Source: Fusarium oxysporum f. sp. lycopersici 4287
Taxonomy: Eukaryota > Ascomycota > Sordariomycetes > Hypocreales > Nectriaceae
DNA: 64,000 nt
NCBI RefSeq assembly: GCF_000149955.1
Contig: NC_030995.1
Span: 1,798,001 to 1,862,000, forward strand
Direction: 5' to 3'
Below are positions 1 through 64,000 of this stretch, piece after piece. The notes beneath the pieces are model-generated. The model had not been told where the DNA came from. It searched no databases and saw only the letters and a program-made list of their open reading frames with translations. Position 1 is the first letter of the stretch. Each line of letters begins with the position of its first letter. A program made the translations under genes and the position numbers.

Positions 1-1234
1 ACCGTATGGACGCTCTCCCTAACAGCACTGCAAAGACCGAGCTGTGCCCTCAGGTTGTCTTTGGTTGTGGATTTGCTAGCTGCAAGGACCGTGTCTTTGA
101 GGCTTCGTCCAACGACCAGGCTTCATCTAGCCGCGACAAGTACTTTGAGCATATCGCTAAGCACTTTGAGGATGGCTTTGATGTGAACAACTGGGAGTAC
201 AAGGTTCAAGTGCACAATCTCATGCGTCAGCCAAGGTCAAGTCTGTCTTCAAAACTTGCATCTGGCCCAAGGAGAAGAGAATGCAACTCACATGGCGCCC
301 TCGCTCCTCCGGTGATCTCAAGCGTATGCTTGAGGCCCGTCATCTCGGTGAGGATATCTCGACACTTGTGCGTCTTGCTTTCATCCTGGGCACATCGCCT
401 TTCACCAGTCCTACTACACCACCACCAAGCGAGATTGACTTGCAGTTCTCTCTGCCCTTCCGATCTCAATGCTTGATGGACACAGTTGGCCATGCCGATG
501 GTGCTCAATCCACGGCGGCCGAGACCAGTGAGACCAACACACCCATGGTCACTGTGACGAAGCAGGCTCCTCAAACACCGGAGGCACCTTCGTTCCCTGC
601 CCGACGCATCAAGCAGGAGACTCGACCCACGACACCAATGGACGGTCTTCCTGAGCCTATGGTTCACGATGATCTCACTGCTGGCCCTCATCCTGGAACA
701 CCGTTCCCCATTCCTAACGAGCATGTCTGGCCAGTGGACGCACCCAAGTTTGCTCCTGACCAGATGAACACCTTTGCTGATGCTTCCATGACCTACATCC
801 TGCCTGGTCAAGAGCTTCCTCAGCAACAATGGGACATGACTGGCATGCAACAGCACTTCCCCCAACAAGACACTGTCATGTCCAACGTCTACATGCCTCC
901 CCAACAACCTGTAGCTGCTCGCCCTGCTACACCTATTCCTTCAAAGCGACCTGGATCTTGGGGCAAGAGACTAAGCCTTGAGAACTTGCGTCCTAAGAAG
1001 AAGACAAGCGTGTATGGAAGCCCTGCTTCCGAGCACGAGGCTGTCCCTCCTGTGCCAGCCATGTATGCCGAGATGATTCCCACGTCTATGCCAGCGGGTT
1101 ACGAACTGCCAATGCGAATGGGCCACCACCAACAAGGGTACACATCAAACCCTGGCTTTATGCCCCAGGCTCAACAGCAACAGTTCGGCTCACCCACGAC
1201 ATTTTACTTGGATGACGGGGACATGAGACTATAA
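1..1234 (+). CDS. C2H2-finger-like fungal regulator, 5'-truncated, apparent frameshift
   Basis: The gene runs in from the left edge and ends with a TAA-type stop at 1234. The first segment carries a zinc-finger-like C-x(n)-C...H-x3-H arrangement (cysteines in CPQVVFGCGFASC, then FEHIAKHFE). The second has a conserved-looking block (KTCIWPKEKR, WRPRSSGDLKRMLEARHLGED), then a long Pro/Gln/Met-rich tail of the kind seen in fungal transcription regulators. The first segment is in frame 3 and the rest in frame 2. The switch is needed near 230-236 (CAGCCAAGG), where one extra base would join the two halves. No GT-AG intron fits. Either a sequencing error or a real -1 lesion explains this. DNA binding and a nuclear role are inferred from the finger-like pattern only; the target is unknown. 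Confidence 0.6.
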
Positions 1235-3530
1235 GGCGTTTTTAATCTCGGAACGGAAAAGCATTCTTTGAGCATCATGATTTCATTTATTCTCTTTTTC
1301 TCAAGCTCTGCATTACCATATATCTGTACTAATAATCACCCCTGAAGAGGAGGACGAGGAACATAACGACAGGATACCCATCCTCCACTATCTGACGAAC
1401 TTTCTCTTGTTACACATTTCCTTTTTGTCTGTCCTGGATATACCAGGACAACCACATACCTATTTCTTTTTTTGTCTTTTCTTGAGTGTCATTGTTAGTC
1501 ATTTGTTTGCTTTGAGATACCACGGTGTTGAAGAAGGATGGAATGAGATGAGACGGGAAACCAAAGTCATGGAACGCTGCATAGGGCACAGAATTGTTTA
1601 ACTGCAGCATGTTTTTGTTTTCTCTCTGTTGAATATTGCATCTTTCGGGCGGTTTTATGCGTGGATTACTATACCGGGATTGGCAGATACCCTTGTGTGA
1701 GGCCAGCAAGCAATTGAGGATATTTGCTCTGGCGGGATACATATGAATAGATAGGGAAGGAAGCATGTCAGCAAGATATATGAATTAATAGAATCTTGGA
1801 GAATATCTTTTGTGTCGTTCGCATGAGTGAAGTCTTGGGCTGTATTGACTGGCCACACAACCAAACAATATCTTGCTATCTGTACTTGAGTGTATGGCCG
1901 TGCTTGTGCCTCGCTGAAACTCATGTACTGTGTCGATTCAATGTTGCAATCATGCCTTGATGTTAAATCATACCACTGTTAATGGCATGCGTGTCCCGGG
2001 ATAACTGAACTGAGAATTATGATGGACAGCTGTCCATTTCCATGTAACAGTCTCAACAGATAGGCTTTATACATAAAATTGTGATTAGAACAAAGCGGCT
2101 GAAGCAACACTTGATGCCGCTTCCCACAACGGAGCACCCTCGACATGGGAGGCAGATCTTGGCCGTATCTTAGTCCAAGGTGCTTATGGTATATGTCATT
2201 CCGCGCGAAATAAAGAATGGGAAGTCTGATACAGGCCAGAACTTAATGACCTGGAGTTTGGTGTCAGCCTACATGTTATCTACTCACATATGGTGATCGC
2301 CTCCTGAAGTGACTGACAGCATGATGCTCCTCTACGATAAGCAAGAAAACTTGAGACCTCTATCCTAAGGGGTGAAAAGACTTAGGTAAATTTAGTATAG
2401 ACTTAGTGGGACTTTAGATGAGTTATGTCCAGTATGCTAGCTTGATGTCAGAAAGTTTCATCGTCCCATGAATCTCCCGAAGTTCCTGTGAAGATGATGG
2501 AAGGCCAAAACTGCGCCGATAAAGAAGATGATACCCCCAGAGGAAAAAATTGAGGTTTAAAAACCCACAGGTATCTTGAGAATAAACTTTGTATGAGAAA
2601 TGGTGATATACTGGCCGAGTGACAGTTGCCGGGGTCAAGGTATATTAGCGAGGCGGGAGCATCGTGAAAATAACAGGGCAATTAACAGTAAAGTCACAGA
2701 TCAGTGACAAAGGAAAGAAGTCGCAGTGAACTTCGTCACTCCAAAGCCTTTCTTTTCTTGAGGGGCTGTAAGGTGGCAGAATTACGGTTTTGTTTGTGAG
2801 TCACAGCAGTCTCAAGGCGTGGCTCAGCAGAGGGACAGCGTTCGTGACCATGAACTCTGGTGATGAACCACAGGCTATATCTATGGAAAAATAAGAATGT
2901 GGTAAAAATACAGTGCAATATTCTGTCGGAGATGTCGCCTTTCGTTGTGCTGTTTGGACTGGCTGATTGGCATCGCGACCCTTGACATCCAACGGGTGGT
3001 GGTGGGAGCGAGATAAGAAGCCTCTGACGACCCTAGAGGTTGCGATATGAGCAGAAAGCAGTCTACAGATTGGTTAAAAGGTCTGAAAATATACAGAATT
3101 CAGATAGAACGAAAGGGAGGTCACGGGTGAATGGTATTCGCAGTACGCCTTGAAGCATCCAAAGTGCGAAGAGCCAAGGTTGAGTGACAGTAGACTCGAG
3201 CCTTCGAGCAAAATGCAAAGGCGGAGTCCCATGTCAAATGGGATCATTTTGGAGAATTGGTGACCGAGTCACACAGTCGTCGTCGTTGAGGGATGCTGTG
3301 GATAGGAACACCAAGGCAAGAGATCATCCATGCAATGTCGATCACGATGCAGAGACAGACAGAACATTTCACAGTTTGCTAGAGGCATGACCTATGGTAG
3401 AATAACCCAAAAAACAACAAAATCTGGCATGAAAGCGTGCTGTGTTTGTTCCTGGGACTGAGTTCACGTGAATGGTGTGCCTACTTATACTGGTTCAAAA
3501 CGCAGCCTTTCACCAGCAAAGCTCAAGCAA
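1235..3530. other. Intergenic stretch, no supported gene
   Basis: This holds the 3' flank of the left-edge gene and then about 2 kb in which only short frames without splice support or recognisable motifs occur. I see no repeat or RNA gene here. Confidence 0.5.
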
Positions 3531-3655
3531 AGCAGCTTGGCGCAGTGGAAGCGCGGTATGTTTCTTCTCCACTATATGACTCAATAACAGAGTACTAACA
3601 TATCCCAGCCGGGCTCATAACCCGGAGGTCACTGGATCGAAACCAGTAGCTGCTA
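3531..3655 (+). tRNA. Initiator tRNA-Met (CAU) with a spliceosomal-type intron
   Basis: Exon 1 (3531-3555) gives the 5' acceptor strand AGCAGCT, TG, the D arm GCGC-AGTGGAA-GCGC and G26. Exon 2 (3609-3655) gives the anticodon arm CCGGG-CTCATAA-CCCGG, the variable loop AGGTC, the T arm ACTGG-ATCGAAA-CCAGT, the 3' acceptor strand AGCTGCT and discriminator A. The acceptor pairs perfectly, and the ATCGAAA T loop is the eukaryotic initiator hallmark. Removing 3556-3608 leaves exactly 72 nt, the size of yeast initiator tRNA. An A box (TGGCGCAGTGG) and a B box (GGATCGAAACC) are present, and a T6 Pol III terminator follows at 3667-3672. The interruption lies between positions 26 and 27, not at the canonical 37/38 site. 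Confidence 0.9.
3556..3608 (+). other. Spliceosomal-like intron inside the initiator tRNA gene
   Basis: The 53-nt segment begins GTATGT, contains the exact branch consensus TACTAAC (3593-3599; branch A 3598, ten bases before the end) and ends CCCAG. These match this organism's mRNA introns. No bulge-helix-bulge with the flanking stems is apparent. Splicing by the spliceosome is an inference from these motifs. Confidence 0.8.
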
Positions 3656-3666
3656 TGAAGCATTTC

Positions 3667-3672
3667 TTTTTT
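3667..3672 (+). terminator. Pol III terminator of tRNA-Met
   Basis: A run of six T lies 11 bases beyond the mature tRNA 3' end. Confidence 0.8.
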
Positions 3673-4463
3673 GCACTTTCTTTGTCCAGAGTTTTCGATT
3701 GCTGGTTGATGGGCAAAACTAGAGCCGGGCTGTTTTTGGCTGTGAAACCCCTGGTTGGCATCTTTTATTTTTCGAGAACCATGGAGCACGAGCGGAATTC
3801 CCGAGCACTTTAATGGGGGCTCCTAACACGGCTGATTCCACGATATGAGTTCTTGATATCCCAAATCGATCTTGTGTGCCGGATTCGGCACGGCGCAAGA
3901 AGCGAAGTGGATCCCCGGCGCCGGAATGGATAGCAGAGAGCCAGCCCAGCATGGTGATCCAACCTTGCATTTGCCTGCAATAGCTTGTGAATATAAGCTT
4001 GGTAATAGTCTAGGTAATCTCTCTCCTTGATCAAGTGCTATAAATTACAAACTGGTAAATTTCCAGGCTTTCCCTGAAAGCGTCTTGGAACTTCAATTGA
4101 CAACTCCACAGAAGTATGTTGACAAGGAAAAAGAATGTTGCTTATCGATGCGCCAACTGCCCCATCTGTTATCCCTAGCTGCTGAGAACGTCAGGTCAAG
4201 CAGATAAAATCTCCATTCGAGTGACCATGTTCCCCGACTTATTTATTAACAGTCTCGCTCCTCAGAGTGTTGGACAGGTGTCACGTGGCCCGAAACAATG
4301 AGTGGAGTCAAGTGTCCATCTTTGCCCCACCCACTCTATATGTTCTCCAGACTTCATATGCTTACAACTCCATCAAAACGCATTGGATCGACATGAAAAA
4401 TATCTCAATCGATTCTCCTTGACGAGGAGCATAATTACAAAACGTCAAAAGGATCAAAAAAAC

Positions 4464-4549
4464 CTCCCACGACGAGACTCGAACTCGTAACTTTCAGATT
4501 TCAATGTTTTGTAAAAGTCTGACACGCTAACCAATTGCGTCACGCGGGA
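4464..4549 (-). tRNA. tRNA-Lys (UUU) with a short canonical intron
   Basis: Read on the minus strand: acceptor TCCCGCG pairs with CGTGGGA (one G-T), the D arm is ACGC...GCGT, the anticodon stem TCAGA/TCTGA, the T arm ACGAG-TTCGAGT-CTCGT, and the discriminator G. The anticodon loop reads CTTTTA, then about 12 nt, then A, so a UUU anticodon with an intron at the usual 37/38 position gives a 74-nt mature body. Seven T residues (complement of 4456-4462) follow as a Pol III terminator. The intron borders could shift by a base or two. Confidence 0.85.
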
Positions 4550-4962
4550 TTTGACTGGTTGGAAGAATGCACCCCATAATTTGGATTCTATTCGCAGTTG
4601 CGGCAGGTGCGTGCAGCATTGCAGCTTCCTCTTTTGGTCCTTCCACGTTGTCCGCAGATAACACTCTCTTGATTGAGGCTTTAGAGCTTCTGTACTGGCT
4701 CTTTACTCGCACTTGTCTCACTGAAGCCACTTCTTTCTCACAGTACCTTGGTATGGTGTAGCATCGGCTTGGCGGTCTAGAAGCATGTTGGATAGACGCC
4801 AACTCCAATGAGATAACGCTGTACACCCTTGCGCCGTCGACAAGGGCTTGTAGGATCCGACTAGACAAAAGGTCCTTGAATTCTCCCGAGACTACGTGGC
4901 CCTCTGAATACTGATCTCACATTCAACCTTTCTCCCATTATCGTAATTTGAGTTCTCGAACA

Positions 4963-5698
4963 ATGTCGGGCTATCAGCTTCAGTCGCCATGCCGCGTGGA
5001 GGACGGCCTACTCATTGCGCAGAGCCAGGTCTCAGCCTTCTTTGAAGAAGCATGGTGGAGATTATCATGGACTGACAGAACTCGCGAATCCTTGATCCAG
5101 AGTATCGCAGATCGAAGCCCCAAGAACTTGCTCACCAACAGAGAAGTCCGGAGGCATCAAAAGATAGTTCATCTCCAAACCGGAGACATTATTGGGTACG
5201 CACGGTGGATCCTCCCCGAGTCTCACAAAGACGCTTGGCTTGAAGCGCAAACGCCGGATGTAAGCGATGAGCAGAGGGAAGTTTTTGCAAAGCGTCATGC
5301 GGAAACCGACTGGAATCCGCGTGAGGATAACGATAAATTGGATGATCATATCGACGGTTGGAGAGAGAAGCACAAACAGGAAAGGGACATGGGTAAGAGC
5401 CATGAAGAGCCTGTTCCATCGACCTGGTTAAACCTGACGCCCAATAGAATTACACTACCTCTGCGTTCATCCAGATCATCAACAAAAAGGACTAGCCAGT
5501 TTACTCGTCAACTCAGGTCTCGATGAAGCCAAGAAGTTAGGCCTTGATGTTATCATCGTGGCCATGGGTCGACGAGCCCTGGGTCTCTACTTGAAGCATG
5601 GGTTTGAGCTGCTCGAGGAGAAGAGCCAGAGTATGAGTTACTTCGGGGTTGATAAACTTTACGAGACCTTTTACTTGAGAAAGAAAGCTGAAAAGTGA
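4963..5698 (+). CDS. GNAT-family N-acetyltransferase
   Basis: Two exons, 4963-5392 and 5448-5698, encode 226 aa. The 55-nt intron has a GTAAGA donor, a CTGAC branch and a TAG acceptor, and it restores the frame exactly. The C-terminal half carries the GNAT acetyl-CoA motif A (LCVHPDHQQKGLASLLV, with the Q/R-x-x-G-x-A pyrophosphate loop as QQKGLA), followed by a motif-B-like strand (VAMGRRALGLYLKHGFELLE). The N-terminal half (YARWILPES) fits the usual beta strands of fungal GNAT proteins. The first ATG at 4963 is used; frame upstream of it lacks an ATG. It probably transfers acetyl from acetyl-CoA to an unidentified amine in the cytosol. Confidence 0.85.
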
Positions 5699-5932
5699 TG
5701 GCAGGAAGCTCGTGGACCGTCTTTAACTACATCTCAACGACTCCTCCTGCTCAAAGAACCAACAGACGTTCAGTGGCTCGCCCTGTCATTTGTTGGTCCA
5801 GCGGGGACTAGTTGAGATTGATACGGCTATTTCTATAAACTAATGCACGTCTTTTCTTGGCACTCGCTGAATACTGTATCTCATATATACATGGCTTGAT
5901 ACTAGTAGACCCAACTCTATGTCTACGTATTC

Positions 5933-6367
5933 CTATAGCTTGGACTTGATCTTTCCAGCAAGTTCCTTCACCTCACTAGTGAATCGATACACAATATTAT
6001 CAAAGCTATCCTCGGGGAAAACGTAAAGCCAGCTCAGCTCGTTGTCGCTGCAGAACACTCCATGCTCTGCATCTCCTGGTATCCAAACAAGATTATTCTT
6101 GGAAACTGGGTATCTTTCTCCTTCAACTTGAACTTCTCCAGACCCAGATAGAATGTAGTAGAGCTCTGCTTGCTTGTGGCGATGCAGTGCTAAAGTTCCT
6201 TGAGGAGGACATGTCGCAATGCCTCCAGTAAGTGAAGTAGTTTTTGTTCCTGGTGAAGACAAGAGAGTGTGCCAGGTTGCGTTTCCTCGTTCCTTCTCAG
6301 CAAACGAAGATGGCGTATTTTGCGACTGGGCACCAACGTCAATGATCAGCGGCTTATGGGAAGACAT
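5933..6367 (-). CDS. Small cupin-fold protein
   Basis: 144 aa, no intron. The central single cupin domain shows motif 1 with metal ligands H-R-H-x4-E (GTLALHRHKQAELYYILSG) and motif 2 (NLVWIPGDAEHGVFC) with the last histidine. The set H, H, E, H is what cupin_2 proteins use to hold a divalent metal. The start at 6367 is preferred because the 34 upstream in-frame residues are hydrophobic, irregular and not cupin-like. There is no signal peptide in this version, so a cytosolic metalloenzyme or sugar/small-molecule-binding role is likely; the substrate cannot be read from the sequence. Confidence 0.85.
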   Translation of the reverse strand: MSSHKPLIIDVGAQSQNTPSSFAEKERGNATWHTLLSSPGTKTTSLTGGIATCPPQGTLALHRHKQAELYYILSGSGEVQVEGERYPVSKNNLVWIPGDAEHGVFCSDNELSWLYVFPEDSFDNIVYRFTSEVKELAGKIKSKL

Positions 6368-7376
6368 GTCAAGGATGGCAGCAACCAGCCAATCGATGCA
6401 GCGAAAGAAACAATGAGAAGGTGGGATAATATAAACAATGTTATGCGCAGAGAGGCCCAGGAATTTCAATGGGGAGACGACTTCTTATAGCTCAATGTCT
6501 GATACCAGGCCCAACATTGTATCTCAAACTTGAGACAGGGTTGACGACGCCTTACACACATCATCTGACGCAAACAGAGAAACTACACGTTCCGATAACC
6601 ATAAAGGGTAAACATACACGATCTGTCTGCCGAAAGTCTCCAGAATTATATGTGATAATGATGGACGAGCCACATCATTGAGGGGTTCGCACCAATAAAC
6701 GTCAACTAAGTTGTTGTGACATATGCACTAGACTCGGAACTGATCTAGGAGATCAAGTCTTGCATTAGCTAATGATTAGGGTTGCGAGATAGTTTTCTTG
6801 GCTTGATAAATGTTTATCTTCGCTCGCAGAGATTGGTATTCTCACAAATAAGCTACTGGACGCTGTAGATGGGTGAGTCATCAACTTTGACGAAATGATA
6901 AGCTTCCAGATGAGGCTTGGACCTATTAAGTGGTGGCGTAAGTAGTCGAATCGTAAAGTTAAATGAATGAGCCAATGGTTCAACTGCATAGTGTTTGTAA
7001 AGTAGGAACGTAGGCAGTTGCAAACTGCTGAGATTTGTTTCACGCCCTACACACGACCTTGGAGCTGGCCACAAGATTCTCGAGATGCAGCAACTCCCCA
7101 TATCTGTCTTGGCCAAAAGAGATATTTATCAAGTGCAAGATAGCTTAAACCACAAGTATGAAGGGAAGGAATTAGGGAAGAGGTCCTCTTGAGCTTTGAT
7201 TGTCATGGGACTCGATTCAGTTGATTACCTGGCCAAGCTAACAGCACCACCAGCCCAAATTCTCCAGTCCCAGACCAAAAGCAAAAAAACAGAATTCTCA
7301 TTTTGAATGGACTGTTCTGGCTTTTGGTTTCTTCAGTTCAAGTCGTCTAATACGGGCAAGGCTTGCGTAGGATTAA
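6368..7376. other. Intergenic region with no gene seen
   Basis: About 1 kb between the cupin gene and the retrotransposon. Only short unconvincing frames occur. Confidence 0.5.
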
Positions 7377-7381
7377 ATTTC
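7377..7381. repeat. Target-site duplication ATTTC (left copy)
   Basis: ATTTC directly abuts the left LTR and is repeated at 12577-12581 directly after the right LTR. This is the 5-bp duplication expected of Ty1/copia integration. Confidence 0.9.
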
Positions 7382-7587
7382 TGTCAGATATTAAGGTGAA
7401 TCGTGTATATTTCTTGATTCTTTCGCAATCGAAGGACCATTGAGACCTTATATCTTTGACTGGTTCCTTCTAGGACTTGAGTCCTAGAAAGTCCTAGATG
7501 AAAGTCCTACGATCTAAGTTTAGGGCGTCAAACTTTAATCCTGAACCTTAATCCTGAAGTTGAGGGTGAACCCTCCAACATTCAACA
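7382..7587 (-). repeat. 3' LTR of the copia element
   Basis: 206 bp, matching 12371-12576 along its whole length by eye. It contains short internal repeats around CTAGGACTT / CCTAGAAAGTCCTAG, which can form a small hairpin. Confidence 0.95.
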
Positions 7588-7600
7588 CACCCCCTCAGGC
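7588..7600 (-). other. Polypurine tract
   Basis: On the minus strand CTGAGGGGGTG abuts the 3' LTR. This is the expected plus-strand priming site for the element. Confidence 0.75.
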
Positions 7601-10600
7601 TCAATAGGTCCCAGTTGAGCCTGCATTTCCTAGGCAGTCTTCTATCCTCTGGAGCCTTGCTTCTATTCCTTCTTGCTTCCGGCTCTGCTGTTGTCTTTCC
7701 TGAATATCTTCCAGGCCAAGTTGATAGAGGAAGCGGTTCCATCTGCCTGCCGGCAGGGCCTTTGTTAATCCGTCTGCGATCATATCCGTTGATTTGGTGT
7801 ATTTGACTTGAATTCTCCCTTCTTGGACCTCCTGTCTCAGCCAGTGGTTGTGAATATCCACGTGCCGCAACTTAGTCTTCAAAGTAGCGATTTCGGCGGT
7901 CACAAGGTTGATAGTTTGAGTATTGTCGCAGTCGATACGGATAGTCGGATCATCCATCTGAACTGTAAGCTCTTTCAACAGCCGACTCACATAGAGGGAT
8001 TCCTTAGCAGCCTGTGCCAGGGCTAGGAGCTCTGCCTCTGTTGTGGATGTGGTGACTGTGTCCTGCTTGCTAGCTCTCCAGCCGATCAACCCGTCGAATA
8101 GTCGGATAGTGTACGCTTGGGAGCTTTTCCGATCAAGGGTGTTATCGGCAAAAGAAGCGTCACTAGCAACTGTAAGACCTCCGGGCCCTCCGAATCGTAG
8201 GGCTCGGTGCCTTGTGTGTGAGAGGTAGTGGATAACGCGGTCGGCGGCGTCTTGGTGTTCTTGGCCAGGGTTGACAAGAAATCGGGCCAGCCTGGAGGCG
8301 GCGAAAGCTATGTCAGGCCGGGTGTTAACGGCGATATAGAGGATCGAGCCGACTTTACGTTGATATCGTTGAAGTTCTGCCGGGGTTGCTAGTCCTGTTT
8401 GAGGTCGTAGCTCTGTTTGAGTCATTGGTACTGTAGATGTTCCCTTGTTAGCTAGATTTGCGATTTTGTCAATGTAGGCTGTTTGAGATAGCCAAATCTT
8501 CCTTGCAGGTCGGTCCCGTATGACTTCCATTCCTAGGAACCATTGCACGGGGTCTCCGCCTGTTAGTTTGTATTTTGATCCAAGCTGTCTAGTCAATTCA
8601 TCGGCCTTGTCTTTCCGGGCCTTCCTGTAAGCGATGATAACATCGTCAACGTAAAAGAAGAAGAGGACTCCTTCCTTCTTGAAACAACAAGGTTCGTGAG
8701 GAATCTGTGTGTAGCCTAACTCTAGGAGGGTCTTCGAGAGTTCTTTCTGCCATAGCAAGGGAGAGGCTCGTAGTCCGTACAGGGCCTTGTTGAGCTTCAG
8801 GATAGTTGCTGTTTTCTTATACCCCGGGGCCATGTGCATGAAAATATCCTGGTCAATTGGGGCGTTTACGAAGGCGTTGACCACATCGTATTGGACCATC
8901 TCTAGGTCAAATCTGGCCGCAATGGCTATCAGGGTCCGGAAAGACCTTCCGGCTAGGGTAGCTGCATATGTTTCTTGCAACCTTCCCTTAGCTTGTTGGT
9001 CTCCTCTGACCACTAGCCGTGCCTTGCATTTCTGAAATCGGCCGTGTTTATCGAACTTGTAAACGTATACCCACATACAACCAAGGACTTGTTGGTCAAC
9101 GGCGCAAGCGTCTTTCTTTCGAATCTCAGTCCAGGACCTCATTTCCTTGTGACTCTGAAGGTGGCTTTCTTCAGCCTCTTGAAAGAGCATTCCAAAAGGG
9201 TGATGCTTTAGGTCTTGATGTTTCGTCGGGGGCGGCGGTAGAGAGTTTCGATGCATTTTCACCCCTTGTCGGAGCTTCCGTTCAATTGAGGTCTGGAGAG
9301 GGGACTTTGTTCCGGCTAGGAAGGCTGCTTGCCACGAGACTGTTTTGTTTCCTTCGTCTGATAAGACCCTGGAGCTGTGCGCTAGTAGCGCTGACAGTGG
9401 TGTGACTGGAGGTGTTAGAAGGATATCAGAGTCTTCTGACTGTTTAAGGCCGTTTTCTAGGGCAGTCGCCACGATGCAGTCTTCTGTTTCGTCTGTAATA
9501 GGGCTGCTTTCGTCTGCTAGGGTGGTTGTTGGAAGGACCACTTCAATACAGTCTTCAACCTGTTCGGCTTGTTCGTTGTCGTCTTGTTCCGGCAGGGAGG
9601 ATCCTTGTACGAACTTGGCAACTTCTTCTAGGTCAGCTTCGAGTAGTTCATCTTTGAAGCTTTCCCAGTCTCCGTTGCAGCCTTCGTCTTCATTAAATAT
9701 GACGTCTCGAGTATTGACTATCCGGTTGATCGTGGGGATCCAGATCCTATAGATATTTGAGGACCTATATCCCACTAGGAAGCCGATCCAACCTTTGGGC
9801 TTAAGCCGCATCTTGCGATTGACCTTCTGCTGGGCATCTGAGGTCATTGCATAGGCCTTGCAGCCAAATGCCCGTAGGTGTGTTTGATCCGGCTGTTTCT
9901 TCGGCTGTGGAATCCCTGCTGCTTTGGCTGATGCTGTATGCAGTTGATCATATGGCGTTTTCCAGCCTGATGCGTAGTTCGGCGTTCGGTTGTACAGATA
10001 AACTGCTGTCCTTCCAATTTCTGGCCACAGCTGGTGAGGAAGCTTTGCGCCTGTTCGCATAGCCCTTTCCTTGTCCTTGACTACACCCCCTGAGCGTTCG
10101 GCACCCCCATTCTGGGCTTGTGTGTATGGGGCCGAGGGCTCGATGATGATAGCTCTATTCCTCAGGAAGTCTCCGATTTTCGGCTTGATCTCCGTGATCT
10201 CGTTATCGCATTCGATGACTTTGACCTTGAGGCCGTGTTGGACTTCCAGATGACTTAGGAAGGATTTGAAAGCGGTGATAACAGCTTCTGTCGTCCGGGC
10301 TGTGAGGTAGTAATCCCAGATGTAACCCGTAGCTCGGCAGGTTAACAACATCTGTGAGGTATAGCCGCCTATGCCTTCTTGGTAGTCATGGAAGTCAATA
10401 GCGATACGCTCGCCGGCCTTCTGATCGGATTGTCTTGGGGCTCGTCTGATTTGTCTCTTGATCTTCGATATGCCACAGGCGTCGCATTCAACAGTGGCTG
10501 GTCCTCGTATTCGCACCCCTTGAGAGGCCGAGATAAGATGTTCCAGAGCTTGTGGTCCCGGGTGCCCTAGGCGACTGTGCCATCGGATAGCTTCTCCCGT

Positions 10601-11089
10601 CAAAGGGGCTCTCTTTGTGTGAGAGCTGAATCTGTGGGCTGCAAAGGCTGCTTTTGGGAAGCTTTCTGACTGGTATTCGACGACATACTGGCCGTATAGG
10701 TCATGGATTGTGCATGCAATCGTTCGGTCGAGTCGTCGGAGGGTCGTTGGGTTACGCCTATTATCCCAATAGAAGCCTTTCTTTCGTAGTTGACGTAGGG
10801 AGACTAGGGTCGTAAGGAGCCGAGGGCAATAGGCTACATCTTCAAGCATTAGGACTCGAGTTCCTGTGAGCCTGATGGTCATGGTTCCGTAGCCTAAGAT
10901 GGGTAGTTTTCGGTCTCCTGCCCAGATGAAGTCGCCTGGAATAGCCTGCTGGAATCTCGCTAGTCTGTTGGCACTGTTTGTGATTGAGATAGTAGCTCCG
11001 GGGTCGAGGATCACGGAGTTCCGTAAGGGATAGTTATCCCTTTGGGCTGCAAAGGCGGTCTTGATTTCGGCGACTGGTCGGCCGTACAG
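7601..11089 (-). CDS. pol: Copia Pol polyprotein
   Basis: The open frame begins directly after the UGA that ends gag and stops at 7601; the first ATG inside it is at 11014. The protease region has LDPGAT where retropepsins usually have D-S/T-G. The integrase has an HHCC zinc region (H near HSRLGHPG, CDACGISK) and a D-D-E core (IDFHDY, IECDNE, GGAERSGG). The reverse transcriptase has YVDD in FFFYVDDVIIAY and the upstream block YDVVNAFVNAPID. RNase H carries VASDASFAD, TTEAELLAL and the C-terminal DIHNHWLR / DMIADGLTK blocks typical of copia. All catalytic residues seem present. Translation probably depends on read-through of the gag UGA, because the frame is continuous and the first ATG falls inside the protease. 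Confidence 0.93.
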   Translation of the reverse strand: MYGRPVAEIKTAFAAQRDNYPLRNSVILDPGATISITNSANRLARFQQAIPGDFIWAGDRKLPILGYGTMTIRLTGTRVLMLEDVAYCPRLLTTLVSLRQLRKKGFYWDNRRNPTTLRRLDRTIACTIHDLYGQYVVEYQSESFPKAAFAAHRFSSHTKRAPLTGEAIRWHSRLGHPGPQALEHLISASQGVRIRGPATVECDACGISKIKRQIRRAPRQSDQKAGERIAIDFHDYQEGIGGYTSQMLLTCRATGYIWDYYLTARTTEAVITAFKSFLSHLEVQHGLKVKVIECDNEITEIKPKIGDFLRNRAIIIEPSAPYTQAQNGGAERSGGVVKDKERAMRTGAKLPHQLWPEIGRTAVYLYNRTPNYASGWKTPYDQLHTASAKAAGIPQPKKQPDQTHLRAFGCKAYAMTSDAQQKVNRKMRLKPKGWIGFLVGYRSSNIYRIWIPTINRIVNTRDVIFNEDEGCNGDWESFKDELLEADLEEVAKFVQGSSLPEQDDNEQAEQVEDCIEVVLPTTTLADESSPITDETEDCIVATALENGLKQSEDSDILLTPPVTPLSALLAHSSRVLSDEGNKTVSWQAAFLAGTKSPLQTSIERKLRQGVKMHRNSLPPPPTKHQDLKHHPFGMLFQEAEESHLQSHKEMRSWTEIRKKDACAVDQQVLGCMWVYVYKFDKHGRFQKCKARLVVRGDQQAKGRLQETYAATLAGRSFRTLIAIAARFDLEMVQYDVVNAFVNAPIDQDIFMHMAPGYKKTATILKLNKALYGLRASPLLWQKELSKTLLELGYTQIPHEPCCFKKEGVLFFFYVDDVIIAYRKARKDKADELTRQLGSKYKLTGGDPVQWFLGMEVIRDRPARKIWLSQTAYIDKIANLANKGTSTVPMTQTELRPQTGLATPAELQRYQRKVGSILYIAVNTRPDIAFAASRLARFLVNPGQEHQDAADRVIHYLSHTRHRALRFGGPGGLTVASDASFADNTLDRKSSQAYTIRLFDGLIGWRASKQDTVTTSTTEAELLALAQAAKESLYVSRLLKELTVQMDDPTIRIDCDNTQTINLVTAEIATLKTKLRHVDIHNHWLRQEVQEGRIQVKYTKSTDMIADGLTKALPAGRWNRFLYQLGLEDIQERQQQSRKQEGIEARLQRIEDCLGNAGSTGTY

Positions 11090-12295
11090 TCATTGGTCTG
11101 AGTTTTCTTCCTTTGTTGGCTGCATCAAGGTTCTGTCTTTTGTGGTCCTGGCCTTCTTCCGAGTGAGGGCTTTTACCTTGGCCTCCAGGTCTGAGTCTTC
11201 CTCGAGAGCTTCTTTCACCTTCTTTTGGATCTTCTCTCGGGGCTTGAATCCCTTCCATGCCTGATTTGGAAAGACATAGAAGCATTTCGCAAGTTCGTGG
11301 GATAACCCACACGCCGGGCATTCCTGTCTCTTCTCAGGAGACCTCTGGCGTTTTCTTTCTCCCTTCTTCGAAAATGGGTACTGGCCTTCAATGATGCGGG
11401 CGTCCCCTTCATCATCCTGGGGGTCCTCCCCAGCATAGCTCGCAGAAAACGCACCGCGGGCCACTCGGCCCTTCGTGGCTTCTGCATCTTGGAGCTCATT
11501 TCGGAAGGCGTTCCCTACATCTCGGTATGAGAGGGCCCTATTTTGCAATAGAGTCTTTGAAGAGATTTTGTATGAGGCAGTCCAGCTGGGCAAGATGTGT
11601 GTGGTGACACTGAAGAAGTCCCAGGCCCATGCACTGTTGTGGAGCGTTTCAGGGACCTCTCGTTGTCGCCCTTTCGCCATTGCCTCTTCCCATTGATCTA
11701 GCCACTTGAATGCTGCTTGGCTGACCGTCTTTGGGGCAGTTCTTAGTAATGTAAGATACCTATTTCTGGCATCCTTCGTTTCATCTTCCTCGGTCCTTCC
11801 ACACCGGGCACGAAGGTTCCAGTGCCATTCGTATATTGATTCGTGTGACTGACAGCAGGTTTGAATCAAGCTTGGGGAGACCGTACGGATAACCCAGTCC
11901 TGAAGGGTTCCAAGAGCGTTTTTCTGTTTTTCGAAAACCTTCTCTTGTAGCTGATAAAAGGTTAAATCCTGCTGGAAGATCTTCTGGCCTTGGTCTGTAA
12001 GGTCAGAGATAGACCATGTTCCATTTGCCGTTTCCTGAATGTCGTCTGGGGCGCCGTCTTGAGATTCGGCAGTATGAGACCGGATTGTTCGTTGGGCTGT
12101 AGCGGTCTTCGTATATCTGCGTTTTCTTATATCCGGGATAGCTGGTTCGTCTCCGAGGAATGTCTTGCTTTTGAGGTGCTGCTGAAGACCAAGACGATGG
12201 GCCTGAAGGAGGAATTCATGCTCCCAGTTGAGGAAGTCCTCAGGCTTAGAGAGGGTAGCCGTAAGACCTTCCTTTTGGGGCTTGGATAGGGACAT
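11090..12295 (-). CDS. gag: Copia Gag protein
   Basis: 401 aa from the first ATG after the primer site to a UGA at 11090-11092. The body is helical and charged as in copia Gag. A CCHC-like zinc knuckle, CPACGLSHELAKC, lies near residue 330, followed by a basic Lys/Arg-rich tail. Gag forms the virus-like particle and packages the element RNA. The UGA sits in the context CAA-UGA-CUG and is in the same frame as pol. Confidence 0.9.
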   Translation of the reverse strand: MSLSKPQKEGLTATLSKPEDFLNWEHEFLLQAHRLGLQQHLKSKTFLGDEPAIPDIRKRRYTKTATAQRTIRSHTAESQDGAPDDIQETANGTWSISDLTDQGQKIFQQDLTFYQLQEKVFEKQKNALGTLQDWVIRTVSPSLIQTCCQSHESIYEWHWNLRARCGRTEEDETKDARNRYLTLLRTAPKTVSQAAFKWLDQWEEAMAKGRQREVPETLHNSAWAWDFFSVTTHILPSWTASYKISSKTLLQNRALSYRDVGNAFRNELQDAEATKGRVARGAFSASYAGEDPQDDEGDARIIEGQYPFSKKGERKRQRSPEKRQECPACGLSHELAKCFYVFPNQAWKGFKPREKIQKKVKEALEEDSDLEAKVKALTRKKARTTKDRTLMQPTKEENSDQ

Positions 12296-12356
12296 TATGT
12301 ATGAGAAAGAGGGTTCTTCAAGGTATTGAAAAATAAAAATAAAAATGGTTGAGGCA

Positions 12357-12370
12357 ATGAGACTCTTAAT
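12357..12370 (-). other. Primer-binding site matching half tRNA-Lys(CUU)
   Basis: Directly next to the 5' LTR, the plus strand reads ATGAGACTCTTAAT. This equals the 3' part of the anticodon arm (including anticodon CTT) of eukaryotic tRNA-Lys(CUU) as I know it. It suggests priming by a tRNA cut in its anticodon loop, as copia itself does with a half initiator tRNA-Met. Confidence 0.7.
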
Positions 12371-12576
12371 TGTCAGATATTAAGGTGAATCGTGTATATT
12401 TCTTGATTCTTTCGCAATCGAAGGACCATTGAGACCTTATATCTTTGACTGGTTCCTTCTAGGACTTGAGTCCTAGAAAGTCCTAGATGAAAGTCCTACG
12501 ATCTAAGTTTAGGGCGTCAAACTTTAATCCTGAACCTTAATCCTGAAGTTGAGGGTGAACCCTCCAACATTCAACA
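12371..12576 (-). repeat. 5' LTR of the copia element
   Basis: 206 bp with TG...CA termini on the element strand. Supplies promoter and, in the other copy, polyadenylation. Confidence 0.95.
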
Positions 12577-12581
12577 ATTTC
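12577..12581. repeat. Target-site duplication ATTTC (right copy)
   Basis: Matches 7377-7381. Confidence 0.9.
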
Positions 12582-13293
12582 ATGGCGAAGGGTATCACCA
12601 TGACTTGGGCATCTGAAAGACGAGTAATCCAGCCCCTACTTTTCATACATCTCAAGCGAAATTACATCCCGAAGAGAGCGGCTTAACAAGGTAATATTGT
12701 TCTTTCTCGATTATCTGTCACCTGAGGCTCTATGGGCTGTCGTCTTGTCCAAGTCAACCAACTCGGTGATATTAATCAGAAGAGATATGCCTCGGAGAGC
12801 AACAAAACTTCAGACGCTGGATCTAGGGATAAAAGTAACTAGGTAGTCGAAGAAACACCTAGGCTTTCAAAAGCTTATGATTTTCGTCGCTTAGAATCGA
12901 GGTCTCAAGTTTTACTTCCCTAAGTTATCGTTGACATGTCCGACTACCAAGGGTTTCTTTCAATGTCTATAAGTTACACTCTGAAGTCCAAAATACGAGA
13001 GAGGAAAAAAAGCAGTCGAGATGTTGATTTGGTGGGATCGACGATATCTTGTTGTTATGAGCCTCATTCAAGATCAAGAGGTTGGAGTTTGTGGGGAAGC
13101 TGTAAAATATGGGCCTCTCCATCGCCGAAAACAGGACCAAGAGATGTGCCATCTTCACATGGCAGCGGCCAAGATCCGAAATGAACACCACCATCAGGAA
13201 CAATTCGCGGCGTTGATAATATTACAATTGACTGAGTTTGGGCTTCTTAAGAGTAATTGAGTAATAGGTAAGCCGGACACTGTAAATGTTATC

Positions 13294-13300
13294 TGAGTCA
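13294..13300 (+). promoter_or_regulatory. Candidate CPC1/GCN4 site TGAGTCA
   Basis: TGAGTCA fits the TGA(C/G)TCA bZIP consensus that drives amino-acid biosynthesis genes. It lies about 950 bp before the ILV2 start. A second copy is at 13546-13552. A 7-mer can occur by chance, so this is a suggestion. Confidence 0.35.
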
Positions 13301-13545
13301 AGTACAATTCTGGGAATCCCTTCATGCCAGAAACAAGAGGCAAAAATCGGGAGTCAAAATGGCCCCGAATGCACAGATCCATCTCAAGCTAAGGCGGAAA
13401 GGGTAGTGGAGGATTAAGGGAGAGCTGCAGGACCAAGTTCCCCCCGCTCAACTCTTCCCCGACGTCAGAGCACTAATGTCACACACAGCTTACAGGGTCT
13501 GAGGATGAGATGGAGATAATGGCAAGCAGATTGTTTCCGTTGCAA

Positions 13546-13552
13546 TGAGTCA
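13546..13552 (+). promoter_or_regulatory. Candidate CPC1/GCN4 site TGAGTCA
   Basis: Second TGAGTCA, about 700 bp before the ILV2 start. Confidence 0.35.
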
Positions 13553-14253
13553 ATGCCCTCCAACGTCGGCAAATGTCATGGTCTGAGAAACGGTAGATAC
13601 AACGCCAGAATAACTGCCATAGTTCAAAACTGAGTCGATTTTGCGTTCCCTTGGTCCAGCTAACGCTGCTAGAGGCCCAGTTAGGCCGTTCTCGCAGCCA
13701 ATCCAGCCAATCTGAGGGTCTGGGTAGGTGGCGATATCGGCCATTCATCTAGACCCTGATTGGCTTAGCAGGCCACCATCAGGTCTGGACAACTGCGATG
13801 CCCCTGTAACCGTAATCCCACCTCGATTAGGCTGGGGGAGCATAAGGGTGACAAAATATATCTGACACGGGAGTCCACATTGCAGTACAAATTTGGCCTT
13901 CGCGTTTTAGACCTTTTTGACACCACCTAGGGGAGTCACCTATCGTCAACCCCACACTTGACCTTAGCCCCACCCCGGCCACCGGCCCTCCGATGAACAA
14001 TTGCTGAGGTGCTCGCTGTGATATTTTCCCCCGGGCTCGCCCTCGTTTCTCTGGCCTTTTTTAGCGGGCGAAACTCAAAACACTTTTTTCTCTTCTCGCC
14101 TCCAAACACTCTCGCGATCAGTTTTCTCCCCTGTCCCTCCCCTCCAGGTTTTCAATTGATCGTCGACTCTTGATCTCCAAACATCTTGCGCTTCTTGAGC
14201 CTCGTGGCTCCTCTCTAACTGCTCTCCCTCTCACCGAGCTCTTCACCTCCACA

Positions 14254-16590
14254 ATGCTCCGAACTCGCCAGGCCGCAAAGGCCATCCGGGCCGTCGCCAA
14301 TGCCCGATCTTTCACCACCACATCAGCCGTTGCTTCCGTTCACACTTCAAAGAAGGTCGCCAGTACCAGGAATCAATCTACTGCTGCTGCGTAAGTTGAC
14401 ACTTTTGGTGGCGGTTGTGCGTTGCCCCGCGTCTGGTACCTGACATTGGGGCAAAATTCCCACGCGCGCGCTTTACAAAAAGTAATTGGAGACAACAAAT
14501 GCTAATACATACAATTGTAGACCTGCACGCGATATCCCTAGCCCAGGGTTTAATGTCGAGAAGAACCAGAACAATGTCCAGCCTCTGGTCAACCCCCGGA
14601 AAAACGACATGGATGAGTCGTATGCAACCTTCCAAGCTCAATGTGATGACATATTCTGACAAACGATTGGCAGTTTCATTGGAAAGACTGGTGGTGAAAT
14701 CTTCCACGAGATGATGCTCCGACATGGCGTGAAACACATCTGTACGTCCGCCGTCTTACATGCCGCAAATAATGCTGATTCAATATAGTTGGATACCCTG
14801 GCGGTGCCATTCTCCCCGTTTTCGATGCCATCTACAACTCAAAGCACTTCGATTTTATCCTCCCTCGCCACGAGCAAGGTGCTGGCCACATGGCTGAGGG
14901 TTATGCCCGAGCTTCTGGCAAGCCCGGTGTTGTTCTCGTCACATCTGGTCCCGGTGCTACAAATGTCATCACACCTATGCAGGATGCTCTGTCTGACGGT
15001 ACACCCATGGTTGTCTTCACCGGTCAGGTCGTGACAACTGCCATTGGCAGTGATGCTTTCCAAGAGGCTGATGTTGTCGGTATCTCTCGCGCATGCACCA
15101 AGTGGAACGTTATGGTCAAGAACGTTGCCGAACTTCCTCGACGCATCAACGAAGCTTTCGAGATCGCCACCAGCGGTCGCCCCGGTCCCGTCCTCGTCGA
15201 TCTTCCCAAGGATGTCACTGCCGGTGTCCTACGGAGAGCTATCCCTACCGAGACTGCTCTGCCTTCTCTGCCTAGTGCCGCTTCCCGCGCTGCTATGGAT
15301 GTGACCAAGAAGCAGCTCGAGGGAGCCCTCCAGCGTGTCGGCAACCTCGTCAACAAGGCCAAGAAGCCCATCATTTATGCTGGTCAGGGTATCATTCTTT
15401 CCGAGGGTGGTCCCGAGATCCTCAAGGAGCTCGCTGACAAGTCCTCCATCCCCGTTACCACTACTCTTCAAGGTCTAGGTGCCTACGACGAACTCGACGA
15501 GAAGTCCCTGCACATGCTTGGTATGCACGGTTCTGCTTACGCCAACATGGCCATGCAGGAAGCCGATCTTATCATCGCTCTCGGTGCCCGATTCGACGAC
15601 CGTGTTACTCTAAGCATTGCTAAGTTCGCCCCAGGTGCCAAGGCCGCTGCTGCTGAGGGCCGTGGTGGTATTGTCCACTTTGAGATTATGCCCAAGAACA
15701 TTAACAAGGTCGTTCAGGCAACCGAGGCCATCGAGGGTGATGTCGCCGCCAACCTGAAGGAACTCCTGCCTCTGGTTGAGTCCAAGACCATGGAGGACCG
15801 CAAGGAGTGGTTCAACAAGATCAACGAGTGGAAGAAGAAGTGGCCCCTGACCGACTACGAGCGTGCCGAGCGCTCCGGTCTCATCAAGCCCCAGACTCTG
15901 ATTGAGGAGCTCAGCAACCTTGTTGCGGACCGCAAGGACAAGACCTACATCGCCACTGGTGTCGGTCAACATCAAATGTGGACTGCTCAGCACTTCCGAT
16001 GGAGACACCCTAGATCCATGATCACCTCTGGTGGTCTTGGCACCATGGGATACGGTCTACCTGCTGCCATTGGTGCCAAGGTTGCCCAGCCTGATGCTCT
16101 TGTTATCGACATCGACGGTGACGCTTCCTTCAACATGACCCTGACTGAGCTTTCCACTGCTGCTCAGTTCAACATTGGCGTCAAGGTCATTGTTCTTAAC
16201 AATGAGGAGCAGGGTATGGTAACACAATGGCAGAACATCTTCTATGAGGATCGATATGCCCATACTCACCAGAGCAACCCCGACTTCATCAAGCTCGCCG
16301 AGGCCATGCGCGTCCAAAACCGACGTGTCTCTAAACCCGAGGACGTTGTCGATGCCCTGAAGTGGCTTATCAACACTGACGGCCCTGCTCTGCTGGAGGT
16401 CGTCACCGACAAGAAGGTCCCTGTCCTGCCCATGGTGCCCGTCGGTTCCGGTCTACATGAGTTCCTCGTCTTTGACGGAGGTAAGTTACACGCTCTCACA
16501 AAGTACAAGCAAATGCTGACCCCTATTTTAGCCAAGGACAAGAAGAGACGTGAGCTGATGAGAGAGCGTACCTGCGGTCTGCATGGCTAA
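14254..16590 (+). CDS. ILV2: Acetolactate synthase catalytic subunit, mitochondrial
   Basis: Five exons (14254-14390, 14521-14619, 14674-14741, 14789-16480, 16532-16590) give 684 aa, the family's usual fungal length. The enzyme condenses two pyruvates, or pyruvate plus 2-oxobutyrate, in valine/leucine/isoleucine synthesis, using thiamine diphosphate, FAD and Mg2+. The N-terminus is Arg/Ala/Ser/Thr-rich, as for mitochondrial import. Seen motifs: GYPGGAILPVFDAI, the catalytic glutamate in PRHEQGAGHMAEGYAR, GARFDDRVT, and the diphosphate-binding DIDGDASFNMT. Intron 4 is a multiple of three with no stop, so retention would only insert 17 residues near the C-terminus. At the classic herbicide-contact proline (GQVP in yeast and plants, from memory) this protein has valine (Val183, GQVVTTAIG). 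The contact tryptophan (Trp582, VTQWQ) is kept. Confidence 0.96.
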
Positions 16591-19500
16591 GCTTGAACCC
16601 CAGCTTAACTACGAACCGCAACCAATCTGATACCATCTATTCCATCGTGTCCTTTTTCTTAACTTTCTTGATTCCATCTACATGCGGAGTTTTATGTTTA
16701 CTGGGGTTTGCCGGCGGGCAAAAGTACCTTTTGGGGTCTACGACGATCAGCGCCTGAGAGACCAACAAAAAAGCTGGAGGCTGGATTGCATTGAGTGTGA
16801 GAGGAGGGACTTGTTCGTGTGTAGGATCAATGTGCACATGATGCGCGCGAGGACGCGTGAAAAATTGAGGATGACGAGTTACGCCGAGGGCGTTTTTATA
16901 TACCACCACATAATGAATGTCGTTGTGATGATACCTGAGCTACTGCGCCTTGGATCTTGTGTGTTTTTGTTGAATGTGTGACGCTTCTTGTGGAGGCTAT
17001 CAATCGCCACGTCTTTTGACAGCTCGAACAGAACGGTTGTCGAATATACTCGGCTCCCAGTGGGGAGGGAAAGGTTGACGGATGTGGCAAAAAGCACGTC
17101 TCCTCTCCTGAAGCCTTATTGAAGAGCACAACTTTTGAGGACCTTATGATCCCACTCCAACCGCACTTGAATTACACAAGAACTATAGGCAATTGTAAAC
17201 TAGATGCCCGATAATGGATGTATAAAGAAGAGATGTCGCGCATCAACACATTGTCATGTGTTTGCTTGTCCCCAATTACCAAGCCCGGCGTTTGGAAGCT
17301 GACGGCCCCGGCTACTCAGCATGGCAGCTTCATCTTCGTTGCGATTACTTAGACGAGCAATTCTCTTATCCTCTTAAGCGTGTAAATGGTCAGATCGGTG
17401 AATTATAGTTGAAGATCCGCTTTGGTGGTGATGAACTTCAATCTGAGTCGAGCTTGTGAGGGCGGGGGCTGCGATTGGAGACAACTTTGAAGCTTGCCGT
17501 CCACTTCTGAGACTGGGTTTAGAGCATGTATTCTCTACCGAGAATTAGAATCATTGTTTTTATTACAAAACATGTTTGTATTTCTTAAAGTCGCCTCAAT
17601 AGATGCCTGCATTGTGAGTGAGTGTTTCTGTAGAACTTTGTAGGAGATGCCCTCAGCCAATAGACTTGGCTCAAGTTTAAACTAAAACTTAAATTGACCC
17701 ATTCACATAGGCTGTAGTAAAATAAACTCTGATGAACGAAAATCACGAAATGTTGTCTTGAAGAGTGGATCCACTCAAATGAAGGCATATGTTCATGCCT
17801 TTCCAGCCCACTGCTTCTTCCTCTCTCCCCTCATCCAATGTCGCGAAGGGCCGCACAGAATGAGCAGGCGTAGAGGACTGAGACTACTCGATCAGCCCAG
17901 TGACTGTGGGCGACGTTGAAGGAATATTGCAGCTAACCAGCACCATTCAACAAATTTATAGACCGAGAGGTTGAATGGGCAGTGTAAGTCTCCTAGTTCT
18001 ACAACTCTTCGCTGAAAGCACGTCACTCATGAAAATTTCACGCAACAGATTCAAGAGGGATGCTAAACTGGCACTGGGGGAATATTTAGTACACAGGCAA
18101 TGATGGACAGTCTTCAATGGAGTTTCACCAAACACATTTGGACATTCTACGGAATTAACTGAGCCAGGATATGGCGGCATACATTGGATTCAACGTTCAC
18201 GATTGAAGTGGACTTCGCAGTACATCTCGGGGGAAATGTCTCAGCTGGGTTACACCCAGAGGGGGGAAGAGCCGGAAAGTCCCTATGTCACCAAATGAGC
18301 AGGCTATTTAGCCAGTCACTATTGCCGGCATATATGGCTGTCGTGATCAACCGACGCTGACGGGACAACCTGAATTGTTCTTGCCCATAGATAGGTACGG
18401 TAGCAGCCATTGAATGGACTGTCCGTCGACCAAGGGCGTGTGAGACGGTGATGATCATCGACCAAGGTCAACAATCTGAGTCTCAAGGGGATACATGAAG
18501 GGAAAATACATGAAGCGATAGCGCTGAGTGCAAAGGAACAAAAGTACAAGAAGGGTAAACACATGAGAACGCTGAGGGTACAAGACTGCGGTTAACAAGA
18601 AACGATGACGCTGAATAAAAAGACAGTACAAGAAGGGCAAGTACATGAGAGCGCTGGGGAGCACAAGACTGGGCTAGACATGAATGAGTGATGATGAAGA
18701 AGAAAAGAAGAAGAGAAGACTCGGGGACTGAGGGGACGGAGTTTTATGGTCGGTCACGAAGACGTCGAGAAGGAAGGAGCGTGAGTGGGCAGGTTGGCGG
18801 ATGTGCTGGCCCAGGGGGAAAGGATCGAGGCTGTCTCCTTCCCGTCACGACCGCAGGGAGCCTGGGCAGTGAGGCACCAAGCATTTGCGGCTGTGGAAGA
18901 CGGCGAGGCGAGAGGCAATTGTCTGGCCCCTGAAGAGACAGGATAAATGGTGATATTAACTTAAGACACTATCAATAACTACTAAACGTGCTTGGTTTGC
19001 GACATAAGCCGGCCACTTCCAACGACCTGGGTGCGATAGAACGTACACCACTACTAGGGACTAACATAACATTGACTATCCTGTCAAAAAGAGCCAGATA
19101 TGGTTGTAACTAAGAGATAGCAGAAGATCTCACGAGTAGACAAGCCGATACAGGCAACTCGAGTATCTCTGCAACACCAATTGGGACCCAAGGTGGAGGG
19201 CACTGAGATGGACCCCAGGGACTTATCTAGGGAGAAACACCACCATAACTGATACGGAAAGAGAGAGAACTTTTCCATTGTAGTAGTCTGAAGAGCCTCA
19301 CTTGGAGATTACTTATGCACACATGCCTGTGGGCTCCCGTACACAGTGTTCATCATCGGATGCCTCCCCAGGATTGCATTACAACTTCACACCCTGTATC
19401 TGAGCGCATCAAAAGACTCAGGTGACGACACAAGTACAAGTCCATCATATCCCATATTTGACTACCCATAATTTGGGCTTTAGCCTAAGGATCATTGGGT

Positions 19501-19711
19501 CCCTTCGTGTGACTCGTATGTCAAACAGTAGGTCACGTCTGCAGACTGTAGTCTAAAGACAACACAATGTTCAATTTGATACGTGATATGTGAGCATTAG
19601 AGTAGCTACTCAAAGTGAGAAACTACCTCAAGAAAGACAAGCTCCTACAAAACTCCCCATATAGAGCTCAAACTGCAAGATAACCCCCCCCCCACCAACG
19701 TGATATCTACC
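16591..19711. other. Long intergenic region
   Basis: 3' flank of ILV2 and about 3 kb with no convincing gene on either strand. It contains the imperfect tandem repeat at 18480-18670. Confidence 0.5.
18480..18670. repeat. Imperfect tandem repeat, unit about 80 bp
   Basis: Two clear copies begin AGTACAAGAAGGGTAAACAC (near 18542) and AGTACAAGAAGGGCAAGTAC (near 18625). Both continue ATGAGA(A/G)CGCTG, then GTACAAGACTG / GCACAAGACTG. A shorter degenerate third copy starts near 18490. Confidence 0.6.
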
Positions 19712-20697
19712 TCACCAAGGCATCAACAGACCGGCTCCAGTCAGCAACCCGACCATCAATGCAACCCTTGAGACAACCCCTCCGACCTTTGACAGAGTCG
19801 AGGCAGCATTATCGTTGTCTTTAGCCTTCCCATCCTTATCATCATCAGCATCATCCTTGGACCCATTCTTAGCAGCCTTGACATCTTCAGACTTGTAGAT
19901 CATCTCAATCGCAGGAAACTGTCTAGCAATAACCATAGAAGCAACAAGACTAGGATCACTCCATTGCTCAGTCAACGCAACCGTCTCCGTAGTATATGTT
20001 ATAGAGGGAAGGAGAGAGATAAGCCCGTCTGTATCAGAAACACGTTCACCCTCGACGGTATGGACAGTGACAAAGGCGCTCTCGGGAAATCCCTCATAAC
20101 AAGCGCTGTTGTAGCCGGCTGAAAGAGCAGGGGCAATGGAGGATCTGCAATATCCGTAGGGGAGAGAGTCCCAGCCGCTGCGAGCGATGGAGTTAGTGTA
20201 CAGTAGAACAGGCTGTATAAGAGGGCTACATACCTTGGGCAGCACCACGCTAGAGTCTCGGAAGGCTCCAAGACTTTGAGCCACCATTCATCGGAACCCA
20301 TCTGAAGGGGCTGCGATGAGTTCACGGTCGCCGTGGTGGTAAAAACACCACTCCTAAACGCGGAGCCAGTCTTATCACCGTGTGCGAGTAGTCCAGCGGT
20401 AGTCCAACCTTCAGGACAGTGAATACCAGGAGAGTGAAATGGGTGGATGCCCTGTCCAGACTTTGGATGACTGTACTCTTTGATGAAGGAATCTACGGCA
20501 GCCTCAGAGGGAAGACATTTTCCATAAGGGTCAATCTCACAGTCAGGAGAACCAAATCCGTATATCAAGGAGCTCTCGAGAGCATAGACGAGATGATCGG
20601 TTGTTGCCCTGGTGCATGCTGGAGGAGGCGTGTAAGTCGTAGTGAGAGGACCAATATTGGTGACAGATATGCCAAAGTATTCTGTAGCAGTAGGCAT
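19712..20697 (-). CDS. Fungal surface/membrane protein of unknown function
   Basis: Two exons (20234-20697 and 19712-20177) give 309 aa. The 56-nt intron has GTATGT, CACTAAC and CAG. I recognise the pattern of a lineage-wide uncharacterised ascomycete family: N-terminal YFGI-x-VTNIGPLTTTYTPP, a central cysteine-bearing block with CPEGWTTAGLLAHG and SETLAWCCPSGW, then ARQFPAIEMIYKSEDV, an acidic/Lys linker, and a hydrophobic C-terminal segment (VALMVGLLTGAGLLMPW). The tail could be a membrane anchor. No clear N-terminal signal peptide is seen with the start at 20697; an ATG 22 codons upstream is an alternative. The two exons lie in different frames, and splicing joins them without loss. Confidence 0.8.
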
Positions 20698-21248
20698 GTT
20701 GACTGAAGAATGATCTGGTAGTACTTCAATTAGGTAAAGTTGTCGTGATTGATGGTATTTCATGCATCGGTGATATCCTGGAGTTTATATACAGTTTGAT
20801 CATGAATATACCCGGAGAACTATCAGCTGCCTCCTCGCCTACGGGTAAACGGGACGAGCTTCCAGACAGCTGGTGTGATTTTGAGGCTTAGGCATTGCGT
20901 AGAACATCATATTTGGAACCAACAGTTTTGCAGAGTGCTCTCTGTGGCTTCAAGACCCGGCCAGTTCCCATCTGAGCTTGGTGTAAGGCACAGCATGCAT
21001 ACCCTTGCATGAATGCTAGGCCAAGACTCTAGAATATTTCGGGGAGGGAGCCAAATGTGATAAATTATACGAAATATGTGTTGATTGAACAATATCATGA
21101 TCTATTAATCGTTGATAGTAATTTGTTTTGTGATTGCTTTGCCGGTTCGTGTCCCTGGATATCAACTTCATCTCATCTGCTAAACCGGGATTCCTATACC
21201 TGCCTGCACCCCCTCAAAGATTTCAATGCCTTCTCTTTTCCAGCACGA
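20698..21248. other. Intergenic, no gene seen
   Basis: Upstream region of the minus-strand membrane-protein gene and 3' flank of the next minus-strand gene. Confidence 0.5.
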
Positions 21249-21989
21249 CTAGGTAATAGCAATAGTAGTGTTATCACGCATCGTCTTCTGCCAGAAGCAC
21301 AGACAACTCATAAGTGCCATGATCTTCCACTGCATGCCCAGTTCACTCGTGGCACCACTACCAACAAGTTGAAAAGTTCCAATCTTGTGCATGCTTTTCC
21401 AATCACCGCTTCCAGCCCACACAGCCACAACCTCGTGACCGTCGTTTGTAATTCCATTCCCCCGATCTGGTTCATCGTTGGGGTTGCCGTCATTAGGCTC
21501 TTCGGCTCCGTGACCCAGCCGGACAAGCTTCCAGCCGTATCTTGATTCTCCGACGCTTTTGACTTCACTGCCGTGAGAGCGCCTCCATTCGAATCTTTCG
21601 ACATGTCGGTCTGCGCCTCGACCGACTTGCATGCCGAACCAGTATCGGTCCTTCATTGTGTTTTTGCGCCGTAGGATCTCTCTGCCTGATGATTCGTATT
21701 CAGGGACAGAGGGGAGGAGGATACCGTAGTCGACTCGCCATTTGCCTTCAGGCTCAGCACCGGCGAGGATAGGGGAATCTGAGCTGGGGCCGTCGTGTAA
21801 GAGCATCTGTCCGTACCAGCCAGCAGGAAGGCTGATGGAATAGAGAGGCTCTCTGTCGGGCTCTCCCAGGTGAACAAGGATCTTAGATGAGAAGCCCTTC
21901 TTGTATGAGGCGCGGAGTACATGGGGAATGCCTCGTTGGGCCGAGTGAGGCGACATTTCGGGTACTATTTTGGAGTCGGAGTGTCCCAT
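21249..21989 (-). CDS. Uncharacterised fungal protein, 246 aa
   Basis: A single uninterrupted frame from ATG at 21989. Notable stretches are ILVHLGEPDREPLYSISLP, WYGQMLLHDGPSSDSPILA, ERFEWRRSHGSEVKSV, WKLVRL and HEVVAVWAGS. The order (beta-rich body, a W-R-R segment, then VVAVW) resembles fungal hypothetical proteins with a tubby/LURP-one-like C-terminal fold, but this is a resemblance from memory. There is no signal peptide. The C-terminus is weakly hydrophobic (IMALMSCLCFW). Function unknown. Confidence 0.65.
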   Translation of the reverse strand: MGHSDSKIVPEMSPHSAQRGIPHVLRASYKKGFSSKILVHLGEPDREPLYSISLPAGWYGQMLLHDGPSSDSPILAGAEPEGKWRVDYGILLPSVPEYESSGREILRRKNTMKDRYWFGMQVGRGADRHVERFEWRRSHGSEVKSVGESRYGWKLVRLGHGAEEPNDGNPNDEPDRGNGITNDGHEVVAVWAGSGDWKSMHKIGTFQLVGSGATSELGMQWKIMALMSCLCFWQKTMRDNTTIAIT

Positions 21990-22441
21990 TGTAGCGATTT
22001 GAGGAAGGTAATTGAAAGATCTCTGGTGTTGCTGATCAGCGTTTGACGGGAGGCGCTTGAACTTATACGTTTGCCTACGTGTGAGGCTGATAGCTTGTAT
22101 CTGCCTTATGCTGGAAAATATCAGCTAAAGATGAAACTGGAGCAAAGTTCAATCGACAAAGCGCTCCATTGCACCAGAAACGGTATAGTGACGATGACCT
22201 CAATACAAAACCACAGGGGTGTGCTGACTGTGCCGCAGGGGAGCAAGCTGTTCGAGAGGCATAATTGGTTGTAGTGCGCATAAGCTTAGTCGAAGACTAC
22301 GTGCAATGGGGCTGAGCTGACATGGGCCACCAAAAATGGCCAGCCTACAAGTGGAATTCCGAATGCCTTCATATAGGCGAATATGCTGCATGGCATGAGC
22401 CCGATGGTGATCAGTTTAATGTCAAGTATCGATATTTTCAC

Positions 22442-22467
22442 AAAAAAAAAAAAAAAAAAAAAAAAAA
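22442..22467 (+). repeat. Poly(A) tract, 26 A
   Basis: An uninterrupted run of 26 A in non-coding DNA. No retroposed gene is visible just upstream, so it is best called a simple repeat. Confidence 0.8.
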
Positions 22468-23766
22468 CTCAACAAACATTGCGCTACACTGTGGCAATTA
22501 ATGGTGTGTGCTGACCCGTGACCGGCCTCGATAGCTGGAGGACAGACACAACATGTAAATAATATTATGGTTAAGTGATGTGCGTTTGTAGTCCAAGAAA
22601 AGTCGATAAATTTTAACAAGATAGTCATCAAAGGAAGTAACTGTAGACGTGCAGCTTAGAATTGAATCTTGATTCGTTGTAGAAGGTGACATTATAAAGG
22701 ACAGGCTATTCTCGCTCCCCCTAATCCAACTAGATATCTTTCAAAGACTGCAATTTGAAGACATGACTCCCTGTTAAACTCTTTGCTTCCATCTCTGCGT
22801 ATTCTGAAGGACTCTCGACATCCCAAGTCCAAATAAGACAACAGGAAATGGACTTCAGACAGAATACCATATACCTCCACGATGTCCTCAGTCCCTCAAC
22901 TAGTAACTCCCCTCAAAACACCAAACGCTATAGCATCAAACTTGAACACAAACATGCTGGCGGTCAGCCAAGACTCTAGGTCTAGCCACAACAGTTGCTG
23001 GTGATCCTATAGTTGCAAGTGGGGAGGCTGGGCTTGACTTGTTGCGGTTGGAAGGACGTGAGACAGCTATAAAGGGAATTGTAAGCCGGGAGAATAAAAT
23101 CCAGAACGCAAGTAAAGAGCAATAAGCTAGATGTGAGAGAGCTATCTCCCAGATCCATCTATCGGGAACCAGGCTATCAGAGATATGTCATTTGCAGCTG
23201 AGCATGTTGTGCCTGAAAGCAGGTGATCAAGTTTTCAGATAGACGCTCATTTAGGGATAGTGATTAAGAGCGGGAGGCACAGATATTGAGACCCGGAGAG
23301 GCTGTAAGAGACAATCTATTTCGCTTGCTGGTTTGGGAGGGTCCTTGGCAAGTTTCCCGAGTGCCTCTGGATGAAGAGTGGGCAGTGAGACAAGTCGGAG
23401 AGTAGTGGTGAGATTCGCTCCGCCAAGACTGACGGGGTTCTCTAAGGATGCCTCGAAGGGATATATCACCTGTGTGTGCATCGAAGTACTGTGATGTGTT
23501 GCAAGTTGACATATTGACTGCCGAAAGGCATCTCATATGACTTGCCATTGCTCCTATAACGAGGGTATGTGTCCACTCCTGGAGCGCTTTTTTGAAGTGT
23601 TATAGAGAGTTGGATATGGCTGATAACTGGAACCCATTACGTGTGTTGCCTCGTGTTCTCTACCAATGTGTTAGCTGAGGGCACATTACCCCTGAGAGTT
23701 GGAAGGCACCTTGAGAGAAGAGATATGGAAGCAAGACAAAGAGGAGGATTAATAGTCATCAGGCTG

Positions 23767-24392
23767 TCAAAATAATGTGCTTATGATGCTCGGCCATTGT
23801 ATGCTGCTGTACTTGGTGACAGCCTTGGAGTAAGTTCTGTGTGGTGATATAAGGCGGGCTTCCTGGACTTGGTGGGTTGACGGGAAGAATGTCTTTGCAC
23901 ACGATGTTGATGCAACATGATGGACAATCAGAGTGAAAGAGAACTGGAGACCTTCCCCCATGTGAGTGTCCCGGCGACTAGTCTAGCGACACCGTTAGTT
24001 ATGAATAAAACGATGTACATGAGACGATTCTTACCTTGAGCCCCGTCTGGGCTTCGAGTGGGCGGGCAGGGCATAAAGTAGGCGTAATGATATCTGTAGA
24101 CGCCCTGCCCACCCGCCACTCGCGGATTACCAACGAGTGGCACCAAGAAAATTCAGCTAGAACTTGCTCCCAGAACCAAAACGACGTACATCCATTCGCT
24201 TCGTCCTTGCTGGAGAAGTCAGCCAGGTTGGCGGCACCAAGCACAACATCAAGAACTTACCGAATTGCTCACAAGGACGAGCAGAGTGCACCGATGGCCA
24301 CTAGAAATGTTGTTATTGGCTATTGAGGAGTCAGTGTGCTCACGTCGGGGTCAAAGAAGACTGAAGGTTGACTTTACCTGTGTTGCGGCCAT
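23767..24392 (-). CDS. Putative small spliced gene with secretion-signal-like start
   Basis: Hand-built model: exons 24378-24392, 24273-24319, 24035-24209, 23767-23982 (150 aa). The introns have GTAAAG...TAG, GTGAGC...CAG (branch GGCTGAC) and GTAAGA...TAG (branch AACTAAC). All phases agree and the frame stays open to the stop. A TATAAAA motif (near 24595 on this strand) and a C/T-rich leader precede it. The first exons encode a hydrophobic start (MAATQPITTFLVAIGALCSS) like a signal peptide or anchor; the rest has no motif I know. An 18-bp-scale inverted repeat lies within exon 3. It could be a small secreted protein or a chance open path through a non-coding transcript. Confidence 0.4.
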
Positions 24393-27263
24393 CGGTGCAC
24401 CATTTGGGGGCCGTCCAGCATCAGGCTTAAATTTTCTGGTTGTTTGATGATTTTTGGGGGCCCGATACTGGACGGCTAGGCCTTGTTGATGGATGAAAGG
24501 CTTGTTGGGATAGAAAAGGGGGATGACAATTTGTGGTGGTTGTTGTGAGGAAGAAGAAAAGAGGGAAGGGAAGAATGGCGGGTGGGCTTTTATAGGATGA
24601 AAACCCAGAAAGGAAGGCAACACATGAAGCACTAAAGCCTCTGGGGTTCAGGGGGTTAACCACTGAACCGCTTGATCGGGTGTATCGCCCTCTCTAGATG
24701 CCACCGTCACTCCTTTGTTTTTCGTTTGATACTGGTTTGTTACAGACATACCACGATGTCTTTTGTTTTTAACACCCCAAATATTCATTTAGTATTGGCA
24801 AGCAACTTGTAGATCCGCCTCCCCAGTTTGCATGGTCTTGTGCATCCCCCGCTTGGTCTTCTGTTGCTTGCTCCCGACCGTCTTTGAATTTCCCATAGAC
24901 AAAAGCACGCCTTACAGGTCAAACAACCCAGTCTCCACTCATATGACGGCGTGGATGCATTCAATGTCCTTACGGAACCAAAGGCCTGGAAATTCGGTCG
25001 CGGATCTCCGTGTTGCCTACCCAGAACTCAACCCTCAGTAACGCAAAGGCCAGACCTGAGAGTGTCCCGAAGAACATCTACTTTTCAAACCGCTGCCTCT
25101 CATACTAACTAATCCAGATCGCCAGTCATCTTGTACCACAGTCCCTCCCTGAAACCCGCCCCAAGCCTCGACCGCCCCAAGCCTCGAAGGCGAAAGCTGC
25201 CCTTACTGTTCAGCCACGAGACGACTCCTAAAGAGCAGAGGACAGATGTGACAACAAGTTCAAAGGCATTCGCCATCAGGAAGCCATTACCGAAATCCCT
25301 CTCCCTGTAGCAAGATCTGGCCTGGCCCAGAAGTCCCGCCAAACGACAACGACGCAACTCCAAGCTCAACCTGGGAGCCTCCAAGACAGCGCTCAAGAAG
25401 GCACGTTCAAAGCACTATACTAGCAGTTAATTACTTCCTTCTACCTTGATTTTCGTGAAAGGGTGCACTTGCTTCGTATCGGGGCTCGATCCTTGCATAG
25501 AGCGCACAAAACCAGGGGCTGCCAGAAGAATCATTACGGGCACCTGCTACCCGCCAGAGCTCCGAGATACAAGAGAAAAATAGCCTTGCCAGTGGATAGT
25601 GGAAACTTCCACGCTTTACACTGCATGACCCCTATTCCACCTCCCAGGCCGTAATCGACAATCGAACTGGACGGTAGACCCAGAGCGTCAAGGTTAAGCA
25701 ACCCAGCCTGGCATTGACGTAGGTTTCGAGGTGAGTGATAGAGCGTCGGCCAACCTGTTGGTTCTTTTGAGTTCAAAGCCCGAAATGTTCGAAAGCTAAT
25801 CATACTCAATAATAGATTCCCTGCTTGGGTCCCGACTATCGAGACAACGGCCGCCTTTTATCTCGAGCGTATTCCTATGTTAAACTTAAACAAGCCGTAT
25901 CGCCTTGACCTCTCAAGTTTGAAGAAGACCACATCAACCAAGCCTCTGAGTGTGCGATACGAAGGTTACGACCTGAAGGGACCCCTTTGTTCTCCGCTTT
26001 TGGTATATCAAACGACCACCAGCAACTTGCCGGCCGCTGGCACAACTCCCATCATATCATTTTGGCGATAGCCCTTCTATTTGTTATTGTTGCTGTCTGT
26101 AGAGTTCGGACATTCAATGCTGGAAACAATGGCGAATTCTTTGTTGGGCGAAGCTAGTCAGGAGTCATGTTGCTTCGCAAGTCGAGCTCGTATTGCTGTC
26201 CCACGACAAAATCACTTTGTCCCCCATGAGCAAAGGCTTTGTGTGTGCAACGATATCTCACACAGCACCAAAGAGCTCTTTGATTCACAGTGTGCTTGGA
26301 TATCCGTCACATCTTCACCGGGGAATTACAGGTGCAGCTGTGCCTTTTGATGTGGTTCGTTGACTTCCATAGAGCGAATCGGCCGATCTGCCAGGACATC
26401 TACCACGAGTAACGAAACCCCCATCATCCAATCCCATAAGAACGATTTGGGCCCCTGAGGTCACTCAAGCATCTAGTAGCACAAAATCCTTCCTAAAACT
26501 GTCAAGTTACTCCGATCAGACGGCTTGAAAGAAGACGAAGCTTATTTGACGAGTTCAAATGCACGATCAGGGAGCCCAGCTTCAATAAGGACCAAAGCAA
26601 TTCACAATATCTTCAATTATGACCAATAGGTCTACAGAGTTTGTTAGCTCGGCTACGAGGAACTATTGGCCGAAGCAAGAGAGCGGCAGAAATCACTTGC
26701 TGTGTACTGGCCAGATATCCATTGGTTCGTGATAGCGGGGCGATCCCAGCAACGGATGCGATGATATTTCGAGCGGCTGTGTATCAAGACAAAGACTGAA
26801 AGTTTATGGACAGCTTCTTCAGTCCATGCTCTCAAATTCCACTCATTAGGTATGCGCTTCTCTTGTTCGAGGAGGCCTAGTTTCACTGCTTGGGAAGCCC
26901 GTTTAGACCTGTGGCTTGGGTCGATCCGTTCCGGCGAGACATTAAGGGTTCTCATCATCTATACAGACGAGACGTAACTCATTTTCGTCAATCTTGAGTG
27001 ATCAACTGGATGCCCATTTTGGTTTGGACAGGCTAATGACTTAAGTGCATGAACCAATCTGGATCTTCTCCCAGCTCAGGGGTTGGGGTCAGGGCAGGAT
27101 GGCAAAAAGATATAGAAATTGATCGAGTCGTGCTGACTTGATTCGCTGGCTACAGAGGTCGAAACTTAGTCAAGAGTAGTAGCTTTCCCAGAACCTTCAT
27201 CGAATTCAAGCAATACTTGGACTAAGAGTGCAGTAAGATATTTTCCCCTGTCACGAGATCCTA
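24393..27263. other. Gene-poor region
   Basis: Nothing beyond the promoter of the small spliced gene is supported. A few short frames (for example 25877-26071) have no motif or splice support. The stretch 21990-23766, on the other side of that gene, is likewise without a supported gene apart from the poly(A) tract. Confidence 0.45.
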
Positions 27264-28290
27264 TCAAAGGTACTCTGACACGGCCAAAGCCAGGGGTATC
27301 ATAGCCAGGACAAGACCAGGTACCAATCCCGCCGCAGCGTTGCCCGGAGCAGCCGTAGTGGCCGATGGTGCATCACTGGCTGTTGCGGAACCACTTGTTT
27401 CGGCAGTAGCAGTAGCAGCAGCTGTGCTAGTTTGTGTTGATGTACTCTCGTCTTTCAGCGCCTTCTCGTACCGCTCAACGACAAAATCGACCACCTCTTT
27501 ACCGTACTTCTCAAAGTAGCTACCATGGGTCTCGTTGTTCTTACCCACGTCACAGTATACATCGCCTGTGTCACAGTACGAGCGGATGATGTCACTGTAG
27601 TTGTCCTCGCACAACTTTGTCTCGTTGCTGGGACGTTCGAAGATCTGTAATCACGCGTTAGAGTTGAGATTCGTTTCACTACATGCCTTGTATACTCACT
27701 CCGTCGTTTTTACTAGTGCCCCTGTCGTACGTCAAGTTTGCCACGTGGCTTGGGTCGCCGAACGCGATGACCGCAACAACTGCTTCATTTAGTTTCTGTG
27801 TCTGCAATAGATGGCTGCAGGGATGCTCACCGCTGTCTTTGACGAGACTCATGGTCAAGGGCTTGTTGTCGCTTCCCCCGCAGAATACATCAGTTGCAAC
27901 TTGTCCACCCTGACTTCTCGTTAGTAGTGCGTCTTGCATCGTTCAAGGTCAACCAACCTGAGAGTAGCCAAATACGGCAATTTTACCGTTGGGGCATGAG
28001 CTGTGATAGCCATCGAGGGCTGCAGACAGGGCCTTGACTCCGGCTTCCTCGGAATCGAAGTAGTCGGGATCCTGGAGAGTTGCGGGATAGTCAAGAGGGC
28101 TGACAATTGAGCCATTGACGCGTTTGCTGACATCCTCTGCAATCTCACCGATTCTTCCAGATCCCTTGTCCTCACCAGTGCCCCGTACAGCAATCATGTA
28201 CAATCCATCCGCGCATTTCGTTTTCTCCCCTTTGTTTTGACTGAGAGCCGTGGCCGCAAAAACGGCAGCAGAGAGAGCGAAGGGACGCAT
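27264..28290 (-). CDS. Secreted, probably GPI-anchored cutinase-like esterase (CE5)
   Basis: Four exons: 27958-28290, 27831-27909, 27700-27779, 27264-27644; 290 aa. A signal peptide (MRPFALSAAVFAATALS) is followed by a cutinase fold: IAVRGTGED, then the nucleophile elbow GYSQGG (serine at the exon 1/2 junction), AFGDPSH, then YCDTGDVYCDVG with the catalytic aspartate and a family cysteine pair, then THGSYF with the catalytic histidine. A Ser/Thr/Ala-rich linker and a hydrophobic C-terminus (GLVPGLVLAMIPLALAV) suggest GPI anchoring. It likely cleaves ester bonds in cutin, acetylxylan or similar polymers outside the cell. Intron 2's acceptor could be GAAG or, three bases on, CAG; the second is used. 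Confidence 0.9.
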
Positions 28291-30776
28291 AGTGGCGATG
28301 AAGGGTTAAAGTTTGACGAAAGTTGGTGAGGAAAGTTGGGAGTCAGAGCTGTAAGAAATAGGTCAGTCAATTTGCGGACAGGTCCGGTGATTGGGGGTAT
28401 TTATCTCATCTCCCAGAGGAACCAGCCTCTTCCAGATCGACCAGGTTTATCGCGTGAATATTCGTTTTTGGATCGGGAGCTTCCAATGGCGGTTTAGTTC
28501 GTAATAAAACGATGGAGAATCCTTGTAACCCCGCAGGTTGTGATCCGAGGTTTGTCTTAGCTTTGGTATGGGGCTAGTGAATGATTTCCCTTGTGAGAGA
28601 TGAAAAAATAAAGAATGACAGTACTTGTTGCTTGCTAATGGATTATGAAAATGAAGAAGATGGTGATAGTGAATTGCTGCTTTGGTTACCTGCGATAGGT
28701 CAGAAATAAAAGTTCATAACGACACTCTCCAATCATGCTGCACTCGACCAACCCAAGCTGACTAAATGGACATTGCCTAATTAAATCCGATAGCATAAAT
28801 GTAGCGAAGGAAGAAGATAACTGCGCAAACAAAAAGAAAAATCTTGAGGATCTTCATCTTTGTACTTGAAGAAGCATATGTATCTGTATCAGTTGGTGGT
28901 GTTGAACGTTACACACTTTTATTGCTTCTACTATCCAATGTACTAGGTACCCTAAAGTTGCCTCTGTAGCACAATAGGCTACAGGCTACAGCCACTCGAC
29001 TCAGATATGCACTTCTAGAACAGTCACTTTGCAGTTTTTTGTACGCCGAGACGCAACACAAAGATTGTACAAGAATTACATCTGAAACATGAGATTGAAT
29101 TAGATTTGTACACGTCAGAATATGAAGACTCACCTCATGTTCTCGTTACACCGTTTTTTTATGCCACAACTGCTACTGAAAAAGCCATCTTGGTGAAGTG
29201 AAACAAGTTACTCCCGTCTACTCTCTAAAGAATGGAAGTTTTGGAGATTTTCCCAACGTTTTCGTCCAAGGTAGCACCTAGACAGAAGGCTTTAAGATAA
29301 TAGCAGAAGCTACCGATAGGGCAAGGCTTTCATTTAAGGACAATTCAAGATAAAGTATCCTTGAGTTGGCCTGTGGACTAAGGGGAGTTCATTAATACAA
29401 AATTAGCGGCAAATATGTCTGTGGTTTTGAAAAGAGAAGGCCGAGAACCATGAGACTTTATTACCCTTCGCATGAGTTCCCTGGTGCTTTACAAAGTTGC
29501 TAGCTGCGAGTTATCCATTGAATGAAGCATCGAGAGAGGTGCTGCACAGTGCACTTGCATTGGTCGTGTGATACGTCAAGTCCGTTAATGAACCCCTGAA
29601 TCGAAAGTTGGAAGGCTATCAGAAACAGGTTACTCCGTCAGGGGGGTCGTAGTGTTATTTCGATGATTGTAAGGACTAGTAAAATCAAACACGTTCCTTG
29701 ATCATTGGAGGATTGTCGTGTGACTGGTGAGCCCGAGGTAACGTAAGCATAAGTTACTGGCGGAACATTTTCGGCTATCAAGATTGAGACCCTAGCCAGA
29801 GCTTGGTAACACACCGGCACTCCCATACAAGCTTTCAGAGAACGTAGCTTTTACATTGACTTTTGAGATATCAAAACCAGCCCCTTCTAACGACCAGCTA
29901 CAGAGTATCTGAGTGTCGACGAAGCATTTCACATCCCATGCTATCAACCTTCAGTTTTCCAAGATGCCAGGCCAGGCCGTACCACAGATCAATGGCCACA
30001 AACGACTGCCAATCTCATGGGACCTAAGCTTCACGGTACTGAGCACGGATAAGACTGACCAGAGAAATTATACAGGCTGCGGCTTCTCGTAGCGCTATTT
30101 GCTGACGGCAGGGACGCCTCAGCTACGACGTGTTTAGAAGACGAAAGCCTGGTATCTGCAAGGTTCTCTTACGACGTTCAACCATCAAGATAACTTGGCT
30201 GACCATGATACAGCTTACCTTGACCACCACCGAGCCATTAAACCGATTTCCGCAAGAACGGGTCCCCAGAGCCAATCTCAGGAGCAGCACGCACTGAGAA
30301 CGCAATTAACACATAACGGGCTACACAACAATAGAAGAACAAGACGAGCTCACTCCCAATCGCTTTCAACTCGCCTAGAAGTAATGTCGAGAGAGAGAGC
30401 GGAAGTCGTTTGGGCACAACGTTCCTGGAAAGTTGCCCGGCTGGGAAAGACCAAAGCGCCCAAGGCTTTCGACGGCCTCCCGATCCCAGTAGCTATCAGA
30501 GGGAACAAGACTCATCGAGACACAGAAGCAGAGACGGCGAAGTGTTTCAAGGGCTAATGGCACCAGGGGCAAGCATAGAGGTCGTACTGCTATCTGCGGT
30601 TAAAGATTCAGGGGTAGAACGTAAGGGACAAGGGATCAATGCAAGCTTTTCTTGAAAGACTGGTTCCTAATTACACAAATAGTATCGTATCCTATGATAT
30701 ATTCCGTATAACTTGCTGCGCCTTCGTATGGTAGGTTGCGCTGTACTTGTTCCCCGCCTTTATCTGTCCTGTCCTC
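28291..30776. other. Intergenic, no supported gene
   Basis: Promoter side of the cutinase-like gene, then about 2 kb with only short frames lacking any motif. Confidence 0.5.
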
Positions 30777-32293
30777 CTAAGTCTGACCCTTCAACCTCGC
30801 TTCAACACAGCCACCAGGAACGCCTGGAGCACGCCAAGTCTTGACCAATTCGAGCCCAGCAGCGTCAAACATCTTCTGAAACCCTGCTTCAGTACGCTCT
30901 TTTCCGCCCATCGTCATAACAGCCTGATCAAGAACAGCGGAGGCAAAATCAGCTTCTCCTACACGAGGAGCCAGGACCATTTCGCAAATGAGAACTCGAG
31001 AGTAAGGCTTCATGGCTTCGGCGAGGCGATTCAGGATCTGTATTCCAACCGCATCTGCGTAGTCGTGGAGGATCATGCGCATAAAGTAAGCTTTAGCCCC
31101 TGAATTTGGTATTAGTCGTGGTTCTTGTGGGTTGGCGGGAGTAGCGTACCTTTTACGGGCTGCTCCGTCATAAAGTCATGCTCAACAAGTTGAACACCGT
31201 CAGGGAGAGTCTTCTTCGATTTCGCAAGCTGTATGACTTCCGGTCGTTCCTGAAGCATGCAATTCTTGGGCGACAGGTCAGGATGAGCTTCGAGGATCTT
31301 GTTAAGGACCGTTCCTTCACCACCGCCAACGTCCACAAGCTCTATGGTGGCGTTGTCCGTATCTGGGGAGTCGTTCTTGAGGGTGCTGAAATCAAAGTGA
31401 CCAGTAACAGGAATTGCAACATCAATACCGGCCATGCCTGTCTGGAAAGTTTGAAATCTCTCGGGGTTCTGCATCATGATGCTCCATACTGGCGTTCCCT
31501 CTTGCTTCCAGTAAGCAGTATACGGGTTATATAGGGGGTCTTGAGGCTCTTCGTATTTTCCTTTCGAAACAAGATAGTCGTCGAAGTTGTGCATATGTTT
31601 GAACCATTCATCGTACCTGCGAGACGTTAGATAAGCCTTAACGCCACTCAGCTCCTAAACTTACATTGCCAGGAACAAGTGGCCTGGCGCAGGCTTATCG
31701 AGGATGTAAGCCAATGAGAATTTGGTGTGCTTATACTCGCCGCCATCGGGTTCTGTTTGGTCAAGGAAACCGGAAGCAACTGCAGGAGGATGTAAGACCA
31801 TGCTGACCAACGCTCTTGGCAAGGGGACTGACCTAACACGCGCCCCATCCGCTCTAAGGTGATTGGGATTTCAGCTAAGACTCTACCAGCCAATAGTGAC
31901 AAGGATCCCTACCTAGAAGTGAGTCTTGAACGCCAGTGGCCTGAGAGAGATCTTGAAGAGATATGGAGCCTGTGGCGGGAATGGTATCGAGGACCTTGAG
32001 CTTCATAAACGTTCGGATAGCAACCAATTCGGCGATCTGAGATATTTGTGAGCAGCTGCATGCTTTCTGACCATATTCCAGGAAGCTGGAGCGAAATTAC
32101 GACTTGCATTGAGACCGTGGTAGTTTGGCTTCTGATCTGGCGTGATGAGGGCATTTGTGAGTGTCCTTGCTTTTTCGAGGATCTGGACCCTAGACATGTA
32201 ACCGTTAAGATCTGGAGCATCGGAATAAGCCTTGGCAGCATCATTGAGGCTGCTGACTAGATCATCGATCTCTTGTTTGTTCGGAAGTGCCAT
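30777..32293 (-). CDS. SAM-dependent O-methyltransferase (COMT-like)
   Basis: Six exons: 32108-32293, 31913-32036, 31833-31853, 31665-31779, 31150-31616, 30777-31099; 411 aa. The N-terminal winged-helix/dimerisation part (VAIRTFMKLKVLDTIPATGS) precedes the SAM site VDVGGGEG (about residues 242-249). The catalytic histidine lies in MRMILHDYAD (about residue 316). This architecture marks the plant-COMT/AflP-like family, which methylates hydroxyl groups on aromatic or polyketide products. Intron 1 uses a GC-AG border (GCAAGT donor) in the only frame-keeping model of normal size, and exon 3 is just 21 nt. It is divergent from the LaeA-like gene, with 443 bp between starts. Confidence 0.88.
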
Positions 32294-32736
32294 TGTGACG
32301 GTTGCTTCTTGCAGATGTTTGTGCTTGATCTGTTGGTTCCAAGGTAGCACTGCAGCCAACAAAGCGAAGACATGAATGAGCTGAGGATAGAGGGGCAACC
32401 CTTCACCCTGGTCGGGACCAGTCCGAAAGGAGACTTGGAGGAGATAAGATACCTTCCTGGAGCTGGCTAAGACAGTTGGAGTGGAACCATCCAATCCTCG
32501 CCATACTCTCACAGGTTTAGCCTAACAAAATACCCGGCTCCCCTAAAAGGCTAGTGGCCGCGTCCCGTGCCCAAAACAGGGGGTTGAAGATGATCCAAGT
32601 CTTTTCACATTACGATTGATGATGGCATCTTGGCCATTTCTTATCAGGATCTTACTTATTTCGACAACAAGACCTCTGTGTCTATTCATGCGAGCCATAT
32701 CGACTAAGACATCACTTCCGTGTCATCATATCTCCG
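32294..32736. promoter_or_regulatory. Shared divergent promoter region
   Basis: The 443 bp between the starts of the O-methyltransferase (minus) and the LaeA-like methyltransferase (plus) must hold both promoters, so co-regulation is plausible. I could not assign a specific site. Confidence 0.5.
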
Positions 32737-34127
32737 ATGCTACCCCCGCTCCAAGATCAACATTCCCCAACCCGAGAGATCGGAGAGGGAGAGGCTAAAG
32801 CGGGTCACGTAACATCAGACCAGGCCCGAGACCCAGATCGTGGAGACCAAGAAGAACAGGGGCTAGCAGATAGGCCGCCGTCGACATCACCAACACAAGC
32901 TTCAAGTCGCATCGAACCCGACATCTTTGACAACGATGACCTCGAAGATGAGCTCTACCCAGAGTCAACAAACACGAGCTATTTAACGTCAATTGCGTCA
33001 GATATCCGACGCGGCATTCAAGAAAACGGACGAACTTATGGCGTTTATGGCCTGCACAAAGCTTGGATCCCCAGTGATGATCTCGAGGTAAATGAAATGC
33101 GCTATTCGCCTCAGAAAGCTCGGGTGCTAATTAGAGTTTACAGGTTGAGCGCAATGATCTCCAGCACTGCAAGTTCACGATGCTCATGGGCAACGAGCTT
33201 CACTTGGCCCCTATTGTCGACCATCCGCAAAAGATCCTTGATCTTGGTACTGGATCAGGTATTTGGGCGATCGACATGGCCGAGCAATACCCATCAGCTA
33301 AAGTTATTGGCGTCGACACAACTCCGGTTCAGCCTAACGTGATACCGCCCAACTTAGTTTTCGAGGTATGTCAGTCGAGCGCCATGGCCACCCCTTTGAT
33401 TTTCACTGCAGTGATACAACACATTGAACCATACTGACGTCTCCAGATTGACGATGTTGAAGATGACTGGCTCTGGGGCGAAGGAACTTTCGATCTCATC
33501 CATGGCCGAGAGCTGATCATGGCCATTCGCAACTGGCCTCGTCTGATGGAGCAAGCTTTCAACCATCTCAAACCCGGCGCTTACTTCCAGCTCTCGGGTT
33601 CAGTTCCCGACTTCAAATCCGACGACGGCACACTGCCCCATGATTCCGCTTACATCGAGATGGGCAAGATCTACTTCGAGATGTCGCAGCGCATTGGTTG
33701 TTCAGGCTGGGAACCGACTCGTTGGAAGGAATACTTTGAAAATTTCGGCTTCGAAGATGTTGTAGAACGCGTCCTCAAGATACCTACGAATCCTTGGCCC
33801 AAGGACAAGCATCTGAAGGAGATTGGGGCGTTTGAGCTTTCGCACTTTCGAGATACCATTGGAAACGTGTTTGCTCGTGGGTATGAGCAAATCCTCAACG
33901 GTGATCCGAATTACTTCCAAGTACTACTGGCCAAGGCTCGAAAGGAGGTACTAAATCCAAACATGCACAGTTGGGTTCCATTGTAAGTGTCTGCTGTTCC
34001 CCCGTGTTTTCAGAATGTAGTTAAGAGCTAACGACTGTCCGTCAGCTACGTTGTATACGGCCGGAAACCAAGGAGTTCAACTACAGATCAGCCACTACAT
34101 CAAAAGTCCGTATCTCCCGACACTTAA
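32737..34127 (+). CDS. LaeA-like SAM-dependent methyltransferase
   Basis: Four exons (32737-33087, 33144-33365, 33447-33982, 34046-34127) give 396 aa. A low-complexity N-terminus is followed by YGVYGLHKAWIPSDDLE, the SAM-binding motif I (ILDLGTGSGIWAIDMAEQYP), VIGVDTTPVQP, FDLIHGRELIMAIRNWP, LKPGAYFQLSG, and a C-terminal YVVYGRKP. This is the LaeA/Methyltransf_23 pattern. Family members can be regulators of secondary metabolism or tailoring enzymes inside gene clusters; position beside an O-methyltransferase favours the second. All introns have canonical borders. An upstream in-frame extension exists but adds nothing family-like. Confidence 0.9.
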
Positions 34128-36329
34128 ATGACTAGCTGGGAGGACTGGGTTAAATTGAGCCAAAGCAGAGCAAGGGGCGGACAACAGGACTTGCAACAAT
34201 AGCGCAGCGATATAGTCCATGGCTTAACGAATGATTCACAGCCTACAAATTTCTATTTCTGAATACTTATCCTGTCTGGCCTGTATGCATGATGCAGTCT
34301 TCAAGATCGAGCATCTGAGGCTTTCGTATGGTCTCAAGTTTACTGTCAATCTTAGAACCAAATAATTTCTATCCAATCTCGCCAAGATGTAAGATCACAT
34401 ATTGTATTATTGACAACAAGACTAAAATTCTGCTCACGTCTTTGGGCCTGATTGGACTAGTAATGTGCCTAGGAAGGAAATGGGAGATGAGAAAGAATAA
34501 TTTTGTGATAATTTGATAATGAAATTCACTGAAAGGAATAGCATTCAACTCTTACAATAGGTAGGGCTTTATTACTGCTAGAGCAATATGGACAGCATTT
34601 CATCGCGCAGGGGGAGAGGAGGGGGAGGGGGTTCGGGAGCGTCAAAAATTGGCCACCCGCATTTAGCTATAGAGATATTTGCCAAACATAAGGTAAGGAT
34701 ACAGAAAGATAACTCAGAACAAGATGTTCATTCCCGAGATATAAACTTCGACCCAACAACCTTCGGTGATGGCCATTGAATCTTATATTGCTATCAAGCC
34801 CTTGAGGCTGCGTAGAGCATCACCACACGAGCCTTCTTTTGGCAGGCAAGTGAGTCATCCTTTAGGTTTTCTTCTTATTCATTTATGCTGTAGCATTTAG
34901 TCAGGCATTATGGTATAGTGCCTAAGTTGTGAGGTAGATGTGTTATTTGCAGTTGAGACCTGTGGCTGAGAGCTTATATCACCACACAGAACTTAGAGCG
35001 TCACCACAGTGGCGCCACATAACTAGGGAATCACTGCGAGGAGAAGGAACAGAAGAGTAAGAGAACGCTTGTTGTAGTTCTCAAGTAAGTTAATCATTGC
35101 TTATTCCTCCACGATCGTATTGTAAGAACAGATTCCCTGGGCGAGGACCAGGTGGCTGGATGCTACACAGCTACTCCCAGGTACACCATAAAACAGCGTA
35201 GAAGGCTTTGGAAAGAAAGGAATCTGGTATTGAATGAATCAGAAAAATATCCCATGATGAGAAGGCAACCAAGGAGAGTGTCTTACTTTGGTTGGCACTC
35301 GAGTCACGCTAGAGGCAAAGTTTAAAACAGCAGTTACCATCCCGGGTTATATGAACTTAAGAGGCGCCACCAGCAAGTGCAAAGCGTTTCGAACTCAGTC
35401 GTCTCAAAAAGAAACCGAAGGCTGTGGCTCGCGGGATGGTATTTGGTGACAGCGTCGCTCAGGGGGACGTCGGCTGTGATTTCAAAGTCAGCCAAGCTTT
35501 GCAGAACAGGTCAAGTTTAGATACTCACTGAAGACGCTCACCACCTGAATTCGAATTGGATCTCGCCATCTTGTCGGCGGACGTTAGCTCCACGCTGGCG
35601 ACCTGGGTTGGGTCCCCAGCGGAGGGTGATACCGTAGCGTAGGGCGATGAAAATGAGGAGAAACATGGAAACCTCGCCGAACCACTCGGCTGAGGGCATG
35701 CTGTGAGTGTAAGCGCTCCAGAACATGTCGAAGCGATTTTGAAGTTTATTTGGAAAGTAAATATCGTGTCGTGTTGGAGTGTCTGGGGTGCGGCGATAAG
35801 TACCAGTGTTAGTTGCTGAGTGGAAATTTGTGGGCAGCCCTAACAGGTGGTACTAAATTTTTGGTAGCCCACTTTGGTCATGTAGCTGTGCATCCCGTAC
35901 CTGAGCCGAGCTGGGCTGCATCACTTCTATTGAGTCACTCCGCTCTCGTCTCATCTCTTCTCCCTCTCTCTCCAACTCACCATCACAACAATCACCCAAA
36001 ACAACATCTTTCGGGTGGTGATAAACAAACATTTCCTTTTTATTATATACGCAAACATCATCCTCCTCTCTTCTTTCCAACTCGTATAAATTACTGATAA
36101 CAAAGAAGAATATCCTGCTTCTTCGGGCTCTTTGCCCCTTGCGCTCACCCAGCACGCGCCGAGGTGATTCTCTGCAAACTTAACTTTGTTTTTCTCTTCA
36201 CCTCTTCATCTTTGAACATCCCAAACCCCCTTTGCAATCCTCCTTTGCTTCTCACATTTCCAAATATTTACTCCCTGGCCCTTCTTGTTTCCCTATCACA
36301 AGACTACACTCCGCTGCACTACAGCAATC
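34128..36329. other. Intergenic region with one doubtful small frame
   Basis: No supported gene except the weak 62-residue frame listed next. The last 500 bp are C/T-rich and serve as promoter and leader of the nucleotidyltransferase-like gene. Confidence 0.5.
35538..35726 (-). CDS. Possible small membrane protein, 62 aa
   Basis: A short frame from a true ATG with one hydrophobic segment (about residues 16-33, VSMFLLIFIALRYGITL) and a basic tail. No family recognised. Its length allows chance occurrence; listed as weak. Confidence 0.25.
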   Translation of the reverse strand: MFWSAYTHSMPSAEWFGEVSMFLLIFIALRYGITLRWGPNPGRQRGANVRRQDGEIQFEFRW

Positions 36330-38423
36330 ATGGGAGGCAAGGCCTTCGCTCACGCGGATCCTCCTCTGGAGACACCTCGAATGCCTCACGCGGCATATCT
36401 TGAGGCCAAAAACACGGTCATTCGACGGCTAAGTGAGAAATTTCACTGGATTAATGTTCCGATGGAAGGTCCCGGAAAGAAAGACCACGGTGACGTCGAT
36501 GTCCTCGTCTGCGACATGAACGGAATCGATATCTTCAAGGAGAGTGTCCTTGATGCCATCTCTGATGCCCTCGGCGCTGAATCCAGAATCATTGAAGGTG
36601 GTTCTAGTCACTTCGCTGCTCACTTCGCTATCCCATGGCCCGAGCATATCCCTATTCCCCAGGCACAGGGAAAGGCAACTCTTCTTCCGCCGATTGTGTC
36701 CATCACTCCTCCGTCTCCTCCGGGCCTTTCTGCTCGTTCTTCTCTTACCATCACTCCTGGAAACCTGTTTAAGCCTTCTGGCGCTACTCCTACAGTTCCT
36801 GCCCCCAGCACCACCACTGACAAACCTCCCCTGGACTCAACTTTACCTTCTCCCTTCGGTCCACACCCTAACCCCCTCGGTTCAAACCCTGCTCTCTACA
36901 TCAAGGAAGCCTCTGGTCCTGCCGAGGAGGACTCAAAATCAAAGGAACAAACCGTAAGTCGATGCCCACTTGTCTGTCCAGGAGTTAAGCTTATACTGGA
37001 CTTTAGGACGCTACAGTTGCTGATTCACAGACCAAGCCCTCATCCAACGATTCTGATGGCGTTAGTATCACCTCTTCAGAGCGTAGTCAAGCATCTGCTG
37101 CAACGGCTCCTGTGACTGGCAAATGGGGAACCATTTCTTATATCAAGAGAAAAATGAAAACCGGCGGCTCGTCTTCTCGCAAGTAGCTTTTCCTTCCCGA
37201 ACATCCTGTTCTTACTGGTCAGACTGCTAATATGAATAGGTTCCTTTTCATTATCTACAATGCTCAAGCGTGGCAAGTCAGGCCGAGATTCTGTTGCATC
37301 AAACTCTACCCGCGGAACTCTTGAAAAGGTATTATCATGCAAAGACTTAACCATGTTCACTATTCTCTGACGATAAACTCAGATCAATAGTTCCTTTTCA
37401 GAACCTGATGCTACCCCTCCAGCTGTCACTGGAACTGGACCTTTCAAAATCAAGAGAAAGACTGTCCCAAAGTCGATCCTGACTGATAACCCTTTCATTC
37501 CCCTCCCTGCGGGCCCTGTCCACGATAACCCATTCCGAGATCCTCCCCGCGTCTTCATACAGGTTGACGTCCGCTACTGTCTTTCCAAGAAGCAAGCTAA
37601 GTACTTGCGCTTCTTCCAGTCACACGGCGACTTGTGGCAAATCCTGGGATCCATTATTCGTCCCTATGGTCTTACCGTGGACGACAAAGGCCTTCACATC
37701 CGGGTGCCAGAAGGAGAACTGATCAACCGTAAGAAAGCTAAGGTCCTACTTACAAGCAAGCCCGATGACATCCTGATGTTCCTTGGACTTCCTGTTGCTG
37801 AATACTGGCGTCCCTTTGCCACCACCGAGGCTATGTTTCAATACATCATCAAATGTCCCATGTTCTCTTTGCCTCGCTACAGCACCTTCGAGGAAGAGAT
37901 GGGTCTCGGCACTGCTAATGATCGTCGCCGCATGGCTTCGCGTCCTGTCTATCGAGAATGGACGCAGGAGTTCAAGCCTCGCCTCCGAGAGAAAGGTCTG
38001 TATTTCGAGAACTCTTTGACCCGTGATGAAATCAGGGAGAAGGCTTTCAATACTTTCCCGATAGAATCTGAGTACCACACCCGAGTCCAAGGATTCATCC
38101 GGGACCAACAAAGACAGGCGCTCCGGAAGTACATCAAGTCGCAGGTCCCCGGAGCGGAGGACAACCACCCCGAGGCTGTTAAAAGACGATCCAAGACAAT
38201 TAAGGCCATGTCCGCCATCGTCCTTGACGGCATCGATGCTTCCGAGTTCGGAATCTCCGCTCCGTCCTACCTTCTCCGGGGAAACGGGACTTGGGACATG
38301 CAACGCACCGAGGATTGGATCCGTACCAAGGTGCACTTCGTCGGCCGCTACGCCAACATGAGCGCGGCAGAAAAGGAGAAGTTGAGATCAGGACCGGCCA
38401 AGAGGAGGGGAGAGCGCGGCTAG
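36330..38423 (+). CDS. Fungal nucleotidyltransferase-fold protein, probably damaged
   Basis: Exons seen: 36330-36953, 37007-37191, 37240-37328, 37383-38423. The N-terminus (MGGKAF, TPRMP, EGPGKKDHGDVDVLV) matches a fungal family with the G-D-V-D signature of polymerase-beta-like nucleotidyltransferases. The C-terminal part (IQVDVRYC, HGDLWQILGSIIRPYGLTVD, KKAKVLLTSKPDDILMFLGLP) is its other conserved half. Between them is a Pro/Ser/Thr-rich linker with introns. Two oddities stand out: exon 2 to exon 3 keeps frame with no GT-AG choice that looks natural, and a TAG at 38421-38423 is followed by 38 more in-frame, protein-like codons to a second TAG at 38538-38540. Enzyme activity is not certain even for intact members. 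Confidence 0.65.
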
Positions 38424-38540
38424 GGTCGTCGCCGCCAAACTCTCAACGATGTCCCTGAGACCCAGCCCGAGGAGCCTGAGCCACTCCCGGACCAGCTCCC
38501 TCTGAGACTGGCTCAACTCAACCTCGGCAACAGCAAGTAG

Positions 38541-40350
38541 ACTGGCTTGCCAACCCTTCTCCAACCCTCAAGACCACCGGGTCTTGAGGCTAACCACAAA
38601 AGTTTTGTCCAAGTTTGCAAAGTTATGTTCAGCTTATTCAGATCGATATTTTCATGAAACTAACTGTTCACCATAGTCCATCATATTTGGCAATTTTCAA
38701 CGGTAGTCGATCGACTACATACGCGGCGCACGTAATCTATTTTTCTTGGAGCAGTCGGGGCCAGACTGCTATTTCTTTTCCGGGTGGGAGGGCGGCCTAT
38801 ATAGGCGGAAAAGTGTATATACCATTTGCTTACAATTGGAGTTTGTTTTTGGTACCATTATCGGTGAACCCAAAACCTGTCTCCTGGTGATCTGTGTAAT
38901 CTGTAAAGCTATGATTCTATGATGTCCTTCATACTGTCGGTGTCTTTGTACGCCTGATTGCTATTCTGCATGAAATGCGTATCACCAAATTGTGTGACAG
39001 CAGGATAGTTTGATATCTGTCACTTTGTTGGCAGCCTGGGCTCACAGGGGCCATGGGCTTTGTTTTCAGTAAGATACAGTGGGTGCCTGAGCAGTGATAT
39101 TGTCTTTGTACCTGTGGGGTGCAGAGCCCAGATAATGCATGACCTCATCACGCTTCACTCAGCTGGAACACTCCCCATTATCTCTCCAACACCAGCAGTT
39201 GATGCCTCTGGGAGTGGTCCAATAGAGTCACTGGGCTACAAGGTACTGTTCATTCTGTTTCCAAATTATATCCCATTCTTTTGCTGTGATATTACGCGAG
39301 GGTTGGGACCCCTTTTCCCACAGATTCAGCATCGAAAATCTAACGCCGAAGCGCGAGCTGGACGGGTAAACCTCTCCCGATTTCCTTTAAGCAAGTCGTC
39401 CCCGAACCCGATTTTCTTCCCTCCCACTCCTCCCTTCTCTTCTCTTTCACTTCATCTTCACCTCACCTCTTTGGGTTCACGACATTTCCCTGGCAATCTC
39501 TACTGGCGTTTACTTCTTAGCCGACGGGATATTTATTTAAATTCTCCTCTGTATTGTTGGGCTGCACCGACCTTCTATCCCCATGGTCGGTCCCCTTTCA
39601 AATTCCATTCAGCCTCAGTCCTCTCTTGCCATGCTTTCTTGACACTTGAAATCTGCAAAACATCAACGTGCCGAACGGCCTCTTTTGTGGAATCTACATG
39701 AAGGGCCTTCGCCTGGGTAAGTCCTTGCCATTTTCCCTCTGCTTCTTTGTTCCGTCTTCGGGCCTCGTCTTCTCCGGTACAGGAAACACCTCGCTAACTA
39801 TCTCGTGCTCTTCGTACCTTAGCCTCGATATTGGCCACTGCCACGTTCAAGCTACGATAAGATCTTCTCCTTCGTGAAGCATCACCCTCACATTCAATTC
39901 TCCTCCAAAGGTATGTTTACTTGCTTGGGATCTTTCATCTCCTCATGGCTAGTATGAGCACCTCGAGTTCTTACTTTTCACTATCGTTCTCAACTTTTCT
40001 TCCTCTCGAGAGCAAACGTCACGAAGCCTCACCCGCACCTCAGTTCTTCTGTCTTTCATTTATGCACCTGGGCTACCAAGGTACCTTGAACCCCGCTGGA
40101 GTGGAGGATGCCAGTTTCAAGCTTTTTCAATCTTGGCACACCTTGAAACCCATCCCCCTTCCCTCGCAAACATCCGGCTGCTTAAGCGTTGACGGCTGCA
40201 AGACCTGATTATTGACCTCTTGGCAAAGTCTTCTTTCCTTATTTATGCCTCCTGATCTTGTTTCCAGTCTTTCACTCGCCAAGCTAACCTTCTTTGATTT
40301 CCAGATATCCCGCGCTCTTCTGGATCCTGAGCTCCGAATCCCAAGACAAA
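38541..40350. other. Intergenic region and long spliced leader
   Basis: About 39.4-40.35 kb is C/T-rich and looks like promoter and 5' UTR. A likely leader intron runs 39911-40304 (GTATGT, AAGCTAACC near 40281, TTTCCAG). Another GTAAGT donor is at 39717. Confidence 0.5.
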
Positions 40351-42460
40351 ATGCCCCGTCGTTGGTTTTCTGATCGGCTCCATCACGCCTGGGGACGCAT
40401 GGCCGGCCGCCATGGCCGGCAAAGGGACCAAGGAAGGCAAAGCCCTCGACACTATGCGGAGATTGTGACTGCTCCCGATCAGAGCCCGGATCGGGCCAAC
40501 CACCTCCGTCGAGGCGCCTTTCTTCCAGATCTCCTGACCTGTGCCACCCTAGGTGGTATTGCCCAACCGCTTCCTCTTGATATTGAAAGCCTTTGGGATG
40601 CTCCGACGCCTGCCCCTTCTCCTGTTCAGTCCCAGTCAAATGGCGCTATTGGTCTCGGTACTTTCCTCGGGGAATTGGAAAGAGAAGTATCCCGTGAAGA
40701 CCAGATTTTATCCCAACAGCTATTATTACGACTCGCGACACTGGATCCATCGGTACAGGAATTGAGGATCAGCCCTTGATGCTTCCTGGCCAAGTAAGTC
40801 TCACTACAAGCCTGACCTTGACAATGGATGCCCCCTTTGATCGTCAAACCTGTGGCAACACAAACATTTGTCAGTAATATGAGCTGACTATGGAAATAGG
40901 ATTTCTTCCCTGAAAGTCAGCCGCCGGTTCCTAGCCATCTGAGAACCGGGTTATTTTTGAGGTATGTCCGACATCCGCTTCTTCCTTCTTACCACGCTAA
41001 TTGTGACTTTCTACAGCTCTCAACCGAAACATCGCACGCTTGAGCCATGCGACTGCTGTAGCCCAAAGACCTTGGCCGGAGACTGGCGAGCCTTGACTCC
41101 CGACCCTCTCACGCATACCTTTACTCGTCACGAACCTTTGGCATCGTGCTCTGAGCTTCGCGGCCGAGACCATTCCAAGTCCCAAGACAAAGCCTTTGCG
41201 GTCCCTATCAGTGTTATTATTAGTCAGCCAGGCTAGGGGCACCTGCTGCAAACATACATTGCCGAAGTTCACAGCGATGTCTTTGCCCTTCTACTTGAGG
41301 TTCTCGTCTCTCCGAGCGGACTGATTGGCCAAGAAGACGGGCTTAACCTCCCGCTGTTGCTTGCCACGTTATCATATGCTCTAGACCAAGGCATGACCCG
41401 AGAGACTAAAAAGCTCAAGAGAACTATTGACCGATACATCCCCCTCCGCATGTTCCACCGCAATCCTCATACCAACTCACCTCGTCTGGAGTTTGAGTAT
41501 TACGAGTTCCGTTCCGAGGAAGTCTACCGGGCCTGGCTAATAGTCTCTAAAGATGGGAGACTCCGTGACTACCTCTCTCCCAGTGAGGCGGTAACTCTTT
41601 ACATCTACTTATTGCCTAATTGGTGGTGGTCTAACTGGATTCACGACTACGACGAAAAGTTCATAGAAGACACAAACATTGCCTGGGCCTATATCGAGGG
41701 CGTCCCTGGGAGTCGGTTTGAGCAAGTCTTTCAAAGTTTCTTCAGCCGCACATGACTTGGATTGCATTCTTGGACAGGAAGCGCTGCCCTTAGTGGTGGA
41801 GACCAAAGCTCTGTGACTAAGACCGAGTCTCAGGAAGAAGCTTTACAAGGATCCGGCAACCAACCAGACGGCGCTCTCACCCTCTATGGCGTCCCGTTCC
41901 AGGGAACTCGGAAGGCACCGCATCAAAAGCACCCTCCAGTAAGCGGAGGTGATTCGGAAGAAACCCTAAGGGGATTTCAGGGGGGCCCACGCCAGTGGGC
42001 TCTCGATGCACTTTTCAGTGGTGCGCCTGGGGGTTCGGAAAACAACCAAACGCCCGGGACCCAAGGTGCGCCCTTCACGGGTGCTCTTGGTGACATGCGT
42101 GAGAGCCCACGCCAGGCTCTTGATGCACTTTTCAGTGGTGCTCCCCGGGGTTCGAATAGCAGCCGAAAGCCCGGGACTCAAGATGTACCTACTACAGGTG
42201 CTCTTGACGCGGTGCAGGTGAGCCAACACTGGGCTCTCGATGCACTTTTCACTGGCGGTGCTAGGGAGATTCTGGATGAGTCGGTTCAAGATGGAGTTCT
42301 CACTGGTGTGCCTGAGGGTTCGGATTACGATCAAATGCGTGGAGATCAAGATGTACCTCGTATTGTGCCTCCTGTGGCTGTATCTGACATATCTGCTAGT
42401 TCAGAGCGAGACATTCGTCGAATTCGCAGAAAGACAGCTGTGTTACCTCGGGCTGATTGA
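40351..42460 (+). CDS. Multi-exon protein of unknown function with C-terminal repeats
   Basis: Model: 40351-40657, 40720-40793, 40900-40961, 41017-41735, 41778-42460, all phases agreeing. Introns at 40794 (GTAAGT) and 40962 (GTATGT, GCTAAT) are near consensus. One in-frame TAG at 41234-41236 remains; it disappears only if a 36-nt intron (41201-41236) is assumed, so this may be a broken gene. Exon 4 encodes a folded-looking part (TYIAEVHSDVFALLLEVL; WLIVSKDGRLRDYLSPSEA). The last exon carries 117-bp repeats encoding 39-residue units that start ALDALFSGAP. No family recognised. Confidence 0.5.
41999..42350 (+). repeat. Three tandem 117-bp coding repeats
   Basis: Units start at 41999, 42116 and 42233 with GCTCT(C/T)GATGCACTTTTCA. 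The first two are clearly alike through ACCCGGGACTCAAG-type cores (CCCGGGAC), the third diverges. The length is a multiple of three, so repeat gain or loss keeps the frame. Confidence 0.85.
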
Positions 42461-43329
42461 TGGTTATAGCTTATATGATGCGTCTCAGCGAGATATATCA
42501 TGCCAACAAATTAAACACATTTCAAATAAAAGCAAACTTTCAAGGACATGTTGATCCAGTTTCGCATCCGTTGCCTATCCCACGTCCTTAGTATCAGAGT
42601 TGTGTCGTTGGGCTTTTTCCATATTTCCCTGTTCAAGTTCTCGATCATCTCATTCCCAGAACGGCTCGGACTCACCACATTGGTAAGAATCACGAGGCCA
42701 TATCAGCAGTGTTCTGGAACAACAACAACAACAATCTTGGAGGTCGGAAGCGAGCATGGCCAGAACCACCTCGAAGTGCCACTTCTTGTGGGACGCAGGA
42801 TCTTGATGTAAATTCTGTCTTCCTTCTTCCATTGTAACTCGCGCTTGGGAGTTCACATCAGTCCCAAACACGTTACAAGGGCAAGGCACCGTGCGCTTTG
42901 ACTTTTGATCTCGAACGGCTCGGGGAGCTGGTCAATATCCTTGTTGACTAAATTTCATAATGCAAGACACAGGAGGAATATGGAATCAACTTTCTCTTGT
43001 GTCTTTTAGTGTCTGTCGAGTCTTCTCATCCATGACTGTACGTGCAGAGCTGATGTATCGTGGGGTTCTATATAAGCTTTATTTGTCTTTGCTACTGAGT
43101 AAGTTCAGACACAGTACTATCTACCAGCCATATAATTCTTCTAGAACGCCACCTGCACCATAGATCATTCTATAATCGGGCATACCGCGCCATTTTGAAG
43201 ACTCGTGGTGTTCGTTTACTATGCTTTACGCTGTCTTATCATCAGCTCCATACGCCTTCGTCACGACAAGCCAGCATATTACAAGATCTTGTGATTCTTG
43301 GTCATGAATCTTATATCCAAGACAAGACC

Positions 43330-43730
43330 TCACCTCCCAGTACTTTTTCGTCGTAGGAGCAACTGGTGCAGGCTCTGGTGCCGAACGCTCCTCGACACTG
43401 TCTTCCAAGCTGGCTTCAAACCATAAGACGGCTTGAGAAGATGTGATGGGGGCAATCCCTCATCTGCAATGTCAGCGCCGTCATAAGCCGGGCCGTTGAT
43501 GTAGTTCCAGGGACGGAACACACACCAATCCATTGTCAAACACAATGGCTCGATCATGGATGCTAGTTGCGCCAGAATATCTCGGTCTTGAGATAGCTCA
43601 ATCGTGCGCCCATATAATCTCAAGATGGTCTCGATCGTCAGGGACAAGTGAGAGTGTAAGTTGTCGGTTGAAAAGATCTTGTACTCAAGGAAGCAGTTCA
43701 GAGTGTCGAACTCTGCAAGAAAGTGGAATA
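43330..43730 (-). pseudogene. Coding-like remnant, unknown family
   Basis: An open frame preceded by an acceptor-like TTTCTTGCAG encodes a protein-like stretch (FDTLNCFLEYKIFSTDN, LTIETILRLYGRTIELSQ, SMIEPLCLTMDWCVFRPW). The continuation (EERSAPEPAPVAPTTKKYW) lies in another frame without a clean intron. Probably the rest of a decayed or misassembled gene; function unknown. Confidence 0.35.
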
Positions 43731-45920
43731 ATCGTCACTCTACATTGGTCTTCTATAGAGCGGCTGAAGACACGCGGGCGAGAGAAGGGTTCAGTCGGAA
43801 AGCGGTGCAAAGCGGGCGTGAATGTTGTTAATCACCTGTAGCTGATCATAAGGTCGGCTTCTAGGGCCTATCTCGTCTCGGCTGTAGGTTACAAAGTCTG
43901 TAGTTGCTGACTTCATGTTAGCCTCTAAGCTGTAACTTGTGGGTTGCATGTTCGAGGGGGCAGCTCGTCGTTCTCACTGCGACAGACCATGCTGGCAGAC
44001 CTCTTGGGTCATAGGGACAAACTCTCTGACCTCGAAAGAAATAGTTGCTGGTATTTACGTAAAGACACAACTGATCCGTGCGGTTCCCGATTCTGGTATT
44101 CCTGATGGACTTCGGACGGGAAGGCGACCTATCGTGATGGAGGCTCAAAGGTCGGGTATCTTGCCCTTCCAGTCCCAGAACTTCTTTTTGATCTGTACAT
44201 TAGTTGCAAACGAAAACTTTGATGAGGGAGGCCAGAATGGTAGAGATCCCAGTCTCTGACTAATGGCTACTCGCCTCTTTTGGCTTCGTCCGTTTTGGTT
44301 GAGATGGCTCATGTAGTGGGATTCTCGAAAGCGTGCTTGCTACTCAAGCATCTTCAGAGTGCAACAGTCTCCTGCAGGACTTCGTATTACTCTTCTCTTT
44401 ATTGTGATTGTTGTTGGGTTTGGACGACAGCCAGGGTCATCATTTACAAGTCATGGACCATCCAGATCGGCCCGAGGCGACCTGGGCTTCTTGGTGCTTG
44501 TGGATCGGAATATTCTCAAGGACGTGGACGTCAGGGGGCTGTTCGTTTCTATGCAAGTCAGCAGAGGATCTGTGAACTCATAGGTTTGCACAGCTCGTAT
44601 GGAGACGAGGCCGACAGCAGATAGAATGGCTCAATAAACCCTTCCTATTGATATACATGCTTAGAGGGATCTGTGTCGTGGCATCAAGTGGCTCACAACA
44701 GTCAGCACGCGTAAGTTTTGTTTGCTGAGTGATGTTGTGGCCTGACTGTGCCAAAACTTTATGACCAGGAAGATAAGTCAAAGGAAGCAAGTGTCACTTG
44801 CTAGCGTGAGATCGTCGGGCTTGAGGGGGTCGGATACCCAGACAGTTCAGATTACCAAGGGAACGCTGTGATCATCATTGCTCCATGTTTTCTTGACTGA
44901 AAGATAATTCTTGGTGTTGCAAGTGTAGAAAGAAGGGGTTTTGACGATACATGCATTAAGGAATGTGCGGGCTGTCAACATTTGATCCCGATTGCAAGCG
45001 TCCCGAATTTCGGAATTTACAGGTCACTAATTACTCGATCGATTGATTGATTGGACACCCTTTGTGTCACAATTAACTGATGCGTTCAGTTCTTCCAAAT
45101 TGATAAGGCTCAATGGTCAAGTTTTGCTGGATGAGTGCTTCATGAATATAGGGCTTACGAGCTCCCCCACCTACCACAACTCACTACAACAGGTTCAACC
45201 TGTTATCTTCCGTAGTATTCTTGTCTTGTGTTCAAGGTTGTCCCATTTTCGTTGCCTTGGTCTCCGATTTTGGAGGTATAGGTTATTATTTTCAGACACG
45301 GATGAACAAGACAGCAACCAATAGAAAAGCGCAATGCGGGCACTAACAATAATGACAAGCGTAATTGAGCCCATTTCAATTAAAGTTGAGATACAAAATA
45401 AGATAAGCCGTCTATTTGGTATCTAACTAAGTAGAAAAGTAGTTAATATTTTTCTTTGAGGCTTAAACCCTGAGTGGACACGTCTAAACTAGCATTAAGA
45501 TATCTTAGAACATAGTGAACGCTCTCCGCAAACAGGAGACATTGTCCTGTCCTCGCCGTTTAATCACATGACTCGATAAGAAACGGTGAAGCGGAACATA
45601 TCAAATCACTACATACACGCCACCTCCAGCACATTCGTCCTGCTGAGAGAAAGCACTGCTTACATACATCTAATGTATCTGCATCAGCACTCCAGCATCC
45701 ATAATTGATGTACTGGTGGGTCGCGTCCAGCTCCAGCGGGTGCTTTGGGTCCTAGGGGTCTTTAGGAATACCCTGGCAGACCCCAGGTGATCTCTCAAGA
45801 GCAAATAACGTCTGTGGGGCTAAGAGACACGATTCAACCATAGTGACTCTGTATTCTTGATCTTCTGATCGGATCCGTGTAACTCTGGGCTGCCACGGGA
45901 TTAGATGAGGCAAACCTCGC

Positions 45921-45988
45921 CAGGGAGCGCAATACTGAGTAGGTACAATTCCAGCTCTTGCGCTCCCAAGCTAGTATTGCGTTCCCTG
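45921..45988. repeat. Overlapping inverted repeats (alternative hairpins)
   Basis: Arm CAGGGAGCGCAATACT (45921-45936) pairs with 45973-45988 over 16 bp with one mismatch. Part of the same arm, GGGAGCGCAA (45923-45932), pairs perfectly with TTGCGCTCCC (45958-45967). The two stems exclude each other. Confidence 0.7.
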
Positions 45989-46678
45989 ACACAATGCATA
46001 AGGGGCAAAGAGCGCTATACTAAATTCGCTATCTCTGTCCCAGCTAATTCGGATTGAAGGATGACAGCGTGTCGACCGCACCGCTCCGCTGTACTCGTTG
46101 GGTGGTATCAGAAAAGTGAGGCGAGCAGTGCGATGAAGGGTAAAGAGTATTACTGAATTAACACTTTTTATCCCAGCTGATACGGACTAGCGAATGACAG
46201 CATGCGTCCGCCATACGTTGTTCGCCAACCTGCACCAATCTGACCATCCGCAGCCTACTCTCTTTGGACATGCACTCTCATTAAGCACAAGTTGCAATTG
46301 TAGACTATTGTTCGGCGATCGGATTAATTCATGTTAAAACAAAGCAAGATTAAAACTAAACAAAGCAAGATTAAAATTAATTACACTGAAACATATGGTT
46401 AGGCCTTGTTCCCGACAGGAGACTTGTGATCTGTATGCATAGACTGTCTTTCCAAAAGGATCGCACATCTTCGACTGCCTTTTGCATCGAAACAATTGAA
46501 TGGGTGCACAAAGGTCGGGACGGGCTTGAGGTAGTTTTTTCCAGAGTTCTGTTCTCAATTTGTCAAACGTCTCGACAATACGAGCTTCAGCAGCAGTAGA
46601 GCGCCAGGTTTCAGTTCTACCTCAAGGGAACATTTACAGATGGTACCATATAGCACATGTTTTTAGTTGCAATACAGA

Positions 46679-47515
46679 CTAATTAATTAACATTCCGTAC
46701 TCAGCTGTCTTCTTGGCTAACCTTCTGCTCCGGCGAGCCTCATGTCGAGGAGAAAGAGCAGGCTTTTTGCACCTTACATCAGAAACATTCGATCGTAGTA
46801 GCCGACTTGTAGCTGGCGGAGACATCTGCTTAGCCCCGGGCTTAAGCTGTTCAACACGGCGATTATCTTGCCTCAGCCTCTCAGGTTCTATTGTCTGACA
46901 TGGACTCGCAATATAAGAAGTAGGTACTGTCCCTCGCTCTGAAGTCTGACCGTGCATACCTTGCTCAGCTGGTAGCTTCTCGCCCGGTTTGGCTCTGGAC
47001 TTGAGCCGTTGAACGCGTTGACTATGTAGCCCTCTAATCTCATCTCGCTGTGCAGTCTGGCTTTGGAGTCTCTGAGGGCGCTCAGGATTCGCATCTGGAC
47101 CATCATTGTGGGCAACTTGCTCAGCTGGTGTGGTAATCCAATTATATATCCGATCTGTGACGAGGCCAGCCATCCTGGACTTGGGAGACTTATTTTTTCC
47201 TTTCTTCAATTCGATCCGGCGCAATTCCTCTGTGAGGTATTGATCCTTATCTTTCCAGAATTCAATTTCGTCAGGTGTTGAGGTTCTATCCCTCATGACC
47301 GGGTTGTGATAACCACGGAATAAAAGCTCGTCTTTCTGGAGAACCGCTCGCCCCTCATATCCTTGATTATAGAGCGAGAATATGACGGAAATGACTGTCG
47401 ATTTGCACCGCTGTAATCGATAGGTAGGATCTCTGAACACAGGGTCGCTATCAGTATCGCTATTCCAGGTTTTTGTAGATGCTGTGACGCCGGAATAAGA
47501 TGAATGGGTTTCCAT
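46679..47515 (-). CDS. Basic, repeat-poor protein of unknown function, 278 aa
   Basis: One open frame from ATG at 47515. The N-terminal third looks folded (YRLQRCKSTVISVIFSLYNQG, DELLFRGYHNPVM). The rest is Lys/Arg/Gln-rich and probably disordered (RRSRRLAKKTAEYG at the end), which would suit a nuclear or nucleic-acid-associated protein. No domain recognised. It sits next to the decayed kinase gene in the accessory-like block, is oriented away from it, and carries no stop. Confidence 0.5.
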   Translation of the reverse strand: METHSSYSGVTASTKTWNSDTDSDPVFRDPTYRLQRCKSTVISVIFSLYNQGYEGRAVLQKDELLFRGYHNPVMRDRTSTPDEIEFWKDKDQYLTEELRRIELKKGKNKSPKSRMAGLVTDRIYNWITTPAEQVAHNDGPDANPERPQRLQSQTAQRDEIRGLHSQRVQRLKSRAKPGEKLPAEQGMHGQTSERGTVPTSYIASPCQTIEPERLRQDNRRVEQLKPGAKQMSPPATSRLLRSNVSDVRCKKPALSPRHEARRSRRLAKKTAEYGMLIN

Positions 47516-47826
47516 TGCGTTCTGGATTTTGGATGTCGGTCAAGATTAATCGCAAAGGCTGTCGCTTATGGTTGTTGTTGCGGTGAAGTGTTTGTAGCTA
47601 AGCTGAGAGAATGTGATGGTAGAGATTACTCACTGCTTTAGGCTGCAACGAATCGGATGCTCCGCATCGGTCACCCGAAGGTCACTTGACTGATCTGGGG
47701 ATAGACCCTTAATCGACCTAGTTCTCTTAACACGCGACTGACACTTTTTCTTGATTGGCTCAGAGCGAGTCGCGACCTGCCGCTTTACACTCGCGCTGTA
47801 CACCCACGGCCAGTCGCGGCCGTTCC

Positions 47827-47855
47827 CATCCATCCATCCATCCATCCATCCATCT
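47827..47855. repeat. CCAT microsatellite
   Basis: About six to seven uninterrupted CCAT units. Confidence 0.85.
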
Positions 47856-48104
47856 AAGTTGTTGGTTGTTGGTACAGTTGTAAGATGCATTCCCTTATAT
47901 GAGCGCGCTCAGATTTCACCCAAAGTCGGGTGAGTGTTAATATTTTCGGTATAAAGAATACGCAATTCCCCTCCTGGCACTACTAGCATAGACAGACAGT
48001 ACACTCAATTCTTCTTTCATTGTAACATTTTGCAGACTATATTTACACTGTCTGCTCCTCAAGAGGTCCTTACCCTGACGCATAACAGAGACTACCTCTC
48101 TACT

Positions 48105-49907
48105 ATGGAGCATAACTTTGTTCAGGAAGAGGTCAATGGCGGTCTAAATGAGTATGGTGACAGTAGTACACCCACTCCTGCATCGTTTCAGATATCGCTA
48201 ATTTCTCGCTTTACTACAGCGGATCGTCCTAAGAATCTTAATGTGGGTTTTATATTTAAAAGCGATATTGATAAATGTAACATTTAGCTTGCTGCAAGCC
48301 GAAGTATAGGAGTCAGTGGCAAACAGTTTGCTATCACATTTAACCCAGCTTCTACCGCAGTTATTATAAGAAATCTTTCTAGAAGAGGGATGAAGCTTAA
48401 GCAGTAAGGTAACCTACCTATAAGACTCTATATACAGGTAGTTCTTTTTGCCAAATATACCACCACGATATATCTATCCGGCATAGAGATATATATATCT
48501 AAACCTTAGGAAGATGGTAAGCATACCATTAAGTATAGTGATTTTCTTATTAAATTTACAGCAGCAGAGCTTGATATTCAGGCACTACGCCTACAATCAA
48601 CTGCCGGAACGCAATTAACAGTAAGCTTAATCCTGAACCTGTATACTTGAACTAACCTACAGCTAGGATTTAGATCGTCTGGACTCATTTACCAAGGATT
48701 TTATGAACAAACTGGCGATATTATCGCCACCAAGCTTTACGGGAAGCATACCACATAAGCAAAGACAGAAGGCAATATTCTCAAAAAGCTTCAGCATGTA
48801 AGTCTAATCGGATCTTAGAAATTGATATATAACAACTGACTTCATAATCTCCATATAGGACAACATAGTTCGACTCATTCATCTAGTGACTGATAGCAAA
48901 GATGGACCCCAACTTATCATGGAAGATGCTCCTCTGGGCGACCTTGATTAACAAGCTCAAGCAGAAAGGTTCTGTGACTAAGAAGGGAGAGCTATTATTT
49001 GTCAGATACTATTGGGCTTGATTATGCTCATAAGGAGAACGTCATTCATCGGGATGTTAAACCTGCTAACATCCTTTTCATTGAGCGCAAGCTATTATAT
49101 GTGCATATCAAACTTGCCGATTTCACTTTATTCATAATAAAGAAGCATCTGAGCTCTTACTGCGGCAGTAAGAAGTACCGGGCACCTGATATATCGAAAC
49201 CACCTTATACTGCTAAGATCGATATCTGGTCTGTTGGAGTTATTAGGATAGAACTCTAGGTAGGTTTGCCTGATGGCGATCCTTCGAATTGGCCCAGTCT
49301 TATCGAATTTGTGCTCGGCAACGATGCCATATCTCTTACAGACCGGTCTTTCTTCCGTTGGGTCTTAAAACCCAACCCTGATCAGCGCCCAGCAGCCTCA
49401 GCATGTCTTGATCACGAATTTATGCATAAAAGCACGAAATACATTCCCTTACCTTTACAAGGACAGATGCGGGACACAGCTTCGACAATTTCAGCACAGT
49501 CTCAGCTCACTATCGCTCATACCGAGTCAATGCCGTCCATGCCTCCTGACGCTATCCAAGGCTGGGTGAATAATACAGCTACGGCCGAAACGGACAACTC
49601 GCTACCTTCTCCGTGTCCGGGCAACATACCTGAACGGACGAGCGGTAATACCGACGATTATAACAACTGGGCCCCGGTTAATGCGCGTACTGCATTTTGG
49701 CGAACTCGGGTCAATCCTCAATCCATGATGATTAATTCTAAGGTTTCGACCAAGCGAGAAAAAAAAAGCCCCAGAGTGATTGGTTTCAAGTTCTTCTCAT
49801 GGACAAATACTTGGATCGCATACCAGAGGGAAATACATACCATTAATATGACTCAAGTGCTCAAGTCAATAAACATCGCTTTCAGTAAATTAAAGTTGGT
49901 CTCATAG
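48105..49907 (+). pseudogene. Decayed FHA-domain plus Ser/Thr protein kinase gene
   Basis: The N-terminal part is FHA-like (VGFIFKSDIDKCNI, then ASRSIGVSGKQFAITFN, VIIRNLSRRGMKL). After introns with intact borders (GTAAGC...ACAG twice) comes a kinase with NVIHRDVKPANILF, an ADFT where DFG is expected, YCGSKKYRAPDI and IDIWSVGVI, then a divergent C-terminal tail to 49907. Lesions: TAG at 48285, TAA at 48949 and 48979, a lost base near 49020 (frame change inside the line leading to LDYAHKEN), and TAG at 49257. Each stop can come from CAG or CAA by C-to-T. FHA-kinases of this kind bind phosphothreonine and signal; this copy cannot make a full product. Confidence 0.75.
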
Positions 49908-50269
49908 AGGGAAATACTTGGCCATAGAGAAGTCATCATGCAACACAAACATTCAGTTTTTGGGATATATATCCCATTTGATAATGCGGTTCTCGTTTAC
50001 AACATGTATTATACGGGGGGAATCTTTCTGCAAGCATTTTGCACTCTTGATGATTAGAAAATACTATTCTGGTCTCTTTGTGTTTTTGCCGGCTATAGGC
50101 CATCCTTTCCGGATTGCTCAACAGTCCTACAACCGGTTCTAGTTCCAACCGCTTAAAAGAGTTGGTCAGTAGTGACTTGTTTCGGTTTCACAACTTCACA
50201 CCGGCCCAGAAGAAACCCTCCTATTTTCTCTTTATTCCAGCCTAGCTTCATAAGAAGTGGTAAAATCAG

Positions 50270-50839
50270 CTAGAGTAAATCGGTGGTCCATTCACCTCCA
50301 GCGAGTACGCCATCCACACGCGGCTCGCTCACGATGCTCGCGCCATGCCTGCTTGTGGTCACAAAGATCACGTCGCTACTCATCTGCATGATATACTGCG
50401 CAGAATGTTTTGGCCAGTGACCGTCACTATATGCTTCCAGAATGATCGCCTTCACTCCCCTCTCAATATGGCATTTAATCCTATCGGGGCTGCAGCCAGG
50501 ATAGACTACAATGGGCTCGACTTCAGGCAATGAATCTTCTGCTGACAAGCCACTAACATCGACAAACTAAGTGGCTTTGAGCTTAAGAGCATCCACTGGT
50601 ACTATAAATCTTAGCTCGAAGTTTTTAATCTCCGCAAGAAGTATACCTTGCCCTGGTATAAAGTAGTCATGTTTTTTCAGGGTCCCGAAAGGACACATGA
50701 TCCTATCATTCAAGATAAGAACCCCAGTCCACCTTGGCTCAATAGCTAACTTGACGCCAGTGAGGATATAGCCAGGTCCCTTAGCACCAATTGCGCTATA
50801 GGGTTTAAAAGACCCAAGAGCAGCACAGTAACCAATCAA
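50270..50839 (-). pseudogene. L-asparaginase fragment with an in-frame stop
   Basis: Two minus-strand segments share one frame, separated only by TAG at 50567-50569. The first has IGAKGPGYILTGVKLAI and GVLILNDRIMCPFGTLKKH, matching the asparaginase region around the D-G-P-x-N-L and VLNDRI motifs. The second has VVYPGCSPDRIKCHIERGVKAIILEAYSDG and VTTSRHGASIV, matching the C-terminal domain. The N-terminal part with the T-G-G-T-I nucleophile loop is missing. The stop fits CAG-to-TAG change. A relic, not a working enzyme. Confidence 0.7.
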
Positions 50840-51696
50840 GCGACAGTAATTTCAACCACCAAGCTTCCTCAATGCATTTTCTAGTGATTACATGAGATCC
50901 AAAGTTAAGCATTCCAATATCGCTGATTGACGTGTTTTCGGTCTTGAACCTCGCTCTATGCTGTCCCATTCTTGTTCATCGTGGCCATTGTGTACCTTCC
51001 CCTTCAGCTACTGCTACGTCGAACTTAATAGTTTTGGAAGGAAGCGTTCGCCGAACAGGAACACGATCGCTGCCTCAGCAATCATGGCGTTCAGGACAAC
51101 TGTTCCTGCCCGAATGTAATGCGAAACTGGGTCACGTCATCTCAACAGTCATCGTAGAAGTCGATGGAATTGAGCAGATACAGTAATGACGTTTCTCAAA
51201 TCGCGTCTTGCCGGAGCACATCATGTGAATAGCCTTGTGATCGCTCCGAGACTCTGGGTTCCTTTGCTGGGCTACTTTCGGTTACTGTACTTCACTTGAT
51301 AGGTCATGATACATTGCTTTAGTATTGTAATTTATTCGCTAGGTCATGATACACCGCTGCCTCGTCGGGCATGGCGATTGACCCGTGACGCGCAAACTGA
51401 CAACGAGACGCTGAGGAATCTGTGATTTGGGTAGGTACTTGCCATCTGGGCAGGTACCCCGCGCGTTGGTATTGACGATTCGCGCGTTGGTATTAATGAT
51501 TCGCGCGTTGGTATTGATGATGAACGATTAGGAAGTTGACAGTTGCGAGCGCCCCATGATGTCCTTCCTAAGCAGCCATGTGCGCGATGCTCCTGCTGTC
51601 TTTGCTCTCAGTCTCCTGAATCGACGGATACTTAATATCCCCAAGTCCCCCGCCCTCCCGTTCTTCTTTTTCTTCTCTTCATCGACCATCAACCCA
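50840..51696. other. Intergenic with short repeats
   Basis: No gene seen. Contains AGGTCATGATACA twice (near 51301 and 51341) and the 21-bp tandem repeat. Confidence 0.5.
51460..51522. repeat. Three tandem 21-bp repeats
   Basis: Copies at 51460-51480, 51481-51501 and 51502-51522 read CGCGCGTTGGTATTGACGATT with one or two changes. They lie about 170 bp before the small basic protein gene. Confidence 0.9.
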
Positions 51697-51983
51697 ATGT
51701 TGTGAGCAACTCTGCCCTTGCATTTCGCCAGATCTTCCTCTACCTCTTTTCACCATATCAGCGGCTAACATGCTTTATTAATAGGTCCCCTCGAAACCGC
51801 CGCCGCTCCCTCCGCCTCGCCCTCCTCAACGCCTACCAAGCCCAAGCCCAAGCCTACCTCGTCTGCGAGTCTGCCGCCCGTGGCCAAGCCACTTTGGAAC
51901 AGTGGCAGCGGGCCCTCGCCCGTTGGCAGGAGGCCCAGGCCTGGATTGTGTGGCTCTGCCGGCAGCAACTGGCCGGCCTTTGA
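51697..51983 (+). CDS. Small basic Gln/Ala/Trp-rich protein, 67 aa
   Basis: Two exons: 51697-51701 (ATG TT) and 51785-51983. The 83-nt intron has GTGAGC, GGCTAAC and TAG and joins the frame exactly. The product starts with an Arg-rich patch (SPRNRRRSLRLALLN) and then forms an amphipathic helix rich in Ala, Gln and Trp (QWQRALARWQEAQAWIVWL). A GTAAGT soon after the stop suggests a 3' UTR intron. No family recognised. The codon use is very GC-rich in this exon compared with its AT-rich surroundings. Confidence 0.5.
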
Positions 51984-52459
51984 GCTGGTAAGTCAAAATG
52001 TTTTCTTTTTGTCAATATTTCCTTTTCCCACATCACTGCCCTGCCAGCGAAGCTCTCTTAAGTAAGTTGAGTGGAGGCGCCAAGCGGCCCAGGACGACGA
52101 TCGAGCACCTTTTCGTGGTGTCCTGGATAAGTAAGCCGAGATGGCTGAAACCAAGACTCGATCATTGCACAAGTTGTTTTGAATGTTGATGATGGTGATT
52201 GATATGCGTATGACGAATATGCCTTTGCTCGTAGCAACATCGTGAGTCATCATTTAGACCTTCGTTAGTTTTGAATAAGCTTTTCTCAATAAATTTATAC
52301 TTTCTTTAAAACATCATGACTCCTCTGCTTTCGGTGACCTTGTCGTTCTATAAAAGGGAAGCTTGTTCTCTGCTATGTTCTGTGAAACTCATCTCCCACA
52401 CCTCCACCCAAAACGCTTGTCCAAAACTTGGACATCCAAATTTACCAACCGAACTAGAG

Positions 52460-53985
52460 ATGGCCAGTAACAAAGGTTTCTGGGGTCACCTACCTCCCGA
52501 GATTCAAGTGGAAATCATTCGTGTCTTGCCAAGTATCGGCGGGAAGTGCGGTCAGCTTGTAACCGTTTGCCGAGCCTGGCAAACGATCCTCGAACCGCTT
52601 AACTTTGCAGAGATCAGCCTGACAGTACCGCGCCTTGTAGACCCTAAATCCCGAGACATTTTATTCGGAAAGAGAAACCTCATCCGCTATATTTGGTTTC
52701 GTGTAGAGCTGAAGGAGTATGATTGCATTCGATGCTGCAATGAAGACCCCGACTTGTGGGGCTTGGATGATATCGATAACCAGTTTATTGTAGATGCGTT
52801 TGAAGGCCTGTTTACGATGCTGAGCGTATGGGAGCCTCGTGGTAATTTGGTCCTCGATATCAGTGTCTATTCGCCCAGTGACGATAAACACTGGTTCAAG
52901 TACCTAACTTTCCACTCAGACACCGATCGAGCCGAGTGCCCGCCCGAATACGAACGAAACGACCCGGCTCATGGATGGATTGACGGACGCCAGACCATGG
53001 CCCCTACCTGGATCGCTACCGAGCGCGTATTTGATGAGATCATGGGCGAGGGACCTTTCGACGACGAACCACCCGAGATGGAATGGTGGAGGAGTCTCCC
53101 CTTGGTACCTGTCGTCGGTGGCGTGCTCTTTCGCCAACAAACTCGTAGACGATGGAAGCCAGTGACACTCGCGAGCATGTTGACACGTTTCCCGAACATC
53201 AAGGAACTTTGTTACGAACCTTGGAGAGAATTGGGCATGATTGAGATCCAAACCGACGGCTGTACGCACTTGGGAACTTAATTCAGTTCATGTAGCTGCT
53301 GGCTGACCTCACAGGGACTCAAAATCTAATCGAATCCTTTTCCTCGACACAATTGTGCAAGCTGACCATATTCGAGAACTTCAACGAGTCTTACCGAGAT
53401 AGATGGCACAGGATGATAGGCTTCCCATGTCCCGCTATCAGAGTTCCGAATCCCGCCGTAAGCCAAAAGCTTGCCCGCGCTAGCTTGCATCTTAAAACAC
53501 TATCCGCCTCTTTCATGGTCGACGCCGGTTACTTCTTCGCAGCGCGTCAACGCTCTTGGACGTGGGACATGCTGACGTCACTTGCGCTGACATCAAGTAC
53601 CCTCACTAACGACGCGAACCCCGTGGATATAAACAACATGCTCCAAAGCGCCGCAGCCGCTGCCCTCAAGATGCCAAGTCTGGACACAATAGAGATATGG
53701 AACGGTAGACGAGGTTTGGCAATGGTCTTTCGGTACGAGAGGGCTCGAGATTGGCAACCGGCGATCATCACCATACGAGGGACGTGGGAGTTTGAACTGG
53801 CGCCTGCGGTTAGGCGAGCTTGGGATGCGGTCGCTCACGAGGAGGTCGTCGTGCAAAGGTCGTTGATCGATTTGGATAAAATACGAAGCCACGGGGATGC
53901 GATCCGCGAGTTGGGATTGTCTGCCGAGGTTGTTCGACCTGTCTCGCTACAACAAATCCTGATCGAAAATCGGTTTCAGGCATGA
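52460..53985 (+). CDS. F-box protein
   Basis: Two exons (52460-53261 and 53315-53985), 490 aa. The 53-nt intron has GTACGC, GGCTGAC and CAG and keeps frame. The F-box lies at the N-terminus (GFWGHLPPEIQVEIIRVLP, then QLVTVCRAWQTILEPLNFAEISL). The remainder resembles the variable, leucine-rich fungal F-box family (KLTIFENFNESY). Such proteins bring substrates to SCF ubiquitin ligases. The gene seems intact, unlike the F-box-like relic at 57-58 kb. Confidence 0.85.
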
Positions 53986-54616
53986 GACTATACGACAGCT
54001 TTCCTCGCGTGGTTGTGGGGAGCCTTCTAGTCTGCCGGTCGGAGATTTGCTAGGTAATCGCGGATGCTGCTCTGGTGGTCGATTCAACGGCGCTTTCGCT
54101 CATAGATGCGTATCAGGGCTTGAGAGTGGGTATTGGGGAACGTGTGGGCGCTCGGGTGAGGGTATTCAGTGAGGTCGTAGAGGATCGGTGGAGTGCGCTC
54201 GGTAAGCTCAGTCGAGGAGGATCGACATTCATGCATTGGAAGTTTGCAGGACAAAGTCCCCTGATTCATGATTTGCTCTTCGTTTTGTTTGTCATGAGCT
54301 GCAATAGCTATGAAGGCGGTCAATTGAATACACTACGGACTGTTGTTCCTTGACAAATGGAAGAAAGTGTTGGAGTGCGACCGGTGACGGGCTAAAGAGT
54401 AGACCGATGGTTGTTCTCCTTGGAGACATCACATACAATGGCAATTGACGAATGTTGAAAGAAGCAAATAAGTATTGAGTATGTACTCTATCCAGGTTCT
54501 ATGACCCAACCAAAACGCTATTATAATGAATAACTTGACATCCTCTAAACCCAATGACCTCAACCAAGAGGTTATGCAAAAATATGTGCTAGAAACATTC
54601 CATCATAAGCCAGAAT
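53986..54616. other. Intergenic
   Basis: 3' flanks of the convergent F-box and phiA genes. A short plus-strand frame at 54075-54353 has no support. Confidence 0.5.
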
Positions 54617-55210
54617 TTACTCGTCGGGCTGGACCTGAGAGTACAAGCAGCCAACAGGCTTCTTAACCTTGGCGGCCTTGACAGAGAAGGGAAGGCAGTT
54701 CTTGTTACCGCCAGGGTTGTCGATGCTGTTGTAGACCCAGACAGACCAAGAGGTCTTCTCGAGGTTGTCTCCGTTGGGGCAGGCAACGAAGCTGGAACCG
54801 TCGAAGGTGAGCATGCCGTCCTTGTCGATCTTCCAGCCCTTGCGCTGGCCGTTACGGGGCATGGGCTGAGCGCCAGTGGTGTAGCCGAACTTGCCCTGGC
54901 CCATGCCGGAAAGGTCGACGTAGGCCTGCTGGCCAGGGTTGCCGACGGAGTAGAGCCAGAGCTCGTCGTTGTAGAGGTAGAAGGTGACATCGTTGTGGTG
55001 CTTGCCGTCGTCACAGCTGGCCTCCTGCTTCTTGAGCTTCAGCTCGAAGGACTCCTTGTTGGCCTGGATGTAGTTGAAGTGGATGGGGCTGGCGGAGCGG
55101 AGGGCGAGACCTTGGAAGAAGGTGGACTTGGGAGTGCTGCTGGCCTTGGGGGCAGCAGAGACGACGCCAGCGGCGACGAGGGGAGTGATGAGAAGAGCCT
55201 TGATCTGCAT
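54617..55210 (-). CDS. phiA: Cell wall protein PhiA family
   Basis: 197 aa, no intron. The signal peptide MQIKALLITPLVAAGVVSA is followed by the family pattern: LALRSASPIHFN, SCDDGKHHNDVTFYLYNDELWLYS, SGMGQGKFGYTTGAQP, GWKIDKDGMLTFDGSSFVACPNGD, KKPVGCLYS. PhiA is a secreted cell-wall protein linked in Aspergillus to phialide and conidium formation. Its cysteines probably form disulphides. Strong codon bias toward C/G at third positions and a C/A-rich leader (GTTG/CACC runs just upstream) suggest high expression. Confidence 0.93.
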   Translation of the reverse strand: MQIKALLITPLVAAGVVSAAPKASSTPKSTFFQGLALRSASPIHFNYIQANKESFELKLKKQEASCDDGKHHNDVTFYLYNDELWLYSVGNPGQQAYVDLSGMGQGKFGYTTGAQPMPRNGQRKGWKIDKDGMLTFDGSSFVACPNGDNLEKTSWSVWVYNSIDNPGGNKNCLPFSVKAAKVKKPVGCLYSQVQPDE

Positions 55211-55940
55211 GTTGGCGGTTGTTGTTGTTGTTGGTGGTGGTGGTGGTGGTTTAGAGTGGTTGAGAGTTGATTGGGTTGAGGTTGAGAGTGTGAGTGATGA
55301 GTGAGAGAGCTAATGTCGAAAAGAAGATAACGTCGATAGTCTTATATACACATTCTCTCCCCTTGTTCATCTTCATCTCGCATCGTCATATCTGAGAGAT
55401 CGTCTTCGGCAGTTGCCTCAATAACGGGCTCTAAGCCCCAGCCCCAGTCCGAAGGTCCGCGGTGAGGACGGCATGACGCCCGCCTCGCGGAAGAATAAAG
55501 AATACGAGGTGTCTCCACAGTCCACTGTAGCTCAACAATTATCTCCCTGAAATAAATCCACTGTACCCCATAATGCATTGAGAGCTCAAGTCGTAGTTTT
55601 GTCAATGCGGTCTCTCACACTCTTCGATGATCGTTTCAGCGACGTTTCCTACGCGGTTCTCTTTCCGCGCCCGAGCTACGGCACGACCTATTCTCCAGGA
55701 CTGTGATAGCGTATGACCAGAGCCCAACCCCAGCTATTGAGCTCTCTAAAATTAGCAACGTCCAGCCTTTTCTAGAACCTATCGTTCGATGCCGAGGCAC
55801 TCAATCTCGCCCTAGCTAATGCGTGGACCCTCCGTGCTTGACTACAGACGTCATAGTCTCGATTCCTAGGGGCCCAAGCTAAGCTAAACTGACCATCTAC
55901 GATGGCATTGGCATTAAACTTGTCTCTGGGCCATTGCCAC
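55211..55940. other. phiA upstream region
   Basis: Includes a TG-rich stretch just before the ATG (CCACCACC runs on the gene strand), probably leader. No gene seen. Confidence 0.5.
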
Positions 55941-55949
55941 AAATGGAGC

Positions 55950-56270
55950 TCCTCGTAAATGCGAGCTTCTTCATGCAGAGACACGTTGGCCAAGAACGAT
56001 ATTTCAGGTGAAATACTACATCTGCTGATTGATGCCGAGTTCCGCTATTCTGTTGATGTTGATAAAATTCGGAAAAGTTTCTTCATAAGGGGGGCGGAAG
56101 TCTACCCGGAAATAATGGCCTATGCTAAGGCTCTAGGTTAGGAGCAGGAATATTCCGTCATGATCAGTCACTCCAAGTGTGCCAAGATCAAGCCCCATAG
56201 AATAGATTCTCAACATGGAATGTTCCTCGCAGAAATGTATCTATTTGTGGTTGAGCATGAATAGGAGAAT
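55950..56270 (+). pseudogene. Coding remnant with TAG stops, unknown family
   Basis: One frame reads protein-like across two TAG stops at 56139 and 56262 (GEILHLLIDAEFRYSVDVDK, then VMISHSKCAKIKPHRI, LAEMYLFVVEHE). Both stops fit CAG-to-TAG. Function not recognised. Confidence 0.4.
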
Positions 56271-57039
56271 GGCAGTTTCTCCACTACAGTGACGGTTAAT
56301 AGCATCTAAGGTTCAGAATGCCATATACCGTGAAAATACAAGGACGTTGGCAGTGGGCCACGGTCAGTTTCAGCTATAGTGCCCCAGATTAAGAAGTCCG
56401 ATCCTTGAACTTTGCTCTTGACGTGGTATTCCAAGCACCTGATCTGCAAAATCTAACGAGATTGGACGGAATAATACGACTTCCAGTGCCGATCAGCCCG
56501 TATTCAACGACAACAGTTAACATGACGTTGTCACCATCTGATATCATTGATTGAGTCCCTTTTGTGTGAAGTGACAATCAAGTTTTTAACGTTGCAGTAT
56601 TTCAATGACAGACACTCATCCTTCAGTTCGAATAGAACGATGCTGCTAAAATTGGTGCTAGCTAGTGTTGATCCGGCAACAAGTGCCGTGGCTGGTGGAT
56701 ATAGTTACAATTCTGCTCGCTATGCTGAAGCGTAATCAACATAATCAAACCCAACTATGCTTTGTTCGAGAATAGCTCGCACAACGTTCAGAGCTCACTG
56801 CCTCACTTCGACTATCGTCGAGCAATCCCAAGCTCAAGGCACAGCCTTGGCCGCAACAACATAGCCGTACATAATTAGATTCTATTACAATTTTATACCA
56901 ACCCTGCCCCCAGCATACAGAACTATCAAAGTCACATCCAGAGACGACATTGGGGGACTATACCCTCTCCTTGTCTCGTATAGTGTCGATCCAGCAAAGG
57001 CAGACTCGTTTGCGTGAGATCATCATCGACACAAACTCT

Positions 57040-58290
57040 TAGCCGGATTTTTATTCCTACTTTCACGATGAGGATGATCTACGCTCAGGCGGTGGCAAAG
57101 ACTTACACCCAAAGCGCGCCAATCGTGGGGTTAGCCACGATGCACACGATTTGCTCAAAAGGCACGTTACATCTCTTGGCATCGGAGATCAATTATCACA
57201 GTCGATCATTGAGGCTTTGGAATGGAAGAAGGTGCATTAGTTGGTGTAGGTTCCGGACAATGCAAGGGACTTTGATAACAACGAGCGTCGTTTTGCCGCT
57301 GCTGCACTTGTCATTATTTTATCTTTTTGTGAGAAGCTCTCTACTATCCGTATAGCTGATTTCCCTGCTCTCATCAAAGAATATTTGCTAAAAAAAACAC
57401 AACCATGATCAAGTCAATCACCCTGGGTTGCAACAGCTGAAACCCGTTGAGGTCGTCAGACAAACGCCACTGAATATCAGATTATATCAAGATGTTGATC
57501 TTGCTGAGTATATTCTATGCTTAGGCTTCCACTAACAGAGACCTTTAACCATGGAGGGTGTCGCTGAGTATGAAATTGACTGTTTGGTTGCACCCGGGAC
57601 ATCCAGCACAAAGAACATATGTCTAAGCCACGCTGAGGTCTCCGGATCGACATTGTGCATGATGAGCAGGGATCCCAAGGCTCTTGAAACACTCAAGATC
57701 TTTGTTGGAGGGCTACGGCAGAGAGATCCGGGACGGTATAGTATAAGACCCAAAGAGCTGGGGAAGAGTCTCCTCCAGCACAAGAATACACTTCAAGTGC
57801 TTGAGCTCGACATGTCAGAGCTTGAATACACAGAAGGTCAAATTCGGAGGACGATCGGATGGAGGGTTTTGAGCAAAGAAGCGGCGAGTACTTCCAGCTT
57901 GAGATGTAGTCAAGCCGCATGCCTTTCTGGTTGAAAGACATGCCTGATTATCGTGCCTATTGATCAACCGTTGTTTCTCTACACGATTTCAAATCAATCA
58001 CTCGCCCCAAAATTAGCGCAGTGCTCTTCTCGGCCCTCCATATTACCTTAGAGAGTCACCATTCCGACTTATCGATGCTCTGCCTCCCAACCTGGAATAT
58101 CTGTGTCTCTAGGGATATTTCAAAGGAGAGAATTATGAAATTGATGTTAACATTGAAGAAATTTTACAGCAAAAGGAAAGAAAGCTTCCTCTATCGACAG
58201 AAATTCATGGAGTGAAAAAGACAGTCCCAGGCGTTGCTAATTTCCACACAGGCTATGCATTGAAACCTGAAGTGAGCTCTAGCAATAGCC
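57040..58290 (+). pseudogene. Decayed F-box/LRR-like gene
   Basis: Three segments in successive frames look like one fungal F-box/LRR-type protein. The first is ANRGVSHDAHDLLKRHVTS, then DNNERRFAAAALVIILSFC. The second is 57551-57934 (KALETLKIFVGGLRQRDPG, NTLQVLELDMSELEYTEG). The third ends in PPYYLRESPFRLIDALPPN, LEYLCL, then GYFKGENYEIDVNIEEI. Stops interrupt it (TAG at 57238, 57247 and 58110), and frameshifts or lost introns separate the parts. The F-box itself is not visible. The family call rests on the pattern of the C-terminal half. Confidence 0.6.
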
Positions 58291-58705
58291 AGAGCGGAGT
58301 TTGAGTGGATTGACGTTTAGTAAGCTATAGCAATATCTAAGATTTAATCAACAGTCAGTCAGTAAATGGGCGATGTGATATGATCTAGATAGGCGGTGCC
58401 TCACTTACATGGTGTTTCTTGCGCAACACATATATCTTTATTACACTTAGCAGTGGTTCAGCTTTCCTAAAATTATGAAAACAGTTTACGTTCGAGCTGA
58501 AATGAGGTTGACATAGACTATGTCCCAAGATAGTTGCAGTCTAACTGAATGAGGTATATGCGTAAGCAGACTCCATAGATCCTTATCTCACTCTGCTACA
58601 ATTAAACTTCTCAAACCTCGACTATTCCCATACTATCAAGGCTCCTGATTGGATCCCCATATATTTCTTTTTGAACGCAATAGTTGCATTTCACCACATC
58701 CAAAT

Positions 58706-59098
58706 ATGACAACATTCTCATCCATTCCCTCTTACATCCTCGGCGGCGCCTGTGTCAGTCGTGGTATAATGGCTCTCTCCTCACCACGAAAAGAGTACGG
58801 CCATGTCGGTCTTCTTCTCGAACCCAGTAAAATCGACACTGGAGGTAGTTCTGTTTCACCACTCATGTACTTCAAGGGTCTTCGTGAGATATCATACGGT
58901 CTTGCTTTGATGGCGCTGCAATATCAGGGCAATGAGAGCGCCGTGACGACGTTTTCGGCGATATTGTCAATTGTGAGACTTGGTGACGGTTTGGTTGTCT
59001 GGATGAACGGCGGTGACGAGCTGAGATATAAAGCTGCTGGCCATTGGATTACAGGACTGGGGTTTGTTGGATGGGTGATTTGGAGATGGAGTTACTAG
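58706..59098 (+). CDS. DUF4267-type small membrane protein
   Basis: 130 aa, no intron, from the ATG at 58706. The pattern SYILGGACVSRGIMAL, LMYFKGLREISYGLALMAL, SILSIVRLGDGLVVW and ITGLGFVGWVIW gives about four hydrophobic helices with a conserved K-G-x-R-E and R-x-G-D pair. That is what I know of DUF4267 proteins of fungi. Probably an integral membrane protein; function unknown. Confidence 0.8.
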   Translation: MTTFSSIPSYILGGACVSRGIMALSSPRKEYGHVGLLLEPSKIDTGGSSVSPLMYFKGLREISYGLALMALQYQGNESAVTTFSAILSIVRLGDGLVVWMNGGDELRYKAAGHWITGLGFVGWVIWRWSY

Positions 59099-60485
59099 AG
59101 TGCCAAGAATGGATGAGAAGTTGTATAGGTCGGCAAGCATAGACACGTATTGAATCAGAAGGTGAGAAAGGGTTCAACGATTCTAAACACGGCTCAGCTC
59201 ACCACTATTTGAAGTACAAATAAGGATCTATTGCGTCTCATATAAATTTCTTCCTCAAGCTGTGAACACTCCTCAAATTCTTTTGCGGATAACGTTCTAT
59301 AACCATGAAAAGCATAGATAGAGAGTCATTAAAGCTCTCCAATCTTCATATATTTGAACTATATTTAGCTTTTACCTTTTATCGTAGCTGTGGACTAAGA
59401 AATAGCCCCAAACCTTCAGCTGGTAAGACAGGAATATCACCAACTCGAGCTCAACTACATACCTAGCTACACACCCGCTTAAGGAATCGAACGTTAGTAT
59501 TACTAGCCTGAACAAACTTTTAGTTGTAGTAAACTCAGACCGTGTTTCATGAGGCCTGTGGTCGCAATATGGATCGACGTCAAACGCTCGAAGAGTCTAG
59601 AAACGGAAGACCAGGCATGAGTTGCAAAATGCGGGTACCAAAGTTGCAAAATGACTTTGATATACAGTCTCCAAGGCTCTTATACATATATGGGAGCATT
59701 TTTGCTGCTTCATTTCGATCGAAAAGGTCATCTGCGAACCTTTGGCGGCCTGATAGTCAGCCTTCAGTTGCCAGAGGCTCATCTTACATGCAGCCAGCCT
59801 GACACTTCCCCAGATAATCAGAAGCCTTATCTCCAGGTCCATTCCCCCATGCAATTTGAAGACTAAATCGAAATTATAGACGAAAGGTCTTTTCTTTCGT
59901 GTTATTTGAGACGTGGTCGCTGTGAATGAGGTCAACGTAGCTGTAGGTCCCATGACAGGATGTCTCATCAATTGACAGCCACGCGACAGCAGATCGATTT
60001 GTATTTATTGCTGTACGGAAAATACTATTCATAAAGAAGCACCGGGCGACATTTGTTTGCGTATGTGAGCTCTCCACAGCCAGGAAAGAGAATGACCTTG
60101 CTTCTATCTTCACCAGTCGCATTACGATGCGGTGTCAACGGTAGGTCTGGATCAACATAAGCAGACCAGCTTAACCCCCAGGCATTTCCTACCAAGAGAG
60201 CAATGCTCTGTAGGTTCTATCAGCCATAGAGTCTCACCTTATGGTCGCGCGACAGGTAATCTTCGGCCATCAGTGCAAAGTTCCCACGTCCCGTATAAAT
60301 GACGCACTCAATCATCGCCAAAGCCAGGATGCACCAGTCTATTTATGACCTTTTTTGTTTTCCAGAATACATTTAAACCAGTCATGATCATCTCATTCAT
60401 GGCTCTCCACCTTGAGTTGTGTTTTCCCTCCCTTGTTCATTGGTATCACAAAACCCTACTCCGATCCCCAACACCAAACCACATT
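59099..60485. other. Intergenic, no gene seen
   Basis: AT-rich flanks of the DUF4267-type gene and TMA20. Short frames at 59542-59971 have no support. Confidence 0.5.
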
Positions 60486-61152
60486 TTACTCAGTGCTTAA
60501 GTTCCACAGTCCATCGCCCAAATAATGCGCGTCCTCAATCACGGGTCCCTTGCCCTTGGCCTTGACCTCCTTGGTTCCCACGACAAGTGTTCCCACTGCG
60601 CAGGCCTCCTCCTTGCCCTCAGCTATGACAACCACAGGCTCACCCTTGACAAGCTCTCTGCTCCATCTCCCCTCCTCGTCCATCTTCTGATCCATCTCCT
60701 TGCCCTCTTGTAGACCCTCGGGGGCACCATCGGCAGGCAGTCTGCCTCCTGGGGAAGTCAAGCCAGGGGCCATGAGGGTAGCGCCCGAGAGGACGAACCG
60801 AATGGCACCACGGTCTATGCGAATGCTGGGGAACGCTTGAGGGAATCGGTGTACGAGACGGAGGTGAGGAATGAGGATGCCAGTGAGATCCTGTTGGTAG
60901 AAGAGAGGTGTCGAGTCGAGAACGTAGAGGGTGTTGCGGTCGGTCAGCTTCATGCTTGAGAGGGAGGCCTTCTTGGGCAGGATCTCGTCGATGTAGGGGT
61001 TGAGAAGAGGGTATGTGTCGAGAAGGCCCTGGCGAAGGGAGCGCTGGACGGATGATTTGAGCTTTTGCTTCGGTGAGCCCTGGATTCTGGTCACGGTTAG
61101 ATGAGAGCTTTGAGAGGTTTCAAGGCGGGGAAATGTACTCTTTCTTGAACAT
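60486..61152 (-). CDS. TMA20: Tma20/MCT-1-like PUA-domain translation factor
   Basis: Two exons: a 14-nt first exon (61139-61152, MFKKE) and 60486-61086; 204 aa. The 52-nt intron has GTACAT, TCTAAC and CAG. The N-terminal part (LKSSVQRSLRQGLLDTYPLL, PYIDEILPKK, DRNTLYVLDSTPLF) is the MCT-1 domain. The PUA domain follows (IRIDRGAIRFVLSGATLMAPGLTS, then GEPVVVIAEGKEEACAVG). Tma20 with Tma22 binds the 40S subunit and removes deacylated tRNA during ribosome recycling. An acidic insert of about 25 residues (EGLQEGKEMDQKMDEEG) inside the PUA domain is typical of filamentous fungi. Confidence 0.92.
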
Positions 61153-61564
61153 TGTGGCGATTTAACGGCAGTGCCGAAACAGATATAATACTGAAGTTGA
61201 GCTGTGTGGTTTATGTAACAAAAAACAGAAAATGGATGGTAGAGAAGCTGAACTTGTCGTGTCGGGTCGTATCGTGTCTTGGTGGGGTGCTTTGGTATGG
61301 AAAAGTCAAGTCGACAAGTGCCCCGCGGCATCGGTGGCGGGGTAAATCTCGAGATGCAATAACAGAGGCACAGCACCAAAGTCTCCAGAAAACATCACAA
61401 CACGCGATCACAATTAATGAACACAACGGACATAATGTAAGGGAAATTCATGATCCTGTTATTCTCTTGCGCCTTCGCCATTACAGGCGAATCCTGTTCC
61501 CATCATTATCGTACATAAGCAATGCCCCTCCTTTTGGTGGAGGGGTCAACCACGCACCACCAGA

Positions 61565-61873
61565 TCAGCCCTTGACGACATGTGAAACAGTTCCGTCATC
61601 CTTGAGGTGAACATTGAGTCTATCCTCCTTGAAGTCCTTTGTGACCATCATTCCGGGCTCGATGATGCGTGTCTCCTGGGGGAGGTCTCGCTTAGCAAAG
61701 ACCTGTAGGTCAACGTTAGCAATATGTTAAGACGGCAAAAAGAGGTTTCGGGGAGAGCGTACAGTCTCGGTCGACGTCTCTTCGTCGGAGAGCTTCTTGC
61801 CGACGAGCTTGTTCTGCCATTCTTCGGCCTTATCGCCGGATGTTGAGTTGATACCAGGAACGACAAGAGGCAT
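61565..61873 (-). CDS. Peptidase inhibitor I78 family protein
   Basis: Two exons (61763-61873 and 61565-61702), 82 aa. The 60-nt intron has GTACGC, GCTAAC and CAG and is in phase 0. The pattern EEWQNKLVGKKLSDEE, then TRIIEPGMMVTKDFKEDRLNVHLKDDGTVSHV, is the I78 fold, related in shape to potato inhibitor I and acting on subtilisin-type proteases. There is no signal peptide, so it probably acts on intracellular or vacuolar proteases. Confidence 0.88.
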
Positions 61874-64000
61874 GATGGGCGTTGTATCTGTTTTATGTGA
61901 GAGTAGTAGATGGTTCGATAAATGTAGTGAAGTCTACGTTGTAGAATAAAGAAAGATCAAAGAGTCGGTTGCTGCCTTTTATACATAAAGCTTGCGTACA
62001 ATCATTGCATTACATACGAGGCAAAAGCAGGAAGCTCACGCCAAAGTTGATGACGTAGACTCACATGGCTAATAATCCCCAGATTCAGTTCGATTGGCTA
62101 CGCGTCGGTTACTCAAGGGACAAAACATGACGTGCGTGTTAAAGAGGGGGAACGATTAAAATCGATCAAGATCTCGGGCATTTTTAATGTTTGTTCATGT
62201 TATTTGCTGGTGAAATGATTGACAAGTGATGTGTCTTGGCATTGGAATTATGCTTTTCTGTCAATCTCAGGCACAGAGGGCACTGACCACTACAAATGCT
62301 GCTCGGCATTTTCAGCCCCTGAACATCACCTGTATCTTTAGCGAGTTGTGGTTGATTCGGTACATCCCGATGAGATAACGCGATGAAGGCGGAAAGTATC
62401 AGGATGGCCTGGTTGCGGGCACGAGGTTTGTCGGGATACAGAATCAGATCCTCATGAATTACCTACGACAAGATCAAATGCTTGTTAGCTTTGCTCATAT
62501 ATAAGCTTTCCAGCATTGGTCTCTGGACCCTTAGCTCATGATGATATACCGATAGGTGATTGTTCAAAACTTGGGATAGCCTCAGAGTGTTTGTAAGGTG
62601 ATGGACAGTTATGATATATTCCTTCTTCTTTTCTCTCTCCCGCCTACATGGTCATCTGGTAATGAGATGTAGATATTTGATGGCGTCGGGATGGGCGACA
62701 GGGTCCATCTCAGCTGCATAACGCCTATGGGTACATGTAAGCAGAGCCAGAGGTAGAGTAAGCTCAGGGTATTGACCGCTTATACAACATCTCTTCTCAT
62801 CCTGCCCATTGATTGATTTCTTCATTTTGCAGTCCGTATTTTGTTTGTCATGACACCAACTGTTTCTCCAGCAAACACACAAACACATGGCAGTTCAAAC
62901 ATGGACGATGAAGCCAATCCAAATGTCACTCTCCTTCATGCTTCACCCCACAACCGTCGTCGCACCAGATGTCCAAAACTTGGCATCGATTGGTCGCTGC
63001 ATCGCCATCCTTGCCAGCTGTGCTGTTATCCGCTCTTTCAGCCACCTCAATCAGCGCTTGCGGGAAGACATGGCAAGGCTTGGGCTTACGTAGGTAGTTT
63101 GCACAAGGAGAGCCCGAGAGTCAAGTTTCAGCATGTCAGCAGTAATATCGCTCAATCTTGATCTACAGTAACAGCTTCTTGTGACACCTAGTAAGTCTTT
63201 AATGTAGGAATCAGATTGTTCTCATAGCAATGTGTGTAAACATGTCTTGATTCTCTTTGTTGATGTTTGTCTTTGTCTTGAATCCAGCTCAGCCCAGCTC
63301 CAGTGCTGGCTAGCGGGTTTAGCTAAGTTCCCACCTGTGATCCTGCATCATCAGCAAAGTATCAGCATCAGCCGTCATCATGGGCATGCATTGGCATGGA
63401 TATTGATGAGATCCGTCCTTGATGGGCTCAACTACTATGCGCATACAGACACTACCACTCCAAAATAGTTAGCAATATCACCAGTTCTGCACCCAAAACA
63501 GAACAGAACAATCACAGCCCTAACATCTGCAAACAAAGACCAAGGCAAGGACCCTCAATCTCTTCTCATGTTCTATCCCCTTTCAGGTTTAGTCAATTGT
63601 GGCTCAAGGCCTCTCACCCCCGTCTAGAAAGGATCCGTCTCCTCATCTCCCCTTTTTTTAGCACAAGCAACACTCTAAAGATCCCCATAATAATAATACC
63701 AGCCCGTAACACTTCGCTGCCAGCTTTGCCAGTGGCCAGTAAGCACTGCCAGCCCAAAGGCCGCCTCATATCCCCTGCCTCTCTCTCACTGCCTCTGCCT
63801 CTTATTTTTTACTCCATTTCCAAGGACCCTCACCCAGAGAAACCAAGGTTCAGCCCAAAAAGAAACGGACGGATAATCCCTTCCATTTCCCATCCCATTC
63901 GCTTCGTTTCGCTTGCTCCCTCTCCTTGTTTCTTCCTCTTTTTTCTTTCCTATCGTTCCCCATCAAAACCACCAAACAAATCCACCCTCCCGCAAATTCA
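61874..64000. other. Intergenic and leader of a gene beyond the window
   Basis: No strong gene. From about 63.55 kb the plus strand turns strongly C/T-rich (CTCCCTCTCCTTG, CTTCCTC), then CCAAACAAATCC, as expected for promoter and 5' UTR of a plus-strand gene starting just past the right edge. Confidence 0.5.
62887..63093 (+). CDS. Possible small protein, 68 aa
   Basis: A short frame from an ATG in a good context (CACATGGC). A hydrophobic stretch (IGRCIAILASCAVI) is followed by a charged helix (NQRLREDMARLGL). No family recognised and chance is possible. Confidence 0.25.
   Translation: MAVQTWTMKPIQMSLSFMLHPTTVVAPDVQNLASIGRCIAILASCAVIRSFSHLNQRLREDMARLGLT

Follow-up and report, generated by a model that had tools for sequence, protein, structure and literature searches.

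The window analysed here, a stretch of 64,000 nucleotides from Fusarium oxysporum f. sp. lycopersici 4287, holds a gene for the initiator tRNA-Met that is split after its 26th nucleotide by a short insert with the signals of an mRNA intron (Table 1). Eukaryotic initiator tRNA-Met has a CAT anticodon, a full cloverleaf, a T loop with A54 and A60 and an A1-T72 pair. Once the two exons of the window gene are joined, they give 72 nt that ARAGORN calls tRNA-Met(CAT), with 21/21 stem pairs Watson-Crick, an ATCGAAA T loop and A73. A preliminary description of the locus had claimed that taking out a 53-nt insert of the form GTATGT...TACTAAC...CAG leaves an intact 72-nt initiator tRNA, and both the letters and ARAGORN agree with it. 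The names A box and B box are given in Table 1 to the motifs that we take to be the internal promoter elements of Pol III. The unspliced gene was reported neither by ARAGORN run over the whole window with bacterial settings nor by Rfam at the gathering score. When introns are allowed, ARAGORN misplaces the intron and reads an anticodon other than CAT in this gene and in the six others described below (7/7).

Table 1. The interrupted initiator tRNA-Met gene of the window (positions within the window) and the two U6 copies of the same genome (contig and positions).
Feature	Position	Strand	Basis or remark
Exon 1: acceptor 5' strand, D arm, G26	3531..3555	+	Letters, alignment of loci, ARAGORN on joined exons
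A box (TGGCGCAGTGG), wholly within exon 1	3538..3548	+	Position same in 7/7 loci
Intron, 53 nt, at 26/27, with mRNA-type signals	3556..3608	+	Signals common to 7/7 paralogues
5' splice site GTATGT	3556..3561	+	Unchanged in 7/7
Branch site TACTAAC; branch A at 3598, 10 nt to intron end	3593..3599	+	ACTAAC in 7/7
3' splice site CAG	3606..3608	+	CAG in 6/7, TAG in 1/7
Exon 2: CAT anticodon arm, variable loop, T arm (initiator-type ATCGAAA loop), acceptor 3' strand, A73	3609..3655	+	
B box core (GATCGAAAC), in exon 2; starts 97 nt from A box start	3635..3643	+	
T6 run, probable Pol III terminator	3667..3672	+	T6 or longer within 30 nt in 7/7 loci
U6 copy	C4:3413432-3413598		57-nt intron GTAGGT...CACTAAC...TAG between AGAAGAT and TAGCATGG
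U6 copy	C7:3890980-3891082	+	Two introns, 49 and 51 nt; match below Rfam cut-off

The gene lies in an interval, from 1234 to 4948, in which no open reading frame of at least 130 aa is listed. Another tRNA gene, with a short insert near the canonical 37/38, lies 0.8 kb away on the minus strand (4464-4549); by its anticodon loop it is apparently Lys(TTT), and ARAGORN calls it Ser(TGA). Further on, the pol of a copia-type retroelement (RVT_2, Pol_BBD) occupies 7601-11014 of the minus strand. Copia-type elements are known for half-tRNA priming, which provides the comparison for a motif of the LTR-type elements in this genome: all ten stretches read (on contigs C1, C3, C4, C6, C9, C10, C13 and C14) carry GGTTATGAGCCCGG directly after CA, complementary to nt 27-40 of the initiator tRNA. 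The sequence GGGCTCATAACCT was found in 58 of the 100 matches listed (out of 109), mostly on C3, C6 and C14. As evidence for the splice junction these primer-binding sites are not decisive, since the pairing ends at nt 27, where exon 2 starts.

We searched the window's own assembly (61.2 Mb in 71 contigs) for other initiator genes. The 200 bases round the window gene matched seven places. With a pattern that joins the initiator anticodon to the initiator T loop, 87 places matched at no more than one mismatch, against 45 in the reversed control; the nine exact matches were the same seven loci and two that, by their letters, are chance matches. The one-mismatch place at C5:1988603 was read and is no initiator tRNA, and the remaining such places were judged from their 27 printed bases alone. 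In all seven loci (7/7) the CAT anticodon, the full cloverleaf, the A54/A60 T loop and the A1-T72 pair are present after joining, and the two halves are separated at 26/27 by 48-53 nt. The preliminary description had placed an intron with mRNA splice signals at 26/27 of the window gene, and the same arrangement recurs in the seven loci found. The sequence GGGCTCATAACCC occurs exactly seven times in the assembly, once per initiator gene, and no contiguous G26-C27 copy was found in it with 30 bases spanning the junction and up to three mismatches allowed. Two of the genes stand divergently at C5:1178139-1180832, their 5' ends about 0.3 kb apart, with a 5S rRNA gene about 2 kb away. The preliminary description had also held that several intron-free initiator genes elsewhere, together with a lack of reads across the splice junction, would make the window gene a dead copy. 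The other initiator genes it proposed to look for exist, each one that was found is interrupted, and with no uninterrupted copy found the first half of that test did not refute the reading.

Exon 1 is identical in four of the seven loci, the three others differing at two compensated acceptor positions, and together the loci encode three isodecoders. Base pairing is Watson-Crick in 147/147 stem cells (21 pairs in seven genes). At six of the pairs (acceptor two, T stem four) both partners have been substituted. On this pattern of substitution the exons are kept as tRNA genes. One might nevertheless argue that the seven loci are all dead copies, and that the working initiator genes either lie outside the assembly or have diverged beyond the reach of the searches. 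The assembly, with its 71 contigs, may indeed be incomplete, the pattern searches tolerate limited divergence, and Rfam scored just 63 of its 2201 first-look tRNA candidates. Yet, all 63 scored loci were read, and the initiator T loop occurs in 0/72 of the ARAGORN calls made there (overlapping loci being counted repeatedly). Moreover, perfect pairing and six compensated pairs are unexpected in dead copies whose flanks lose their likeness. We thus regard it as exceedingly improbable that these are relics.

The seven intron sequences are all different, with variation starting at intron position 7, i.e. immediately after the GTATGT that opens every one of them. ACTAAC is present in 7/7 (extended to TACTAAC in five), with the branch A 9-12 nt from the intron end, YAG closes 7/7, and the first base of exon 2 is invariably C. 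In sequence of the same composition, a GTATGT start, a YAG end and an ACTAAC 3-15 nt before YAG would come together by chance with a probability of about 3e-8 per intron. Between these signals, the intron interiors have a pairwise identity of 0.53-0.73, with a mean of 0.61 against 0.55 in their own shuffles (21 pairs); 6/21 pairs exceed the shuffles' 95% mark, leaving a trace of likeness in some pairs. The flanks stand at the shuffle level: upstream the mean identity is 0.59 (shuffles 0.57), with 2/21 pairs above the 95% mark, and downstream it is 0.62 (shuffles 0.62), with 0/21. The constancy of the signals amid interiors and flanks near shuffle identity indicates that they are held by selection, and in this the introns look like spliceosomal introns under selection. 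Compensated exon pairs beside such unlike flanks further indicate that the intron is old relative to the duplications of these genes or that it was spread among them by conversion.

These introns also resemble those of Fusarium mRNAs. In the available part of a study of four Fusarium species, mRNA introns are given as 42-529 nt long, with a CTRAY branch site in 91% and a YAG end (PMC5677156), and the initiator introns fit this description in length, branch site and 3' end. There are two small departures from the table as available: GTATGT, although within the Fusarium consensus, is not the commonest 5' splice site (position +4 is A in 42% and T in 22%), and exon 2 opens with C where the 3' site is printed as YAG|R (PMC5677156). 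Candidates of the form GTA(A/T)GT...(A/G)CTAAC...YAG other than the initiator introns numbered six, against a mean of 1.9 in ten shuffles (269,060 bases, overlaps included), a count that omits loci brought in via the splice pattern or U6; with these it is 11 against 1.3 per shuffle.

Might the splice-site pattern be incidental, and the cut at 26/27 be made by a tRNA endonuclease of broadened range, as happens at non-canonical sites in red algae and nucleomorphs? Cyanidioschyzon and nucleomorphs are both known to have tRNA introns of a non-canonical kind (PMC4090602, available text), and disrupted tRNA genes are described in Cyanidioschyzon (PMC3978253, available text). The bulge-helix-bulge scores at 26/27 are those of shuffles (5-6 of 11 under strict rules, 6-8 of 11 under relaxed ones), but the canonical introns used as controls also score like shuffles, so that these scores speak neither for nor against the endonuclease. 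What does tell against it is that the bases kept in 7/7, within strongly diverged sequence, are GTATGT, ACTAAC and AG, i.e. spliceosomal signals, which makes endonuclease cutting at this position unlikely. Nor was a common fold seen among the 5/7 precursors that were folded: the 5' splice-site stretch pairs with differing later stretches of the intron in three of them and does not do so in two, with folding z-scores from -0.7 to -2.4, the window copy having the lowest. Hence, we attach very little probability to an endonuclease acting at 26/27.

A type 2 gene of Pol III has an A box, a B box and a T-run terminator, and all three are present in the sequence of 7/7 initiator genes. The A box in exon 1 and the B box in exon 2 are intact in all of them, their starts 92-97 nt apart. 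A run of T6 or longer follows within 30 nt downstream in 7/7, whereas such a run is found behind 6/65 of the other tRNA genes and in 0.9% of random stretches; among those other tRNA genes, 28/65 have five or more T and 42/65 have four or more. CAA occurs in the last 12 nt upstream of 6/7 initiator genes, compared with 27/65 other tRNA genes and a background of 19.5%. TTTT, whose absence from an intron Pol III would favour, is lacking in the seven introns, which is not significant (P ~0.33); it occurs in 1/6 of the other mRNA-type intron candidates.

Other Pol III genes of the same genome put this arrangement in context. Two U6 matches were obtained among the 47 scored of 3779 candidates, one above the Rfam cut-off and one below, and both copies are interrupted (Table 1); the first intron of the copy on C7 contains TTTT. 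With U6 loci carrying mRNA-type introns, Pol III genes of this fungus can be said to carry such introns. No large insert was found in the remaining small RNAs that were searched: the 47/47 scored matches to 5S rRNA (of 2656 candidates) cover 120 nt, one match to SRP RNA has 294 nt for 293 model positions, and two matches to RNase P RNA are 330 and 320 nt long where the model has 301 positions.

The U6 genes also bear on the possibility that the tRNA is made by way of a longer precursor transcribed by Pol II, from which the intron is removed as in an mRNA and the tRNA is cut out by RNase P and RNase Z. The splice signals are of the kind found in Pol II transcripts, and the ORF-poor interval of the window leaves room for a non-coding transcript. 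But comparable introns are present in both U6 loci found in this genome, and U6 is classically transcribed by Pol III. In addition, most pairs of flanks are at the level of shuffles, which leaves neither a shared Pol II promoter nor a shared host transcript to be seen. The lack of shared flanks, the intact A and B boxes and the T6 or longer run right behind 7/7 genes make Pol II transcription less likely, and we hold it to be improbable as the source of the precursor.

Textbook tRNA splicing is carried out by the tRNA endonuclease and a ligase at position 37/38. In this genome, inserts near that position are seen in the calls for elongator tRNA-Met and for tRNA-Lys, Ser and Tyr. Among these calls, two tRNA-Met(CAT) genes without the initiator T loop (L104 and L107) have inserts of 36 and 39 nt near 37/38 in the ARAGORN register. 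The initiator and the elongator tRNA-Met thus seem to be spliced by different systems in this fungus. A search for GTATGT...CTAAC introns ahead of a standard B box in other tRNA types returned three matches, against three in the reversed control; none of the three can form a T stem, their pairs at that place numbering 3, 2 and 3 out of 5. Within the limits of the GTATGT...CTAAC pattern, the mRNA-type intron thus seems to be confined, among tRNAs, to the initiator.

These observations are best accounted for if the initiator tRNA genes are transcribed by Pol III and contain, at 26/27, a spliceosomal intron of the U2 type, and if pre-tRNAiMet is spliced by the spliceosome, an explanation that we consider highly probable. 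The preliminary description had already proposed that the spliceosome splices a Pol III tRNA precursor, and the invariance of GTATGT, ACTAAC and AG in seven out of seven loci now lends support to that proposal. Pol III would transcribe the whole unit, from the A and B boxes through the T run. GTATGT would then be recognised by U1 and afterwards by U6, and ACTAAC by U2. The spliceosome would take out the 48-53-nt intron as a lariat and join G26 to C27, which would yield mature tRNAiMet of 72 nt. The inserts near 37/38 of the other tRNAs should, from where they lie, fall to the tRNA endonuclease, which would not be used for the initiator. We infer from sequence the transcription by Pol III, the excision by the spliceosome and the order of splicing relative to the trimming of the 5' and 3' ends.

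If this is true, uncapped, tightly folded RNAs made by Pol III can be regular substrates of the spliceosome, and the start of all translation hangs on splicing. It is somewhat more probable than the contrary that the whole initiator tRNA supply of this fungal lineage passes through the spliceosome, with translation initiation depending directly on splicing capacity. In that case U6, which would itself need splicing, would complete a circuit through which growth rate might be coupled to splicing, and nuclear tRNAs would have two splicing systems, the endonuclease for elongators and the spliceosome for the initiator. Such an arrangement would also account for the initiator genes of a genome like this one being overlooked or wrongly named by standard tRNA finders. 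In these genes nature would provide a trial of splicing on RNA that has neither a cap nor a Pol II tail, and a comparison of related fungi with and without the intron would allow it to be dated.

Among the matches listed in a search of open-licence full text, a collection from which subscription papers are mostly absent, none reported a tRNA gene with a spliceosomal intron. The word stem 'spliceosom' is likewise absent from the main text of the article on tRNA introns cited above, as available (PMC4090602). Outside the fungi, two initiator patterns gave 0 matches each in bacterial and archaeal contigs; in viral contigs one pattern gave 0 matches and another seven stretches whose letters are not tRNA-like. 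Closer at hand, the available text on Trichoderma simmonsii reports three tRNA-iMet predicted by tRNAscan-SE (PMC8600724). If these genes are uninterrupted, Trichoderma lacks the intron, which then may not be general among relatives.

Canonical nuclear tRNA introns also interrupt the gene between the A and B boxes, yet they lie at 37/38, as do most eukaryotic ones according to the available text of PMC4090602, whereas the initiator introns lie at 26/27 in 7/7 and carry mRNA signals. The non-canonical tRNA introns of archaea, red algae and nucleomorphs lie, like these, outside the anticodon loop. Those of archaea and red algae rest on the bulge-helix-bulge (PMC4090602, available text), whereas the motifs found here in 7/7 are spliceosomal. 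Parallels are provided by U6 and U3. Fungal U3 snoRNA genes contain ordinary short spliceosomal introns, and U3 and U6 are described as the only small structured RNAs in which interruptions are known to be frequent (PMC5832005, available text). Yet, U3 is no tRNA, and its introns are described as varying between close species and even between paralogues (PMC5832005, same text), whereas 7/7 initiator copies are interrupted here. U6 of Schizosaccharomyces pombe and other fungi reportedly also has an mRNA-type intron in the gene of an essential small RNA made by Pol III. A survey of U6 introns in fungi was reportedly made by Canzler et al. in 2016. Compared with U6, the host of the intron is here a tRNA, the intron separates the internal A and B boxes, and it occupies one and the same site in seven paralogues.
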